A program made the translations under genes and the position numbers. DNA of 64,000 bases from Marilutibacter spongiae (GTDB lineage Bacteria > Pseudomonadota > Gammaproteobacteria > Xanthomonadales > Xanthomonadaceae), in assembly GCF_014145325.1 (NCBI RefSeq), contig NZ_JACHTF010000002.1, positions 1 through 64,000 on the forward strand, in the 5' to 3' direction. This document shows positions 1 to 64,000 of this stretch, piece after piece. Under the pieces are notes generated by a model, which was not told where the DNA came from, searched no databases, and saw nothing but the letters and a program-made list of their open reading frames with translations. Each line of letters opens with the position of its first letter. Positions within the stretch are counted from its first letter, which is position 1.

Positions 1-232
1 TCTCGATCATGGCGAAGGGTTCGGTCCCGGTGCAGGCAACGCCGATAACAATTCCGGCCCATCAGGCCGCTTGAACGATAGGCCCCTGCGCCGCGGATTC
101 CATGATGGCCCGGACGATCAACGTCCACCCCAAGGCCGAATACACGACTGCAACCGCACCACTTCCCGACGATCGAAGATCAGCTAAGGCAGCCCTGCTT
201 GACGGAGGAGTCCATACATGAACTGTTAGCCA
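1..232. other. Left edge, no confident gene
   Basis: One plus-strand frame is open from base 2 to a TAA at 185-187 (61 codons, Gly/Asn/Arg-rich). It could be the 3' end of a gene entering from outside, but the product resembles nothing I recognise and an open frame of this length is expected by chance at this GC. Nothing else is visible before the inverted repeat at 225. Confidence 0.25.
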
Positions 233-839
233 TCACTGCGGGTAGATGAAGTCACTGCTCTCAGAAGGCACGCTCTGCAAAAAGTGAGCGAGCGCTCCTA
301 GCGACTTAGCCCAGATGTGTGTGGCCTCTTCGCGTGTAGCGGAGTAGCCCGTGTTGATAAAAATTGTGCAAGTAAAACCAGACGAATTACCATATTCCGT
401 GAATGTTGCGCCTTCCAGCTCCCAATTGAACGAAGTTGGTGCGGAAAAATTAGAAGTGTGCAAGAAGCGATCGAAGTGGAAGAATATTGGAAAGTAGTTC
501 TTTGCGTCGGCAATAGCGGACTTAGAGTTTATTGCGAACTCAATATATCCGGAGTCTCGATGTCCTTGATCGTCGTCGACAGGCCCACTTACGCAGCCTA
601 CCGAGAACAAGCCTGTCTGATGAGAATTGATTGCAAGCGCCAGATCAAGCAAGGCCGAGTCCTTAGCTAGCTCAGGTATGGCGCGGAGCGCGGCCTCATC
701 GCCTTTGACGTACTTAAAGCCATAGTTGGCGTCGCCATCCTCTCGCAGTACTCCGTCACCGCCGTATGGTATGGGCTTGGCTCGATGCCTGATGCTCAAA
801 TAGTTGGAGTGTCTAGTCATATTTGGTGTGATGGCTAAC
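225..839. repeat. 12-bp inverted repeat flanking one gene (cassette-like)
   Basis: GTTAGCCATCAC at 225-236 recurs as its exact reverse complement GTGATGGCTAAC at 828-839, just outside both ends of the gene at 233-820. On the minus strand the right copy reads GCCTAAC-GGATC-GTTAGCC. GCCTAAC fits the RYYYAAC core of attC, and GTTAGCC is one base off GTTRRRY. A gene starting about a dozen bases after a GTTAGCC core is the usual layout of an integron gene cassette. No complete attC and no integrase are visible, so cassette identity is inference. Confidence 0.45.
233..820 (-). CDS. Hypothetical protein, possible gene-cassette cargo
   Basis: This is a 195-residue protein I do not recognise. An upstream ATG at 868 is possible, but the ATG at 820 is preferred because it lies just inside the flanking inverted repeat. 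The sequence looks globular and soluble, with aromatic-rich stretches such as NYFPIFFHFDRF near the middle and no membrane segment or signal peptide. Base composition is clearly more AT-rich than the metal genes to the right, consistent with separate acquisition. It may be an immunity or effector-type cassette product, but nothing in the sequence proves a role. Confidence 0.5.
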   Translation of the reverse strand: MTRHSNYLSIRHRAKPIPYGGDGVLREDGDANYGFKYVKGDEAALRAIPELAKDSALLDLALAINSHQTGLFSVGCVSGPVDDDQGHRDSGYIEFAINSKSAIADAKNYFPIFFHFDRFLHTSNFSAPTSFNWELEGATFTEYGNSSGFTCTIFINTGYSATREEATHIWAKSLGALAHFLQSVPSESSDFIYPQ

Positions 840-889
840 GATCCGTTAGGCAGTATGCCAAATGGCATCCTGAGACTCGCCCGCTCGGA

Positions 890-1945
890 CTATGACGACC
901 GAAGTCGGCGCTCGTACCAGGGCTGGGATTGATTGACGATCCTGACCACCGACAGCATTACCGGCACCTCGATCAGCACGCCCACCACCGTGGCCAGCGC
1001 CGCGCCCGATTGCACGCCGAACAGGGCCACTGCCGTGGCGACTGCCAGTTCGAAGAAGTTGCTTGCGCCGATCAGCGCCGAAGGTCCAGCCACGCAATGA
1101 GCGACGCCGAGCCTGCGGTTGAGCAGGTAGGCCAGACCGGAGTTGAAATACACCTGGATCAGGATCGGCACGGCCAGGATCGCGATGATCAGCGGCTGCT
1201 CGATGATCTGCCTACCCTGGAATCCGAACAGCAGCAGGAGCGTTGCCAGCAGCGCGACCAGCGACACCGGCCCTAGCCGCGCGAGCACCGCATCGAGCCT
1301 CGCCTGCCCGCCATTGGCCAGCAGCCAGCGGCGCAGCAGCACGGCAACCGCGACCGGCACGAGGATATACAGGCCGACCGACAGCGCCAGCGTGTCCCAG
1401 GGCACGGTGATCGACGACAGCCCCAGCAGCAGCGCCACCAGCGGCGCGAAGACTACCACCATGATGGCGTCATTGAGCGCGACCTGACTCAGGGTGAAGT
1501 TCGCATCGCCGCGGCACAGGTTGCTCCACACGAACACCATCGCGGTGCACGGCGCGGCCGCCAGCAGGATCAGGCCGGCCATGTAGGAGTCGACCTGGTC
1601 GGGTGGCAGCCAGTCGGCGAACACATATCGGAGGAAGAACCACCCCAACAGGGTCATCGAGAACGGCTTGACCGCCCAGTTGACGAACAGGGTGACGCCG
1701 ATCCCGCGCCAGTGTTTGCCTACCTCCCGCATGGCGCCGAAGTCGACCTTCAGCAGCATCGGGATGATCATCAGCCAGATCAGGGCAGCTACTGGCAGAT
1801 TGACCTTGGCAACCTCCATGCGGCCAAGGCTTGCGAAGGTGTCGGGCAGGAAGTGCCCCAGACCGGTGCCGATCACGATGCACAGCCCGACCCAAAGGGT
1901 CAGGTAACGTTCGAACAACCCCATGCGGGGCGCTGCCTCAGCCAT
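890..1945 (-). CDS. Arsenite efflux permease, ACR3 family
   Basis: This 351-residue integral membrane protein of the bile/arsenite/riboflavin superfamily exports As(III) across the inner membrane using the proton gradient. About ten hydrophobic segments are visible. The conserved ACR3 cysteine lies in the motif APCTAMVFVWS near residue 150, and a typical GASNFFELAVA stretch lies in the C-terminal half. The length is normal for the family. It is the last gene of arsR-arsC-ACR3, and its start overlaps the arsC stop by 8 bases, implying translational coupling. It is ACR3, not the unrelated ArsB type. Confidence 0.93.
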   Translation of the reverse strand: MAEAAPRMGLFERYLTLWVGLCIVIGTGLGHFLPDTFASLGRMEVAKVNLPVAALIWLMIIPMLLKVDFGAMREVGKHWRGIGVTLFVNWAVKPFSMTLLGWFFLRYVFADWLPPDQVDSYMAGLILLAAAPCTAMVFVWSNLCRGDANFTLSQVALNDAIMVVVFAPLVALLLGLSSITVPWDTLALSVGLYILVPVAVAVLLRRWLLANGGQARLDAVLARLGPVSLVALLATLLLLFGFQGRQIIEQPLIIAILAVPILIQVYFNSGLAYLLNRRLGVAHCVAGPSALIGASNFFELAVATAVALFGVQSGAALATVVGVLIEVPVMLSVVRIVNQSQPWYERRLRSS

Positions 1946-2456
1946 CGACGGACCCCTCGTCGTCAGGCTGCACGAAGCCGATACGATCGAGCGACTCCTT
2001 CAGAGTTGCATGGTCGTCCCAGGCCTCGGCCGGCAACGCCAGCAGCGCCTGCAGGCGCGCCTTGACGATGCGGTGAGCCTGGCGGAACGCCTCTCGCTTG
2101 TCCTCGTCATTGCCCTCCACCACGGCCGGGTCGGGAAGCCCCCAGTGCGCGCGCAGGAAGTCGCCGAACACGATGGGGCAGGTTTCGGCCGCGGCCGAGT
2201 CGCAGACCGTCACCACCAGGTCCATCGGCGCCGCATCCACCGTCGCGAACTCGTCCCAGGACTTGCTGCGCAGGCCGGCCGTGGCGATGCCCTCGGCCGC
2301 CAGTTGGCCCAGGGCGAAGGGATTGACCGTGCCGGTCGGCTGGCTGCCGGCGCTGAACACTTCGAAGCGATGGCCGGCCCAGGCGCGGAGCGTGGCCTCG
2401 GCAAGAACGCTGCGGGCGGAGTTGCCGGTGCAGAGGAATAGGACGCGACGCTTCAC
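1938..2456 (-). CDS. arsC: Arsenate reductase, LMW-phosphatase type
   Basis: This 172-residue cytoplasmic protein should reduce As(V) to As(III), which the adjacent ACR3 pump exports. The N-terminal P-loop reads FLCTGNSARS, matching the CX5R phosphatase loop of thioredoxin-coupled ArsC. VCDSAAAETCP near residues 84-94 supplies the two further cysteines of the redox relay. The C-terminus extends somewhat past the usual ~140 residues with an HATLKESLDRIGF tail. The start overlaps the arsR stop by four bases (ATGA) and the end overlaps the ACR3 gene, so the three form one tight operon. Confidence 0.92.
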   Translation of the reverse strand: MKRRVLFLCTGNSARSVLAEATLRAWAGHRFEVFSAGSQPTGTVNPFALGQLAAEGIATAGLRSKSWDEFATVDAAPMDLVVTVCDSAAAETCPIVFGDFLRAHWGLPDPAVVEGNDEDKREAFRQAHRIVKARLQALLALPAEAWDDHATLKESLDRIGFVQPDDEGSVDG

Positions 2457-2827
2457 GGGGTGGGTTCCTTGATTGGGGGCGGTCTGGGGTTGCGGTCAGC
2501 AGCGCAGATGGTCGCCGCGCCGGGGCTGCAGCTTGCATCCTGGGAGCCTGCGCAGCAGTTGTTGGTCAGGTAGGCGACCAGCGCATTCATGGCATCGAAG
2601 TTGGCGCTGTAGCAGACGTTGCGGCCCCGGCTCTCGCTGCCGATCAGGCCGGCATGCACGAGTTCCTTCAGGTGGAAGGACAGGGTGGCGCCGGGTACGG
2701 CCAACGCCTCGCCGATTTCGCCTGCCATGCGGCCGTCCGGTCCGGCTTCGACCAGCAATCGGAAGATTGCAAGCCGGGTGGCGTGGCCCAGCGCCGTCAA
2801 CGCGGTGATTGCCTGATTCGTTTTCAT
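2453..2827 (-). CDS. arsR: ArsR-family repressor of the ars operon
   Basis: This is a 124-residue winged-helix repressor. The HTH region spans about residues 30-70 (VPGATLSFHLKELVHAGLI). A vicinal cysteine pair, NNCCAG, near residue 90 plus two later cysteines (DASCSPG, TICAAD) form a C-terminal thiol cluster, the arrangement seen in ArsR proteins that sense As(III) outside the classic alpha-3 CVCDLC site. It should leave the operator when As(III) binds. It is first in the operon and overlaps arsC by four bases. A perfect palindrome covers its start codon. Confidence 0.9.
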   Translation of the reverse strand: MKTNQAITALTALGHATRLAIFRLLVEAGPDGRMAGEIGEALAVPGATLSFHLKELVHAGLIGSESRGRNVCYSANFDAMNALVAYLTNNCCAGSQDASCSPGAATICAADRNPRPPPIKEPTP

Positions 2828-2862
2828 TATTCTAGAATAATAGAATTAATATCGAACAGCAA
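2827..2862 (-). promoter_or_regulatory. arsR promoter with overlapping palindromic operator
   Basis: On the minus strand, TTGCTG (2857-2862), a 17-bp spacer and TATTCT (2834-2839) form a sigma70-like promoter. The perfect 14-bp palindrome TTATTCTAGAATAA (2827-2840) covers the -10 box and reaches the first base of the arsR start codon, an ideal ArsR operator position. The predicted transcription start coincides with the ATG and no Shine-Dalgarno is visible, so the mRNA may be leaderless. Confidence 0.55.
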
Positions 2863-2901
2863 TCGCCCCGAATCCAACCCCCCATCTCGAACATAAGGCG
2901 G

Positions 2902-2919
2902 CGCTATGCGCGCATAGCG
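2902..2919. repeat. 18-bp perfect palindrome between eptA-like and arsR
   Basis: CGCTATGCGCGCATAGCG is fully self-complementary with no loop. It lies downstream of the phosphoethanolamine transferase stop and upstream of the arsR promoter. The absence of a loop and U-tract argues against an intrinsic terminator; a dimeric regulator site or recombination site is possible. Confidence 0.4.
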
Positions 2920-2940
2920 TCAGTGGGAGGGTTACCGCCG

Positions 2941-4713
2941 TCAGGGTGCGGCAACGGCATTGAAATCATCGTTCACAATCTGCGCAGCCGCCGTGCGCAC
3001 TGTGCAAGGTGCGAAGATGTCGAACGCAGGGTCATATTCGCGAGTTGACACTTGCAGCAGCCCGAGTACCGAGTGGAACAAGTAGTCGTGGCTGACCGGC
3101 TGGGTGGCCTGTTGCTTCAGGCATCTGGCATCCACGCCGCGATCTGCCGCCATTCCTGGCGACAGCCACATCACCATCGGCACCTTGACCTGGGTTTCTG
3201 GCGCCAAGGCGTACGGCAGTCCATGCAGGTAAAGATTGCGTTCGCCCAGGGATTCGCCATGATCGGACACGTAGACCAGCGCGGTGTCGTGATTGGCGTC
3301 CTGGGCCAGCAGATCGACCGTGCGCGCCAGGAAATCGTCGGTCGCCAGGATCGCATTGTCGTAGGCATTGACGATCTCCTGCTGCGTACATGCCCCTAGG
3401 TCGGGACTGGTGCAGTCGGGCCGGTACACACGCAAGGCCGGCGGATAGCGTCGGAAATAGCTGGGACCGTGGTTGCCCAGTTGGTGCAGCACGACCACCA
3501 CATCGCCGGGGTTGGTGTCGATGGCCTCGTGCAGCCCTTCCAGCATGATGACGTCGCGGCAGGTCCGATCGTCGCACAGCGGATTGTTGCGCAGCTGCCG
3601 GTACGACTCGAACGCCAAGCCGTCGCAGACGCCCTTGCAGCCGGTCTGATTGTCCCGCCACAGGGTCTTGATGCCGGCGCGTTCCAGCACGTGCAGTAGC
3701 GACTCGGACTGGCGGATCAGGGACCGGTCGTAACCGCGGCGTCCGATCACCGAGAACATGCACGGCACCGACACTTCGGTGTTCGAGCCACAGGCGGTGA
3801 CATCACGGAAGTTGATTACGTCCCGTTTTGCGAGTTGCGGTGTAGTCTGGCGTGCGTAGCCGTTGAGGCCCCAGTTCTGGGCGCGCACCGTTTCGCCGAT
3901 CACGATCACGAGCAAGTGCGGCTTGGTCGTCGGGGTGTGGCCGGCCAGTCGCGCGTCCGCCGCTACCACTTGGCGCGGGCCCTTCGGCTCGCCCATATCG
4001 CCCAGCAACACCCGCCCCAACGAGGACAGGTAATTGCCCGGTGCGATCAGATAGCGCAGGGGCTTGTGGTTGCGCATCAACGACGACACATCCTGGAACG
4101 CCACCAGCAAGGCCACTACCGCCAACGCGGTCAGGGCGACGACCGTGAGGACGCGCTGGATCAGCGCTCGCCACCAAGACGTGCGTCGGATCCGCACCGT
4201 CCACAGCAACGCCGCGGGCAACAAACCGTAGGCTAACATCATGCCGATCAGCGCCGGCGTCAACAGCTCTGCGGACTCGCGGCTGTCGGTGCCCAACACG
4301 TTGCGCACCATACCCGGGTCAAGATGCACCGCGTAGGCGCTGGCAAAGTAGCTTGCTGCCGCCGTGGTCAGCAGCAGCATCGTCAGCACCGGCTTAGCCG
4401 TCCAGCGCGTCAGAAGCAGGCACAGCAGCGCTGCGTGCACGGCAAAGATGGCCACGAACAGCGACGCGGCGGTCAGCCAGCCTGTCGGTCCGGACAGGTC
4501 GCCGGCGGCGGACGCGGCACGCCAAAACGCGCCATTGGCAGTGACGGCGAAGTACGCGCTCGCCAACAGCGCCAGACCTTCTGAGCTCAGTTCGGGGCGC
4601 CGACCGGTCCACGGGAGCCACCGCGGACGGCGGGCCTCCATCATGCCGTCAGCCATCCCATCCACTCTCAACCACTCGGTCCGACGCGCATCCCGCGCTT
4701 CACGCATGACCAT
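2941..4713 (-). CDS. MCR/EptA-type lipid A phosphoethanolamine transferase
   Basis: This 590-residue inner-membrane enzyme should transfer phosphoethanolamine from phosphatidylethanolamine to lipid A, lowering the negative charge that polymyxins bind. About five N-terminal membrane helices (residues 45-220) precede a periplasmic sulfatase-fold domain. The metal-site residues appear in VIGETVRAQNWG, the nucleophile threonine is in GSNTEVSVPCMFS (about T312), and the domain continues with GNHGPSYF and YVSDHGESLGE. Several cysteine pairs expected in MCR/EptA are present (GCKGVCDG, CDDRTC). The start overlaps the czcD stop, so it is coupled to the czc operon. From memory the wording is close to MCR-5-like proteins; I have no computed identity. 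Confidence 0.88.
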   Translation of the reverse strand: MVMREARDARRTEWLRVDGMADGMMEARRPRWLPWTGRRPELSSEGLALLASAYFAVTANGAFWRAASAAGDLSGPTGWLTAASLFVAIFAVHAALLCLLLTRWTAKPVLTMLLLTTAAASYFASAYAVHLDPGMVRNVLGTDSRESAELLTPALIGMMLAYGLLPAALLWTVRIRRTSWWRALIQRVLTVVALTALAVVALLVAFQDVSSLMRNHKPLRYLIAPGNYLSSLGRVLLGDMGEPKGPRQVVAADARLAGHTPTTKPHLLVIVIGETVRAQNWGLNGYARQTTPQLAKRDVINFRDVTACGSNTEVSVPCMFSVIGRRGYDRSLIRQSESLLHVLERAGIKTLWRDNQTGCKGVCDGLAFESYRQLRNNPLCDDRTCRDVIMLEGLHEAIDTNPGDVVVVLHQLGNHGPSYFRRYPPALRVYRPDCTSPDLGACTQQEIVNAYDNAILATDDFLARTVDLLAQDANHDTALVYVSDHGESLGERNLYLHGLPYALAPETQVKVPMVMWLSPGMAADRGVDARCLKQQATQPVSHDYLFHSVLGLLQVSTREYDPAFDIFAPCTVRTAAAQIVNDDFNAVAAP

Positions 4714-5599
4714 GCGCCTCCCCGCATGGCGTCAATTCCACCTGCAGCGTGGCGTGATGGACGTTGAACTGCTCCTTCAGCGCCTCGGCCAGCGCACCTC
4801 GCATCTGCTCGGCATCCACGCCGGCGTCCTGTAACACTACATGGGCGGTCAGGACCGGCTGCTGCGATCCCAGTGCCCACACATGCAGATCGTGGATCTC
4901 GCGCACGCCGGGATGAGACACCAGCATGGATCGGAGCGACTCCAGTTCCATCCCCGCCGGCACGCCTTGCATCAACACATGGCCGGCCTGACGCAGCAAC
5001 GTCCACGTGCGCGGCAGCACCCACAGGCCGATCAGCGCGGCGATGATCGGATCAGCCAAGGTCCAGCCGGTGAAGCGGATGATCAGCGCACCTATGATGA
5101 CGCCCACCGACCCTAGCATGTCGCTCCAGACTTCCAGGTAGGCGCCACGCACGTTCAAGCTGGTGCCGCTGCCAGCCTTGAGCAGGCGCATCGAAATCAG
5201 GTTCACCACCAGCCCGATGGTCGCAATCACCAGCATGCCTCCGGAGGCCACTTCCGGCGGCTGCCGAAAGCGACCCGCTGCCTCCCACAGGATGTAGCCG
5301 GCCACGACGAACAGCAGCCCGCCGTTGATCATCGCGCCGATGGCCTCCATGCGGGCATACCCGTAGGTACGCTTGGCATCCGGTGGACGTCGGCTCAGCC
5401 GTACCGCGAACAGCGAGATCGCCAGCGCGATGACGTCGGTCATCATGTGCGCCGCGTCGGACAGCAATGCGAGGCTATTGGTCAGCAAGCCACCGACGAC
5501 TTCGGCGATCAGGAACGATGCGGTCAAACCGAAGGCCCACCAGAGTGGCTTCTCGTGCTTGATCTCGCTGGTGCCGTGATCGTGCCCTGCGCCCATCAC
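4700..5599 (-). CDS. czcD: Cation diffusion facilitator, CzcD type
   Basis: This 299-residue inner-membrane divalent-metal/proton antiporter moves Zn, Cd or Co from cytoplasm to periplasm. Six membrane helices are followed by a ferredoxin-like cytoplasmic domain from about residue 205 (HPGVREIHDLHVWALGS). The TM2 metal site reads HMMTD. In TM5 the usual HxxxD reads EVWSD, with Glu for His, a variant that may tune specificity. The N-terminus carries histidines (GAGHDHG). The start overlaps the upstream PII-like gene by four bases and the stop overlaps the phosphoethanolamine transferase start. Confidence 0.92.
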   Translation of the reverse strand: MMGAGHDHGTSEIKHEKPLWWAFGLTASFLIAEVVGGLLTNSLALLSDAAHMMTDVIALAISLFAVRLSRRPPDAKRTYGYARMEAIGAMINGGLLFVVAGYILWEAAGRFRQPPEVASGGMLVIATIGLVVNLISMRLLKAGSGTSLNVRGAYLEVWSDMLGSVGVIIGALIIRFTGWTLADPIIAALIGLWVLPRTWTLLRQAGHVLMQGVPAGMELESLRSMLVSHPGVREIHDLHVWALGSQQPVLTAHVVLQDAGVDAEQMRGALAEALKEQFNVHHATLQVELTPCGEAHGHA

Positions 5600-5919
5600 C
5601 GTTCTCCTGCGGCTGCTTGACTCACCGGCCAGGCGTGGTCCACCGGGTGGACGAAGACGGCCCCCGAGGGGAGGCCGCCAACATGTCCTTTTTCCCGAAT
5701 CAGTCCGACGACCTGCTCAAAATGCGCGTCTTCGCAGTAGGCCTCCAGTCGAACCTCCAACTCACCCTCCGAGCCCATGTCCGCTCGTACGATGGCCGCG
5801 TCTGGTTGCACGACGCCGTGCACCCGGCTGAGCGAAAGGTGGTACAGGTCCGCCTGCTCAAGCGCACGCACAACCGGCCCGGCGTGGGAGGAATGGACGA
5901 ATGCGACGATCAGTTTCAT
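5596..5919 (-). CDS. PII-like signalling protein (czc operon, second copy)
   Basis: This 107-residue protein has a PII-like ferredoxin fold: beta strand KLIVAFVHSSHAGPVVRALEQADLYHLSLSRVHG, a T-loop-like segment, then a conserved C-terminal strand ending AVFVHPVDHAW. The ATG at 5919 is chosen over 5934 because GAGGG sits about eight bases upstream. It lies between another PII-like gene and czcD and overlaps czcD by four bases. Members found in metal operons probably sense a metal or nucleotide and bind the efflux pump; that is inference. A CutA-like trimer is an alternative reading. Confidence 0.72.
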   Translation of the reverse strand: MKLIVAFVHSSHAGPVVRALEQADLYHLSLSRVHGVVQPDAAIVRADMGSEGELEVRLEAYCEDAHFEQVVGLIREKGHVGGLPSGAVFVHPVDHAWPVSQAAAGER

Positions 5920-5946
5920 GGTGGTATCCCTCATGTGCCCACACGC

Positions 5947-6267
5947 TCATGGCGTGTCGTTGATCGGCATCGATTGTTCGATCGTACTGACGTAGATCCA
6001 GCCCGCGTCTGCGTGGCCGGTACGCCCTACTGTCCGGAAGATTTCGACCGCCTTGGCAACGTCATCGTCTTCACAGAACAACTCCATCTGTATTTCATTG
6101 ATGACCTTGTCGCCCAACTCGACCGAGTACTGCTGCTCGCGCGCACTGAGTGCGCGCAGCAGGCCTTTCACGTCGAACAGGCTCAGTCGCTGGAAACCGG
6201 CAGCCTCCAGTGCGTGGATCAGATCAGAGACCCGGTTGCGGTGCACGAACGCCTTGATCTGTTTCAT
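5947..6267 (-). CDS. PII-like signalling protein (czc operon, first copy)
   Basis: This 106-residue protein is readily aligned with PII-family proteins: KQIKAFVHRNRVSDLIHAL at the start, a central segment with VKGLLRALS and EQQYSVELG where the T-loop would be, and GRTGHADAGWIYVSTIEQ at the end, equivalent to the PII region after the B-loop. The uridylylated tyrosine motif of GlnB is not conserved, so nitrogen control is unlikely. It is coupled to czcA by a four-base ATGA overlap and followed by a second, divergent copy. A hetero-oligomer of the two copies is possible. Confidence 0.78.
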   Translation of the reverse strand: MKQIKAFVHRNRVSDLIHALEAAGFQRLSLFDVKGLLRALSAREQQYSVELGDKVINEIQMELFCEDDDVAKAVEIFRTVGRTGHADAGWIYVSTIEQSMPINDTP

Positions 6268-9200
6268 GGAGCGGTCTCCTGTGCTTTGCGCTCAGCGCGG
6301 TTTTCCAGCCATTCGTACAAGACGGGCAACAGGATCAGCGTCAGAAACGTTGAGCTGATCAATCCGCCCACGACCACCGTCGCCAACGGACGCTGGGTCT
6401 CGGCGCCGACGCCGCTGGACAGCAGCATCGGCACCAGGCCCAGGATCGCGACGCTGGCGGTCATCAGCACCGGCCGCAACCGCAAGGCTGTGCCCTGGAT
6501 CACAGCCTCACGCACCGATCGGCCCTTGTCGCGCAACTCGTTGAGGAAGCTCACCAGCACGATGCCGTTGAGCATGGCCACGCCGAACACCGCGATGAAG
6601 CCGATCGCGGAGGGCACTGACAGATACTGGCCAGTGACAAACAGTGCGAGCAAGCCGCCGATGGTGGCGAACGGCACGTTGGCCAGGATCAGCGCAGCGT
6701 ACTTGATCGAGTTGAACGCGGTGTAGAGCAGCACGAAGATGAAGAAGATCGTGATCGGCACGATCAACGCCAACTTCGCCAAGGCGCGTTGCTGGTTCTC
6801 GAATGCGCCGCCCCACTCGATCCAGTAACCTGCGGGCAGTGTCACCTGCTGCTTGATCGCGGCCTCAGCCTCCTTGACGAAACCGTCGACGTCTCGGCCG
6901 CGCACGTCCATCTGGATCACGGCATAGCGCTGCAGTTGCTCGCGGCGGACGAACGAGTAGCCTTCGGCCACGCTCACGTCAGCAACCTCCGACAACGGCA
7001 CCAAGGCACCGGTGGCCGTGCGCAACGGGATCTTCCGCAAAGCCTCGACCGAATCGCGAGTCGCATCGCTCAACCGCACCGCGATGTCGAACCGCTTCAC
7101 GCCATCGAGCAGCACACTCACCGGCTCACCGCCCAGGCCATTGCGGACGATGGTGAGCACTTCCTCGGCATTCATGCCGTGACGGGCCAGTTCATCCCGA
7201 TCGACCTGGATGCGAATCTGCGGCTTGCCGACATTGGCCTCCAGCGACAGATCGGCCACCCCTTGCACCTTGCCGAGGACAGTCTTGAGCTGGCCGCTGA
7301 TGCGGTCGAGTTCCTCCAGGTCTTCGCCATAGAGTTTCAGCGCCAAGGTCGCACGCACGCCCGAGATCAATTCCTCCACGCGCATCTGGATCGGTTGGGT
7401 GTAGCCCGGCACCACGTTGGGCACGACCTTCTCCAGCGTCTCCTGCATGGCTTCTTCGAGTTGCTTGATGTTTCGGCCGGACTTCCACTCGTCCTCGGGT
7501 TTGAGGGCGGTGTAGATTTCCATGTAGTTGACGTCGGCAGTTTCGCCTTTCTCGGCGCGGCCGATCATCGCCAGCGTGGTCTCGACCTCCGGAAACTGCT
7601 CGAATGCCTTGGCAATGGTGTTGCTGGTCTTGATCGATTCGTTCAGCGAAGTCGACGGGATGCCCGTGACGCGCCACATGATCGAGCCTTCTTGCAACTG
7701 CGGCATGAACTCCTTGCCCAGGAACGGGAACAGCGCCAGGCTCGCCAACAGTGCGACGACGGCGCTGACCACGACCACCCGCTTGCGTGCCAGCGCCTTG
7801 TCCAACAGCGGCCGGTAGCCGCGTTTGATTTTGGCGACCAGCCACGTATCGCGCTCCGGCTTGGGCTTGAGGATCATCGAGGCCAGCACCGGGATCAGGG
7901 TCAGGCTCAGGATCAGCGAACCGGCCATTGCGAAGGCAATATTGAAAGCCATCGGCTTGAACATCTTGCCTTCGAGTCCTTCCAGCGCGAACAGCGGCAG
8001 GAACACGACGATGATGATGCCGATCGCAAACGTAATCGGGTTGGCCACTTCCTTCGCCGCCGCCAGCACCGCGGAGGTCCTGTCGACCTTCTCGCCGTGC
8101 TCGAGACGCTCGGCCATGATCCGGAAGGCGTTCTCGACCATCACCACCGCGCCGTCGACCATCATGCCGATGCCGATCGCTAATCCAGCCAGCGACATCA
8201 GGTTGGCCGACAGGCCAACCTGGCCCATCCCGATGAAGGCAATCAGCATCGCCAGTGGCAACGTCACGATCACAACCAGCGCCGAGCGCAGTTCGCCCAG
8301 GAACAGGAACAGGATGATCGCCACCAGGATCGAGCCTTCGATCAACGCGCGAGTCGCCGTCCCCACCGCCTTGTTGACCAGGTCGGTGCGCTCGTAGATC
8401 GGCTTGAGCACCATCGTCTTGGGCAACGCATCGCGTACGACATCGAGTTTGCCCTTGACCGCTTCGACCACGTCCTTGGCGTTCTCGCCGATGCGCGCCA
8501 GGGCCATGCCCAGCACGACTTCCTCGCCGTCGCGGGTCACCGCACCAAAGCGCGGCGCCGGGGCTTCCACCACGGTGGCCACATCGCGCAAATACACCGG
8601 CACGCCATCCTCGGCCTTGAGCACGATCTCACCGATATCCTTGGTAGATCGCAACAGGCCCAGGCCACGAACAAGGAACTGTTCGCGCCCCACGTCCATG
8701 ACGTTGCCGCCGACCTGGCCGTTGTTGGCCGGAATCGCGTTGATCACGTCGCCAAACCCCAGTCCACGCGCATAGAGCCGTTGCGGATCGATCTGGACCT
8801 GATACTCGCGCTCGCCGCCGCCCCAGGAGGAGACATCGTCCACACCAGGCGCGGTGCGCAGGATCAGGCGCACCGTCCATTCCTGCCAGGTGCGCAGGTC
8901 CATGTCGGTGACCTGATCCTTGCTGACGCCCGGAGCACGCTCGACCGTGTACCAGAACACCTGACCCAGACCGGAGGTATTGGGCCCCATGCTCGGCTTG
9001 CCATAGCCTTCGGGCAGTCGATCGCCAATCTCCTGCAGTCGCTCGTTGACCAGCTGCCGCGCGAAATAGATGTCCATGTCGTCCTCGAAATAGACGGCGA
9101 CATAGGACAGGCCAAACAGGCTGACCGATCGGATTTCCTGCACTTTCGGCAGACCGGCGAGCGCCGATTCGATCGGGGTCGTCAACAGAAGTTCGATGTC

Positions 9201-9377
9201 CTCCGCGGCCAGGCCGGGGGACTCGGTGTAGACGTTGACCTGGACGGGCGTGACGTCCGGGAAGGCGTCGATGGGCACGTTGCGCACTGCGCTGATGCCG
9301 AGGAAGGCCACCACCGCGAAGGCGATCAGCACCAGAAACTTGTAGCGCAGGGAAAGTTCGACCAGGCGATTCAGCAT
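6264..9377 (-). CDS. czcA: Heavy-metal RND efflux pump, CzcA family
   Basis: This 1037-residue proton-driven pump exports metal ions from periplasm/cytoplasm through CzcC. Typical features are the N-terminal TM1, two large periplasmic loops, and TM4 with GMMVDGAVVMVEN. D408 and E415, needed for proton/cation antiport in CzcA, are present at the same numbering. Residue 402, normally Asp in the DFG motif of classic Zn/Co/Cd pumps, is Gly here (GIGMMVD). This places it in a related heavy-metal-efflux subgroup, so the metal is uncertain. It is preceded by czcB and overlaps the PII-like gene. Confidence 0.93.
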   Translation of the reverse strand: MLNRLVELSLRYKFLVLIAFAVVAFLGISAVRNVPIDAFPDVTPVQVNVYTESPGLAAEDIELLLTTPIESALAGLPKVQEIRSVSLFGLSYVAVYFEDDMDIYFARQLVNERLQEIGDRLPEGYGKPSMGPNTSGLGQVFWYTVERAPGVSKDQVTDMDLRTWQEWTVRLILRTAPGVDDVSSWGGGEREYQVQIDPQRLYARGLGFGDVINAIPANNGQVGGNVMDVGREQFLVRGLGLLRSTKDIGEIVLKAEDGVPVYLRDVATVVEAPAPRFGAVTRDGEEVVLGMALARIGENAKDVVEAVKGKLDVVRDALPKTMVLKPIYERTDLVNKAVGTATRALIEGSILVAIILFLFLGELRSALVVIVTLPLAMLIAFIGMGQVGLSANLMSLAGLAIGIGMMVDGAVVMVENAFRIMAERLEHGEKVDRTSAVLAAAKEVANPITFAIGIIIVVFLPLFALEGLEGKMFKPMAFNIAFAMAGSLILSLTLIPVLASMILKPKPERDTWLVAKIKRGYRPLLDKALARKRVVVVSAVVALLASLALFPFLGKEFMPQLQEGSIMWRVTGIPSTSLNESIKTSNTIAKAFEQFPEVETTLAMIGRAEKGETADVNYMEIYTALKPEDEWKSGRNIKQLEEAMQETLEKVVPNVVPGYTQPIQMRVEELISGVRATLALKLYGEDLEELDRISGQLKTVLGKVQGVADLSLEANVGKPQIRIQVDRDELARHGMNAEEVLTIVRNGLGGEPVSVLLDGVKRFDIAVRLSDATRDSVEALRKIPLRTATGALVPLSEVADVSVAEGYSFVRREQLQRYAVIQMDVRGRDVDGFVKEAEAAIKQQVTLPAGYWIEWGGAFENQQRALAKLALIVPITIFFIFVLLYTAFNSIKYAALILANVPFATIGGLLALFVTGQYLSVPSAIGFIAVFGVAMLNGIVLVSFLNELRDKGRSVREAVIQGTALRLRPVLMTASVAILGLVPMLLSSGVGAETQRPLATVVVGGLISSTFLTLILLPVLYEWLENRAERKAQETAP

Positions 9378-9407
9378 GGCGCACCTCCGCGTATCACGAG
9401 GGAGAGA

Positions 9408-10622
9408 TCAATGACCATGACCCTCTCCCAGTTGCGCCTTGAGAATCTGCGACTTGACCGCAAACGCACCGGCGACCACGACGTTGTCGCCTGCCTTCAA
9501 CCCTTCGCGGATGACGGTGCGATCGCCGATCACTTCACCCACGCGCACCGGCACGGGTTCGAGTGCCCCAGCGCGGTTGCGACGGAACACCACGGTTTCA
9601 CCTTCAAGTTGCACCAATGCATCGGTTGGGACGGCTAGCTGCGTGGCGGATTTGTTGTCCGTGTTAGCCGCAGGAGCGGCCTCGAAATACACTTCGACGA
9701 AATCGCCGCCATGCAGACGGTCGCCCTCGTTCGGCACCTCGACCCGGACTGAAGCATTGCGGGTGGCTTCGGACGTGCGATGGGCGCTACGTAGCACCTT
9801 GCCGACAAGATGCTCCCCACCCACCACGATGGTTGCCGCGCTTCCGGCCTCAATGCGGGAGGCCGTGCCGGACGGCAATTTGGCATCCACCCAGACGGTC
9901 GACTCGTCCACCAGTCGGAACAGCGCCTTGCCCGGCTCAATGCGCTCGCCGACGACAAAATCGTCCTCGGTGAGGCGGCCGGCATGCGGCGCGGTCAGGG
10001 TGAATTGACCATTGACGCTCCCACTCGATGTGCCGGGCAATCCGTAGGCCTGCGCCTTGGCGCGGGCACGCTCGACTGCCACCTTGGCTTCGTTGATGCG
10101 GCGGCCGGCAACGGCCTCGCGCCCCAAGGCCGAGACACGCCGCCACTCCTGTTCGGCAATGCGCAGATCGGCCTGCGCGTCGGACACCTCAACGCTGGCC
10201 AGCGTCACCAACGGCGCGCCGGCGCGCACTTCGTCACCGAGCTTGGCGTGCCGGCGGACGACGAGCGATTCGACGCGGGGCGTGATCAAGGTCGTGCCAT
10301 AGGCGCTGTCGACCACTTCGCCCGGTGCACGCAGTTCCTCGCTGAGCGAGGACGGTTGCAGCGTCTGCAGTTTGATACCGGCGGCTTTGAGCGCGGCCTC
10401 GTCCATCTTCACTGGCTCGGCGGCTTCGCCTTCTTCGCCTGCTTCAGCGTGCGCTTCCGCACCTTCGGCATGATCGGCTTCACTCGACTCGGCATGTTCG
10501 GCGGTAGGCGCCTGGGCCGATTCAGTTTCGGGCGTTTTCGAGCAGGCGGAAATCGCCAGCAGCAATGCCGCAGCAAGCGGCAGCATGATCAGTCGGGACG
10601 GGGTCATCAGTAGGGTTCTCAT
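9408..10622 (-). CDS. czcB: RND periplasmic adaptor, CzcB family
   Basis: This 404-residue membrane fusion protein links CzcA to the outer-membrane CzcC. The N-terminus is a lipoprotein-type signal (LLLAISACS). It is followed by an acidic, His-rich stretch (about residues 35-70, repeated AEHAE/EADHAE/EAHAE) that probably captures metal in the periplasm. A hairpin, lipoyl-like and beta-barrel domain follow (WVDAKLPSG, GDFVEVYFE), and the C-terminus ends GEGHGH, another metal-binding tail. The start overlaps the czcC stop by four bases and czcA follows after 30 bp. Confidence 0.92.
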   Translation of the reverse strand: MRTLLMTPSRLIMLPLAAALLLAISACSKTPETESAQAPTAEHAESSEADHAEGAEAHAEAGEEGEAAEPVKMDEAALKAAGIKLQTLQPSSLSEELRAPGEVVDSAYGTTLITPRVESLVVRRHAKLGDEVRAGAPLVTLASVEVSDAQADLRIAEQEWRRVSALGREAVAGRRINEAKVAVERARAKAQAYGLPGTSSGSVNGQFTLTAPHAGRLTEDDFVVGERIEPGKALFRLVDESTVWVDAKLPSGTASRIEAGSAATIVVGGEHLVGKVLRSAHRTSEATRNASVRVEVPNEGDRLHGGDFVEVYFEAAPAANTDNKSATQLAVPTDALVQLEGETVVFRRNRAGALEPVPVRVGEVIGDRTVIREGLKAGDNVVVAGAFAVKSQILKAQLGEGHGH

Positions 10623-11899
10623 GGGGTGCCCTCCAGGCCGGCCCAGCGTTCGAGCTGGCCGGTGGCGGCAAGGTAATCAGCGTAGTGGCGCCAAAGGCGC
10701 GCTTCGAGTTCGGCACCGGCCAGTTGCGTGTCGAGGGTCTGCTTGAGCTGCAGCAGGTAGTCGGCGGTGGACAGCTCGCCCTCGCGCCAGAGTTTTTCCA
10801 ACAGGTTGGCGCGCCGGTCCACATCGGTACCGCGGCTATTCTTCCATCGCTTCCAAGCCGCGAACGCCGCGGCATAGCTGTCAATCGTGCGGCGGCGGTC
10901 GGCTTCCAGTTCCAGTTGCACCCGCTGCAGATCGGCCTGCGCCACGTCCGCATCGGCCTGGGCGGCAACGACTTCGGCGCGGTACGAATTGCGTACGAAC
11001 AGCGGGATGGTGAGGGTGACCCCGACGACATTGTCGGTCAGGCCGCCAACGTCGTATTCCTTGCGCCCGCCATAGGCGCCTACGGTCGGGTCTGCGATAC
11101 GGTTGCGGCGCGCCACCGTGACCTCGCGTTCGGCGGCGGTGGCCGCGGCCTGCGCGGCCTGCCAGTCCGGCAGAGACTCGACACCATCAACGGCGGTTTC
11201 CGGGGCCGGCAGCAGATCGGTCGGCAGCGCCGTGCCGGCGATCCACTCGGACGTTCCGCCGACCGTGCGGAAGCGGGCTTCGGCATCGGCCTGGTCGGCC
11301 AGCAACTGCGCCTGTTCCGCCTCCGCCTCATCCCGGGCGAGCAGCGCCAGATCGCGCTCCAGGCCGGAGATGTCGTCGGCCGTGAATTGCTTCTCGGCCA
11401 GTTCGGCAAACCGGGTCACCAACGCCAACCGGCGTTCGCCGGTACGCACGCGCTGCTGCGCCGTCTGCAGGTCAGCCCAACCGGCGAACCACTGCCGGGC
11501 GAAATCGCGTCGGCGCACCCGCGCTTCGGCCGTGACCTGATCGACACGGGCGCTGGCGGCATCGCGCCGGACCCGACGTTTGCCGCTCAGATCCAAGGTC
11601 AGGTTCAGGCCGGCACTGTTCGTACGCTCGGTGCCTTCATCGTCGCTGGACAGCTCCAGCTCCGGGTTGTACAGCGGCTGTCCCGCGGCGGTCAGGCGGG
11701 CACGGGCGGCGGCCAACTGCGCCTCGGTCGCCCGGTAAGACGGGTGCTGCTGCCAAGCGGCTTGCAGCGCTTGACGGATGGCGGGCGGAGCGGTGCTGGC
11801 GTCAGCGGCCCAGGCAGGGGTGAGCCAAGAGCCGATCGCCAGCAGAGCGACGGCCGCACGCACGACGAAACGTCGCCGTGACGAATGGAAAACAGGCAT
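10619..11899 (-). CDS. czcC: Outer-membrane efflux channel, CzcC family
   Basis: This 426-residue TolC-family protein forms the trimeric exit duct of the Czc pump. A signal peptide (residues ~1-31, ending PAWAA) precedes two OEP repeats rich in heptad Ala/Leu/Gln/Arg helices, with the beta-strand segments LSSDDEGTERTNSAGLNL and VGVTLTIPLFVRNSY. It is the first structural gene of the czc operon. The upstream small Cys/His-rich gene lies 66 bp away in the same direction. Confidence 0.92.
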   Translation of the reverse strand: MPVFHSSRRRFVVRAAVALLAIGSWLTPAWAADASTAPPAIRQALQAAWQQHPSYRATEAQLAAARARLTAAGQPLYNPELELSSDDEGTERTNSAGLNLTLDLSGKRRVRRDAASARVDQVTAEARVRRRDFARQWFAGWADLQTAQQRVRTGERRLALVTRFAELAEKQFTADDISGLERDLALLARDEAEAEQAQLLADQADAEARFRTVGGTSEWIAGTALPTDLLPAPETAVDGVESLPDWQAAQAAATAAEREVTVARRNRIADPTVGAYGGRKEYDVGGLTDNVVGVTLTIPLFVRNSYRAEVVAAQADADVAQADLQRVQLELEADRRRTIDSYAAAFAAWKRWKNSRGTDVDRRANLLEKLWREGELSTADYLLQLKQTLDTQLAGAELEARLWRHYADYLAATGQLERWAGLEGTP

Positions 11900-11964
11900 G
11901 AATCAATCCTCTGAATCGACGGGACCTCCCACGCATGGCGAGTGGGGGGATGATGGAATGTCGA

Positions 11965-12390
11965 TCAGACGATGGGAGGTCGAAGCTCCAGGAGCACCGG
12001 TGCACTGCGGTTGGCCGACACGGCATAGCCAAACCGTGCGTGTGGCAGGGCTGTTGCCATGGTGTGGGGCGTCACCGGGACGGCCACTGCATGGGGGCAG
12101 CTACAGTGCGTGCAGGCGCTACCCTGCGGCAACGTGCCTTGGGCCGGGTCTGCGCCATCCGTGTCCGACACAGAATTCACGATCAACTGGTGGGTGGAAT
12201 CAGTCCCCAGCCCCAAAAGGGCAAAGTCGTGCTGGGCGCAGGCGGCGACTACGCCGATCTTCATCGCGAATACCAGTAGCACCAGCGCCGCCAGCCGCGC
12301 CGAAGCGCGTAGGCGGCCAAGCATGGTGCTGGGAGCGGTCGCAAGCATCGGCGCATGATACCGGCCGGCGGGGGTGTTATGAAATTGCAT
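11965..12390 (-). CDS. Small Cys/His-rich secreted protein, CopL/CzcI-like
   Basis: This protein is up to 141 residues; an internal ATG at 12348 would give 127 and puts the hydrophobic signal segment (LAALVLLVFAMKIGVVAAC) nearer the N-terminus. The mature part contains a compact cluster, ACTHCSCPHAV, followed by more histidines. Small leader genes like this stand upstream of copper operons (CopL) and czc operons (CzcI) and modulate metal induction. It precedes czcC on the same strand. The assignment rests on position and the CxHCxCxH pattern. Confidence 0.6.
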   Translation of the reverse strand: MQFHNTPAGRYHAPMLATAPSTMLGRLRASARLAALVLLVFAMKIGVVAACAQHDFALLGLGTDSTHQLIVNSVSDTDGADPAQGTLPQGSACTHCSCPHAVAVPVTPHTMATALPHARFGYAVSANRSAPVLLELRPPIV

Positions 12391-12397
12391 CAGGCAG

Positions 12398-12414
12398 CGC
12401 CTTCTCGGAAGGCG
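12398..12414. terminator. Hairpin between CDF gene and CopL-like gene
   Basis: CGCCTTC-TCG-GAAGGCG is a perfect 7-bp stem with a 3-base loop, placed just downstream of the leftward CDF gene. No U-tract follows on either strand, so it is at best a weak terminator or processing signal. Confidence 0.3.
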
Positions 12415-12450
12415 TCTGCGGGCGAGCGGCGGGGCCAGGGCAGCATGGCC

Positions 12451-13077
12451 TTACTCGGTTGCACTGCCGCGATTCCGCGCCTTCTGACGCGCCCGCCGTG
12501 CGTCACCGAGGATTTCCACAGCCTCCTTGATGACGTACAGGCCGATCAGGGTGCCGATGATGAAGTCCGGATAGGGCGAGCCTAGCCATAGCACCAGCAC
12601 GCCGGCGAGAATCACGCCTATGTTGGCCACCACGTCCGCGCGGGTGAATAGCCAGGTTGCTCGCAAATGCACCTCACCGGACTTCAGCGGCGCCAGCAAG
12701 CGCAGCACGTAGACGTTCACCGCAAGCGACAACAACGCGGTGCCGATCATCCAACCACTCAGCGGCTCGGCGCCATGCAGCACGCGACGCCCCACTTCGA
12801 TCAATACTCCCACACCGAGCACCAGCAGCACGCTGCCGCTCAGCCAGGCCGCATTGGCCTTGAAACGAGCGGTCCGCCCAATGGCAATCAATCCGATCGC
12901 ATAGGCTGTGGCGTCGGAGAGCATGTCCAGCGCATCGGCCAGCAGGCCGGCGGACTGTGCGATCCAGCCGGTCACACCGCCAATGACCGCCATGGCCGCA
13001 TTCAGTACCAGGGCAATCCACAACACCCGACGCTCAGCAACATTCTTGGCTTCGTGATGGCAGCCGCAATCACTCAT
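12451..13077 (-). CDS. Short CDF cation transporter, no C-terminal domain
   Basis: This 208-residue protein consists almost only of the six-helix CDF membrane domain. The N-terminus MSDCGCHHEA is a Cys/His metal-binding tag. TM2 carries DALDMLSD and TM5 carries TRADVVANIGV, the places where CDF metal ligands sit. It ends shortly after TM6, so the usual ~80-residue cytoplasmic dimerisation domain is missing. It lies 18 bp downstream of a second, similar CDF gene, and the two probably form a heterodimer. The metal is unknown; context suggests Pb, Cd or Zn. Confidence 0.8.
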   Translation of the reverse strand: MSDCGCHHEAKNVAERRVLWIALVLNAAMAVIGGVTGWIAQSAGLLADALDMLSDATAYAIGLIAIGRTARFKANAAWLSGSVLLVLGVGVLIEVGRRVLHGAEPLSGWMIGTALLSLAVNVYVLRLLAPLKSGEVHLRATWLFTRADVVANIGVILAGVLVLWLGSPYPDFIIGTLIGLYVIKEAVEILGDARRARQKARNRGSATE

Positions 13078-13095
13078 GGCCTGGATCCTTGTTCT

Positions 13096-13776
13096 TCAAC
13101 GTCGCGAAGCGCAAGACGTGGATCGGGAATCTTGCGAAGCAAGACCATCACTTTGCTGCCAGTCCTTCCACGCACCTGACAACACGTGCGCGGCCGTGTG
13201 CAGGAACAGCGCCGCGACCAGCGCGCCGATGACCAGATCCGGCCAAGCCACATCGAGCCAGGCGACCAGGCCGGCGGCCGCGATCACGCCGAGATTGTTG
13301 ACCAGATCATTGCGCGAGCACAGCCAGACCGAGCGCATGTTCATGTCGTCGCTGCGGAACCGGGTGAGCAGCGCAAAACAGGCCAGGTTACCGACCAAAG
13401 CCACGGTGGCCGCGATAGCCATGACTGGAGCCAGTGGTTCGGTGCCGAACCAGGCGCGGCGACCGACCTCCACCAGCACCGCAACACCGAACAACGCCTG
13501 GATCCCACCCTTGAGGAACACGGCCTTGCTGCGTTGACGCAGCGTGCCGCCGATCACCCACAGACTCAGCCCGTAGACCAGCGCATCGCCCAGGCTGTCC
13601 AGCGAATCAGCCTGCAGCGCGCTCGAATCGCCCCACCAGCCGGCACCGAACTCGCCGGCGAACAGCAACAAGTTGATCGCCAGCACGATCCACAACACAC
13701 GTCGGCGGGCGTGGTCAGTATTGGCGCTCAGCGCCGCCGCCGTGTCGTGGCAATCACATTGGCTCATGGCATCCAT
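13096..13776 (-). CDS. Short CDF cation transporter, no C-terminal domain (paralogue)
   Basis: This 226-residue CDF-type membrane protein begins with a metal-binding tag MSQCDCHD (the ATG at 13767 is also a good start). Its ligand segments are ADSLDSLGDALVY in TM2 and SRNDLVNNLGV in TM5, and it lacks the cytoplasmic C-terminal domain. It differs substantially in sequence from its neighbour at 12451, so the pair is an old duplication rather than a recent one. It lies one base past the PbrT-type permease gene and is surely cotranscribed with it. Confidence 0.8.
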   Translation of the reverse strand: MDAMSQCDCHDTAAALSANTDHARRRVLWIVLAINLLLFAGEFGAGWWGDSSALQADSLDSLGDALVYGLSLWVIGGTLRQRSKAVFLKGGIQALFGVAVLVEVGRRAWFGTEPLAPVMAIAATVALVGNLACFALLTRFRSDDMNMRSVWLCSRNDLVNNLGVIAAAGLVAWLDVAWPDLVIGALVAALFLHTAAHVLSGAWKDWQQSDGLASQDSRSTSCASRR

Positions 13777-13777
13777 C

Positions 13778-15742
13778 TCATGATTTGGCCTCCCGTGCCA
13801 AGGCGCGTGAAGTGCGGGTATTGACGAAGAAGCCGATTGCCGCGGCGATTGCGACGGTCAGCTGCGCCAACAGCGACTGCCAGGACGGGTAGACGCCGAG
13901 CCATTCGATGCGAGGCGCGGTGACCAGCACCTGCGACACCCAGCCAGCCTCCTGCAAGGCGGCGACGCCTTTGCCGACCAGAATGACCGCCAGTACCGCG
14001 ATCAGGATCGAACTGATCGAGAAAAACCGGCCGATCGGCAGGCGCTTGCTCATGCGCAGCATCCAGTACGCCACCGCGGCGAGAACCACGCTTCCGGCCA
14101 CGAGGCCCGCGATAATTGCGCTGGAAGCCTGTTCGCTCCACATCGCGATGTAGAACAGGATCGTCTCGAACACCTCGCGATAGACCGCGACGAAGGCCAG
14201 CAGGAACAGGAAGATCGCCGAACGCCGCGTCAATGCCGCCGACATCTTCGCGTGCAGATACTGCTGCCAGCGCCCGGCCAGACTCTTCTGGTGCATCCAG
14301 ATGCCCACACTCAGCAACACCACCGCAGCGAACAGCGCCGACACGCCTTCGGTGACCTCGCGATTGGCGCCACTGATGCCCACCAGATAGGTCGCCACCA
14401 TCCAGGTTATCCCGCCGGCCAGTAGCGCGCCGATCCAGCCGGCATGCACGTAGGGCAGCACCTCGCGGCGCTCGGCCTTGCGCAGAAACGCGATCATGCC
14501 GATCACGATCAGCAGCGCTTCCAGGCCCTCGCGCACCAGAATGGTGAAGCTGCCGAGGAAGGCCGTAGTCGTGTCCGTGTACGTGTCCTGCAGCGCCGTC
14601 TCGGCGCGATCGAACAACTCGGTGATCTGCACCGCCTGCGCCGATACCTCCGCCGGTGCGGTGCCTTGGCCGATTTGGGTGCGGAACCGGGCCATGGCAG
14701 TTTCGATGTCCCGCATCAAGGCGGCATCGCGCGTGGCCAGCGTCGGCTCGACCGGCTCCACACCATCCAGATAGGCCGACAAGGCAAATGACCGGGCCTG
14801 TGCAGCGTCGCCGGCGGCATAGGCACGCTGGCTGTCGGCCAGTCGCTGCCGCGCCAGCGCGAACGGTCCGGGGTTGTCGGCAACCGATTCGTTCACCGCC
14901 TGCGGTCGCGAGCGCAGGTAGGCGATGATCGCCGAGGCCTGCTCGGCGTCTACCGAAGCGGCAAGTCCGACCTCGCTGGTGCGCGTCAAAGCTTCGAGCG
15001 TGGGAATGCGCCCGCGCAGTTCGGCATCCTTTCGCCACAACGCCTCGCCGTCAGTGCGGGCCTGCGGCGAATACGCCAAGCTGCCCACGTAGAACGCCAG
15101 CGCCCAGCGGTCGTCTTCGGGCAACGCGGCAAAGCTGGCCATCCCGGTACCCGGTACGCCCTGCGAAATCACCTCGTACAGGGCGAACGGTGTGCGCTGG
15201 GCAGCGCGGGCGGCGTCGGTGAAGGCAATTGGCGGGGGATCCAGACCCGCCGCAGCCGGACCGTCACCATGTCCGGTGGGGCCGTGGCAGACCGCGCACT
15301 GTTGGGCGTAGAGCGCGGCCGCACGGGCCGGTTCGGGCGGTGCAGCCGGCACCGCCCCAATCGGGTAGCTGGCCAGCACATCGTCAGCCAGTCCACGGGC
15401 GAGCATCGCCACTTGTGCGGGCTCGGCCTTGGCCGCCACCGCCGCCACCAGCCGATCGGCCTGCGCGACCAATGCCGGCTGCTTCGGCGCGGCAGGCAGG
15501 GCTGCCAACTGCGTTCGCACTGTGTTGGCGAACTCCTGCATTTCGGCGTATTCGCCCGGGACCACCACGCGCCCGTGCTGGATCGCGCCGGCGTAGTCCA
15601 CTGCGATGTAATCGAGCATTTGCCAAGCTTGGCGCGGATTGGCTTGGCTCGGTTCAGCGGCGCTCGCAGGAAGGGATGTGGCCACCCAGGCCACCAAAGC
15701 GGCGATCAGGAGGTTGCGGATCAGAGCGGCAAGCAGGGACAT
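13778..15742 (-). CDS. Cytochrome c/FTR1 fusion permease, PbrT type
   Basis: This 654-residue fusion has a signal peptide (residues 1-28), a periplasmic helical region, a class I cytochrome c domain with heme motif CAVCH near residue 153 and a likely axial methionine in GMASF, then a seven-helix FTR1 permease domain. The two permease motifs are REGLEA and REVFE, matching the REXXE ion sites of Ftr1. Family members transport Fe or, in pbr operons, Pb(II). The divergent CadR/PbrR-type regulator and MerR-type promoter support a Pb/Cd role. Two CDF transporters follow in the operon. Confidence 0.86.
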   Translation of the reverse strand: MSLLAALIRNLLIAALVAWVATSLPASAAEPSQANPRQAWQMLDYIAVDYAGAIQHGRVVVPGEYAEMQEFANTVRTQLAALPAAPKQPALVAQADRLVAAVAAKAEPAQVAMLARGLADDVLASYPIGAVPAAPPEPARAAALYAQQCAVCHGPTGHGDGPAAAGLDPPPIAFTDAARAAQRTPFALYEVISQGVPGTGMASFAALPEDDRWALAFYVGSLAYSPQARTDGEALWRKDAELRGRIPTLEALTRTSEVGLAASVDAEQASAIIAYLRSRPQAVNESVADNPGPFALARQRLADSQRAYAAGDAAQARSFALSAYLDGVEPVEPTLATRDAALMRDIETAMARFRTQIGQGTAPAEVSAQAVQITELFDRAETALQDTYTDTTTAFLGSFTILVREGLEALLIVIGMIAFLRKAERREVLPYVHAGWIGALLAGGITWMVATYLVGISGANREVTEGVSALFAAVVLLSVGIWMHQKSLAGRWQQYLHAKMSAALTRRSAIFLFLLAFVAVYREVFETILFYIAMWSEQASSAIIAGLVAGSVVLAAVAYWMLRMSKRLPIGRFFSISSILIAVLAVILVGKGVAALQEAGWVSQVLVTAPRIEWLGVYPSWQSLLAQLTVAIAAAIGFFVNTRTSRALAREAKS

Positions 15743-15794
15743 GGGCGGTCACGAAAGAAGGTGCCGGTCTCTGAGTTGGCACCGGAAGGGGCGC

Positions 15795-15825
15795 AGCGTA
15801 AAGTCCGTAGTAGCTACAGAGTCAA
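15795..15825 (-). promoter_or_regulatory. MerR-type promoter of the PbrT-type operon
   Basis: On the minus strand, TTGACT (15820-15825), a 19-bp spacer and TACGCT (15795-15800) form the over-long promoter that MerR-family activators untwist. The spacer holds an imperfect dyad, CTGTAG-CTA-CTACGG. It faces the permease gene at 15742, with the regulator gene starting 4 bases beyond the -35 on the other strand. Confidence 0.8.
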
Positions 15826-15828
15826 GGA

Positions 15829-16263
15829 ATGCGAATGAAAATCAGTGACGCCGCCGCTGCCAGCGGCTGCCACCTGGAAACCATCCGCTATTACGAGCGT
15901 GTCGGGCTGATGCCGCCACCGGCACGAACCGCAAGTGGCTACCGCGCCTACCGTCCGGCCGAGGTGGAGCGGCTACGCTTCATCAGCCGCGGGCGCGAAC
16001 TGGGCTTCAGTCTGGAGGAAATCCGCAGCCTGCTGCGGTTGGATGATGATCCCAAAATGTCGTGCGGCGATGTCGATGCGATCGCTCGCACGCACTTGGC
16101 TGACATCCGCCAGCGGATCGACGAACTCCAGCGCATGGTCATGGAACTGGAACGTGTGATCGCCCAGTGCGCCGGCGGCGAGCGCGAGTGCTGCACCATC
16201 CTCCATGCGCTGCGGGACACGGGAATCGTCTCAAAGCGCGACGTCGCCCGGCGTCGCGTATGA
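15829..16263 (+). CDS. MerR-family Cd/Pb-responsive regulator, CadR/PbrR type
   Basis: This is a 144-residue protein (142 from the ATG at 15835). The N-terminal HTH reads CHLETIRYYERVGL, followed by the long coiled dimer helix. The metal cysteines are in MSCGDVD, IAQCAGG and ECC. Spacing of 35 residues between the first two and 7 to the third matches CadR (C77/C112/C119) rather than mercury MerR (35 and 9). It should activate the divergent permease operon on Pb or Cd. Its stop overlaps the start of the downstream recombinase (ATGA), an unusual coupling. Confidence 0.85.
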   Translation: MRMKISDAAAASGCHLETIRYYERVGLMPPPARTASGYRAYRPAEVERLRFISRGRELGFSLEEIRSLLRLDDDPKMSCGDVDAIARTHLADIRQRIDELQRMVMELERVIAQCAGGERECCTILHALRDTGIVSKRDVARRRV

Positions 16264-17213
16264 CGCTGGACCGGTACCTCGAAGCCGCCACGCGCGAGAA
16301 TACGCGACGGAGCTATGCCTCAGCGGTGCGGCATTTCGAGGTTGAGTGGGGTGGTCATTTGCCGGCGACCGCTGACAACGTCGCCCGTTACCTGGCCGAG
16401 TACGCCGGCCAACTGGCTACCAACACACTCAAGCAACGTCTGGCGGCGTTGGCGCAGTGGCATACCGAACAGGGCTTCGTCGATCCGACCAAGGCGCCCT
16501 TGGTGCGCAAGGTGCTCAAGGGCATTCAAACCCTCCACCCCTCGGTCGAAAAGCAGGCCGAACCGCTGCAGTTGACCCGACTGGCCCAGGTGGATGATTG
16601 GCTTGGTACCGCGATTGCAGCTGCGCAGGAACGCGATGATTGCGCAGATGCACTCCGCCTTCAGCGTGATCGCGCCCTGATCCTCCTGGGCTTCTGGCGG
16701 GGCTTCCGCGGCGACGAACTGATCCGCGTGCAGGTCGAACACCTGCGCCTGGTGCCTGGTGAAGGCATGACCTGTTTCCTGTCGCGCAGCAAGGGGGATC
16801 GCCAAGCCATGGGCAATACGTACAAGGTGCCGGCGTTGTCGCGCTTGTGTCCGGTGACTGCGACTGCTGAATGGATTGCCGCGGCAGATTTGATACAGGG
16901 GCCGGTGTTCCGCGGTGTCGATCGCTGGGGCCACGTGAGCGAGACGCCGCTGCATCCGAACAGTTTGATTCCGCTGCTGCGCCGCCTGTTCATGGCCGCC
17001 GGCCTTCCCGATGCTGAGGACTACAGCAGCCATTCCCTGCGTCGCGGTTTCGCTGGATGGGCCAACGCCAACGGGTGGGATGTCAAGGCGCTGATGGAGT
17101 ACGTCGGCTGGCGCGATGTGCACTCGGCCATGCGCTACCTCGATGGCGGCGACCCATTCGCCCGCCAGCGCATCGAGGCTGGCCTGCCAGCGCCGACACT
17201 TCCACCCCCGTGA
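16260..17213 (+). CDS. Tyrosine site-specific recombinase of the Tn3 element
   Basis: This is a 317-residue integrase-family protein. An N-terminal SAM-like core-binding domain (residues ~1-90, ENTRRSYASAVRHF) precedes the catalytic domain: the first Arg in GFWRGFRGDEL, the HxxR box in SSHSLRRGF, and the nucleophile Tyr in DVHSAMRYLDGG. It most likely resolves cointegrates, as TnpI does in Tn4430. The ATG at 16260 is chosen because it overlaps the regulator's TGA and gives a normal N-terminus; the longer open frame would run inside the regulator gene. It is followed by tnpA after 16 bp. Confidence 0.85.
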   Translation: MTLDRYLEAATRENTRRSYASAVRHFEVEWGGHLPATADNVARYLAEYAGQLATNTLKQRLAALAQWHTEQGFVDPTKAPLVRKVLKGIQTLHPSVEKQAEPLQLTRLAQVDDWLGTAIAAAQERDDCADALRLQRDRALILLGFWRGFRGDELIRVQVEHLRLVPGEGMTCFLSRSKGDRQAMGNTYKVPALSRLCPVTATAEWIAAADLIQGPVFRGVDRWGHVSETPLHPNSLIPLLRRLFMAAGLPDAEDYSSHSLRRGFAGWANANGWDVKALMEYVGWRDVHSAMRYLDGGDPFARQRIEAGLPAPTLPPP

Positions 17214-17229
17214 CCGACTAAGGACCCGC

Positions 17230-20190
17230 ATGGCGTCGATCGAGCGGACCGCGTACCCACAATTCAAGCGCAACCCGGTCGTCCGGGAACTGGTCACGGC
17301 CTACACGCCGACCGACGCCGAATTGGCTTTCATCACCGATAGCGCCCGGCAACCCGGCCATCGGTTGACCTTGGCCGTCCTGCTCAAATCCTTCCAGCGA
17401 CTGGGCTACTTCCCGGCAATTGATGAAGTGCCCGCCGCGGTCGTCCGGCACCTTCGCAATGCCTTGCGGTACCGGGTCCAGGTCAAGCCCGCCGACATCG
17501 CGCCGAACAAGCGCTACCGCTATTTCCAGCGCATCCGGACCTATCTGCAGGTTCGCGCCTATGCCGATGGTGGCCTGGACGTGGCGGCACGCGCCATCCA
17601 CGAAGCCGCGGCCGTCATGGACAATCCGGCCGATCTGATCAACGTGGCGATCGAGCAGCTCGTGCGCGACCGCATCGAGCTCCCCGCGTTCTCTGCGCTG
17701 GATCGTTTGGCGCGACGGATTCGGACCCTGGTCAACAGTCGTTACTTCGCCCTCATCGACGCCCGTCTGACGGTGGACGAGAAGCAACGGCTGGACGATC
17801 TTCTGGTCGTCACCGACGTTCGCACCAAGAGCCAGCTGCAGGCCATCAAGCGCTTGCCCAAGCGCTCGTCGCTGCAGCACTTCCAGGAACTGATCGATCA
17901 TATCGCCCAGTTAGGCGAGCTGGTAGGTGACGAGCAACATCTGGCCGAGGTGCCAGAACTCAAACGCAAGCACTTTGCTGCCGAGGCCCGGGCGCTGGAC
18001 GCCGCCGAACTGCGCGATTTCGGCCCGGCCAAGCGACACGCGCTACTACTGTGCCTGATCCACCGCGCCCGCGTGCAAACCCGCGATGACTTGGCGGAAA
18101 TGTTCATCAAACGCATGGGCAACATCCACAACCGCGGTAAAGAGGAACTGGAGCGGCTGCATGCGCGCTACCGCGAGAAGACCGAGGCCATCGTGGCCAC
18201 GATGTCGGATGTGATCCAGGTGCTCGATCGCCATCCTGGCGACACCGACGCGGGACGGGAAATCCGCCGCTTGGTCCACACGCGCGGGGGCGCCCAGACC
18301 CTGCAGGCCGATTGCGAGGCCATCGCCGCCCACAGCGGTGACAACCATCTGCCGTTGCTGTGGCCATTCTATAAGAGCCACCGCGCCACCATCCTGCGCA
18401 TGGTGCGCAGGCTAGACTTGGAATCCACCACCGAAGACCGTTCGTTGATGGATGCTATCGAGCTGATCCTGTCGCAGGAGCGTGCCCGCGGCGATTGGCT
18501 CGATGAACCGGTCGATCTGGCGTTCACGACCCATCTCTGGCGAAAGACCATTACCCGCCGCACCGAACAGGGAGAGGAACGCATCCATCGCCGCCTGTTC
18601 GAGGTGTGCGTGTTCTCCTCGCTGGCCAACGAACTGAAATCCGGCGACGTGGCTGTACGCGGCTCGGAAACCTACGCCGACTACCGCCAGCAGTTGCTGC
18701 CTTGGGAGCAGTGCGAGCCGCTGCTGGACGACTACTGTCGCCAAGTAGGCTTGCCGGCCTCTGCGGTGGGATTCGTCAATGCGCTGCAGAGCAAGCTGAT
18801 GCAGGTTGCAGACCTGACCGACCAGGGTTATCTGGAGAACGGCCAGGTGATCATCGACGACGACGGGTTGCCGGTGCTCAAACGCCACAAGGCCAAGGAC
18901 ATGAGCCGCGGTGCTCGCGCCTTGGAAACCGCGATCCTCGACCGCCTGCGCGAGCGCAGCGTCATCGAGATCCTGTGCGACGTGGCCCACTGGACCGGCT
19001 GGCCGCGGCATTTCGGACCGCTGTCCGGATCCGACACCAAGATCGACCAGCCGACCGAGCGCTACGTGCTGACGGCGTTCACCTATGGCTGCAACCTTGG
19101 CCCGGCCCAAGCCGCACGGCACCTGCGTGGCGCCGCTTCCGCGCACATGCTGTCGTTCGTCAATCGCCGGCACGTGGATGCGAACAAGCTGGCAGCGGCC
19201 TGTCGCGACATCATCAACAGCTATGCCGGCCTGCAACTCCCAAAACTCTGGAGTGACGGGAAGCGTGCCGCGGCCGACGGCACCAAGTACGACCTGTACG
19301 ACCAGAATCTGCTCGCGTCATACCACATCCGTTATGGCGGCTACGGCGGCATTGCCTATCACCACGTATCTGATACCTACGTGGCGCTCTTCAGTCATTT
19401 CATCCCTTGCGGTGTGTGGGAAGCGGTGTACATCATCGACGGGCTGTTGAAGAACACCTCTGATATCCAACCTGACACCGTCCACGCCGATACTCAGGGC
19501 CAATCGTTGCCGGTGTTTGGGCTGTCGCATCTACTGGGCATCCAGCTGATGCCGCGTATCCGCAATTGGCGCGACTACCGGTTCTTCCGTCCGGAGGAGG
19601 ACAGCCGCTACGAGCACATCGACGCGCTGTTCCGGGAAGACGTGGACTGGGATTTGATCGAGACCCACTGGAAGGATCTGATGCAAGTGGTGCTGTCGAT
19701 CAAGTCCGGCAAGATCGCGGCGTCGACACTGCTGCGCAAGCTTGGCAACTACAGCCGCAAGAATCGGCTGTACCAGACCTTTCGGGCTCTGGGGGCCGCG
19801 GTACGCACGTTGTTCCTGCTGCAATACATTTCCGACCGCGAGCTGCGCGAGCAGATCACCGCCTCCACCAACAAGGTCGAGGCCTATAACGGATTCTCCA
19901 AGTATTTCTTCTTCGGCGGAGAGGGCGTGATCGCCGATAACGATCCGCTCGAGCAGGAGAAGGCGGTCAAGTACAACGACCTGGTCGCCAACGCCGTCAT
20001 CTTTCACAACGTGGTCGAACAGACCCGCATCATTAAGATGCTGATGCGAGCAGGTTGGAAGATCACCCCGGAGGACGTGGCGGCACTCAGTCCCTACGTG
20101 ACCAGCCACGTGAAGCGCTTCGGCGACTACCTGATCGACGTGGACGCTCTTCCAGAACCGTACGAAATCGAGCTGGCCCTGGCGGCATAG
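17230..20190 (+). CDS. tnpA: Tn3-family transposase
   Basis: This 986-residue DDE transposase carries out replicative transposition. The ATG at 17230 gives the standard N-terminus (DUF4158-like DNA-binding region: QFKRNPVVRELVTAYTPTDAE), followed by the long helical middle and the catalytic DDE_Tnp_Tn3 domain. Likely catalytic residues are D676 (WSDGKRAAADG), D754 (VHADTQGQS) and E884 (STNKVEAYNGF). The length is full and there are no stops or frameshifts, so the element could be active. It forms an operon-like unit with the upstream recombinase and converges on the mer cargo. Confidence 0.95.
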   Translation: MASIERTAYPQFKRNPVVRELVTAYTPTDAELAFITDSARQPGHRLTLAVLLKSFQRLGYFPAIDEVPAAVVRHLRNALRYRVQVKPADIAPNKRYRYFQRIRTYLQVRAYADGGLDVAARAIHEAAAVMDNPADLINVAIEQLVRDRIELPAFSALDRLARRIRTLVNSRYFALIDARLTVDEKQRLDDLLVVTDVRTKSQLQAIKRLPKRSSLQHFQELIDHIAQLGELVGDEQHLAEVPELKRKHFAAEARALDAAELRDFGPAKRHALLLCLIHRARVQTRDDLAEMFIKRMGNIHNRGKEELERLHARYREKTEAIVATMSDVIQVLDRHPGDTDAGREIRRLVHTRGGAQTLQADCEAIAAHSGDNHLPLLWPFYKSHRATILRMVRRLDLESTTEDRSLMDAIELILSQERARGDWLDEPVDLAFTTHLWRKTITRRTEQGEERIHRRLFEVCVFSSLANELKSGDVAVRGSETYADYRQQLLPWEQCEPLLDDYCRQVGLPASAVGFVNALQSKLMQVADLTDQGYLENGQVIIDDDGLPVLKRHKAKDMSRGARALETAILDRLRERSVIEILCDVAHWTGWPRHFGPLSGSDTKIDQPTERYVLTAFTYGCNLGPAQAARHLRGAASAHMLSFVNRRHVDANKLAAACRDIINSYAGLQLPKLWSDGKRAAADGTKYDLYDQNLLASYHIRYGGYGGIAYHHVSDTYVALFSHFIPCGVWEAVYIIDGLLKNTSDIQPDTVHADTQGQSLPVFGLSHLLGIQLMPRIRNWRDYRFFRPEEDSRYEHIDALFREDVDWDLIETHWKDLMQVVLSIKSGKIAASTLLRKLGNYSRKNRLYQTFRALGAAVRTLFLLQYISDRELREQITASTNKVEAYNGFSKYFFFGGEGVIADNDPLEQEKAVKYNDLVANAVIFHNVVEQTRIIKMLMRAGWKITPEDVAALSPYVTSHVKRFGDYLIDVDALPEPYEIELALAA

Positions 20191-20196
20191 CGTGGG

Positions 20197-20409
20197 TCAA
20201 TCTGCACTGCCGCAGCAGGGACTGTGTTGCTGGATGGGCGGGCACGGCACCGTACCGTAGGAACAGAACACGCAGCAATCGCCTGTTTTCGGCCGCAGGA
20301 GCGTGTGGCAGGCGGAGCACTCGTAGAAGAACTGGCACGCCGTGGTGGGCATGGTTTCAGTGGCCTGATGTCCACATGCCGGGCACGTGAGCGTGCTTTG
20401 CAACTGCAT
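20197..20409 (-). CDS. GDCCVxC-domain protein of the mer unit
   Basis: This 70-residue cysteine-rich protein has CPACGH near the N-terminus, CSACH in the middle, then the signature GDCCVFCSYGTVPCPP. Proteins with this GDCCVxC motif occur beside mer genes, some as selenoproteins; all positions here are cysteine. The dense paired cysteines suggest a cytoplasmic Hg(II)-binding role, but function is unproven. The ATG at 20409 is preferred over the GTG at 20418. It is the last gene of merT-merP-GDCCVxC and lies 6 bp from the convergent transposase stop. Confidence 0.82.
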   Translation of the reverse strand: MQLQSTLTCPACGHQATETMPTTACQFFYECSACHTLLRPKTGDCCVFCSYGTVPCPPIQQHSPCCGSAD

Positions 20410-20410
20410 C

Positions 20411-20704
20411 TCAGCCACCGTTCGCGCTCACTTTGGTAGTGGCTGGAAAACCGGCATCTGTGATGACCTTCGCGATGGCGGCCGCGTTGGTGCGCTCGGC
20501 ATCGAACGCCACCGTCACGGTGGCAGCTTGGGTGTCAACACGCTTCGCCGTTACGCCCGGGACTGTGTCCAACGCCTTTTCGATCGTGATGCTGCACGCC
20601 GGGCAGGTCATGTTTTCCACCTGCAGGACAACCTTCTTTGGCGTAGCCGACCAAGCCAGGCCCATCCATGCCGTGAATACCAAACCGAGAAGGATCTTGC
20701 GCAT
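20411..20704 (-). CDS. merP: Periplasmic mercury-binding protein MerP
   Basis: This 97-residue protein has a Sec signal peptide (MRKILLGLVFTAWMGLAWSA). The heavy-metal-associated fold has the motif ENMTCPACSITIEKAL, where both cysteines bind Hg(II) in the periplasm and pass it to MerT. The C-terminal half (AATVTVAFDAERTNAAAIAKVI) is standard HMA. It lies 9 bp after merT. Unlike a full mer operon, no merA follows. Confidence 0.93.
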   Translation of the reverse strand: MRKILLGLVFTAWMGLAWSATPKKVVLQVENMTCPACSITIEKALDTVPGVTAKRVDTQAATVTVAFDAERTNAAAIAKVITDAGFPATTKVSANGG

Positions 20705-20713
20705 GTGGGACTC

Positions 20714-21070
20714 CTACAGGAACCAGCCGATGTAGTAAGGGAAGAGCAGCAGCAGAGCGATCAGGCCGGTGGCGAACCACAGCCAGCGCCGTCGGCGTCG
20801 CAATCGCGCGGGATCGACGCAGATGCCGTCGATACGGCAGCGCGAGGCCGGGCTGTAGAGCATCCAGAATGCCCAGCCCAAGAACACCAACGTGGCCGCG
20901 CTGAACCACGGGCGCCACGCGTCCAGGGCAGTGAGATTGGCGATCCAGGCACCGCTGATGCCCATCAGGACCAGCACCAGGGGCACGACACAACACACGG
21001 ACGCGCCAATGGCCGCGACGGCGGCGCCCAAGAGGGCAGGCAAGGAGGACTGTTCGGGACGTTGGGCCAT
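20714..21070 (-). CDS. merT: Mercuric ion transporter MerT
   Basis: This 118-residue inner-membrane protein has three helices. The cysteine pair GASVCCVVPL in TM1 and a second pair SRCRIDGICV in the cytoplasmic loop relay Hg(II) inward. SGAWIANLTALDAWRPWF is typical MerT. The start at 21070 places the ORF just downstream of the mer promoter; the longer open frame upstream overlaps merR and is not real. Confidence 0.93.
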   Translation of the reverse strand: MAQRPEQSSLPALLGAAVAAIGASVCCVVPLVLVLMGISGAWIANLTALDAWRPWFSAATLVFLGWAFWMLYSPASRCRIDGICVDPARLRRRRRWLWFATGLIALLLLFPYYIGWFL

Positions 21071-21084
21071 ACCCGCATGGTAAT

Positions 21085-21108
21085 CTCCGTACCTAAGTAC
21101 GGAGTCAA
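21085..21108 (-). promoter_or_regulatory. mer promoter/operator
   Basis: The perfect dyad CTCCGTAC-CTAA-GTACGGAG (21085-21104) is the classical MerR operator. On the minus strand TTGACT (21103-21108) is the -35 box. A 19-bp spacer leads to TTACCA, a poor -10 just before merT, as in other mer promoters. It also overlaps the divergent merR start region, allowing autorepression. Confidence 0.85.
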
Positions 21109-21112
21109 GCCG

Positions 21113-21535
21113 ATGGCCACCAACGTAATGACGATCAGCCGGCTGGCCGCGGCCGCTGGCGTGCATGTCGAAACGGTCCGTTACTACCAGCGGCGAGGCC
21201 TGCTGCCGGAGCCTGAGCGCCCAATGGGCAGCGTCCGCCGGTACGGGCTCAACGAAGTCGGCCGACTTCAGTTCATTCGCCGAGCACAGGCGATGGGATT
21301 CAGTCTCGACGAGATAGCAGGGTTGTTGGAGATCAAAGGCCAACGTGCTTGCGAGCAGACGCGGCGGCTGACCGAACAGAAATTGGCCGAGGTACGGAAG
21401 CGTTTGGACGAGCTACGCCAATTGGAAGTCGACCTTGAGCATTTGGTAGAGGAATGTCGCCACGTGGTGACAGGCGCACCGTGCCCGACGCTCGATCTAC
21501 TGGCGCAACCGGCCGAGCAAAAAAATGTCGGCTAA
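21113..21535 (+). CDS. merR: Mercury-responsive regulator MerR
   Basis: This 140-residue protein has the N-terminal HTH VHVETVRYYQRRGLL and a long dimerisation helix. The cysteines are in QRACEQ, VEECRH and APCPTL. Spacings of 35 and 9 residues match MerR C82/C117/C126, the Hg(II) site, in contrast to the 35/7 spacing of the Cd/Pb regulator at 15829. The ATG at 21113 follows the operator directly; a second ATG five codons in is possible. It is divergent from merTP. Confidence 0.92.
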   Translation: MATNVMTISRLAAAAGVHVETVRYYQRRGLLPEPERPMGSVRRYGLNEVGRLQFIRRAQAMGFSLDEIAGLLEIKGQRACEQTRRLTEQKLAEVRKRLDELRQLEVDLEHLVEECRHVVTGAPCPTLDLLAQPAEQKNVG

Positions 21536-21563
21536 GTCGTTGAAAGGAATTGCGATATCAAGT

Positions 21564-21601
21564 CCTGTGGGGCACTTTTACACGTATCTCGGCTGAACCC
21601 C
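21564..21601. repeat. Probable right terminal inverted repeat of the Tn3 element
   Basis: Read inward on the minus strand from 21601 it starts GGGGTTCAGCCGAGATACGT, a GGGG-headed AT-mixed sequence of the kind that ends Tn3-family elements. It lies 29 bp beyond the merR stop. The five bases outside are GATAA, the candidate target duplication. A partner copy with GATAA before GGGGTTCAG was not seen in the window. Confidence 0.45.
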
Positions 21602-21754
21602 GATAACGGCCCCTAATCGCTAGCGCAACACTATTCCAGTGGTCGCCCCATCGATCAGGGTCTGGGCTCATCAGTGCCAGGTTTTTATAGTGTATTTATG
21701 TTCGCGACCATAATTTTATGGCCTTCAAAATCAATGGCTTAGCACTTCAACTAC

Positions 21755-22033
21755 TTAGGCCGCACTCCCGTGAAGCGTTCGCAGCACCCGCTCACGCAGC
21801 TCCGCTGCACTGCCCTCTGCAATCGCCTTGGCCGGGCATGGCTGGTTAGCCCCAGAAGCCTTCAGCAGCCAAAGCGACGCGGCATCTGACGTGGAGAACA
21901 GCTGCAGCAGTTCTTCTGCCAATCCAGGCTCCACCGCTTCGATGGCATTCCACACCCGTCGACGCTGTGCCACGAGGGCGTTGTTCGCTACCTCGTACAG
22001 CTCGACCAGGGTAAGCAGCGATCCGTGACGCAT
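21755..22033 (-). CDS. Hypothetical small helical protein
   Basis: This is a 92-residue protein I do not recognise. It is predominantly helical (LVELYEVANNALVAQRRRVWNAIEAVEP, LAEELLQLFS) with one cysteine and no signal peptide. GGAGG seven bases before the ATG supports translation. It lies at the start of a block of small regulators between two mobile elements, and could be a phage- or plasmid-type accessory gene. Confidence 0.5.
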   Translation of the reverse strand: MRHGSLLTLVELYEVANNALVAQRRRVWNAIEAVEPGLAEELLQLFSTSDAASLWLLKASGANQPCPAKAIAEGSAAELRERVLRTLHGSAA

Positions 22034-22255
22034 CGGGCACCTCCACCTCTTTCAAGTTCGATAACTTGATCAATCTCAAGCGATCGGTTCGTGCGAACTT
22101 CGCTGATAACCACTTTAGTTGAAATACGTTGCCACGCGAACTGAATCCGCGACAAAGATCGCCGAATGCCCGATCCACTAAGGATTGTGTTCGGCCGTCA
22201 CCCGTTTCCCGCGGGAAACTTGCCCGGCGCCCATCACGGCGTCAAGAAATAACGG

Positions 22256-22534
22256 TTACCGTTTGCTTGAGCGAGCCGCCCTGTTCTTCGCGCCTGCGGC
22301 CGCCACAGCCAGTTGGATGCCGGCCTCTGGAGTCAGCCCCAACGCACCGACTAGTTGCAGGAACTCCATCACGTCGAGCCGGCGTGCACCGGCCTCTACG
22401 GCGGAAAGCCGCTGCTGAGGCCATCCCAGCATGACGCTTAAAGCTGTTTGGCTGACCCCTGCCCCTTCACGGAGGTCCCTGAGGGCCTTGACAAGCCGAC
22501 GGTACTCGGCCGAGTAGATGGTTTTTTTTGACAT
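22256..22534 (-). CDS. XRE-family HTH regulator
   Basis: This 92-residue protein carries a Cro/C1-type helix-turn-helix at about residues 13-68 (LRDLREGAGVSQTALSVMLG, RLSAVEAGARRLDVMEFL). A short Ala-rich, basic tail follows (AAAGAKNRAARSSKR). It is divergent from the gene at 22655, with a perfect 7-bp inverted repeat between them that is a likely operator. HipB-like antitoxins are similar in size, but the neighbour is not HipA-like. Confidence 0.75.
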   Translation of the reverse strand: MSKKTIYSAEYRRLVKALRDLREGAGVSQTALSVMLGWPQQRLSAVEAGARRLDVMEFLQLVGALGLTPEAGIQLAVAAAGAKNRAARSSKR

Positions 22535-22583
22535 GGTCGCACCGGGGATGGGCGACCAAGGAATCTATGGCACGACTACCGAT

Positions 22584-22600
22584 TACATGAAAATCATGTA
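22584..22600. promoter_or_regulatory. Candidate operator between divergent genes
   Basis: TACATGA-AAA-TCATGTA is a perfect 7-bp dyad with a 3-base centre, placed between the XRE gene (22534, minus) and the hypothetical gene (22655, plus). Site geometry fits a small HTH dimer. Confidence 0.5.
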
Positions 22601-22654
22601 GGATCGAGAGGATGATCGGCCCCAATCCCGGCCGAATGCCTTTGCGCAGAACTG

Positions 22655-23011
22655 ATGGCTCTTTACCTTGTTAATCCAGCCGTCGACATGTCGCTTGAAC
22701 TCTACGTCTCTGATCGTCTGGAAGAGGCGCTCACAATTCAGTACGAACGCATCAAAGATCGAAATGTGCGTGATACGTTCGTTCGCAAGCTCGAAAAGCA
22801 ACTGGATCGCTTGCTAGCCGAAAGCATCGACTGGGACATCAAGCAGCCCACTGACGCACAGCTTAGCTATGCGACGCTGATCGCTAAGCAAATGGGAATT
22901 CCGCTTCCAGTTGAAGCGCGCAAGTATCGATTCCATACGGCAATGTTCCTGGAGACCTACGCAAGCCGAATCAGGGAAGCGCCTGATACAGAAAAGGGAT
23001 CGGCTGCCTGA
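22655..23011 (+). CDS. Hypothetical protein of mobile-element type
   Basis: This 118-residue, probably cytoplasmic protein has an N-terminal charged helical part (SDRLEEALTIQYERIKDRNV) and a central motif QPTDAQLSYATLIAKQMGIP. That motif resembles a short PTxxQLxYAxxIAxxLGI segment found in many integrative-element proteins. An internal ATG 11 codons in is a possible start. It is divergent from an XRE regulator. No function can be assigned. Confidence 0.5.
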   Translation: MALYLVNPAVDMSLELYVSDRLEEALTIQYERIKDRNVRDTFVRKLEKQLDRLLAESIDWDIKQPTDAQLSYATLIAKQMGIPLPVEARKYRFHTAMFLETYASRIREAPDTEKGSAA

Positions 23012-23251
23012 TCAACCGCAGATCAACTCGTTCTTGGATCATCATGTTCGATTCGAACAGAGGCAGCATTCGATGACACTCACCGAAGAGATCTCGTTCT
23101 TAGACTCGCTTGGGTCTCCGGTACTGGACGGGATGGCCGAGCTCTGAGGTACTGCTTGGCCGCACGACAGCCTAGATGTGGCGGGAGCCCATGATCATAT
23201 GGCCTTGTCGAATGAGCCGCCTCATTGAAGCAACAAGGGCCGCAACCAATC

Positions 23252-23863
23252 TCAGCAACCCGGCGGATTTCGCCAATCTGGGAAGCTACGGCGCGCGGAT
23301 TCCTTGATCCTTCGAGCGATTCTGTATGGCCGAACGTATTGCTTATCTATAAGAACGATGAGATAGACCAAGCCAATTACCATCGCGATGGGAATTGGAA
23401 TGAGAGCTAGGCTCTTCAGTTCACCGAACCCGGTCTTTAGCAGGATCGAGACCGCAAAAACAGTTGTAGCAGCCATCATGAGTAGGCCAAGTATCAGCAG
23501 GCTGCGCGGTGCATCAATGGTGGCTGGGTTGTGGTCGTAGCGCAGGCTTCCCGATCGTTTGAGCAGACAGATCTCATCGTCGGTGAGGTCCGCCTCACGC
23601 TTGAGGGCGAAGATGGATCTCCGTTGTGCGGCGTTGACAGAAAATCCGAACCGCTTCTTGAACACGACTTCATCGTATTCAGCCGCCGTGTCACGTCCTT
23701 CTGGCGAGATCTCGGATTCCCGCACGGCGTCACGGACAAGTTCGATCATGCTCTCAACTGCTTCATTCTTACCTGTCTGCGGTAAATCGGCGCACTCCAT
23801 CTGAACCGCGCGCAAGAGCGGCACCACGTTATCGCACTGATTCTCCTTGTCTTCATCGGCCAC
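23252..23863 (-). CDS. Hypothetical membrane protein with two helices
   Basis: This is a 203-residue protein. Residues 1-115 are soluble and acidic, and residues ~122-170 hold two hydrophobic helices (LLILGLLMMAATTVFAVSIL, ALIPIPIAMVIGLVYLIVLI). A basic cytoplasmic tail follows. The start overlaps the end of the upstream XRE repressor gene by 11 bases, so the two are coexpressed. Not recognised; membrane partners next to phage-type repressors can be superinfection or abortive-infection proteins, which is only a hint here. Confidence 0.5.
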   Translation of the reverse strand: MADEDKENQCDNVVPLLRAVQMECADLPQTGKNEAVESMIELVRDAVRESEISPEGRDTAAEYDEVVFKKRFGFSVNAAQRRSIFALKREADLTDDEICLLKRSGSLRYDHNPATIDAPRSLLILGLLMMAATTVFAVSILLKTGFGELKSLALIPIPIAMVIGLVYLIVLIDKQYVRPYRIARRIKESARRSFPDWRNPPGC

Positions 23864-24302
23864 GTGCCACCGCCAACGCTACGACATCTGTGACGAGTTC
23901 TTGACTGATGCGGCCTTGTTCCAGGGCAACCTGGTAGAGGGCGCGGATCACCCGGGTCCGGTGCTCAGGACGCATCTGCCGGCCAAGCCGGCCAAGTTCG
24001 TCGTCCAGTGCGCCGACCACTCCATTGATCAGTGCGAAGTCAATTTCCGGAGATCCCGCGACTTTCGGCTCGATCTCGTCGCCTGACATCAGCCAGACCG
24101 GGTCGATCCCATACTGGTCATAGATGGCTTTAATCAGACCCGCGGGCGCTTCTCGCTCGCCGCGCTCGTAATGAACGTACGACCTCTTCGAAACGCCGAC
24201 GGCTTCAGCGAAGGCCCCTTGGCTCAGTTTGAGACCTGTCCTGACCGTAGCCAAGCGCCTTCCGATGAGGGCCTTGTCGATTGGACTAGTGGAAGAACCC
24301 AT
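23853..24302 (-). CDS. XRE-family repressor, phage CI-like
   Basis: This 149-residue protein has an HTH at about residues 15-70: LIGRRLATVRTGLKLSQGAF, VSKRSYVHYERGEREAP, YDQYGIDPVWLMSGD. This is the classic layout of short phage repressors with the WLxxG ending. The C-terminal ~75 residues are helical with no LexA-type protease motif. It is divergent from the Ner-like gene at 24362, and two inverted repeats fill the 60-bp gap. It probably represses that promoter and hence the transposition genes beyond it. Confidence 0.75.
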   Translation of the reverse strand: MGSSTSPIDKALIGRRLATVRTGLKLSQGAFAEAVGVSKRSYVHYERGEREAPAGLIKAIYDQYGIDPVWLMSGDEIEPKVAGSPEIDFALINGVVGALDDELGRLGRQMRPEHRTRVIRALYQVALEQGRISQELVTDVVALAVARGR

Positions 24303-24304
24303 TC

Positions 24305-24354
24305 AAATGATACCCATTTGTGCACTATCATGAAGCGCAATTATGCGCTATAAG
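24305..24354. promoter_or_regulatory. Divergent control region, repressor/Ner switch
   Basis: It contains AAATG-ATACC-CATTT (24305-24319, imperfect dyad), GCGCA-ATTA-TGCGC (24335-24348, perfect 5-bp dyad), and TATAAG (24349-24354), a -10-like box for the rightward gene. No convincing -35 was found. The layout fits two competing regulators sharing one region. Confidence 0.45.
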
Positions 24355-24361
24355 CTAGCAC

Positions 24362-24595
24362 ATGGGATCCTCGATGGCACAACACGAAGCGCTTAAGGCT
24401 CGGCTGCGCATTGCCGGGTCTTCCTTCGCAATCATTGCGCGAAACCTGAACATCCAACCCACGACGGTCTCAGCCACGTCGTTGGGCAAGCGCCGCTCCA
24501 GGCGAATCGAGGCCGCCATCGCCCTCACGTTGGGCACGACGCCTGAAGCGATCTGGCCAGATCGCTACCCAACGCATAAAGGAGGTGCTACGTGA
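24362..24595 (+). CDS. Ner/Nlp-like winged-helix DNA-binding protein
   Basis: This 77-residue protein (73 from the ATG at 24374) has the Ner-type core: LKARLRIAGSSFAIIARNLN, TTVSATSLGKRRSRRIEAAI, and the ending LGTTPEAIWPDRY, which is diagnostic of the Mu Ner/Nlp/SfsB family. In Mu, Ner down-regulates the early transposition promoter opposite the c repressor. Here it faces a CI-like gene and precedes a Tn7-like transposase operon, the same logic in a different element. Confidence 0.8.
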   Translation: MGSSMAQHEALKARLRIAGSSFAIIARNLNIQPTTVSATSLGKRRSRRIEAAIALTLGTTPEAIWPDRYPTHKGGAT

Positions 24596-24625
24596 GCTAG
24601 TTGTGCCCCAAAGCGCGGAATGCGA

Positions 24626-24658
24626 AAGGCCCTCAGCGTTGGTGCGCTAGAGGGCCTT
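24626..24658. terminator. Hairpin after the Ner-like gene
   Basis: AAGGCCCTC (24626-24634) pairs with GAGGGCCTT (24650-24658), and inner AGCG/CGCT pairing extends the stem. No U-tract follows. It could be a weak terminator between the switch and the transposase operon, or a structural part of an element end. Confidence 0.35.
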
Positions 24659-24771
24659 GAGGTGCAACGGACTTGGTCGTCCACAGCACTATGCATGGCC
24701 GCATCCCTCTCGTCAAGCTCTCGCCGGCTTTTTTGCCTTGGTGACGGGCAGCTTTTGTCGGAATCAATGCC

Positions 24772-25467
24772 ATGCACGACACGAAAGAGGCGACGGCGCC
24801 CCTGCCCCATAACGCTCGCGTCCTGACGCAGGCAGAGGAAAAACGCCTCGACATCTATCTCTATCACTCTCCCAAGGCCAATGGTCGATTGGTCACGGTC
24901 GTTGAGCCTTGCCGCCTAGCGATCGCGCTGGCGCTCGAGTTCGATCCGGATGTCACTGCGTTTGTGGAGCGCCCTCGATTCATTGTCGCTGATGATCAGA
25001 ATGTTGAGCTCTGCTTCTGGATTCGAAGGTCAGATAACAGTGAGCAATATCTCTTGTTTCGACGGCAAAACAAGCCAACCGTTCAGGCTGTAAGAAAAGA
25101 AGAAAGGCTGTGTGCGAGCGTGCTCGCAGCCTGCAAGAAGTCCGGAATCAGCCTCTCAATAAGAAAGGCCGCTTCCATCGCAACAGATCGAGTAGCGAAT
25201 GCAACGCGCTTGGAAATGCTGCCTTACGTGCAGGCAGCAACAACACTGCACTCAATCGACGTCCTCGTGCCTGCAATCATGCAGCACATGCAAATTTACC
25301 GCACGAGCTCCTTCTATGGGCTGGAAAGATCTCTACCACCTTTCGATTGGCGCGATGTACGTAGCGCGACATGCGCGCTTATCCATCAAGGCCGACTGCG
25401 CATTGATCCCGCACAACGCTTGACGACTGCAACCGCTGTCCATCTTATGGAGAAGGACAATGCGTGA
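24772..25467 (+). CDS. TnsA-like endonuclease homologue, probably degenerate
   Basis: This 231-residue protein is first in the transposase operon, the usual place for TnsA, which cuts the 5' ends so transposition is cut-and-paste. The N-terminal nuclease-like region keeps the scaffold (AIALALEFDPDVTAFVERP). Where active TnsA has a PDF-type aspartate it reads ELCFWIRR, and where an ExK motif is expected it reads YLLFRRQNK. The C-terminal half resembles the TnsA winged-helix domain (VPAIMQHMQIYRTSSF, LIHQGRLRID). The catalytic loss is my alignment by eye. The gene overlaps the next by eight bases. Confidence 0.68.
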   Translation: MHDTKEATAPLPHNARVLTQAEEKRLDIYLYHSPKANGRLVTVVEPCRLAIALALEFDPDVTAFVERPRFIVADDQNVELCFWIRRSDNSEQYLLFRRQNKPTVQAVRKEERLCASVLAACKKSGISLSIRKAASIATDRVANATRLEMLPYVQAATTLHSIDVLVPAIMQHMQIYRTSSFYGLERSLPPFDWRDVRSATCALIHQGRLRIDPAQRLTTATAVHLMEKDNA

Positions 25468-27334
25468 CCTGTCGCCACAGATCTTGTCCGAATGGGATGA
25501 GTTCACCACGGACCACCTTAAGGAAAAGGAACAAGCTGCTTTCAACGCACGGAAGAACGCCATCATCGCCGTCGCGAGGGGCATGTCCATGGCATCAGCG
25601 GCAAAGAAGTATGGCGTTAATGCCAAGACGCTGTCAGAAACGATCGGTAAGGCCGTCAGCGTGGCTTCGGATGGAAGAATGAACGGGTGGCGAGCTGCCC
25701 TCCCCTACAAAGTAAGGACCCCTAGCAAAAAGACTCCGGTCGAGTATCCGAAGAATGCCGGACCAGGCGCATTTAGGACGTTTCTAACACTGGCGCCCAG
25801 CATCTGCGAGTTCCTGGAGACTTACTCTGGCCGCCTTCCAGAGCGCAACTTTCCAAGCAAGCAGTTCGAATCGTTCTTTAACAAGTATCGGTCAAAGGTC
25901 AAAGAGCTGATTCCAAGAGATCGATACCCTGCCAATGATCCCAAATGCGCCCGGCGCAGCGTGATTGGCTACATCCGCAAACAACGGCTAGGTAGGCCGT
26001 TTGTCGACGAGGCCTTCGAGATCGAAGACAACGTCGCGGCTGCTCAGTTTCCAGATGTGTTTGCGCTGCAGCTGTGTGACTGGACTCAATACGATGGTCA
26101 CAAACTTGACTGTGACATCTGCGTGGAGGGAGAAGACGGCGATGGCCAGTCGGCTCTGCAACGCATCACCTGCACTTGGCTGTTGGTGGGCTATCTCGCT
26201 CTCCTGCGCATGTGCTGCAGTTGGAAGCTGTGCTTCGGCAGGAACTATAACGGCACAGATTTCAACGAGGCTTGTGCCAACGGTTTGCGCTCATGGACGC
26301 CACGGGCGCTTGTGTCGCCCTCAATGGCCTACGTCGCCGGAAGTGGGATTGGAACGTCGGAAGCCATCGGCTTCGTAGCCTGCGGGGCTATCACGAGCAT
26401 GGACAACGCCATGGCGCACCGACTTAATGTCAACCGCCAAAAGCTCGCGAGCCAACTTCGAGGTGTTATTCACTTCGGAAAAAGTGGCGTACCGGAAGCC
26501 CGCGGACATCTCGAGGCATGGAACAAGCGGTTAGAAGAGACAACCATCAGAAAGCTTCCTGGCGGTTACCGACCCGCCGGCGACGTTTCGGAGAAAGAAA
26601 ACACGACCAACTACAACTCGGCAAACTATCCATCCTCACCTGATTCGCTTGAGGACCTGATGGATGTCACGATCAGCGCTTCAAATGTCGGCGAACGGAA
26701 TTCTTTGCAAATGCGCTCCCCGACACAAGTTCTGCAAACATTTTATGCCTCAGGCGGGTGGATTTTCTCAACAACCACCCTTGATGATCAAGCGCGCGAA
26801 CTATCTCAGCTACAGTTCTCTGGGGTGTTTCGGGGCTCGAAGAAGAACAAGAAACAACCCTACGTCCGATTCCAGTACGCCAAGTATCGATCAGCGGCAG
26901 TAAAGAATCGTTGGGACTTGATTGGACAACGATTCATTGCACGCATCGATATTCATGATGCGAGATTCATCAGGCTCTACGACGAAAGTGGCGAGCTTTT
27001 TGTGGTTTTGCGTGCCATTCGCCCGTGGAGTCGTACGGCACATAGCTTGGCGCTGCGTCGATTGATATACCGCAACTCAAAGAATGGAAATTTCGAGATA
27101 AGGGGCGCCAACGACGCTGTGGAGGTCTATCGCAACTTCCTGCGCAGCCTATTCGCATCCAGCTCAGATGCCGCCACGATGATGGCGCAACATAGAGATG
27201 CCCTCGATGCAATTCAAGACTCAAACGAAACATCGAAGCCACCTGCCGAGCCATCCAAAGCAATTAAGGCTCGAAAAGTGTTTGTGCCTCTCAGCGGCCC
27301 GGTCACATTGGGCAAGAAAGGGCGCCTGAAGTGA
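25460..27334 (+). CDS. TnsB-like DDE transposase
   Basis: This 624-residue retroviral-integrase-fold transposase should bind the element ends and perform strand transfer. An N-terminal HTH region (SAAKKYGVNAKTLSETIG) precedes the catalytic core. Likely catalytic residues are D212 (QYDGHKLD), D315 (TSMDNAMAH) and E352 (GHLEAWNKRLEE); the D-E spacing fits DD35E. A beta-barrel and C-terminal region follow (WDLIGQRFIARIDIHDARFI), the last part probably contacting the ATPase. It is translationally coupled to TnsA- and TnsC-like genes on both sides. Confidence 0.88.
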   Translation: MRDLSPQILSEWDEFTTDHLKEKEQAAFNARKNAIIAVARGMSMASAAKKYGVNAKTLSETIGKAVSVASDGRMNGWRAALPYKVRTPSKKTPVEYPKNAGPGAFRTFLTLAPSICEFLETYSGRLPERNFPSKQFESFFNKYRSKVKELIPRDRYPANDPKCARRSVIGYIRKQRLGRPFVDEAFEIEDNVAAAQFPDVFALQLCDWTQYDGHKLDCDICVEGEDGDGQSALQRITCTWLLVGYLALLRMCCSWKLCFGRNYNGTDFNEACANGLRSWTPRALVSPSMAYVAGSGIGTSEAIGFVACGAITSMDNAMAHRLNVNRQKLASQLRGVIHFGKSGVPEARGHLEAWNKRLEETTIRKLPGGYRPAGDVSEKENTTNYNSANYPSSPDSLEDLMDVTISASNVGERNSLQMRSPTQVLQTFYASGGWIFSTTTLDDQARELSQLQFSGVFRGSKKNKKQPYVRFQYAKYRSAAVKNRWDLIGQRFIARIDIHDARFIRLYDESGELFVVLRAIRPWSRTAHSLALRRLIYRNSKNGNFEIRGANDAVEVYRNFLRSLFASSSDAATMMAQHRDALDAIQDSNETSKPPAEPSKAIKARKVFVPLSGPVTLGKKGRLK

Positions 27335-28287
27335 CCGTATTTAAGGCCAGCGGCACCCCAATTGTGCCCACCAGAGGCATGGAGAGTGGCCTCACTCACC
27401 TCTCGTCGGCGATAGAAGCTGAGTATGCGGGAATGGGGTTGCATTCCTTATCACGCTTCGGGAAAACCACTCTGGCTGAGTACATCGAGGCCAGCCACGG
27501 CTGGCTCGACACTCCTTATGTCGCGACAATTGCCCGTCTCCGTGAACTCAAGTCCGGTCAGGGCGCCTTTTATGACTGGTTCACGGCACGACTCGGTCTG
27601 CAACCTATCTCCCAGCAGGCACCAGAGCAAAAGCTGCTTAGGATAGTTAACACCGTCACGTTAAAGACCCGGGCATCAAAAGCAAAACTCTTCCTGTTCA
27701 TTATGGACGATGCGAACTTGCTTGATGCTGAAAGTTTTCAGTACTTCATCGATATAGACAACGCTCTAGAAGAAGGAGGGCAGCGATTCTTTTTACTGTC
27801 CCTGTTTCAGGACAATCACACCGTGGGACGCAGGGAAAAGATCAATAAGCTAATCGTGACTCCGCAGGTTCGCAGTAGGTTCTTGACTAGGTATCACGCC
27901 TTGCACGGACTCCGTGGTATCGAGGATCTACACACCTATCTTCAACGTTTTGAGGATGAAGTTGAGACGGCGTCCGGATCAGGAGTAACCCTTCCTAGAC
28001 GCATGGCGCCATCGCTCTACGATTCCGGATGGCGGATGTGCGAATCAGCGCAACTGATCTGGGAAACTGGTCAGCAGTATCGCGCTGCAGCAGGTAAGCA
28101 CGTTGACGGCGAGTGGCCTCTGAAGGCTTTCAGCCTGATCGCCAACTTCCTAGCGACACGCACAATTTGCAAACCGATGTTTTCGACGATTACTGCACCG
28201 GACGTTGAGCTTGCGGTCCAGTTTTCCGATTTGGCTGCCTATGACGGGGAGTCCGGTGAAGTGGACTTCAGTGACGAAGATGACTGA
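27331..28287 (+). CDS. TnsC/TniB-like AAA+ ATPase
   Basis: This 318-residue protein starts at a GTG that overlaps the tnsB-like stop. It should form filaments on target DNA and link TniQ to the transposase. Walker A is GLHSLSRFGKTTL, where the canonical first Gly/Ala of GxxxxGKT is Ser39 but G44-K45-T46 are kept. Walker B is LFLFIMDDAN (D126-D127). A likely sensor/arginine region is RSRFLTRYHALHGL. The C-terminal tail is very acidic (SGEVDFSDEDD). The length is typical of TniB/TnsC short forms. Confidence 0.83.
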   Translation: MTVFKASGTPIVPTRGMESGLTHLSSAIEAEYAGMGLHSLSRFGKTTLAEYIEASHGWLDTPYVATIARLRELKSGQGAFYDWFTARLGLQPISQQAPEQKLLRIVNTVTLKTRASKAKLFLFIMDDANLLDAESFQYFIDIDNALEEGGQRFFLLSLFQDNHTVGRREKINKLIVTPQVRSRFLTRYHALHGLRGIEDLHTYLQRFEDEVETASGSGVTLPRRMAPSLYDSGWRMCESAQLIWETGQQYRAAAGKHVDGEWPLKAFSLIANFLATRTICKPMFSTITAPDVELAVQFSDLAAYDGESGEVDFSDEDD

Positions 28288-29563
28288 CGCTGATTGGAGA
28301 ATGGCCCACCGATCGAACGACGATCTATTAGGTGTTTCTGCTTTTGGCCTGCTTACCCAAATCCTGAGATTGAACTGCTTGACTCCAACTCACGCGTTTT
28401 CCGCACTGGGTGTGCGCCTCAACTACAGCGAAGATTGGAGTCTGCGTCTAAGAAAATCAGAAAAGTTGCGCGCTTCCATCGTGAAGAAAATGCCCACTGC
28501 CGAACCTCTGGCCACACTTTGGGATTCGGGTCCTTGGCAAGCGTTCGGCTCCGGGCCTGGTTTTGCCAACCCGACCCTCACGACGTGTCGCGAGTGCATG
28601 CGCAGTGGGTTCCATTCAAACCTTTTCCAGATGCCCTGGGTGAACCAATGCCCATGGCATAGATGCCCACTTGCAAGCACATGCGAAAGTTGCTCTATCC
28701 CCCTTTGGAGAAGCGTGGTTCGCGACTCTCCAATTCTGCTTTGCTCGTGCGGATTCGATCCCGTTGATTTGAAAGCAATCTTGAACGAGTCTCCGGATCA
28801 GATCGCTCAACGTGTTGCAATGATCCGGCGTTACTTGAAGTGGGCGGAGATGAGTCGTGCAAGCCGAGATGCGTTTGGATTCGATGGTTCGCCATTCCTT
28901 TGGTACCACACGGACACATCCTGCAAGGATCGTAAACCGTGGTGGAAACCTGGCGCCCCAGCCGATGATCTTTTGGTCAGACGCACTGTTGCCCGTTTCC
29001 AGCCCCCTGCCGTTGACGGGGAGTTGACACGCATAGCACGGGACATACGTGACACCAAAGAGTTCTTCATCGAGCTCCCCGCGTCTATTGCAAAATCTAT
29101 GAGAAGCGTCTCTTCAGCTGTTGCTAGCCGGTTCCCCGAGAATGCGTTTTCAGCACGTGAACGTGTGTTACTGGGCCTCGAGCAACATTCTGGTGCGGCC
29201 ACTGAGCGTGCTCGTATGTCAATTGTACTCCTGCCCGCTTTTACCGTGACCACGCGAGCCTTCTTTGACGGCAGAATTCTTTCGATGAAAGCGCAGATGA
29301 TCATCCGTGATCTAAGCGTCGCCATCTGCCGCGAAGACTGTGAACCTGAGCGCAAGTACGGGCTACTGGTGGCTCTTGAACGAATCGTATGCCGTGCTTA
29401 CGCTGAAGCAGCCAACATTTCCTTAACGCGGGTCGTAAGCAGGGCGAACCCGACTCCAAGCAGAAGACTCTGGACACCTGCCGTGATCGTCCGATACAAG
29501 CGTGAAAAGACCTTTCTTCGGTTCATGTGGATGCGGGAGAAGGTCAATCATGACACTCCCTGA
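28280..29563 (+). CDS. TniQ/TnsD-like target-selection protein
   Basis: This 427-residue protein takes the ATG at 28280 because it overlaps the tnsC-like stop (ATGACTGA). Its TniQ zinc finger begins at C103 (TCRECMRSG) and continues QCPWHRCPLASTCESCSIPL, then CSCGF: the C-x2-C / C-x2-H-x-C / C-x2-C pattern of TniQ and TnsD. The C-terminal ~250 residues are basic and helical and probably read the target. The length is between short TniQ (~300) and full TnsD (~500). There is no second targeting gene nearby. Confidence 0.82.
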   Translation: MTDADWRMAHRSNDDLLGVSAFGLLTQILRLNCLTPTHAFSALGVRLNYSEDWSLRLRKSEKLRASIVKKMPTAEPLATLWDSGPWQAFGSGPGFANPTLTTCRECMRSGFHSNLFQMPWVNQCPWHRCPLASTCESCSIPLWRSVVRDSPILLCSCGFDPVDLKAILNESPDQIAQRVAMIRRYLKWAEMSRASRDAFGFDGSPFLWYHTDTSCKDRKPWWKPGAPADDLLVRRTVARFQPPAVDGELTRIARDIRDTKEFFIELPASIAKSMRSVSSAVASRFPENAFSARERVLLGLEQHSGAATERARMSIVLLPAFTVTTRAFFDGRILSMKAQMIIRDLSVAICREDCEPERKYGLLVALERIVCRAYAEAANISLTRVVSRANPTPSRRLWTPAVIVRYKREKTFLRFMWMREKVNHDTP

Positions 29564-29908
29564 GACATAATCCGATTCAGGTGTCCTCTACGCGTCTACT
29601 CTGCGTAAAAATTTCTGCAACGAATCAACCATGTGCCAGCAATTTCTACAATGGACAGCCTCCGCACAACTTTTTCTGCCCTGCCCGCGGGAGACTGCAA
29701 CTAGGGACGTAGAAAAATGCCTCGTTAGATCAATGACTTGGCCTGCACGGAGTTATCTACCGTGAACAGTCGGGCTGGCGCTTGGCCGGTGCCAGGTTGA
29801 TCAACCCTCATCGTGAGTGGATCGCACCCAATGTGCTAGATCGCGTCATGTATAGACACGATCGGCTATTTGCATATGTCTCTGACAGAGTTGAGCGCCG
29901 TTCTCCAG
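29564..29908. other. Gap after the Tn7-like operon
   Basis: No credible gene. The first 160 bp are AT-rich with short repeats listed separately. The remainder contains only a 70-codon plus-strand frame (29782-29994) that runs antisense into the next gene and looks like chance. Confidence 0.6.
29610..29718. repeat. Short repeats, possible TnsB-binding sites
   Basis: AATTTCTGCAA (29610-29620), AATTTCTACAA (29641-29651) and CTTTTTCTGCC (29670-29680) share a TTTCT(G/A)C core at about 30-bp spacing. An inverted relative, CGTAGAAAAATG, lies near 29708. Spaced imperfect repeats are how TnsB sites look at Tn7-type ends. The cores are short, so chance is not excluded. Confidence 0.35.
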
Positions 29909-30592
29909 TCAGACAGGCTTCATCTCAGACTGGTAGTGATCTGCTAACAGGTGATGATTCACTGCTGCGACGGTCAACTCCAGTAACGCCTTGAGGTCGT
30001 TCAGGTCTTTGTCGCTCCACTTTCTCACATAGTGTGTTTCGTCATTTCCGAGCCAAGAAGCGAGCTCTGCGCGAGTCTTTATTGATCGCTCGTCAATGTG
30101 ATTCCTAATAACGGTTGCTAACGTGGCCCCTCTTATTGTCTCGATCTGGGCCGGGTGATAATGACATGCGAAATCCTTGATCAAGAATTCAAGTGCTTTT
30201 CGGTACCCGCAGCCACAAATTTGATCAAGGTTACTCTGTTCCGCCACGTCTGCCTGACTATAAATTTCTACAAAAGATGGCGAAAGCGAACTCACCCTGT
30301 CAGGTAAGGTGGGGATCTTGGACATCTGCGGAGCGACCGAGTCGAGATCGTAAATGGCCAGTTGGCTAGATACACCTGGAGGCACTGTGTAAAATGCAAT
30401 GAAAGATGCTCTGCAAGATTGCCGAGGGCATGAAAAGAAAACATCGATCCGCTTCTCTACATGAGACTGCAAGAACCCTAATTCACGCGTCATTTCATAC
30501 TTCGGTTCGATTGCATGATGGCACTGCGGGCAAACGTCGGGGAAATGATCGACTCTGTAGGCCTTGCTATCTGATTTAACCACTTCAAACAT
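29909..30592 (-). CDS. DUF4145-like protein, probable cargo
   Basis: This 227-residue soluble protein has an N-terminal treble-clef-like zinc site (VCPQCHHAIEP and FFSCPRQSCRASF). The C-terminal part matches the DUF4145 layout, FVEIYSQADVAEQSNLDQI followed by GCGYRKALEFLIKDF. DUF4145 domains often sit in restriction, retron or other defence contexts, but alone this does not define a function. GAGG seven bases before the ATG supports the start. Upstream, two TTAATTAA palindromes lie 17 bp apart at 30606-30631. GC content is low compared with the backbone. Confidence 0.65.
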   Translation of the reverse strand: MFEVVKSDSKAYRVDHFPDVCPQCHHAIEPKYEMTRELGFLQSHVEKRIDVFFSCPRQSCRASFIAFYTVPPGVSSQLAIYDLDSVAPQMSKIPTLPDRVSSLSPSFVEIYSQADVAEQSNLDQICGCGYRKALEFLIKDFACHYHPAQIETIRGATLATVIRNHIDERSIKTRAELASWLGNDETHYVRKWSDKDLNDLKALLELTVAAVNHHLLADHYQSEMKPV

Positions 30593-30658
30593 GGTGTGAC
30601 CTCAAATTAATTAACCTATAGAATTAATTAAAACAATTCTAAGCCTGAAATTTATCGT

Positions 30659-31084
30659 CTACTTGCAGCGCTCCATGACATAATTGTCCCAAGCTCGTAA
30701 CCCATCAAGCGTTCGATTCAAGCCAGCGCGTTCCAATGCTTGATCCCGTGTGCGCTTTGCGTCTTCGCATCTACTGCCACCGTGTACGGGAATCGATGCC
30801 CCTTGGGCTTGGGGCCGACGATAATTGCCGGTGCCTGCGAGACTTGAGAGGTAGGCGGACTCTCGGCGCCCAGCGGCTTCGCGAGCAGCCTTTTCCGCAC
30901 GTGTCGGCTCACGCTCTGGCGTGTAGGGGGTGGCGGAGGCGGTGCGGGAATTGGCGTCGCAAGGCTCCGACTGGAAGCTGACGGGTCCCCCACCCTTCGG
31001 GACGCACCGGTAGAGCGTTTGGGTCTGGGCGCCCGCAGCGCCCGACATGGAAAGCAGAACCAGCAGCCCAAAGATCCGTCTCAT
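30659..31084 (-). CDS. Small secreted protein, DUF4124-like
   Basis: This is a 141-residue protein. The ATG at 31084 has AGGGGG upstream and begins a clean signal peptide (RRIFGLLVLLSMSGAAGAQ). The mature part starts TLYRCVPKGGGPVSFQSEPC, the short DUF4124-type beta unit with two cysteines, followed by an Arg/Glu-rich helical linker and a C-terminal pair SRCEDAKR...MERCK. Probably periplasmic; function unknown. It lies just beyond the phage remnant. Confidence 0.65.
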   Translation of the reverse strand: MRRIFGLLVLLSMSGAAGAQTQTLYRCVPKGGGPVSFQSEPCDANSRTASATPYTPEREPTRAEKAAREAAGRRESAYLSSLAGTGNYRRPQAQGASIPVHGGSRCEDAKRTRDQALERAGLNRTLDGLRAWDNYVMERCK

Positions 31085-31165
31085 TGCTGTCACCCCCTGA
31101 TTTGTGACGAGCGTAGCAGAACCTCGAAAGCCGGTCATCAGGGTCCGTTGTCGATCGGTAATCCT

Positions 31166-31194
31166 CTGAAAGCCTTACGCCGCATGGCTTTCAG
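31166..31194. repeat. 9-bp inverted repeat at the end of the phage remnant
   Basis: CTGAAAGCC and GGCTTTCAG are separated by 11 bases. The repeat overlaps the stop of the small membrane ORF and may act as a terminator-like stem, though no U-tract follows. Confidence 0.35.
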
Positions 31195-31337
31195 CGATCC
31201 TTTGCAGATCCTTTTCGGTTATCCGTGGGCTGCGCCCACACCCGCCCAATGGCGACCCCTGCCAATACTGCGCCCAGGACAACCCACTTCGGCGTGAAGT
31301 GGGATACCAGAAGGATGAGCACGTGGTCGAGGCTCAC
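31191..31337 (-). CDS. Small membrane protein next to the zot remnant
   Basis: This is a 48-residue ORF. The GTG start at 31337 overlaps the TGA of the zot fragment (GTGA). The product is one hydrophobic helix, PKWVVLGAVLAGVAIGRVWA, with a short charged tail. Overlap-coupled small membrane proteins after zot are common in filamentous phage genomes. No homology can be checked here. Confidence 0.45.
   Translation of the reverse strand: MSLDHVLILLVSHFTPKWVVLGAVLAGVAIGRVWAQPTDNRKGSAKDR
31225..31239. repeat. Short GC hairpin inside the small membrane ORF
   Basis: GTGGGC-TGC-GCCCAC is a perfect 6-bp stem. It lies within the 3' half of the small membrane ORF and has no U-tract. Confidence 0.25.
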
Positions 31338-32031
31338 GTGCCCGGCTTCGGTTCGACGCCGATATCGCCGTAGTGGCTCATCTGCGGGCCGTTGAGGATC
31401 GAGCCACGGATTGACCGGGGCGCCGGCGCGGCTGCGCGCTCGTCCTCGCTGTGGGCCGCCTGCTGCCGTTCCTCACGAACTGGTCGAGCAAACGGGTTGT
31501 AGGCGGGCCCGTAGCGCGCAAGATCGCGCGCAGCGTTGGCGTCCATCTGGTAGCGGGTGCCCTGCTCCGTCACGCACGTGACGCTGGCCTCACGGTAGCC
31601 GGTGGCACTCTCCCCTGCCCCGGAACTCATGCACGCGATGACGGGCTCAGCGACCACCGGTCGATCGACATACGCAGGCGCCGTCCATGGAGCAGGTTCG
31701 ACCATGGCGGTGAATCGCTCGGCGTAGGCCTGTGGCGTGCTTATCGTTGTCCGCGGACCCTGTGCGGCGGGCGATGCGCCGGAGGCGCCGCCGTCAGAGA
31801 CGGCGGCTTCTTCCGGCTCATCCGCCCTTGCGAACATTGAATCGCGGAACACTCCGAAGAACGCCAATCCGCCTAGCAGGAGAGCGACCGGGGCGACCAT
31901 TAGCGCTTCTCTACGAGCGCCGGCATTCGGTATTTGACCGTGTGCACTTCGGCCGACTCGTAGCACTTGACGTACTGCTTGGGGAACCGCCAATTCTCGT
32001 AGTCGTACATCTTCTTGATCCGAGCCAGTGC
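31334..32031 (-). pseudogene. zot: Zot/gene I-like filamentous phage assembly protein, frameshifted remnant
   Basis: Two frames together spell the 3' part of a Zot protein. The first (31900-32031) ends YESAEVHTVKYRMPALVEKR-stop, the conserved end of the P-loop ATPase domain. The second frame continues from an ATG at 31900 with a membrane helix, APVALLLGGLAFFGVF. It then gives the Zot C-terminal domain: WTAPAYVDRPVVAEP, ACMSSG, SVTCVTEQGTRYQMD, RYGPAYNPF. A frameshift separates them and the N-terminal ATPase is missing upstream of about 32031, where backbone begins. The C-terminal ORF alone (31334-31900) could still be translated. Confidence 0.72.
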
Positions 32032-32144
32032 GCCGACCCATCGGACGGGTGGACCCGTCGGCTAGTGCGGGCGGCGCGCGGCATCGACCGTTCCGCCCTA
32101 CCATCATGTCGGATAATCCGGCGATCGACAGGCAAGGAGTCAAG

Positions 32145-32519
32145 ATGGACATCAAGGGCATCGCGCATGCGGGCAGAACGGCGCGTGGGGATCGCCTCGC
32201 GGCATGGTCGCGACGACTCGCCGGCTTGGCGGCCGTGCTGACGATGGCCGGATGTTCGGGCGAGGCCGATGTCGTGGCGCCGGCAGCGGTGCCCGCGCCG
32301 GTGCAGGTCGCATCGCCACCGGCGCTGACCACCGAGGTTCGCGAGGCGCGGCTGGCCGAAATCCGCGAGAAGCGCATCGAGGCGGCGAGACTGGAACAGG
32401 AAGCCCGGATGGAGGCCGACCGCGACCGCGAGGCGCGACGCCAGGCCGGCGGGCGCTGCATCGGCGGCGTGCTGTACCGCAAGCAGGGCAACGCCTGGGT
32501 GGAGGAAGACCGCTGCTGA
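32145..32519 (+). CDS. Small lipoprotein
   Basis: This is a 124-residue protein. The ATG at 32145 is preceded by AAGGAG at 5 bases, which decides the start over the longer frame. The signal region ends in the lipobox LTMAGC. A Pro/Ala-rich linker, a highly charged helix (REARLAEIREKRIEAARLEQ and on to about residue 100) and a short C-terminal unit with two cysteines, GRCIGGVLYRKQGNAWVEED, follow. Likely anchored in a membrane facing the periplasm; role unknown. It is the first backbone gene right of the phage remnant. Confidence 0.75.
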   Translation: MDIKGIAHAGRTARGDRLAAWSRRLAGLAAVLTMAGCSGEADVVAPAAVPAPVQVASPPALTTEVREARLAEIREKRIEAARLEQEARMEADRDREARRQAGGRCIGGVLYRKQGNAWVEEDRC

Positions 32520-32595
32520 GCAGTCGCCGTCCCGACACCGGCTTCACGCCTGCGTGCGAGGATTCCCGTTCCCGCGGTCGGTATGAGGTCAAGCG

Positions 32596-33558
32596 ATGGC
32601 GCGCCCGATCTGGACCGGGACCCTGTCCTTCGGTCTGCTCAACATCCCTGTTTCGCTGATGTCGGGCGAGCGGCGAACCGACCTGCAGTTCCGCATGCTT
32701 GATGCCCGTAGCAAGACCCCGATCCGGTATGAACGGGTGAACGCTGAAACCGGCGAGGAGGTGCCCTGGAAGGACATCGTCAAGGCGTTCGAGTACGACA
32801 AGGGCAACTACGTCGTGATCGAGAAGGAGGACATCGCCTCCGCAGCGCCCGACAGTCACGAAACGGTCGAGGTCGAGGCCTTCGTCGATGCCGGCGACAT
32901 CCCGCTGCAGTACTTCGAGAAGCCCTATGTGCTGGTGCCCGCGAAGAAGGCCGAGAAAGGCTACGTACTGCTGCGCGAGACGCTGAAGGAAACCGGCCAG
33001 GTGGGTGTCGCCCGGGTTGTCATCCGTACCCGTGGGTACCTGTGCGCGGTCGTGCCGCAGGACGATGCCCTGCTTTTGCTGCTGCTGCGCTATCCGCAGG
33101 AGCTGGTCGATCCGGCGGATTATCGGCTGCCGGTCGGCAAGACGGGCGATTACCGGATCAGCGACAAGGAATTCGACATGGCTCGCCAGCTGATCAAGTC
33201 CATGTCGGGCAAGTGGGCGCCGGACGACTACCACGACGAGTTCCGGGAGCAATTGCAGGACGTCATCCGCAGGAAGATGAAGTCCAAGGGCGCCAAGGCG
33301 AAGATCGAGGAATCCGAGCACGAACTGGACGAGGACGCGACGACCAATGTGGTCGACTTCATGGCCCTGCTCAAGAAGAGCATCGACAGCCAGAAGCGCA
33401 CGCCCGCGAAGCAGGCCGCATCGAAGAAGCCGGAACCCGCTGCAAAGAAGTCGGCAGCCAAGAAGCCTGCTGCGAAAAAGAGCAGGTCGAAGTCGACGCG
33501 CAAGAAGGCGGCCAAGGGCTCCACCTCGTCCGCGAAGGACACTCGAAAGGCCGGGTGA
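32596..33558 (+). CDS. ku: Non-homologous end-joining protein Ku
   Basis: This 320-residue protein is a homodimeric ring that holds DNA double-strand ends and recruits LigD. The core (residues ~1-255) starts RPIWTGTLSFGLLNIPVSL and includes the typical PYVLVPAKKAEKGYVLLRE. A C-terminal tail of about 60 residues is Lys/Ala/Ser-rich (KKSAAKKPAAKKSRSKSTRK), histone-like, and probably adds DNA affinity. It lies four bases upstream of ligD, forming a two-gene NHEJ operon. Confidence 0.95.
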   Translation: MARPIWTGTLSFGLLNIPVSLMSGERRTDLQFRMLDARSKTPIRYERVNAETGEEVPWKDIVKAFEYDKGNYVVIEKEDIASAAPDSHETVEVEAFVDAGDIPLQYFEKPYVLVPAKKAEKGYVLLRETLKETGQVGVARVVIRTRGYLCAVVPQDDALLLLLLRYPQELVDPADYRLPVGKTGDYRISDKEFDMARQLIKSMSGKWAPDDYHDEFREQLQDVIRRKMKSKGAKAKIEESEHELDEDATTNVVDFMALLKKSIDSQKRTPAKQAASKKPEPAAKKSAAKKPAAKKSRSKSTRKKAAKGSTSSAKDTRKAG

Positions 33559-33561
33559 CCG

Positions 33562-36018
33562 GTGGCGCTGCACGAATATTCGCGAAAACGACGATCGGGC
33601 ACGCCCGAACCACTGGCGGGTGTCGCCAGTCCCGGCCATCGCCCGATCTTCGTGGTCCAGCTCCACCATGCCAGCAGCCGGCATTACGACTTCCGGCTGG
33701 AGATGGACGGCGTCCTCAAGAGCTGGGCCGTACCCAAGGGGCCGTCCCTGCGGGCCGGCGAGAAGCGGCTGGCCGTCCAGGTGGAAGACCATCCGCTCGA
33801 CTACGCCGGGTTTGAAGGCGATATCCCCGAGGGCCACTACGGCGCCGGCCATGTCGATGTGTTCGATCACGGGCACTGGGCCATGGAAGGCGATCCCCTG
33901 CCCGCCCTCGCCCGGGGGAAACTGGATTTCACTCTCGCCGGCGAGAAGCTTTCCGGGGGCTGGAAGCTCGTCAGGACCGGGATGCAAGGCAAGCAGCCGC
34001 AATGGCTGTTGATCAAGCGCGACGACGCGCATGCCTTGGATCAGGACGCAGACGACCTGCTTGGTGACGAAGCGAAGTCCAAGCCGCGGCACGCCCGCGC
34101 CCCATCCAGGCGACGCACGTCGACGAAAGCCAGCGCCAACTCAGGCCGCTGGAGACGCAAGGCCGCCGACCTCGAGGGCGCGCGCGCCAAAGGCACCCCG
34201 ATCGGATTCGAGCCTGCGTTGGCGACGACACGGGACGCGCCGCCGGCCGGGGAACATTGGTTGCACGAGATCAAGTGGGACGGCTACCGCGTGCTCGCCG
34301 ATCTCGTCCAGGGCAAGGCCGTTCTTCGCTCGCGCAACGGCGTGGACTGGACCGATACCTTGTTGGAGGTGACCCGCGCCATCGAAGCGCTGCCCGTGAC
34401 GGAGGCCTGCCTGGATGGCGAACTCGTGGTCCTCGAGGCGGATGGCAGGAGTGATTTCGCAGAACTTCAGCGGGTACTGGAAGGCACGTCGCGCGCGCGC
34501 CTCCGCTACCTGGTGTTCGACTTGCCCGGCTTGGCCGGGGTCGACTTGCGGGACTCGCAGCTGGTCGAACGCAAGCGCCTCCTGCAGGCGCTGGTGGGCC
34601 AGAAACCGGGCGTGGTGGCGTACAGCGACCACATCGTCGGCCACGGCGCGAAGATGTTCGAAGAGACCGCCAAGGCCGGGATCGAAGGGGTCGTGAGCAA
34701 GCGCGTGGACAGTGCATACCGCTCCGGGCGCAGCGGTGACTGGGTCAAGTCCAAGCACGCCACGACCGACGAATTCGCCGTCGTGGGATTCACCGAACCC
34801 AAGGGCGCGAGGTTGGGGTTCGGTTCGCTGCTGGTGGCCTCTCCCGCCGGTACCTCCTGGCGCTACATGGGCCGTGCCGGTACCGGCTTCGACGATCGCA
34901 CGCTCGCGGCCTTGCACGAAAGACTCATTGCTCTTGAACAGAGCGCCGCGCCCGTCGAGCTTCCGGCCCACGTACCCTTCTCCCGCTCCAGCGTGACCTG
35001 GGTAAAGCCTGAAGTTGTGGTGGAACTGGCGTTTCGCGGTCTGGGCAAGGAAGGCTTGTTGCGCCAGTCCAGCTTCCAGCGGGTCCGACACGACAAGGTC
35101 GTCGGGGACCTGGGAGGAACACGTTCTGCCACTGCCCTGCAACGGCCCGAAGGAGGCCCCATGCAGATCACGCATCCCGACCGGCGCATGTTCGCCGACA
35201 GTCCGTATACCAAGCAGGACGTGGCCGACTACTACCGTGCCGTGGCCGATTATCTGTTGCCCGAGCTGGTACGGCGTCCGCTTTCCCTGCTCCGCTGCCC
35301 GGCGGGCAGCCAGTCGCCCTGCTTCTTCCAGAAGCATCATGCCGACAGCCTGGGGCCGCACGTTGAAGCCATTGCCCTGGAACAGAAGAGCGGCCGCGAA
35401 GACTACCTGTACGTCGATGGCATCGACGGGGTATTGGAACTGGTCCAGATGAACGCCTTGGAGTTCCATCCCTGGGGCGCGACCACCGGCTCGCCGGAGA
35501 CGCCCGACCGGCTGGTCTTCGACCTGGATCCAGGCGACGGTGTCCCGTGGACGGCCGTCGTCGCTGCCGCCCGCGATGTCCGCGACCGCCTCGGCGAAGT
35601 CGGCCTGGAGAGCTTCGTGCGCCTCTCCGGCGGCAAGGGCCTTCACGTCGTGGTCCCCATTCGCGACGGCATCGGCTGGGACCATGCGCGCGCGTTCTGC
35701 GAGGGATTCGCGGTCGCCATGGCCACGCAGTCCCCCGACCGCTACCTTGCCAGCATGGCCAAGGCCAAGCGCAAGGGGCGCATCTTCATCGACTGGTTGC
35801 GCAATGCGCGCGGCGCGACGAGCGTGGCCTCGTGGTCGCTTCGCGCGCGGCCCGGGGCGCCGGTCGCGGTGCCGCTGCGCTGGGAGGAACTGGGGCGCGT
35901 CGTGGGCCCGGGTGCCTACGACCTGGACCGGGCGCGGCGTCGCGCGGCCGCGCTCAAGGACGATCCCTGGGCCGGCATGGGTCGCCTGCAGCAAGCCCTG
36001 CCCGACTTCGATTCGTAG
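33562..36018 (+). CDS. ligD: ATP-dependent DNA ligase D (PE-Lig-Pol)
   Basis: This 818-residue protein starts at a GTG. The domain order is: 3'-phosphoesterase at residues ~15-160 (HHASSRHYDFRLEMDGVLK), ATP-dependent ligase at ~205-510 with the adenylated lysine K238 in EIKWDGYR, OB-fold, then archaeo-eukaryotic primase-type polymerase at ~540-818 with the metal-binding pair in VFDLDPGDG (D654, D656). All three activities of bacterial NHEJ are present. It lies directly downstream of ku. It ends 19 bp before the stop of the convergent patatin gene. Confidence 0.95.
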   Translation: MALHEYSRKRRSGTPEPLAGVASPGHRPIFVVQLHHASSRHYDFRLEMDGVLKSWAVPKGPSLRAGEKRLAVQVEDHPLDYAGFEGDIPEGHYGAGHVDVFDHGHWAMEGDPLPALARGKLDFTLAGEKLSGGWKLVRTGMQGKQPQWLLIKRDDAHALDQDADDLLGDEAKSKPRHARAPSRRRTSTKASANSGRWRRKAADLEGARAKGTPIGFEPALATTRDAPPAGEHWLHEIKWDGYRVLADLVQGKAVLRSRNGVDWTDTLLEVTRAIEALPVTEACLDGELVVLEADGRSDFAELQRVLEGTSRARLRYLVFDLPGLAGVDLRDSQLVERKRLLQALVGQKPGVVAYSDHIVGHGAKMFEETAKAGIEGVVSKRVDSAYRSGRSGDWVKSKHATTDEFAVVGFTEPKGARLGFGSLLVASPAGTSWRYMGRAGTGFDDRTLAALHERLIALEQSAAPVELPAHVPFSRSSVTWVKPEVVVELAFRGLGKEGLLRQSSFQRVRHDKVVGDLGGTRSATALQRPEGGPMQITHPDRRMFADSPYTKQDVADYYRAVADYLLPELVRRPLSLLRCPAGSQSPCFFQKHHADSLGPHVEAIALEQKSGREDYLYVDGIDGVLELVQMNALEFHPWGATTGSPETPDRLVFDLDPGDGVPWTAVVAAARDVRDRLGEVGLESFVRLSGGKGLHVVVPIRDGIGWDHARAFCEGFAVAMATQSPDRYLASMAKAKRKGRIFIDWLRNARGATSVASWSLRARPGAPVAVPLRWEELGRVVGPGAYDLDRARRRAAALKDDPWAGMGRLQQALPDFDS

Positions 36019-36037
36019 CGACGGCCATCGTGCGCGG

Positions 36038-38380
36038 TCAGAACGGATCGCGTCCGCGCAGCAACGAGCCGAAGGTCAGGTAGAAGGCGCTGTGCCCGCT
36101 CTCGGCGTGCCCGTAACCGAGGAAGATCGGACCCAGGAAGGAATCCATGCCGACGAAGAGGCTGCCGGCGCCGATCATGTCGTCGATGGAGACCGCGTCG
36201 CGGTTTTCCCAGTAGCCGCCCCACTCCAGTGAGCCGCCGGCATACAGCGGGAGCGCGAACAGCGTGTCGTCGCGCGAGAGCTTGCGATAGTAGACGACCC
36301 GACCCAGCGCGATCTGCGGCGCGAAGATGGCCTGTTCGGGGTAGCCGGAGAGGTTGCCCAGGCCGCCGAGGAAGCCATAGGTGGCCAGCAGGTTCTCGCC
36401 GCCCGTGGACGAAGTCAGGCGTGCGCCGAAGAGCAGGTTGTCCTTGCCGCGCGACCACGCGGCATCCCATCTCAGGCGCGTCGAACTGGCGTCGTCCTCG
36501 CCACCGAGCGTGTCGAGGTACTCGTCGTGCATGATGCCCAGGCGCTGTCCGCGGGTGGGGAAGACCGAGCTGTCGAGGGTGTCGTGGTGCAGCCCGATGC
36601 CGACGCTGGCGAGGCCGCGCGCATAGCCCGAGAACAGGAAGGGATCGCCCACCTGCAGGCCGATGCGCTCCTGGCCGCGGCTGGCCTCCACGCTGAGTTC
36701 CCAGTTCCGCGTCGGCGACCATGCCCAGCCCAGCGAGGCCAGCCACTGGCTGTAGCGGAGCTCGGCGAAGGTGCGGTTGTCGAGGAGGCGAAGCGGCAGG
36801 TTCGTGGCGCGATATTCGACGCCGGCCAGCAGGGACTGGCGGCCTCCGTCGCCGAACGGGTCGACGTACTCGGCGAACAGGTTCTCGACCTGCCCCAGGG
36901 CAGCCCCCAGGACGAGTTCCGCGTCGCCATCCCGGCCCAGTCCGGTGCGGGTGTACTGCGACAGCAGCTGGTAGTTGCTGTCGCCGTCGAAGTCGTCGGA
37001 AAGGCGCAGGCCGAAGTGCAGGAAGCCGGGCCCCCAGCGCTTGTCACGCGGAACGACCACCAGGCCCGCGCGCCCGTCCTCCTCCTCCAGGTGCCATTGC
37101 ACCTTCTCGTAGCGGTTCTCGCCGTAGACGGTGGCGATGTCGCTCTCGACCGCATCGATGTCGATCGGCGCATCGACCATGGGTGCCAGGCGCTCCTCGA
37201 TGTAGTCGCCCGAACGCGTGTCGTCGTTGGGCACGCGTACGAAATCCAGCACTGGCGCGTCGTACTCCATGAGCCGGTGGCGTTGCTGGAACCGGGCGTA
37301 GGCCGTCGCGTCCACGCTGAAGTGCCGGAGCGCGGGCAGCACGGTTTCGGCCGCGGCCTCGCCCGCGCCGACGGCCATGGTCGATCGATGGAAGTCCTCG
37401 CTGCCCAGGTCGCCGAGCTCGGGTTTGACGAGCACGTCCCGCGCCGTCAACGTCGCGATCTGCTGGTCCACCGCCTTCTTCATCAGGATGCTGGCCATCT
37501 GGTGGCTGACCGCGAGCGGTGAATCGAGCTGCTCCTCGCGCATCAGCGGCGCGCCGACCTGCGACACGATCATGCGTTCAGCCCCGAGCTTGCGGGCCTC
37601 GTCGATGGGCACGTTGTCGATCACGCCGCCATCGACCAGCAGGCGGCCGTCGACGTTGATCGGTGCGAACGCGGCCGGTACCGACATGCTGGCGCGGATG
37701 GCGGTGGCCAGGTCGCCGCGGTCGAAGACGACCTTCTCGCCGTTGACGATGTCGGTGGCGACGGCGCGGAACGGGATCGGCAGCGCGTCGAAGTCCCTGG
37801 CGCGCCAGGTCGACACCAGCAGCCGGCGCAGCAGCAGCTCCAGCTGCTGTCCCTGGATGATGCCGCGCGGAATGGCGATCCTGCCGTCGTGCACGCCCAG
37901 TTCGACCCCGCCGAGCAGGCGCAGGTCCTCGTGCTTGCGACGCATGCTGCGTTCGTCGCGTGGCGGCCGGTCGCGCAGGACCTGGTTCCAGTCGATGCGG
38001 GTGAGGATCGACTCGATCTCGTCGGCGCCATAGCCCGCCGCGTACAGGCCACCGACCACCGCGCCCATGGAGGTCCCCACGATGCAGTCGACCGGAATGC
38101 GTTCGCGCTCGATGACCTTCAGCAGGCCGATGTGCGCCGCGCCCCGTGCTCCGCCCCCGCCCAGCACCAGGCAGGTACGCGGACGTTCGCGGGCCTGCGT
38201 TGCCTGCGTTGCCTGCGGGGTGGCGGGTCCGGCGGCGAAGGCGCCTGCCGTTGACGCCAACCCGATCAAGAGCGCGGCGAACGCCGCCCAGTGCCGACGG
38301 CGCTTCGCCCCGCGCGCGGTACTGCTGGATGTCCCCACTGCCGTTCGCCCGTCCCCAAGGAAGATGATCGCCCGCGGCAC
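36038..38380 (-). CDS. Patatin-like phospholipase with C-terminal beta-barrel, PlpD type
   Basis: This 780-residue protein has a basic leader and signal segment (AAFAALLIGLASTAGAFAA). The patatin domain has the oxyanion loop GGGGARG (74-80), the nucleophile S104 in GTSMG and the DGG of the catalytic dyad in LLVDGGVIDN. A POTRA-like stretch (DIATVYGENRYEKVQW) then leads to a 16-strand Omp85-type barrel ending in aromatic residues (SAFYLTFGSLL). This is the type Vd autotransporter architecture, in which the barrel presents or secretes the lipase. It converges on ligD. Confidence 0.87.
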   Translation of the reverse strand: MPRAIIFLGDGRTAVGTSSSTARGAKRRRHWAAFAALLIGLASTAGAFAAGPATPQATQATQARERPRTCLVLGGGGARGAAHIGLLKVIERERIPVDCIVGTSMGAVVGGLYAAGYGADEIESILTRIDWNQVLRDRPPRDERSMRRKHEDLRLLGGVELGVHDGRIAIPRGIIQGQQLELLLRRLLVSTWRARDFDALPIPFRAVATDIVNGEKVVFDRGDLATAIRASMSVPAAFAPINVDGRLLVDGGVIDNVPIDEARKLGAERMIVSQVGAPLMREEQLDSPLAVSHQMASILMKKAVDQQIATLTARDVLVKPELGDLGSEDFHRSTMAVGAGEAAAETVLPALRHFSVDATAYARFQQRHRLMEYDAPVLDFVRVPNDDTRSGDYIEERLAPMVDAPIDIDAVESDIATVYGENRYEKVQWHLEEEDGRAGLVVVPRDKRWGPGFLHFGLRLSDDFDGDSNYQLLSQYTRTGLGRDGDAELVLGAALGQVENLFAEYVDPFGDGGRQSLLAGVEYRATNLPLRLLDNRTFAELRYSQWLASLGWAWSPTRNWELSVEASRGQERIGLQVGDPFLFSGYARGLASVGIGLHHDTLDSSVFPTRGQRLGIMHDEYLDTLGGEDDASSTRLRWDAAWSRGKDNLLFGARLTSSTGGENLLATYGFLGGLGNLSGYPEQAIFAPQIALGRVVYYRKLSRDDTLFALPLYAGGSLEWGGYWENRDAVSIDDMIGAGSLFVGMDSFLGPIFLGYGHAESGHSAFYLTFGSLLRGRDPF

Positions 38381-38434
38381 GCCCCACCCGCCGCCGCTCG
38401 TGGCCCGGTCATCATAGCGAAGAAGGCGCCGGGC

Positions 38435-39772
38435 TCAGAACGTGATCGGGATGCGCGCGGTCAGGCTGAGGTCGGGGGTGTCGCGGGTGAGGCCGGCGCC
38501 GACGACGACGTTCAGCGACACGTGTTCGTTGTAGCGGTAGGTGCCGCCCAGCAGGAGGGTGCCCAGGTTGAGCCGCACCGAGCCCGGCAGGTCCTCGCCG
38601 TTCTGCTGGGTGCGGTCGACGACGTTGTGGTCGTAGCCGATGCTGATCGAGGCCTTCTCGTTGAGGGCCAGGCCCATGCCCAGGTTGAGGCCGATGATGT
38701 CGCCCGCGTCGATTTCGCCCAGGAACTCGGTCTGGCCGCCCAGCACCGTGCGCGAAACGTTGTCCCGCTTGAGGTTGTGCAGGTAGCTCAGGGTGCCGAA
38801 GAACACCACCGGGTCGGACGGGAACAGCCAGGTGACGCCCGGCTGGATCGCTTCGAAGCCGCTACCGGTGGGCAGGTCCAGCGGCAGGCCGGTGCCCGTC
38901 GCATTGGCGACGCAGCGGGTGACGCAATCGGTCACCACGTCGAACGGGTCGCGCCCGGTACGGCTCTTGTAGCGCAGCCAGCCGATGTAGAACGGCTTGT
39001 CGGCCGCGCCCTGGTTGATCTGGTAGCGCAGGGTCGCTTCGATGTCGCCCATGCCCTTGCCCTGCGCGTTGAACACGTTGTCCTGCGCCGAGCCGGTGAA
39101 GATCTCGCGGCTGACCGTGTCGCTGTGCGCATAGACATAGGGCACCTTGGCCTCGATCTCCATGCGGTTGGTGATCCCGTAGCGGCCGGTGAGCGTGGCG
39201 ACCGTGGTGGTGGTCTTGACCTGGCGCACGTCGATCAGGCCGATCAGGATCGCCGGGATCACCGTATAGCCGACCAGGGCCACGCGGTCGTTGGCGTAGT
39301 AGCCATACTGGACCGAAGGCTCGAGGATGAAGCTGCGGGCCGGGGTCAGCACGCCCGGCTGGTCGAATATCTGCGCCACCTCCGGCGGCCGGGTATCGGC
39401 TTCGGGTGCCTGGCCGACGACCTGCGGTTGCGTGGATGCCAGCGGTTCGGTGGGCGCCGCCGTGCCCTGTGCCTGGATGTCGAACGCGCCGGTCGTCGCG
39501 ATCGCGGCGCCCCCGCGGCCGCGCGCATTGCCGAGGATCTCGTCGTCCAGAGCGCGCTGCAGGGCATCGAGGTTCTGCTGGCGTTGCTGCAGGGCCGCGC
39601 GCATGTCGTTCAGCGCCCGCCGCTCGTCGTTGATCTGCGCCTGCAGGGCTTGCAGGCGCGCGTCGCCGTCGTCCGCCTGCTGCGCCCAGCACATGCCGGG
39701 GATGGCCGGAAGGATCAGGCACGCGATCGTCGCGGCGAGCGGGTGCAGGTTCGAGTGCGATCTGGCTTTCAT
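38435..39772 (-). CDS. Outer-membrane barrel with N-terminal coiled coil, FapF-like
   Basis: This is a 445-residue protein. A signal peptide ending PGMCWAQ is followed by a coiled coil (residues ~38-78: LQALQAQINDERRALNDMRA, QQRQQNLDALQRALDDEILG). A low-complexity Ala/Pro linker then leads to a beta-barrel from ~135 (ILEPSVQYGYYANDRVALVG) ending ARIPITF, a canonical aromatic C-terminus. FapF, the trimeric exporter of functional amyloid, has exactly coiled coil plus barrel. It is last in a five-gene operon with a C39 peptidase. A generic MetA-pathway porin is the alternative. Confidence 0.75.
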   Translation of the reverse strand: MKARSHSNLHPLAATIACLILPAIPGMCWAQQADDGDARLQALQAQINDERRALNDMRAALQQRQQNLDALQRALDDEILGNARGRGGAAIATTGAFDIQAQGTAAPTEPLASTQPQVVGQAPEADTRPPEVAQIFDQPGVLTPARSFILEPSVQYGYYANDRVALVGYTVIPAILIGLIDVRQVKTTTTVATLTGRYGITNRMEIEAKVPYVYAHSDTVSREIFTGSAQDNVFNAQGKGMGDIEATLRYQINQGAADKPFYIGWLRYKSRTGRDPFDVVTDCVTRCVANATGTGLPLDLPTGSGFEAIQPGVTWLFPSDPVVFFGTLSYLHNLKRDNVSRTVLGGQTEFLGEIDAGDIIGLNLGMGLALNEKASISIGYDHNVVDRTQQNGEDLPGSVRLNLGTLLLGGTYRYNEHVSLNVVVGAGLTRDTPDLSLTARIPITF

Positions 39773-39804
39773 GCGAACTCCCGGTATGGTCGCCTGGCCT
39801 GCCC

Positions 39805-40311
39805 TCAGCGTCCCAGCGCACCCAGTTGCGCGTCGACGAGGGCGTCGTTGAAGTTGATCGCCTTGTAGATGCCCAGCGTGTCGACGCCGACCTCCAGGCG
39901 CGTCACCGCGCTGATGCTCTCGTCGTCGAGGCTGTTCTGCACGACCAGCGCGCCGGTCGCCGTGCCCGCGACGACCCGGTTGCCCTCGCCCACCTGGACC
40001 AGGAGCCCGCGGTTGAACTCGGCCAGCGCCTGCGCCTGTTCGGCGGTGATGTGGGCGATGTCGGGAATGCGCACGCTCGCCTGGGCGACGAGCAGGCCGT
40101 TGACCCGTACCACGCGCTCGATCCCGAACGACAGCACCGGCCCGCCGGGCAACTGGAAGCCGCCGCGGATGTCGGCCAGTCGATCGACCTCGATGGGCGC
40201 CCATTCCGTGCCCAGGCCGTTGGGCCCGGGTGGCGCGGCCTCCACCGCGGCCGCGTGCAGGATCGCCATCAGGGCGGCGGCCACGAGGACGACATGCAGG
40301 CGCGCGCGCAT
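39805..40311 (-). CDS. Secreted Fap-like accessory protein with double-glycine motif
   Basis: This 168-residue protein has a Sec signal (LHVVLVAAALMAILHAAAVEA). Shortly after lies IEVDRLADIRGG: Ile at -12, Leu at -7, Ile at -4 and Gly-Gly at -2/-1, the consensus of leaders cut by C39 peptidases. The C-terminal half is Asn/Gln/Val-rich (GALVVQNSLDDESISAVTRL, IYKAINFNDALVD), like amyloid-associated FapA/FapE regions. It follows the C39 gene by four bases, so it is a likely substrate. Confidence 0.65.
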   Translation of the reverse strand: MRARLHVVLVAAALMAILHAAAVEAAPPGPNGLGTEWAPIEVDRLADIRGGFQLPGGPVLSFGIERVVRVNGLLVAQASVRIPDIAHITAEQAQALAEFNRGLLVQVGEGNRVVAGTATGALVVQNSLDDESISAVTRLEVGVDTLGIYKAINFNDALVDAQLGALGR

Positions 40312-40314
40312 GGC

Positions 40315-41010
40315 CTAGATGTCCCCGGGACCGCGACGCGGCACGGTCACGTTGCGCAGGCCATCGCGCTGCACGCCGGTGGCCAGGGGCGCGGGCGGCG
40401 CGGTGCGCCAGTCGGCGACCTGGTTGAAGCGCGCCAGCGACCGGTGGCTGTGCACGACGAACAGCACGCGGTTGTCCCAAAGCGCTTCGAATCGCGAGCG
40501 CGGCATCGCGCGCGTGCCGCGCGCGGGATCGCCCAGCAGCACGCGGCCGTTGCGCAGCCCCTTGACCACGACGAAATGCCGGTAGCCGCGATCGTTCAAC
40601 AGCACGATGGCCGGGATCCCCTCCTCCTCCAGTTTCTCGAGCGGCAGCTCGAAGCCGTCGGCCTCGTATCCCATGGTCGCCAGGTAGCGACGCATGTCGA
40701 GAAGCGAGAAGCCCTCGGCCCTGATCTTCTGCTGGTCGCCGTGGGTATACATGCGCACGAACACGTCTTCTTCCGACACCGGGTGTCCGTACTGGAAGGT
40801 GAGCAGCGTCGCGGTCGCCGCGGAACCGCAACTGAAGTCGAACTGCTGGGGCACGGTCGTCTGGAAGCGCGCTTCCTTCAGGCTGGTCACGCGCACGGTG
40901 TAGGCGCCCGCGCCGGGGACGCGGACCTCGGTGGTGGAGGCCATGGCGAGGCCGCTGGCGCCGGCCAGCATCGCGACCAGTGCGCAACATGCGAGCCCGC
41001 GCCGGGTCAT
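40315..41010 (-). CDS. Secreted C39 family cysteine peptidase, FapD-like
   Basis: This 231-residue protein has an N-terminal signal (CCALVAMLAGASGLAMAS). The C39 catalytic set is intact: oxyanion Gln in VPQQFDFSCG, nucleophile C61, H145 in YRHFVVVKG and D161 in LLGDPARG. Unlike bacteriocin exporters, there is no ABC transporter fused to it, so it acts in the periplasm, as FapD is thought to in Pseudomonas amyloid operons. It overlaps the upstream gene by four bases. Both neighbouring small secreted proteins carry GG-type cleavage motifs. Confidence 0.85.
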   Translation of the reverse strand: MTRRGLACCALVAMLAGASGLAMASTTEVRVPGAGAYTVRVTSLKEARFQTTVPQQFDFSCGSAATATLLTFQYGHPVSEEDVFVRMYTHGDQQKIRAEGFSLLDMRRYLATMGYEADGFELPLEKLEEEGIPAIVLLNDRGYRHFVVVKGLRNGRVLLGDPARGTRAMPRSRFEALWDNRVLFVVHSHRSLARFNQVADWRTAPPAPLATGVQRDGLRNVTVPRRGPGDI

Positions 41011-41438
41011 GGCGTCGGGCTCGTGAACTGAACGCTCACGGCGGTGCCCGACTGGATCAGGACATTGCTGCCGCTATTCTGTATGACGGTGTTGATGCCA
41101 CTGGCATGGCCGAAGGCGCCGCCATCGAGCAGGTTGTCGCCGGTGACCACGTGGTCGGCGGTGTTGCCGTCGACGAGCCCGTCGATCAACACGTTGCTCT
41201 CGGCGCCGTCGCCGCCGCGCAGCCCCTCGAGCGCGTCCGCGCCCAGCGGGTGTTGCCAGGCATCGGTGGTGGACGCCGGAGGCGCCGTCGCGGCGTCGAC
41301 CGTGGGCGTTCCAGCAGGGTCGGCAAGTGGGACGAGGGCCACTGGCGGGGGTGCCGAATGGGCGCTGCCCGCCCACGCCAGGCACACGGCCAGTACCAGT
41401 GCCGACGATTCGATCGGTTTGGGTGCGAACATCTGCAT
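41007..41438 (-). CDS. Secreted Fap-like minor subunit with double-glycine motif
   Basis: This 143-residue protein has a signal peptide ending GSAHSA and a Pro/Ala/Thr linker. LGADALEGLRGG follows, with Leu at -12, -7 and -4 before Gly-Gly, a textbook C39 leader motif. The remaining ~65 residues contain repeated Asn/Gly turns and the segment INTVIQNSGSNVLIQSGTA, which resembles the beta-arc repeat of bacterial functional amyloids. It is coupled to the C39 gene by an ATGA overlap. It could be a nucleator or chaperone-type subunit. Confidence 0.65.
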   Translation of the reverse strand: MQMFAPKPIESSALVLAVCLAWAGSAHSAPPPVALVPLADPAGTPTVDAATAPPASTTDAWQHPLGADALEGLRGGDGAESNVLIDGLVDGNTADHVVTGDNLLDGGAFGHASGINTVIQNSGSNVLIQSGTAVSVQFTSPTP

Positions 41439-41488
41439 TGCTCCTCAAGCGAGCGGTTCCATGCCGGCCCGGGCGTCGCCCCCCTGTG

Positions 41489-41510
41489 CCCGCTGCCCGG
41501 AGGCAGCGGG
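41489..41510 (-). terminator. Perfect hairpin between amyloid-type subunit gene and the rest of the operon
   Basis: CCCGCTGCC-CGGA-GGCAGCGGG is a 9-bp perfect stem with a tetraloop, in the 133-bp gap after the Gly-rich gene. With no U-tract it is more likely an mRNA stabiliser or partial attenuator, which would give more of the upstream subunit than of the downstream secretion genes. Confidence 0.5.
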
Positions 41511-41571
41511 ACGTCTCCCAGGCGTCGCTGGGGACATGCCGGGCCACTCCGGCATGCCCCCGGAGCCCCGC

Positions 41572-42672
41572 TTACGGGCCGACCGTCAGGTTGGCCTGCA
41601 CGGTGATGCCCTGCTGGATCAGCGAGGCGTGGCCGCTGCTCTGCGCCGCGATCGTGATGCCGGCTGCGTTCTGGCCCACGCTCGTCATGTAGTTCGACGC
41701 ATTGAACGTACCGGCGCTGTTGGCGACCGAGCCGCCGGCACCGCCCGACGCGCCTGCGCCGCCGGCGCCCGCACCGCCCATGCCGTCGCCACCCATGCCA
41801 TCGCCGCCATCGCCGCCGTCGCCGGCGGTGGACGCGACGTTGCCGGCATTGCCGCCGGTGGCGCTGCTGTCGCCGCTGTTCGCGGTGGCCGCGCCGGTCG
41901 AGCCGGCACCGCCGGCACCCGAGCCGCTGCCCATCGCGTCGCCGGTCGAGCCGCCGTCGCCACCATCGCCACCATCGCCCGCGGTGCCGGTGCCCGACCC
42001 GCTGCCGTTGCCGCCGTTGTTGCCCGCCAGGCCAAGGCCCAGTCCGAGGCCGAGGCCTGCCGCGCCATCGCCGCCGTCGCCGCCACCGGCACCATCGCCG
42101 CTGCCGCCGGCACCCAGGCCCCAACCGTCGCCGCCACCGGCGAGGTTCGCCGCGCCCGCGTCGCCGCTCGAGCTGCCGGCGTCACCGCCGCCACCGCCCA
42201 GGGCGATCGAGCCGCCGCCATCCGCGCCGCGCGCGCCGTTGCCGTCGCCGCCATTGCCGCGACCGCCGCTGCCGCTGCCACCGGCGCCGCCGCCACCACC
42301 GTTGGCGTTGCCCCAGTTGCGTGCCGCGTTGCCGATGTCCTGCACGCTGACGCCGGACACGCTGCCATTGAGCGTGGTTTCCGCCACGGCCGTGCTGGTG
42401 TTGAAGGAGTTGTTGAGGCTGGTGGACGCGGTTCCGCCGTTGTTGGCGGCCGCCGTCCCGATGCCGTCGGCGCGGGCCCGGCCGCGGTTGTCGCGGTTGC
42501 TGCCCGCGCTGTTGTCGCTGTTGTCCGAGTTGTCGTTGAGATCGACGTCGATGGCGACCTGGATGTTCTCGCCAGGGCCATTCTCGGTGTTGGTGGCTTG
42601 TGCAAATGCCTGTCCCGTGAGTCCCAGCCCCACCAAGACCGCAGATGCGATCAGAGTCTTTCGAATGCACAT
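41572..42672 (-). CDS. Gly-rich secreted protein, candidate amyloid subunit
   Basis: This is a 366-residue protein with signal peptide VLVGLGLTGQAFAQ. The first ~110 residues are Asn/Asp/Ser-rich (NDNSDNSDNSAGSNRDNRGR). The middle ~200 residues are an irregular Gly/Ala/Asp/Ser repeat region (GGDGGDG, GSGSGAGGAGS) without cysteine. The C-terminus, SVGQNAAGITIAAQ then GHASLIQQGITVQANL, has the N/Q/G pattern of Fap subunits. It is the first gene of the operon and probably the bulk fibre component. A PE_PGRS-like adhesin without amyloid properties is the alternative. Confidence 0.62.
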   Translation of the reverse strand: MCIRKTLIASAVLVGLGLTGQAFAQATNTENGPGENIQVAIDVDLNDNSDNSDNSAGSNRDNRGRARADGIGTAAANNGGTASTSLNNSFNTSTAVAETTLNGSVSGVSVQDIGNAARNWGNANGGGGGAGGSGSGGRGNGGDGNGARGADGGGSIALGGGGGDAGSSSGDAGAANLAGGGDGWGLGAGGSGDGAGGGDGGDGAAGLGLGLGLGLAGNNGGNGSGSGTGTAGDGGDGGDGGSTGDAMGSGSGAGGAGSTGAATANSGDSSATGGNAGNVASTAGDGGDGGDGMGGDGMGGAGAGGAGASGGAGGSVANSAGTFNASNYMTSVGQNAAGITIAAQSSGHASLIQQGITVQANLTVGP

Positions 42673-42723
42673 GATCTGCTCTCCTTGTGTGTCGCTTCAA
42701 CGCCCAGGGGATGGCGTTAAAAA

Positions 42724-42737
42724 GTGACGCGGGTCAC
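42724..42737. promoter_or_regulatory. CRP/Clp-like site upstream of the amyloid-type operon
   Basis: GTGA-CGCGGG-TCAC is an exact half-site pair of the CRP/Clp consensus (TGTGA-N6-TCACA), 52 bp before the Gly-rich gene start. In Xanthomonas-type bacteria the CRP homologue Clp responds to cyclic di-GMP and controls biofilm genes. Assignment is by motif only. Confidence 0.45.
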
Positions 42738-42794
42738 GTTTGCATTTCGTTTGTTAGGCTTCGATGGGCATGGAAGTTAAATTTCCATTTATTG

Positions 42795-42813
42795 TCAGCC
42801 GCTTGTCGGCTGA
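42795..42813. repeat. Hairpin in the amyloid operon/crcB intergenic region
   Basis: TCAGCCG-CTTGT-CGGCTGA is a perfect 7-bp stem. It lies between divergent genes, so it is not a terminator for either; possibly a regulator site or mRNA leader structure. The rest of 42673-42950 has an AT-rich block (42775-42795) that may hold the leftward promoter. Confidence 0.35.
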
Positions 42814-42950
42814 ACCGGGACCACGCACGGGTCGTCTTACAAGCGGTCGTCCCCGCCCGCTTACGCGCCCGGCGCGGTCTCCCCGCCTGTGGGCGCTGCG
42901 CTACCATCGTCGTGCGGTGTAGCGATCCTTTCCCGAGAGGAGACGGTTGA

Positions 42951-43355
42951 TTGGACATGGTGTCGGCGGTGGCCATCTTCCTGGGTGCGGGCCTGGGCGC
43001 GTTGTCGCGCTGGGGCCTGGGACTGGCGCTCAACCCGGTATTCCCCAGCCTCCCATTGGGCACCCTGGCGGCCAATGTGCTCGGTGGCCTGCTGATGGGC
43101 GTGGCCATGGCCTTGTTCGCGCACTTCGAGACCCTGTCGCCGGCGATCCGCCTGGCAGTCACCACGGGCTTCCTTGGGGGACTGACCACCTTCTCGACGT
43201 TCTCGGCCGAGACCGTCGACCAGTTCATGCGGGGCGAGCCGGGCTGGGCCTGCCTGACCATCGCGTCCCACCTGATGGCATCGCTGGCGGCGACCTTCGT
43301 GGGCATCATGCTGGTGCGCTGGGCCGCGGGCCTGCCGGCCGGGGCCGTGTCGTGA
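42951..43355 (+). CDS. crcB: Fluoride ion channel CrcB/Fluc
   Basis: This 134-residue, four-helix protein forms dual-topology dimers that let fluoride leave the cell. Diagnostic motifs are GALSRWGLG in TM1, LAANVLGGLLMG in TM2 and GFLGGLTTFSTFS in TM3. The TTG start at 42951 has AGGAG 8 bases upstream; the ATG at 42957 is an alternative. The gene overlaps the following DUF190 gene. No fluoride riboswitch was recognised in the leader. Confidence 0.93.
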   Translation: MDMVSAVAIFLGAGLGALSRWGLGLALNPVFPSLPLGTLAANVLGGLLMGVAMALFAHFETLSPAIRLAVTTGFLGGLTTFSTFSAETVDQFMRGEPGWACLTIASHLMASLAATFVGIMLVRWAAGLPAGAVS

Positions 43356-43672
43356 GCGACGTGCTGCTGCGCTTGCGCACCTACGACAACCGCCACCATG
43401 CCGGCCGGCCGATCCACCAGTGGCTGCTCGAGCAGGGGCGTGAGTTGGGGTTTTCCGGCGGGCTCGCCTTCCGGGCGATGGCCGGCTTCGGGCGCGACGG
43501 ACGCATGCACGAACAGCGCTTCTTCGAGCTGGCCGGCGAGGAGCCCGTCGTGGTCGAGCTGATCGGCGACGCCGCGCAGGTCGAGCGGATCCTGCGGCGG
43601 ATCGACGATGCCGGCCTTGCGCTGCCCTGGTGGCAGGTGCCGGTCGAACACGGCGTCGGCCTGCCGGCCTGA
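43352..43672 (+). CDS. DUF190 family protein
   Basis: This 106-residue soluble protein has a GTG start overlapping the crcB stop. DUF190 proteins adopt a PII/CutA-like fold and are frequent partners of CrcB. Visible features are LLRLRTYDNRHHAGRPIHQW at the start, GFSGGLAFRAMAGFG in the middle and PVVVELIGDAAQVERILRRI. They are presumed to regulate or assist fluoride export, but the mechanism is not established. It stops 7 bp before the convergent rarA stop. Confidence 0.87.
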   Translation: MSDVLLRLRTYDNRHHAGRPIHQWLLEQGRELGFSGGLAFRAMAGFGRDGRMHEQRFFELAGEEPVVVELIGDAAQVERILRRIDDAGLALPWWQVPVEHGVGLPA

Positions 43673-43679
43673 GCCGCGC

Positions 43680-45065
43680 TCAGGCCTCGTCGGCCGGCTC
43701 GCCCGCCGCCTGGCGACCCTGCGCACGTGCCCGGGCGCCGCGCAGGCGGTCCAGTTTTTCCTTCAGCTTGATCTCAAGGCCGCGCGGCACGGGCTGGTAG
43801 TACTCGCGCTCGCCCATCGCGTCGGGGAAGCCGGTCTGGCCCAGCGCCACGCCGTCCTCGGCATCATGGTCGTACTGGTAGTCCTTGCCGTAACCCAGCG
43901 ATTTCATCAGTCGCGTCGGCGCGTTGCGCAGGTGCAGCGGGACGTCCTGGGTGCCGTGCTCGGCGACGTCGCGTTGGGCCCTCTTGTAGGCCATGTACGC
44001 GGCGTTGGACTTGGCGGTGCTGGCGAGGTAGAGCGTCAGCTGGGCCAGGGCGAGCTCGCCCTCCGGACTGCCGAGGCGATCGTAGGCATCCCATGCGTCG
44101 GTGGCCATCTGCAGGGCCCGGGGATCGGCCAGGCCGATGTCCTCGACGGCCATCCGCGTCAGGCGTCGCGCCAGGTAGATGGGGTCGCAACCGCCGTCGA
44201 GCATCCGCGCCAGCCAGTAGAGCGCGGCATCGGGGTTGGAGCTGCGGACGGACTTGTGCAGGGCCGATATCTGGTCGTAGAACTGTTCGCCGCCCTTGTC
44301 GAAGCGGCGCGTGCGGTCGGCCAGCACCTGCAGCAGGGTCGCCTCGGTGATCTCGCCGCCCTCCCCGGCCGCCAGTTCGGCCGCGATCTCGAGCAGGGTC
44401 AACGCTCGGCGCACGTCGCCGTCTGCGGCGCGCGCGATCTGCGAGAGGCAGGCGTCGCTGGCGCGGACCTCGCGGTCGCCCAGGCCACGGGTGGCATCGG
44501 ACAGGGCCAGGCGGAGCGCGTGTTCGATGTCGTCCGGCGACACGGCCTCCAGCACGTGCACGCGACAGCGCGAGAGCAGCGCCGAATTGAGTTCGAAGGA
44601 CGGGTTCTCGGTGGTGGCGCCGACGAAGAGGATGGTGCCGCGTTCGATGTGCGGGAGGAACGCATCCTGCTGGACCTTGTTGAACCGGTGCACCTCGTCG
44701 ACGAACAGGACGGTGCGCCGCCCGTCCGCGAACCGGTGCTCGGCCTCGGCGAGCACCTTGCGTACCTCGGGCAAGCCCGACAGCACGGCGGAGATCGCCC
44801 TGAACTCGGCGTCGGAATAGCGCGCCAGCAACAGGGCCAGGGTCGTCTTGCCGCAGCCCGGGGGACCCCAGAGGATCATCGAGTGGACATGGCCCGACTC
44901 GATCGCGCGCCGCAGCGCGCTGCCCTCGGCCAGCAGGCGGCGCTGGCCGACCATGTCGTCGAGTTCGAGCGGACGCATCCGCTCGGCGAGCGGCTGCAGG
45001 GCCGAGCGGTCCACGCTCAGCAGGTCCGGCGTGTCGGCGGTCGTGGGGGCACTGCGTCGAGGCAA
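43680..45065 (-). CDS. rarA: Replication-associated recombination ATPase RarA/MgsA
   Basis: This 461-residue AAA+ protein acts at stalled replication forks with SSB. An N-terminal DDMVGQRRLL box, Walker A GPPGCGKTTL, Walker B VLFVDEVHRF and sensor region FVGATTENPSFE are all canonical. The C-terminal MgsA tetramerisation domain (PDAALYWLARMLDGGCDPIY) is present. The length is normal. It is downstream of lolA on the same strand, the usual ftsK-lolA-rarA order of gammaproteobacteria. Confidence 0.96.
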   Translation of the reverse strand: MPRRSAPTTADTPDLLSVDRSALQPLAERMRPLELDDMVGQRRLLAEGSALRRAIESGHVHSMILWGPPGCGKTTLALLLARYSDAEFRAISAVLSGLPEVRKVLAEAEHRFADGRRTVLFVDEVHRFNKVQQDAFLPHIERGTILFVGATTENPSFELNSALLSRCRVHVLEAVSPDDIEHALRLALSDATRGLGDREVRASDACLSQIARAADGDVRRALTLLEIAAELAAGEGGEITEATLLQVLADRTRRFDKGGEQFYDQISALHKSVRSSNPDAALYWLARMLDGGCDPIYLARRLTRMAVEDIGLADPRALQMATDAWDAYDRLGSPEGELALAQLTLYLASTAKSNAAYMAYKRAQRDVAEHGTQDVPLHLRNAPTRLMKSLGYGKDYQYDHDAEDGVALGQTGFPDAMGEREYYQPVPRGLEIKLKEKLDRLRGARARAQGRQAAGEPADEA

Positions 45066-45129
45066 GGCGGTGTTCGGCGGAGGAACGGGCTTGCCACGAT
45101 AGCAAGCCTCCGTCCCGTATGCCGCTCGA

Positions 45130-45777
45130 TCAGCCCTCGCCGATCACGTCCACCCCAGGCGGCGGGGTGAAGCGGAAGGTGTCGCGTTCGAAGGCGGGGT
45201 TGCGCTTCCACTGGCTGAAGTCGATCTCGGTGCGCTGGCCCAGCGAGTCGACGACCTTCATCTTCATCAATGCGCCTTCGCGGAAGCCGAGCTGCGCGGA
45301 GTCGAAACTGGCGATGTTGGCGTCCTTGGGGGCGAGCGTCAGCCACGCCAGGCCGTCGGCCTGGCCGGTCTCGCTGACCTTGAACTGGCGATCCAGGCGG
45401 CTGGGGTCGATCAGCGCACCAAGCGGGCTGTTCTTCTCTTCCTCGCCTTGCGGCTTGCGGGTCACCTGGTCCAGGTCGGGCTCGTAGATCCAGACGGTCT
45501 CGCCGTCGGCGACGATGACCTGCGGGTAGGGCTTCACGTATTCCCAGCGGAAATGCTGCGGGGCCTGTACCGCAAGGCTGCCGCTGGAGGCTTCCTTCAG
45601 TTTGCCATTGGCGTCGAACACTTTCTGGGTGAACTCGGCGTCCAGGCCCTGCAGGCCCTGCGTGAAGCGGTTGAGGTCGTCGCGGGCGCCGGCCAGGGCG
45701 GCGAAGCTCGTGGCCAGGCCCAGCAAGGCGATGCCGGCAGTGGCCAGCAAGCGCGGGCGGAGGGGAAGCAAGGTCAT
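45130..45777 (-). CDS. lolA: Periplasmic lipoprotein carrier LolA
   Basis: This is a 215-residue protein whose signal peptide ends around ATSFAALAGA. It carries lipoproteins from the LolCDE complex to LolB across the periplasm. Typical strands include LDAEFTQKVFDANG, FRWEYVKPYPQVIVADGETV and WIYEPDLDQVT. The length matches the family. It lies between ftsK and rarA, with a small membrane-protein gene inserted upstream. Confidence 0.95.
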   Translation of the reverse strand: MTLLPLRPRLLATAGIALLGLATSFAALAGARDDLNRFTQGLQGLDAEFTQKVFDANGKLKEASSGSLAVQAPQHFRWEYVKPYPQVIVADGETVWIYEPDLDQVTRKPQGEEEKNSPLGALIDPSRLDRQFKVSETGQADGLAWLTLAPKDANIASFDSAQLGFREGALMKMKVVDSLGQRTEIDFSQWKRNPAFERDTFRFTPPPGVDVIGEG

Positions 45778-45885
45778 GGCGTCACTCCAACGTGGCGTAT
45801 GGATGCAAGTGTCGCGAAAAACAGATGAATCGCACGTGCAATGCGCTTCGCCTGTTCAGCTGTCGGCAGGCCGGCCGCTGAGACT

Positions 45886-46206
45886 TCAGCGCACCAGGCC
45901 CAGGATCAGGCCCGCGCTCAACAGCAGCAGGCCTGCCAGCCCCGCCAGGTCCGCCCGCGTCGGCGGGTAGTCGACGCGAACGCCGGGGCGCAGGAGGCCG
46001 CGCAGGCCCAGTGGGGTGCGCCAGGCCTGCCGGGCCAGGCAGAGGAAGCCCAGGCCGACGCACAGCGCATGCCAGGCGATGCCCGGTGCGTGCGGGTCGG
46101 GATACAGCGACCATCCCGAGAACCCCACGCCCAAGAGCGCCAGGACGCACGACCATATGCGGGCCGAGGCGCCGGCGCTGACTCCATCCATGGCAATGCG
46201 TGACAT
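45886..46206 (-). CDS. Small membrane protein, unknown
   Basis: This 106-residue protein has about three hydrophobic helices (WSCVLALLGVGFSGWSL, AWHALCVGLGFLCLARQA, LAGLAGLLLLSAGLILGLV) and no recognised domain. It sits between ftsK and lolA on the same strand, 81 bp after ftsK. A real gene is likely given the hydrophobic pattern and position, but no function can be assigned. Confidence 0.6.
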   Translation of the reverse strand: MSRIAMDGVSAGASARIWSCVLALLGVGFSGWSLYPDPHAPGIAWHALCVGLGFLCLARQAWRTPLGLRGLLRPGVRVDYPPTRADLAGLAGLLLLSAGLILGLVR

Positions 46207-46287
46207 TCGGATCCTTCGGCGAACCGGTACATGCCGACGCGTGCCGGCGGAAATGGGCGGCCAACGCAGAGGCCGGGTATCGGGCGG

Positions 46288-48645
46288 TCAGCCTTTCGGC
46301 GGGGGCGGCGCGAGCACGCTGCGGTCGCCATTGCTCTCCTGCGGGCTCACCACCCCGGCCGCCTCCATCGCCTCGACCAGGCGCGCGGCGCGGTTGTAAC
46401 CGATCTTCAGCCGTCGCTGCACGCCGGAGATGGACGCCCGGCGGGTCTCGGTGACGATGCGGACGGCTTCGTCGTAGAGCGGATCGGACTCGTCCCCTGC
46501 CCCGCCACCCGACTCGGGCAGCCCGGTGGCGCCAACGACGGTGCCATCGCCCATCGTCTGCACTTCGTCGAGCACGCCGTCGATGTAGTCCGGACCGCCC
46601 CCGGCCGCCTTGAGGTGTTCGACCACCCGGTGGACCTCCTCGTCGGACACGAAGGCGCCATGGACGCGTTCGGGCATCGCGGTGCCGGGCGGCAGGTACA
46701 GCATGTCGCCATTGCCGAGCAGGGTCTCGGCGCCACCCTGGTCGAGGATGGTGCGCGAGTCGATCTTGCTCGAGACCTGGAATGCGATCCGGGTGGGGAT
46801 GTTCGCCTTGATCAGGCCGGTGATGACGTCCACCGACGGGCGCTGGGTGGCCAGGATCAGGTGGATGCCGGCCGCGCGCGCCTTCTGAGCGAGCCGCGCG
46901 ATGAGCTCCTCGACCTTCTTGCCGACGATCATCATCATGTCGGCGAACTCGTCGATGAAGACGACGATGAACGGCAAGGGTTCCAGCGTCGGCGGCGCTT
47001 CCTCGATGTCCGGATTGGGCTTGAACAGCGGGTCGACCATCGGCTGGCCGGCCTCCTGCGCATCGCGGACCTTCTTGTTGAAGCCGGCCAGGTTGCGAAC
47101 GCCCACGGCCGACATCAGCTTGTAGCGCCGCTCCATCTCCGCCACGCACCAGCGCAGGCCGTTGGCGGCCTCCTTCATGTCGGTGACCACGGGCGCCAGC
47201 AGGTGCGGGATGCCCTCATAGACGCTCAGCTCGAGCATCTTCGGGTCGATCATGAGCATCTTCAGGTCCTTCGACGATGCCTTGTAGAGCAGGCTCAGGA
47301 CCATCGCGTTGACCGCGACCGACTTGCCCGACCCGGTCGTGCCCGCCACCAGCAGGTGCGGCATGCGTGCCAGGTCGGCCACCGTCGGGCGCCCGGCGAT
47401 GTCCTTGCCCAGCGCCAGCGTCAATGGACTGTTGGCCTTGTCGTACTCCTTGGACCGCAGCAGCTCCGAGAGGAAGATCATCTCCCGCGTCGTGTTGGGG
47501 ATCTCCAGGCCGATGACGGTCTTGCCCGGGATCACGTCGACCACGCGCACCGACTTCACCGACAGCCCGCGGGCGATGTCCTTGTCGAGCGAGCTGATCT
47601 GGCTGACCTTGACGCCCGGCGCGGGTTCGACCTCGAAACGGGTGATCACCGGGCCCGGGTAGGCGCCCACCACCTGGGTTTCGATGCGGAAGTCCTTGAG
47701 CTTGAACTCGATCTGCCGCGACAGGGTCTCCAGGGTCTCCTCGCTGTAGCCCTTGGGCTGCGGCTTGGGATCGTCGAGCAGCGCCAGCGGCGGGATGCCG
47801 GAGCCGTCGCCGCCGTGGAACAGCGGGATCTGGGTCTCGCGCTTGGCGCGTTCGCTCTTCTCGACCACCGGCGGCGCCGGCGGCTCGATCCTGACCGGCG
47901 CACGCTTGGCGCGCAGCTCGGTATCGGCCTTGCGCACTTCCTCGCGCTCCTCGCGCATGGCGCGGGTCTGCTGCCATTGGGTGGCCTGCTTGCTGCCGCG
48001 CTTGAACAGCTTGCCCAGCGCAGGCCCCAACGCCAGCACCCACTGGCCGATGCGGTCCATCACCGCCAGCCAGGAGATGCCGGTCGCCAGCGTGATCGAC
48101 ACCAGCAGCAGGGCCAGCAGGAACAGGTTGCCGCCGACCGGACCGAAGCCGCTGTAAAGCGACTTGCCGACCAGCTGGCCGAGGATGCCGCCGCTGCCGG
48201 CGGAGAAATTCTCCGCCACGCCCAGGCGCAGGTGCAGGAAGCCGGTGGCCGAGACCAGGAAGCCGACGATGCCCACCAGGCGCAGGGCCGGGCCCAGGTC
48301 GGCATCGCCATCGCCGTCGCTGTCCATGCCGAACAGGGCGATCCAGGCGACCATCCCCAGCACCAGCGGCAGCAGGAAGGCGACATAGCCGGTCAGGTAC
48401 AGCAGCACGTCCGCGATCCACGCGCCGACCCGGCCACCGGCATTGTGCAGTGGCGCGGTGATGCTGCCCGACTGCGACCAGCTCGGGTCGCTCGGCGAAT
48501 AGGTGAACAGGCTGACCAGCAGGTACAGCAGGAACGGCGCGATCAGGATCAGCGCGATGTCGCGCATCAGGCGTTGCCGGCGCGGCGAAGGCGCGCGCTT
48601 GCTGTCGACGGGCTGGGTTTTCTTGCGACCTGCTGCTGACGCCAC
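46288..48645 (-). CDS. ftsK: DNA translocase FtsK
   Basis: This 785-residue septal DNA pump clears chromosomes and activates XerCD at dif. Four N-terminal membrane helices (residues ~25-185) are followed by a short linker. The RecA-like motor has Walker [32 protein letters not shown] and Walker [15 protein letters not shown]. The C-terminal gamma winged helix ([20 protein letters not shown]) reads KOPS. The linker is much shorter than in E. coli, as in many FtsK/SpoIIIE forms. Confidence 0.96.
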
Positions 48646-48736
48646 CGTGAAGTTCTGCCTTAGCTAGATTCTGTTAGTCTTTGAAGATACAGGCAAAAGC
48701 GCCCGATTGATACCGCCCGGGCGCCGCCCCGGAAGC

Positions 48737-48751
48737 CCGGTCACGGACCGG
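48737..48751 (-). terminator. Hairpin downstream of ald
   Basis: CCGGTC-ACG-GACCGG is a perfect 6-bp stem 24 bp after the ald stop on the minus strand. There is no U-tract, so termination is uncertain. ftsK lies further downstream in the same direction. Confidence 0.4.
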
Positions 48752-48774
48752 CACGGAAGCGCCCGACCGTCATC

Positions 48775-49842
48775 CTAGGCTGCCATCACCTGCAGCGCCG
48801 GGTGCACGAGTTCGCCGGCTTCGACGTTGATGCCGCGCACCAGGGCGTCATTGTGCCGCCAATCGCCCGAGGCCAGGGTATCGACCCAGGGCAGGATCGC
48901 CGCACAGATCGCCTGCGAACTCGTCTGGGGCACCGCACCGGGCATGTTGGTGACGCAGAAATGGGTCACCCCCTCCTCCACGTAGGTCGGTTCCCGCCAG
49001 CTGGTGGGGCGCGAGGTCTCGAAACAGCCGCCCTGGTCGATCGAGATGTCGGCCACCACGCTGCCGGGCTCCATGCCGCGCAGCATCTCGCGGGTCAGCA
49101 CGTGCGGCGCGCGGGCGCCGGTGACCAGGACGGCACCCACCACGAGGTCGGCGTCGGCGAGCTCACGCGAGACCACGTCGTGGTAGGGATACAGCGCGGT
49201 CACGTTGGGCGCGAGTCGCATCATCCGCTCCAGGCGCTCCTGGCGCATTTCGAACACGACGACGTTGGCGCCACCGGCCGCCGCCAGCGCGGCCGCGGCA
49301 CCGCCCGCCTGGCCGGCGCCGAAGACGACGACCTTGCCGCGCCCGGTCGAGGCCACGCCGCCCAGCAGGCGGCCCTTCCCACCCCCGGGCTGGTGCAGCA
49401 GGGTCGTGCCGACCTGGACCGCGATGCGACCGGCGATGACCGACATCGGCGCCAGCAGGGGCAGGTCGCCGCCCGCGAGCTCGACCGTCTCGAAGGCGAC
49501 CGCGGTGAGGCTGATCTCGAGCAGTCGTCGGGTCAAGGCGGGCTCCGCGGCAAGATGCAGGTAGCAGAACAGCAGGTGGTCGCTGCGCAGGTGGGCCAGG
49601 TCGCCTTCGATGGGTTCCTTGACCTTGACGATCAATTGGCCGCGGGCATAGAGGGTGCCGGCATCGGCCGCCATCCGGACACCGAGCGCCTCGTACTGCG
49701 CATCGCCGAAGCCGCTGGCCACGCCCGCGCCGCGTTCGACCCACACCTCGTGCCCGCGCCTGACCAGGTCGCCGGCCGCCGCCGGCACCAGCGCGACGCG
49801 GCCTTCGAGCGTCTTGGTTTCCCTGGGGATGCCGATGCGCAT
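48775..49842 (-). CDS. ald: Alanine dehydrogenase
   Basis: This 355-residue NAD-dependent enzyme interconverts L-alanine and pyruvate plus ammonia. The ATG at 49842 gives the standard MRIGIPRETKTLEGRVAL start and has AGGAGGAG upstream. Substrate-side residues lie in VKVKEP and FCYLHLA. The NAD-binding site is VVVFGAGQAGGAAAALA, slightly unlike the usual GxGxxG, and DISIDQGGCFETSRPT is conserved. It is divergent from trxB, the order seen in related bacteria (ald/trxB/ftsK). Confidence 0.94.
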   Translation of the reverse strand: MRIGIPRETKTLEGRVALVPAAAGDLVRRGHEVWVERGAGVASGFGDAQYEALGVRMAADAGTLYARGQLIVKVKEPIEGDLAHLRSDHLLFCYLHLAAEPALTRRLLEISLTAVAFETVELAGGDLPLLAPMSVIAGRIAVQVGTTLLHQPGGGKGRLLGGVASTGRGKVVVFGAGQAGGAAAALAAAGGANVVVFEMRQERLERMMRLAPNVTALYPYHDVVSRELADADLVVGAVLVTGARAPHVLTREMLRGMEPGSVVADISIDQGGCFETSRPTSWREPTYVEEGVTHFCVTNMPGAVPQTSSQAICAAILPWVDTLASGDWRHNDALVRGINVEAGELVHPALQVMAA

Positions 49843-50039
49843 GGGGGTCTCCTCCTGCGGCCAGAAAAAAAGCCGCGGGTGCGGCTGTCCGGCCGGGTGC
49901 ATGGGCACGCGGGACGCAACCCGCGCGCGGGCCCGGAACACTGCTTCCCGGGACCTGCCTTGTTTTGCCCGGACGCCGCCTCCAAGCTATGGGCTCGATC
50001 ACGGTCGTCCCGCCCATCCGGCGTGGCCCGGCCCCGTGA

Positions 50040-51035
<996 letters not shown>

Positions 51036-51056
51036 GGGGCGCCGGCGGTCCGCCGC

Positions 51057-51950
51057 GTGGACAAACTGCTCGCCAAGCAGCTGCTGTTCCACGGCAGCTA
51101 CCTGGTCCTGCCGCTGATCGCGTGGCTCGCTTGGCGCCTCCGCCGCCCGGGTCGGCGCCTGCCGGCTGGCCTGGCGCTCGCGGCGTTGCTGCTGTTCGCG
51201 TGGGCGCGATTCGTCGAGCCGCAGATGATCCGGGTCGAGGAAACGCCGCTCGAGGGCACCGGCGCGCGCGCCTCGATCGCGCTGGTCAGCGACATCCACC
51301 TGGGCGTCTACAAGGGCACCGGCTACCTCGAGCGCCTGGTCGACCGCCTCGACACGCTTCCGGTGGATGCCGTGCTGCTGGCCGGCGACCTGACCTACGA
51401 GCCGGGCGATGCATCGCTTGCGACCCTGTTCGCGCCGCTGGCCCGCGTCCGCGTGCCCGTCTACGCGGTACTGGGCAACCACGACGAGCAGGCGCCCGGA
51501 CCGGACATCGACGCCGAGCTCAGGGCGGCACTGGCCGGACTCGGCGTGCAGGTGATCGAGGGACGCTTCGCGGACGAGATGGCGGGCATCCGCTGGGCCG
51601 GGCTCGGCGATCGCTGGGCCGGCAAGGACGATCCGGGTTTCCTGTCCGGCAGCGCGGATCCGGCGCGACCGACCGTCGTGCTGGCCCACAACCCCGACAG
51701 CGCGATCGGCCTTTCGCCGGCCGACGTGCGCCTGGTGCTGGCCGGGCATACCCACGGCGGGCAGATCCGCATCCCCCTGCTGTACCGGAAGGTGATTCCC
51801 AGCACGATGGGCTTCGACCGGGGCGAGAGCCGGTTGGCCACGCCGCAGGGGCCGGTCCGCGTGTTCGTGACTGCGGGCGTCGGCGAAGTCGGCCTGCCGA
51901 TGCGCCTGTTCAACCCGCCCACGATCGACGTGCTGCACCTTCGGCCCTAG
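51057..51950 (+). CDS. Membrane-anchored metallophosphoesterase
   Basis: This 297-residue protein starts at a GTG. One or two N-terminal helices (SYLVLPLIAWLAW, LALAALLLFAWARF) anchor it. The calcineurin-like domain follows with the metal motifs ALVSDIHLG, LLAGDLTY, AVLGNHDEQ, LAHNPDS and LAGHTHGGQ, all complete. The family (YkuE/YaeI-like) acts on phosphodiesters or UDP-sugar lipids at the membrane; the substrate is unknown. It lies 21 bp after trxB and is probably cotranscribed. Confidence 0.87.
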   Translation: MDKLLAKQLLFHGSYLVLPLIAWLAWRLRRPGRRLPAGLALAALLLFAWARFVEPQMIRVEETPLEGTGARASIALVSDIHLGVYKGTGYLERLVDRLDTLPVDAVLLAGDLTYEPGDASLATLFAPLARVRVPVYAVLGNHDEQAPGPDIDAELRAALAGLGVQVIEGRFADEMAGIRWAGLGDRWAGKDDPGFLSGSADPARPTVVLAHNPDSAIGLSPADVRLVLAGHTHGGQIRIPLLYRKVIPSTMGFDRGESRLATPQGPVRVFVTAGVGEVGLPMRLFNPPTIDVLHLRP

Positions 51951-52047
51951 CCCGGCCACGGCCGCGCGCGTCGATGGCGACCGCACCTGAAGACGGCGAT
52001 CACCGCGCGATGCGCATACTGTGCGTCCGACCCCCGAGAGGCATGCC

Positions 52048-53343
52048 GTGGCCCTGACCGACAAATGGCTGTTCGTGCTGTCGCGCTATTCGCGGCGGAT
52101 GTGGTTCCGGGCGTCGCTGTACGGCCTGCTGGGCATCGTGACCGCCTTGCTTGGCGTCGCCGCCAAGCCGCTCATCCCCCCGGGCCTGGCCGGTTCGATC
52201 GGCGCCGGATCGGTGGGCAACATCCTGGGCATCCTCGCCACGTCCATGCTCGCGGTCACCACGTTCTCCCTGGCGACGATGGTCTCGGCCTACGGCGCCG
52301 CGTCGAGCACGGCGACCCCGCGCGCGGCCAAGCTGCTGATCGAGGACACCACCGCGCAGGGTGCGCTGGCGACCTTCATCGGTGCCTTCCTGTTCTCGAT
52401 CGTCGGCCTGATCGCGCTCAGCGCGGGCATCTACGGCGACAGCGGGCGGGTCCTGCTGCTGGCCGCGACCATCGCGGTGATCGTGCTCATCACCGTGACC
52501 CTGTTGCGCTGGATCGAACAACTGTCGCGCTTCGGCCGGGTCGCGGAAACCATCAACCTGGTCGAAACGGCGACGCGCCGCGCCATGCAGCACCGCGCCC
52601 GCAAACCCTGGCTGGGCGGCGCGCCCTGGCAGGCGCCCCCCGAGGACGCGGTCGCAGTGGAGTCCACGCAGGTGGGCTACATCGAGTACATCGACATGGC
52701 GCAGCTGGGGCAGTTCAGCGACGAACACGACGTCGACATCCACCTCGACGTGTTGCCGGGCTCCTTCGCGGTTCCCGGGCGACCACTCGCGCGGATCTCC
52801 GCCGACCTCGACGACCCGGACGCCGAGGCCTTCCGCAAGGCCTTCGTCGTCGGCGACTCGCGCACCTTCGAGAACGATCCCCGCTACGGCCTGGTGGTGC
52901 TCACCGAGATCGCCGTGCGCGCGCTGTCGCCGGCGGTGAACGATCCGGGCACGGCGATCGACGTCATCGGCACCGTCGTGCGCCTGCTGACGGGATGGGC
53001 GCGCGGTCGTGCCAGCAAGGAGGACGAGGTCGAGGTGAGCCACTCGCGCGTGTTCGTCCCGGCATTGCGCGAGGCGGACATGTTCGAGGATGTGTTCCCG
53101 GCCATCGCGCGCGACGGCGCGGGCATGCGCGAGATCGGCATCCGCCTGCAGAAGGCCTTCGCCGCGCTCGACGACCTGGGCTTCGTCCATTTCGAGGACC
53201 CGATCCGCGAGCAGGCCTCCGCCGCCTGCCAACGGGCGCTGGCGGCGATGGATTTCGAACCCGACCGCGCGGCCGTACTCGAGGCGAGCCGGCCACGCCT
53301 GGTCGGCGACGTCCTGCCCGCCCAGGCCCGCAAGCCGGCATGA
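52048..53343 (+). CDS. DUF2254 membrane protein
   Basis: This is a 431-residue protein. The GTG at 52048 (VALTDKWLFVLSRYSRRMW) has GAGAGG upstream and is preferred over the longer frame. Three to four N-terminal helices include LLGIVTALLGVAAKPLI, NILGILATSMLAVTTFSLA and AFLFSIVGLIALSAGI. A soluble C-terminal region with VNDPGTAIDVIG follows. This is the DUF2254 pattern; the function is unknown in the literature I recall. Its stop overlaps the next gene's start by four bases. Confidence 0.82.
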   Translation: MALTDKWLFVLSRYSRRMWFRASLYGLLGIVTALLGVAAKPLIPPGLAGSIGAGSVGNILGILATSMLAVTTFSLATMVSAYGAASSTATPRAAKLLIEDTTAQGALATFIGAFLFSIVGLIALSAGIYGDSGRVLLLAATIAVIVLITVTLLRWIEQLSRFGRVAETINLVETATRRAMQHRARKPWLGGAPWQAPPEDAVAVESTQVGYIEYIDMAQLGQFSDEHDVDIHLDVLPGSFAVPGRPLARISADLDDPDAEAFRKAFVVGDSRTFENDPRYGLVVLTEIAVRALSPAVNDPGTAIDVIGTVVRLLTGWARGRASKEDEVEVSHSRVFVPALREADMFEDVFPAIARDGAGMREIGIRLQKAFAALDDLGFVHFEDPIREQASAACQRALAAMDFEPDRAAVLEASRPRLVGDVLPAQARKPA

Positions 53344-54479
53344 CGCTCGAGGTCCGCTGGCTCGACGCCCTCTCCAGCGTCGAAAGCGAACGCTGGGACG
53401 CGCTGCATGATGGCGGCAATCCCTTCGTCGGCCATGCCTTCCTGTCGGGACTGGAGGCCACGGGCTGCATCCGCGCGGGCTGGGGCTGGACGCCCAGGCA
53501 CCTGACGCTGTGGCGTGGCGATCGGCTCGTCGCCGCCGCGCCCGGCTACCTGAAGGACAACTCGCACGGCGAGTTCGTCTTCGACCATGCCTGGGCCCAT
53601 GCGCACGCGCAGGCCGGCCTGGACTATTTCCCCAAGTACCTGTGCGCGGTGCCCTACTCACCGGTCGCCGGCCCGCGCCTGCTCGCCCCGGATCCTTCGC
53701 ATCGACCGGCCCTGCTCGCGGCGATGATCGCGCTCTGCGAGCGGGAGGGCCTGTCCTCGGCCCACGTCAACTTCCATCCCGGATCCGAGGCCGACAGCTT
53801 CGGCCGGGACTGGCTGGCCCGCCGCGACATCCAGTACCACTGGGAGAACCGCGACGGCTGGCGCGACTTCGACGACTTCCTCGCGGCGATGGACAGCAAG
53901 CACCGCAAGAACATCCGGCGCGAGCGGGCCCGCGTGGCCGCCTCGGGCGTGACCTTCCGCGTCGTGCACGGCGACGAGGCGAGCGAGGCGGACCTGGCCG
54001 CGATGCATGCGCTGTACCTGCAGACCTTCGCCGAGTACGGCAACCACCCGGCGCTCAGCCTGGCTTTCTTCCACCACCTGGCCCGGGCCATGCCGCGCCA
54101 GCTGGTGCTCGTCCTGGCCGACCTGGACGGGGAGACCGTGGCCGGGGCCCTGTGCCTGCGCGGGGGCGACACCCTCTATGGCCGCTACTGGGGCTGCCAC
54201 GCCCAGCTGCCCGGCCTGCATTTCGAAACCTGCTACTACCAGGGCATCGAGTACTGCCTGCGCGAGGGGCTGCACCGCTTCGAGCCGGGCGCACAGGGCG
54301 AACACAAGCTTGCACGCGGCTTCCGTCCGCGCCTGGTGCATAGCCGGCACTGGGTCGCCCACCCCGTGTTCCGCGAAGCGCTGGCAGGCTGGTGCCGCGA
54401 GGAAAGTGCCCTGGTCGAACAACACGCCGCGATGCTCGCCCGGCGGCTGCCGTTCAAGGTGGGCGATGTGCCGGCCTGA
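53340..54479 (+). CDS. GNAT/FemAB-like acyltransferase (DUF482 family)
   Basis: This 379-residue protein has N-terminal blocks NPFVGHAFLSGLEATGC and FVFDHAWAHAHAQAGL, central MDSKHRKNIRRERARVAASG and C-terminal EPGAQGEHKLARGF. These are hallmarks of the peptidogalycan/DUF482 branch of the GNAT superfamily with two tandem acyltransferase folds. The donor may be an aminoacyl-tRNA or acyl-CoA; the acceptor is unknown. It is coupled to the DUF2254 gene by an ATGA overlap and followed by aat. Confidence 0.85.
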   Translation: MTLEVRWLDALSSVESERWDALHDGGNPFVGHAFLSGLEATGCIRAGWGWTPRHLTLWRGDRLVAAAPGYLKDNSHGEFVFDHAWAHAHAQAGLDYFPKYLCAVPYSPVAGPRLLAPDPSHRPALLAAMIALCEREGLSSAHVNFHPGSEADSFGRDWLARRDIQYHWENRDGWRDFDDFLAAMDSKHRKNIRRERARVAASGVTFRVVHGDEASEADLAAMHALYLQTFAEYGNHPALSLAFFHHLARAMPRQLVLVLADLDGETVAGALCLRGGDTLYGRYWGCHAQLPGLHFETCYYQGIEYCLREGLHRFEPGAQGEHKLARGFRPRLVHSRHWVAHPVFREALAGWCREESALVEQHAAMLARRLPFKVGDVPA

Positions 54480-54512
54480 GCCTGTCGTGCGGGCATCGTG
54501 CGGGAGGCGCGC

Positions 54513-55259
54513 ATGAACCGCCTCCCGGTCCTGCTCGACGCCGATCCGCTGGCGCCCTTTCCGCCGGCCGGTCGGGCGCTCCGTGAACCGAACGGCCTGT
54601 TGGCGGTGGGCGGCGATTTGTCCGTGCCACGCCTGCTCAATGCCTATCGCCATGGCATCTTTCCCTGGTACTCGGCCGGCCAGCCGATCCTGTGGTGGTC
54701 ACCCGACCCACGGGTCCTGTTCTCGACCGCCCCTGGCGGCGTGCACCTGTCCCGGCGCTTCCGTCGCAGCCTGCGCGACTCGGACTGGGTGGTGCGCGCC
54801 GACCATCGCTTCGGCGAGGTGATCGATGCCTGCGCGACCCTGCCCCGCTCAGGGCAGGACGGTACCTGGATCACCGCCGATATGCGGCGTGCCTATGGCG
54901 AGCTGCATCGCCTGGGCCATGCGCACTCGATCGAGGTGATGCAGGGCGAACAGCTGGTGGGTGGCCTCTATGGCGTCGCGGTCGGCCGCATGTTCTTCGG
55001 CGAGAGCATGTTCAGTGCGAACACGGGCGGCTCCAAGGTCGCGCTGGCCGCGCTGGCACGGCGACTGGGCGAATGGGACTGGCCCTGGCTCGATGCCCAG
55101 GTCGCCAATCCCCACCTGCTCCGGATGGGCGCGGTGACGCGACCCCGCGATGACTTCCTGCGGATCGTCGCGACGGCAGCGGCAGGTCCCGGGAGGCCCG
55201 GACCGTGGCGCGAGGCGTTCGGCGCCCTGCAGGCACGCGCGCTGGCGGGGCCCGTCTAG
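54513..55259 (+). CDS. aat: Leucyl/phenylalanyl-tRNA-protein transferase
   Basis: This 248-residue enzyme adds Leu or Phe to proteins with N-terminal Lys/Arg, creating N-degrons. These are delivered by ClpS to ClpA, both encoded a few kb away. Diagnostic segments are GLLAVGGDLSVPRLLNAYRH, FPWYSAGQPILWWSPDPR, GTWITADMRRAYGELH, and FFGESMFS. The ATG at 54513 has GGGAGG upstream. aat-infA-clpA-clpS clustering is widely conserved. Confidence 0.96.
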   Translation: MNRLPVLLDADPLAPFPPAGRALREPNGLLAVGGDLSVPRLLNAYRHGIFPWYSAGQPILWWSPDPRVLFSTAPGGVHLSRRFRRSLRDSDWVVRADHRFGEVIDACATLPRSGQDGTWITADMRRAYGELHRLGHAHSIEVMQGEQLVGGLYGVAVGRMFFGESMFSANTGGSKVALAALARRLGEWDWPWLDAQVANPHLLRMGAVTRPRDDFLRIVATAAAGPGRPGPWREAFGALQARALAGPV

Positions 55260-55289
55260 GTCCTCGGCCGGCGACTGTCAACCTTTTCT

Positions 55290-55318
55290 TTGCGTGACCG
55301 GTACTTGCGTGGCACAAT
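55290..55318 (+). promoter_or_regulatory. infA promoter
   Basis: TTGCGT (55290-55295), a 17-bp spacer and CACAAT (55313-55318) form a sigma70-like promoter in the 144-bp gap between aat and infA. It predicts a leader of about 80 nt. Confidence 0.5.
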
Positions 55319-55403
55319 GCCCGGCTTGGCGCTTGCCTGCGGTTCGCCCGCGACGGCAAACCCCGCCACCACCCAAGTCCCACCACGAGATTCCAGGAAC
55401 CAC

Positions 55404-55622
55404 ATGGCCAAAGACGACGTGATCGAGTTCGAGGGCACGGTATCGGAAACCCTTCCGAACACCATGTTCCGCGTGCGCCTCGAAAACGGGCACGAGATCA
55501 TTGCCCACATCTCCGGTCGCATGCGCAAGCACTACATCCGCATCCTGACCGGCGACCGCGTGAAGGTAGAGATGACGCCCTACGACCTGACCAAGGGTCG
55601 CATCACCTATCGCATGAAGTAA
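55404..55622 (+). CDS. infA: Translation initiation factor IF-1
   Basis: This 72-residue OB-fold protein occupies the A site of the 30S subunit during initiation. The sequence starts [19 protein letters not shown] and ends GRITYRMK, the standard IF-1 ends. The frame extends upstream to 55290, but the ATG at 55404 gives the correct family start. It is monocistronic, with its own promoter and a strong terminator. Confidence 0.98.
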
Positions 55623-55667
55623 TGCGCTCAAATAGCTGATCTGGAAGCATATTCCAGGTTGGCCATG

Positions 55668-55695
55668 AAAAAGGCGGCCCCGGGGCCGCCTTTTT
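55668..55695. terminator. Bidirectional terminator between infA and clpA
   Basis: AAAAAGGCGGCCCC is followed immediately by its exact complement GGGGCCGCCTTTTT, a 28-bp perfect palindrome with U-tracts on both strands. It serves the convergent infA and clpA transcripts. Confidence 0.93.
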
Positions 55696-55720
55696 CCGTT
55701 TCCGTCCCCAGGTCGGGGGC

Positions 55721-58006
<2,286 letters not shown>

Positions 58007-58187
58007 GGGAGGTGACCTCCTGAAGACTACTGCCATCCTAGATGGGGACGGGCGGGTGCTTTTCCATGCCCCCACGCGTGGCCTGGGACCGCCCGGGGTT
58101 CAGCTCGTTGGACCTCTCCTCCTCCGCCGGAAAGGAACCCCTGTCTACGACTTGCCTCCCTTGTTTACCACGTCTTCCCCGACAGTT

Positions 58188-58508
58188 TTAGGCCTTTTCC
58201 ATCGTGCACAGCAAGGGGTGCTGGTTGAGCCTTGAGTATTCGTTCACCTGGGCCACTTTCGACTCTGCCACTTCCCGGGTGAACACGCCGCAGACGCCGC
58301 GCCCCCGGGTATGGACATGCAGCATGATCTGGGTCGCCTTCTCGATGTTCATGGGGAAGAAGCGCATGAGCACCTCCACCACGAAGTCCATCGGGGTGTA
58401 GTCGTCGTTGAGCAGCAGCACCGAATACATGGGCGGGCGGGCGACCTCGGGACGGTCGGTTTCCACCAGGGCGCCATGCTGGTGCTCGTGGTCTGTGGGG
58501 TTGGGCAT
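58188..58508 (-). CDS. clpS: ClpA adaptor ClpS
   Basis: This 106-residue adaptor binds N-terminal Leu/Phe/Tyr/Trp residues and docks on ClpA, completing the N-end pathway with Aat. A flexible His-rich tail (TDHEHQHG) is followed by the core [20 protein letters not shown] (substrate pocket) and [20 protein letters not shown]. The ATG at 58508 gives normal length. It lies about 180 bp upstream of clpA on the same strand. Confidence 0.97.
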
Positions 58509-58623
58509 GGGGCGATTATAGCGGGCCATGGCGGGCGGCCACCGGGCTGCGGGGCGCATGGACGCATGCCGGATCGCCCGGCACAATGTGACCTCCATCA
58601 ATGCAACAACAGGGGGAACCACC

Positions 58624-59091
58624 GTGCGATCGATTTCATTGCTCGTCCTGCTGGCCATTGGCCTCGTCAACGCCCCGGCCTTCGCCCAGGATGCCAGGAT
58701 CAAGCAGCAGCTCGATGCCATCGGCCACGACTACGAGGTCGACGACGACGGCGACTACAAGATGGTCTTCGAGACCGAAGGCGGCCGCTCGCAGCTGGTC
58801 TTCGTCATCTCCAACGTCGAGCGCTACGGTGCGCACAAGGTCCGCGAGATCTGGGCCCCCGCCTACCAGGCGCCCGGCGACGACTTCCCGTCCGTGGTCG
58901 CCAACAAGCTGCTGGAGGACTCCGAGGAGAACAAGCTCGGCGCCTGGGTCAAGCAGGGCGACATGGCCATCTACGTGGTCAAGATCGACGCCGAGGCGTC
59001 CAACGACGAGCTCGACGACGCGATCGAATACGCCGTCAAGGTGGCCGACCAGATGGAAATCGTGCTGACCGACGGCGACGACGAGTTCTGA
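58624..59091 (+). CDS. Secreted YbjN-like protein
   Basis: This 155-residue protein has its GTG start at 58624 preceded by AGGGGG. The signal peptide is [21 protein letters not shown]. The mature acidic domain ([27 protein letters not shown]) with [14 protein letters not shown], ending in a helix ([21 protein letters not shown]), follows the YbjN fold pattern of a chaperone-like alpha/beta unit. Periplasmic; role unknown. It is transcribed toward nudJ, 13 bp away. Confidence 0.72.
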
Positions 59092-59104
59092 GGCCGGCAC
59101 CGGG

Positions 59105-61343
<2,239 letters not shown>

Positions 61344-61388
61344 TCCCGGTGACGCGCGCGAACGGGCGGTGCGCAGGCCCGGAAAAAA

Positions 61389-61413
61389 GGAAGCCCGGCG
61401 ATGCCGGGCTTCC
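61389..61413 (-). terminator. Intrinsic terminator of acnB
   Basis: GGAAGCCCGGC-GAT-GCCGGGCTTCC is an 11-bp perfect stem with a 3-base loop. On the minus strand it is followed by TTTTTT (61383-61388), so it terminates acnB. It may also slow the convergent hflD transcript. Confidence 0.93.
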
Positions 61414-61436
61414 TGGTCTTGCCGGTCCGACCGGAC

Positions 61437-64000
61437 TCAGGCGGTCACGGTGTCGGCGACGTCCTTGTAGTCCTGGATCTGGTCGAAGTTCATGTAGCGG
61501 TAGATTTCCTCGCCGTTGGCGTTGATCACCCCGATGTCGGCCATGTACTCGGCCTTGGTCGGGATGCGCCCCAGGCGCGAGCAGATCGCGGCCATCTCCG
61601 CCGAACCCAGGTAGACGTTGGAGTTGCGGCCCAGGCGGTTCGGGAAGTTGCGCGTGCTGGTGGAGAACACCGTGGCGCCCTCCTTCACCTGCGCCTGGTT
61701 GCCCATGCACAGGCTGCAGCCGGGCATTTCCATGCGTGCGCCCGCGCTGCCGAACGTGCCGTAGTGGCCCTCCTTGGTGAGTTCGGCGGCGTCCATCTTG
61801 GTTGGCGGTGCCACCCAGAGCTTGGTCGGGATGTCGCGCTTGCCTTCCAGCAGCTTCGACGCCGCGCGGAAGTGGCCGATGTTGGTCATGCACGAACCGA
61901 TGAACACCTCGTCGATGGTGGCGCCGGCGACCTCCGACAGCGTCTTCACGTCGTCCGGGTCGTTGGGGCAGGCCACGATGGGCTCGTGCACGTCCGCCAG
62001 GTCGATCTCGATCACCGCCGCGTACTCGGCATCGGCGTCGGCCTCGAGCAGTTGCGGGTCGGCCAGCCAGGCTTCCATCGCCTTGATGCGGCGCTGCAGG
62101 CTGCGGGCATCCTGGTAACCCTCGGCGATCATCCACTTGAGCAGGGTGATGTTCGAGTTGATGTACTCGATGATCGGCTCCTTGTTCAGGTGCACCGTGC
62201 AGCCGGCGGCGGAGCGCTCGGCCGAGGCATCGGACAGCTCGAACGCCTGCTCGACCTTGAGGTCCGGCAGGCCCTCGATCTCGAGGATGCGGCCGGAGAA
62301 GATGTTCTTCTTGCCCTGCTTGGCGACGGTCAGCAGGCCCTGCTTGATGGCGTACAGCGGGATCGCGTTGACCAGGTCGCGCAGGGTCACGCCCGGCTGC
62401 ATGCGGCCCTTGAAGCGCACCAGCACCGACTCGGGCATGTCCAGCGGCATCACGCCGGTGGCGGCCGCGAAGGCCACCAGGCCGGAGCCGGCCGGGAAGG
62501 AAATGCCGACCGGGAAGCGCGTGTGCGAGTCGCCGCCGGTGCCGACGGTGTCGGGCAGCAGCATGCGGTTGAGCCAGCTGTGGATGACGCCGTCGCCCGG
62601 GCGCAGCGAGATGCCGCCGCGCTTGCTGATGAAGGCCGGCAGCTCATGGTGGGTCTTCACGTCGACCGGCTTGGGATAGGCCGCGGTGTGGCAGAACGAC
62701 TGCATCACCAGGTCGGCCGAGAAGCCCAGGCAGGCGAGGTCCTTGAGCTCGTCGCGCGTCATCGGGCCGGTGGTGTCCTGGCTGCCGACCGAGGTCATCC
62801 GCGGCTCGCAGTAGGTGCCCGGGCGCATGCCGCGACCCTCGGGAAGCCCACAGGCGCGGCCGACCATCTTCTGCGCCAGGCTGAAGCCCTTGCCGCTGTC
62901 GGCCGGCTGCTGCGGCAGGCGGAACAGGGTCGACGCCGGCAGGCCCAGGGCCTCGCGGGCGCGGGCGGTCAGGCCGCGGCCGATGATCAGCGGGATGCGG
63001 CCGCCGGCGCGCACCTCGTCGAACAGGACCTCCGACTTGACCTCGAACCCGGCGATCACCACGCCGTCCTTGAGCGCCTTGCCCTCGTAGGGTCGCAGCT
63101 CGATCACGTCGCCCATCTGCATCGCGTCGACGTCGAGCTCGATCGGGAGTGCGCCACCGTCCTCCATGGTGTTGTAGAAGATCGGTGCGATCTTGCTGCC
63201 CAGGCAGACGCCACCGAAGCGCTTGTTGGGGATGTACGGGATGTCCTCGCCGGTCCACCACTGCACCGAGTTGGTGGCCGACTTGCGGCTCGAACCGGTG
63301 CCGACCACGTCGCCGACGTAGGCGATGGGGTGGCCCTTGTCCTTGAGCGACTGGATGAACGCGATCGGGCCGCGCTTGCCGTCTTCCTCGGGCTCGAAGG
63401 CCGCACCGTCGCGACGGTTCTTGAGCATCGCCAGCGCATGCATGGGGATGTCCGGGCGGGTCGTTGCGTCGGGCGCCGGCGACAGGTCGTCGGTGTTGGT
63501 CTCGCCGGGCACCTTGAAGACGGTGACGGTCAGGCTTTCGGGGACTTCCGGCTTGCTCGTGAACCATTCGCCGTCGGCCCAGCTCTGCAGTACCGCACGC
63601 GCGTTGGCATTGCCCTTGTCGGCCTTTTCCTTGACGTCGTGGAAGGCGTCGAACATCAACAGCGTGTGCTTGAGCGCCTCCGCCGCGACCGCGCCCAGCT
63701 CGGCGTCGTCGAGCAGCTGCACCAGGGGATGGATGTTGTAGCCGCCGAGCATGGTGCCCAGCAGTTCGGTCGCGCGGCGGCGGTCGATCAACGGACAGGC
63801 CTCGGTGCCGAAGGCCACCGCGGCCAGGTAGCTGGCCTTGACCTGGGCGGCGTCGTCGACGCCCGCGGGCACGCGGTGGGCGATCAGTTCCAGCAGGAAA
63901 TCGCCCTCGCCCTCGGGCGGGTTCTTCAGCAGTTCGATGACGTCGGCGGTCTGCTGTGCGGTCAGCGGCAGCGGGGGGATACCCAGTGCGGCGCGCTCGG
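61437..64000 (-). CDS. acnB: Aconitate hydratase B (5' end outside window)
   Basis: About 854 residues are present; only a dozen or so N-terminal residues lie beyond the right edge. The frame is open through base 64000, reading [20 protein letters not shown] and later [15 protein letters not shown], the AcnB HEAT-like domain. AcnB interconverts citrate and isocitrate with a [4Fe-4S] cluster. Cluster cysteines lie in [18 protein letters not shown] and [14 protein letters not shown]. Swivel and core domains follow the AcnB order. It has its own intrinsic terminator. Confidence 0.96.

Follow-up and report, generated by a model that had tools for sequence, protein, structure and literature searches.

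A soluble C39 peptidase of a Fap-like secretion operon in Marilutibacter spongiae and its predicted double-glycine substrates

In a 64,000-nucleotide stretch of the genome of Marilutibacter spongiae (hereafter the window) we found a Fap-like outer-membrane secretion operon, whose soluble, Sec-exported C39 protein is probably a periplasmic double-glycine peptidase acting on two exported proteins, UP and DN, encoded on either side of it; FapD is likely to play the same part towards FapE. Our best reading of the sequences and predicted models is that, after Sec export, the peptidase would remove a leader from DN, and usually also from UP, before secretion across the outer membrane. Periplasmic trimming of Sec-exported subunits by a C39 enzyme had been proposed from the sequence of this window alone (the original prediction), and conservation, gene pairing, the presence of the leader in the FapE family and a model of a read-through chain now speak in its favour.

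The operon (42672-38435, minus strand) comprises five co-directional genes, encoding, in order, a Gly-rich subunit, UP, the C39 peptidase, DN and a FapF-like barrel (Table 1). The end of UP and the peptidase gene overlap by 4 bases. The peptidase and DN genes share a reading frame, with just one TAG and one codon between them (window 40309-40317). The ORFs of UP and DN and their double-glycine motifs lie where the original prediction had placed them, and we agree with the Sec signals it assigned to these two proteins and to the peptidase; the signals of all operon products were assigned by eye.

Table 1. Positions of the operon genes and leader motifs within the window.
Feature	Position	Strand	Basis and characteristics
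Gly-rich exported subunit, FapC-like position	41572..42672	-	ORF; Sec signal by eye; no double-glycine leader
UP, small subunit	41007..41438	-	Sec signal 1-29 by eye; variable linker; leader; 67-residue predicted mature part
UP leader motif LGADALEGLRGG, -12 to -1	41211..41246	-	sequence reading and family conservation
C39 peptidase	40315..41010	-	PF03412; Sec signal 1-24 by eye; ABC transporter domains absent
Codon of predicted nucleophile Cys61	40828..40830	-	set completed by Q55, H145 and D161
DN, exported, FapE position	39805..40311	-	Sec signal 1-26 by eye; leader; 117-residue predicted mature part
DN leader motif IEVDRLADIRGG, -12 to -1	40159..40194	-	sequence, 34-row alignment, predicted models
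FapF-like outer-membrane barrel, N-terminal coiled coil	38435..39772	-	NF058560 FapF match
Leader-like stretch LDDEILGNARGR in the FapF-like protein, coiled coil/barrel junction	39515..39550	-	weaker, lineage-dependent

The peptidase (231 aa) matches PF03412 with 71.6 bits (gathering cut-off 22) and has no other Pfam domain. Its residues Q55, C61, H145 and D161, in which the original prediction saw a complete active-site set, are kept in all 191 distinct C39 sequences of the loci described below (141/141 GG-type and 50/50 FapE-type). A genome-wide search returned a single PF03412 domain, that of this operon's peptidase; the genome therefore encodes no C39-bearing ABC exporter, and for exporters of this kind the predicted absence of an ABC exporter holds. 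Among the window neighbours, none of which resembles an ABC exporter, Pfam recognized a patatin-like protein and an MgsA-type ATPase. The patatin-like phospholipase (window 36038-38380) is located beside the operon on the same strand and shows a weak C-terminal match of the Omp85 type. Two further neighbouring ORFs look by eye like a DNA ligase D and a fluoride channel.

The exported proteins had been described as Fap-like subunits, and relatedness to Fap is evident. The barrel matches the FapF model NF058560 with 152.2 bits and, although this is below the cut-off of 700, the E value of 1.9e-44 makes it clearly a relative of FapF; the peptidase scores 142.8 bits against the FapD model NF058616 (cut-off 330). 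However, both scores are far below the cut-offs and DN has no match to the FapE model NF058559, so the operon represents a sister system and not Fap in the strict sense.

The motif of UP (LGADALEGLRGG) has L-12, L-7, L-4 and GG, and that of DN (IEVDRLADIRGG) I-12, L-7, I-4 and GG; the double-glycine leader consensus is quoted as LSX2ELX2IXGG (PMC3897388). The original prediction had named conservation among homologous loci as one of its checks, and the alignment bears it out: in 50/50 loci of the family (including the window, L001), whose C39 proteins are 67-100% identical, both UP and DN retain L-7, R-3, G-2 and G-1. Position -12 of UP is V, L, I or M in the same 50 loci, and the linker preceding its motif varies in length and sequence. 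In one of these loci (L036) the DN motif reads VAFDRLETSRGG. A strict form of the motif, [VILMA]x4[LM]x3RGG, occurred 18 times in the 715,194 residues of opposite-strand ORFs (at least 70 aa) of the 210 loci analysed, from which about 0.008 occurrences are expected within the 311 residues of UP and DN. The presence of the motif pair thus far exceeds chance.

The survey covered (i) 297 family genomes, from whose matches a subset of 50 high-identity and 20 low-identity loci was fetched, (ii) 369 class genomes searched with the FapD model, none of which passed its cut-off, (iii) 398 phylum genomes searched with a C39 alignment, and (iv) the best 80 of at least 589 confirmed places in named genomes. 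The resulting set consists of 210 Pseudomonadota loci with one C39 gene each, and it contains repeats (the window recurs as L096 and L181, and L013 as L182; several loci from named genomes belong to species already represented in the set). Profiles built only from DN residues after the site, with 13 seeds selected for carrying the site, matched DN in 208 of the 210 loci (repeats included); L086 was missed by the profiles, yet shows RGG, and L100 has an in-frame stop within its C39 gene and no DN was found there. In another, incomplete genome (G291, contig 1, 3466685-3467373) the C39 match falls into two adjoining pieces, possibly a pseudogene or an assembly error.

These profiles sort the DN proteins into two families, which we call GG-type and FapE-type. 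The latter name is anchored on NCBIfam scores: L192 is above both cut-offs (FapD 441.7 bits, cut-off 330; FapE 346.1 bits, cut-off 250) and L072 below both (281.2 and 96.5 bits, respectively). A site was accepted when it had G at -2, one of G, R or K at -1 and one of a small set at -3, and every DN examined contained one. Among the distinct rows with a located site (rows being merged only when the site and the 60 residues after it were identical), GG-type DN read RGG in 133/133 and FapE-type DN [RSTNQH]G[RK] in 51/51. Seven rows left out of the count due to a poor profile start all show RGG. In a 34-row DN alignment L-7, R-3, G-2 and G-1 are invariant. Position -4 is less constrained, since 28 of the 133 GG-type proteins have there a residue other than M, L, I, V or Y (11 A, 5 Q and 12 others), even E or N in a few cases (L123, L168, L176). 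Of the 51 FapE-type proteins, all have L or M at -7, 47 have M, L or I at -4, 38 have R-3 and 33 have E-8. The system to which the window operon belongs was seen in Lysobacteraceae, Rhodanobacteraceae, Burkholderiaceae, Comamonadaceae, Oxalobacteraceae, Zoogloeaceae and further genomes of the same class.

The residue at -1 follows the phylogeny of the enzyme. In a C39 tree (82 of the 191 rows) a single branch with an SH-aLRT of 100 separates the two DN types, and in all four genomes from which two C39 systems were fetched (L013/L075, L026/L064, L035/L068 and L040/L052) each peptidase is accompanied by its own code. The GG-type and FapE-type DN profiles align to each other over the leader and first strands only (probability 86.8, E 4.3e-06). 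We claim no C39 residue as the determinant of G versus R/K at -1, because the many columns that separate the clades are confounded with one deep branch of the tree. In all 20 FapE-type loci available with 5-6 kb flanks, the leader-bearing protein is encoded downstream of the peptidase. With a looser pattern (GA allowed), ORFs further downstream matched in 6 of these 20 loci, and upstream ORFs likewise in 6; the latter include RGR in L057 and RGG in L055, both more than 5 kb from the peptidase. The other four upstream hits (L056, L058, L066 and L067) lie about 3 kb from the peptidase; their leader-like stretches end in SGA or RGA and may be genuine leaders or belong to an amyloid repeat. A DN ORF of Cupriavidus sp. 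YR651 (L157, 4004-5929) contains three tandem leaders, each with RGGF, in front of one mature domain, a layout reminiscent of leader duplication.

Taken together, the sequences point to DN as the constant candidate substrate of the C39 enzyme. FapE-type proteins have the same leader with R or K at -1, and the original prediction, which saw in UP and DN substrates for a FapD-type enzyme, therefore carries over with one changed residue. Known leaders of C39 domains typically end in GG, GA or GS (PMC6363468), which makes R or K unexpected for cleavage at this position. FapD may accept R or K there, cut one residue away, or only bind at this place. PMC5557850 singles out FapE as the only Fap protein whose N-terminal processing is complete. 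The stretch from which no FapE peptides were obtained spans about 70 residues, however, and is thus longer than the about 39 residues whose removal the site in L192 FapE predicts, which counts against this site. The invariance of Arg-3 in the 133 GG-type DN proteins suggests an acidic partner in the periplasmic enzymes, given that LahT is tolerant at this position.

The status of UP is less uniform. Profiles of its post-site part located UP directly upstream of the peptidase in 145/149 GG-type loci versus 0/50 FapE-type loci. Among 137 distinct UP proteins GG is kept in 121 (105 RGG, two RGG without a hydrophobic residue at -12 as read by eye, 13 SGG and one CGG) and changed in 16 (RAK, SGR, RGT, RGK and others, e.g. 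RGM in L088), which come from Massilia, Rugamonas, Schlegelella and other genomes of the class. The DN proteins of these 16 loci all retain RGG, hence UP cannot be a double-glycine substrate everywhere, and the claim that both proteins are substrates stands firmer for DN than for UP. It could be argued that DN is the sole substrate, and that the UP motif is the remnant of an ancestral leader, uncut in many lineages. The invariance of GG in DN, as opposed to UP, and the FapE-type loci having a DN leader and no UP homologue directly upstream of the peptidase would agree with this. Against it, UP of the window's own family preserves L-7, R-3, G-2 and G-1 in every one of 50 loci despite the variable linker, and we consider restriction to DN unlikely. 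Processing of DN, and usually also of UP, remains the preferred reading.

In an hhalign comparison the post-site part of UP is similar to the C-terminus of the Gly-rich subunit (probability 96.7, E 3.2e-10), with which it has a Q/N-rich unit in common, so that UP seems to be a smaller relative of that main subunit; its mature part also matches weakly the DN C-terminus (hhalign 66.7). A comparable relation is that of FapB to FapC (PMC6173800). Neither UP nor the Gly-rich protein has a match in Pfam or NCBIfam. Relatives of the Gly-rich subunit were recognized in 149 GG-type loci (duplicates included), and in 97/100 of the loci for which a flank of at least 4 kb was requested. The main subunit has no leader: only one of these 149 ORFs contains the motif, a 206-aa ORF of L158 bearing the UP motif of that locus.

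A leader-like motif is also present in some FapF-like proteins, in the linker between coiled coil and barrel. The full motif was found in 34 of 96 distinct GG-type proteins versus 1.0% of shuffled regions, an excess that does not count independent events since the rows are mutually related. The 96 linkers comprise 7 with RGG, 27 with RG[RKAT], 24 with a degenerate motif and 38 with none, and the motif occurs in 2/37 FapE-type linkers. We therefore reject this linker as a universal substrate; in some lineages only, the motif agrees with the published proposal of FapF as a further FapD target. Several FapE-type loci (in the range L051-L068) with [STN]G[RK] in DN have RGRG at the end of the FapF-like coiled coil.

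These linkers bear on another explanation, in which the leader is a docking signal and the C39 protein a chaperone or an escort to the channel, similarly to the C39-like domains of some type I systems, with proteolysis taking place elsewhere (e.g. in the FapF linker). The leader-like linker stretches would fit such a role, as would the R or K at -1 of FapE-type proteins, unusual for C39 cleavage, and the UP proteins that have lost the glycines yet kept L-7. However, the catalytic residues are kept throughout the 191 enzymes, and both glycines, needless for docking alone, in every one of the 133 GG-type DN proteins. Moreover, FapD is periplasmic, FapC is no longer secreted when FapD carries the C38A substitution, and FapE undergoes N-terminal processing (PMC5557850). 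We regard a purely docking function as distinctly improbable.

The preferred reading, cleavage at the leader, is also consistent with predicted structures. An artificial C39-DN read-through chain was modelled with AlphaFold2 (one model, six fused alignment rows; mean pLDDT 70.5, pTM 0.58). Its C39 part has the fold of the LahT and PCAT1 peptidase domains (Foldseek probability 1.00 to 7n87 and 6mpz). The leader reaches pLDDT values of 78 (residues 241-250) and 88 (251-260, corresponding to DN -10 to -1, with GG at 259-260), compared with 41 for the ten residues before it and 47 for the ten after. It forms a helix from -10 to -5, followed by bridge residues at -3, -1 and +1. The model thus shows, with fair confidence, a helical leader segment that runs into RGG. 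The leader bound in the LahT crystal structure is similar, with a helix spanning -11 to -4 and a linear stretch at -3 to -1 (PMC6363468). From this likeness we infer that the leader would occupy the C39 active site. In DN modelled alone (mean pLDDT 79.6) a helix is already present at residues 17-23 (block mean 75), residues 25-28, including GG, are below 50, and the first strand begins 9 residues after GG; a structural search with this model gave no match (best E 0.46).

The short distance between GG and the first strand, together with the conserved residues that come close after the site in FapE-type proteins, could mean that the motifs belong to the protein fold itself, as a turn leading into that strand, and are unconnected with the C39 gene. 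This is extremely improbable, considering that UP has the same motif ahead of an otherwise different part of 63-77 residues, that the -1 residue tracks the C39 clade, that GG is of low confidence in the model of DN alone, and that one DN ORF contains three tandem leaders.

Under the cleavage reading, all operon products would cross the inner membrane via Sec. The hydrophobic side of the leader (-12, -7 and -4) would dock in the C39 groove, the segment of Arg-3 and the two glycines would take an extended form in the active site, and cleavage by Cys61 after Gly-1 would follow, freeing a 117-residue DN and a 67-residue UP for export via the FapF-like channel. The leader may keep the subunits inactive or hand them to the channel. 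FapD most likely recognizes the same leader, with Arg or Lys at -1, in FapE. A wider proposal, which we advance tentatively, is that periplasmic C39 enzymes form their own branch of double-glycine peptidases with a two-letter code (RGG, or [RSTNQH]G[RK] in the FapD clade), and that they trim Sec-exported subunits and, in some lineages, the plug linker of FapF-type proteins, these cuts jointly licensing amyloid secretion, with FapE being the FapD substrate, cut at the leader.

Of the systems to which the operon can be compared, the putative pilus system Fil has a C39 peptidase and a barrel that the window proteins match with NCBIfam models (FilB 123.2 bits, FilC 38 bits). The scores are, however, far below the cut-offs (475 for FilB, NF050078, and 630 for FilC). 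Our literature search on the Fil peptidase found nothing; the FilB of PMC11784438, which methylates flagellin, is a different protein.

Peptidase-containing ABC transporters (PCATs, e.g. ComA, LahT and PCAT1) share with the window system the C39 fold, the leader consensus and, in the model, the shape of the leader as bound to LahT. In contrast to PCATs, where C39 is fused to an ABC transporter, the window enzyme is devoid of transporter domains and its signal would direct it through Sec, so that it would act on the other side of the inner membrane; its candidate substrates carry Sec signals as well. A further difference concerns -3, where GG-type DN have an invariant Arg, whereas LahT accepted Tyr, Phe, Lys and Glu (PMC6363468). 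Double-glycine processing would thereby be extended to the periplasm.

The closest resemblance is to the Fap system of Pseudomonas (FapABCDEF), in which a soluble, Sec-exported C39 peptidase (FapD) likewise adjoins FapE and a FapF-type coiled-coil barrel, and the leader is likewise found in the protein downstream of the peptidase. The two differ in the -1 residue (Arg or Lys in the FapE-type leader, Gly in DN of the window) and in the UP gene directly upstream of the peptidase, specific to GG-type loci. FapD and FapF have been considered likely members of larger families (PMC3792158). The target of FapD, the essential protease of Pseudomonas amyloid secretion, was called unclear in 2017, when the Fap proteins were said to lack canonical C39 sequences and FapF was given as a second candidate (PMC5557850); the FapD substrate was described as undetermined in PMC6173800 and its role as "a little unclear" in PMC7764130, and in December 2025 FapD was thought to process FapE and FapF (PMC12822426). 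FapE as a FapD substrate was thus already suspected, judging by the statements in PMC5557850 and PMC12822426. No paper naming this leader was found in the open-access literature searched, and as far as that literature shows, the new elements are the leader and its site, a sister family whose glycines are intact, and a second candidate substrate. It is because the glycines are intact in the sister family that the leader becomes obvious there; once recognized, it can also be identified in FapE. Leader-bearing candidate subunits are thereby named for this Fap-related system, and the exact residues of the leader and an exact predicted N-terminus are defined.
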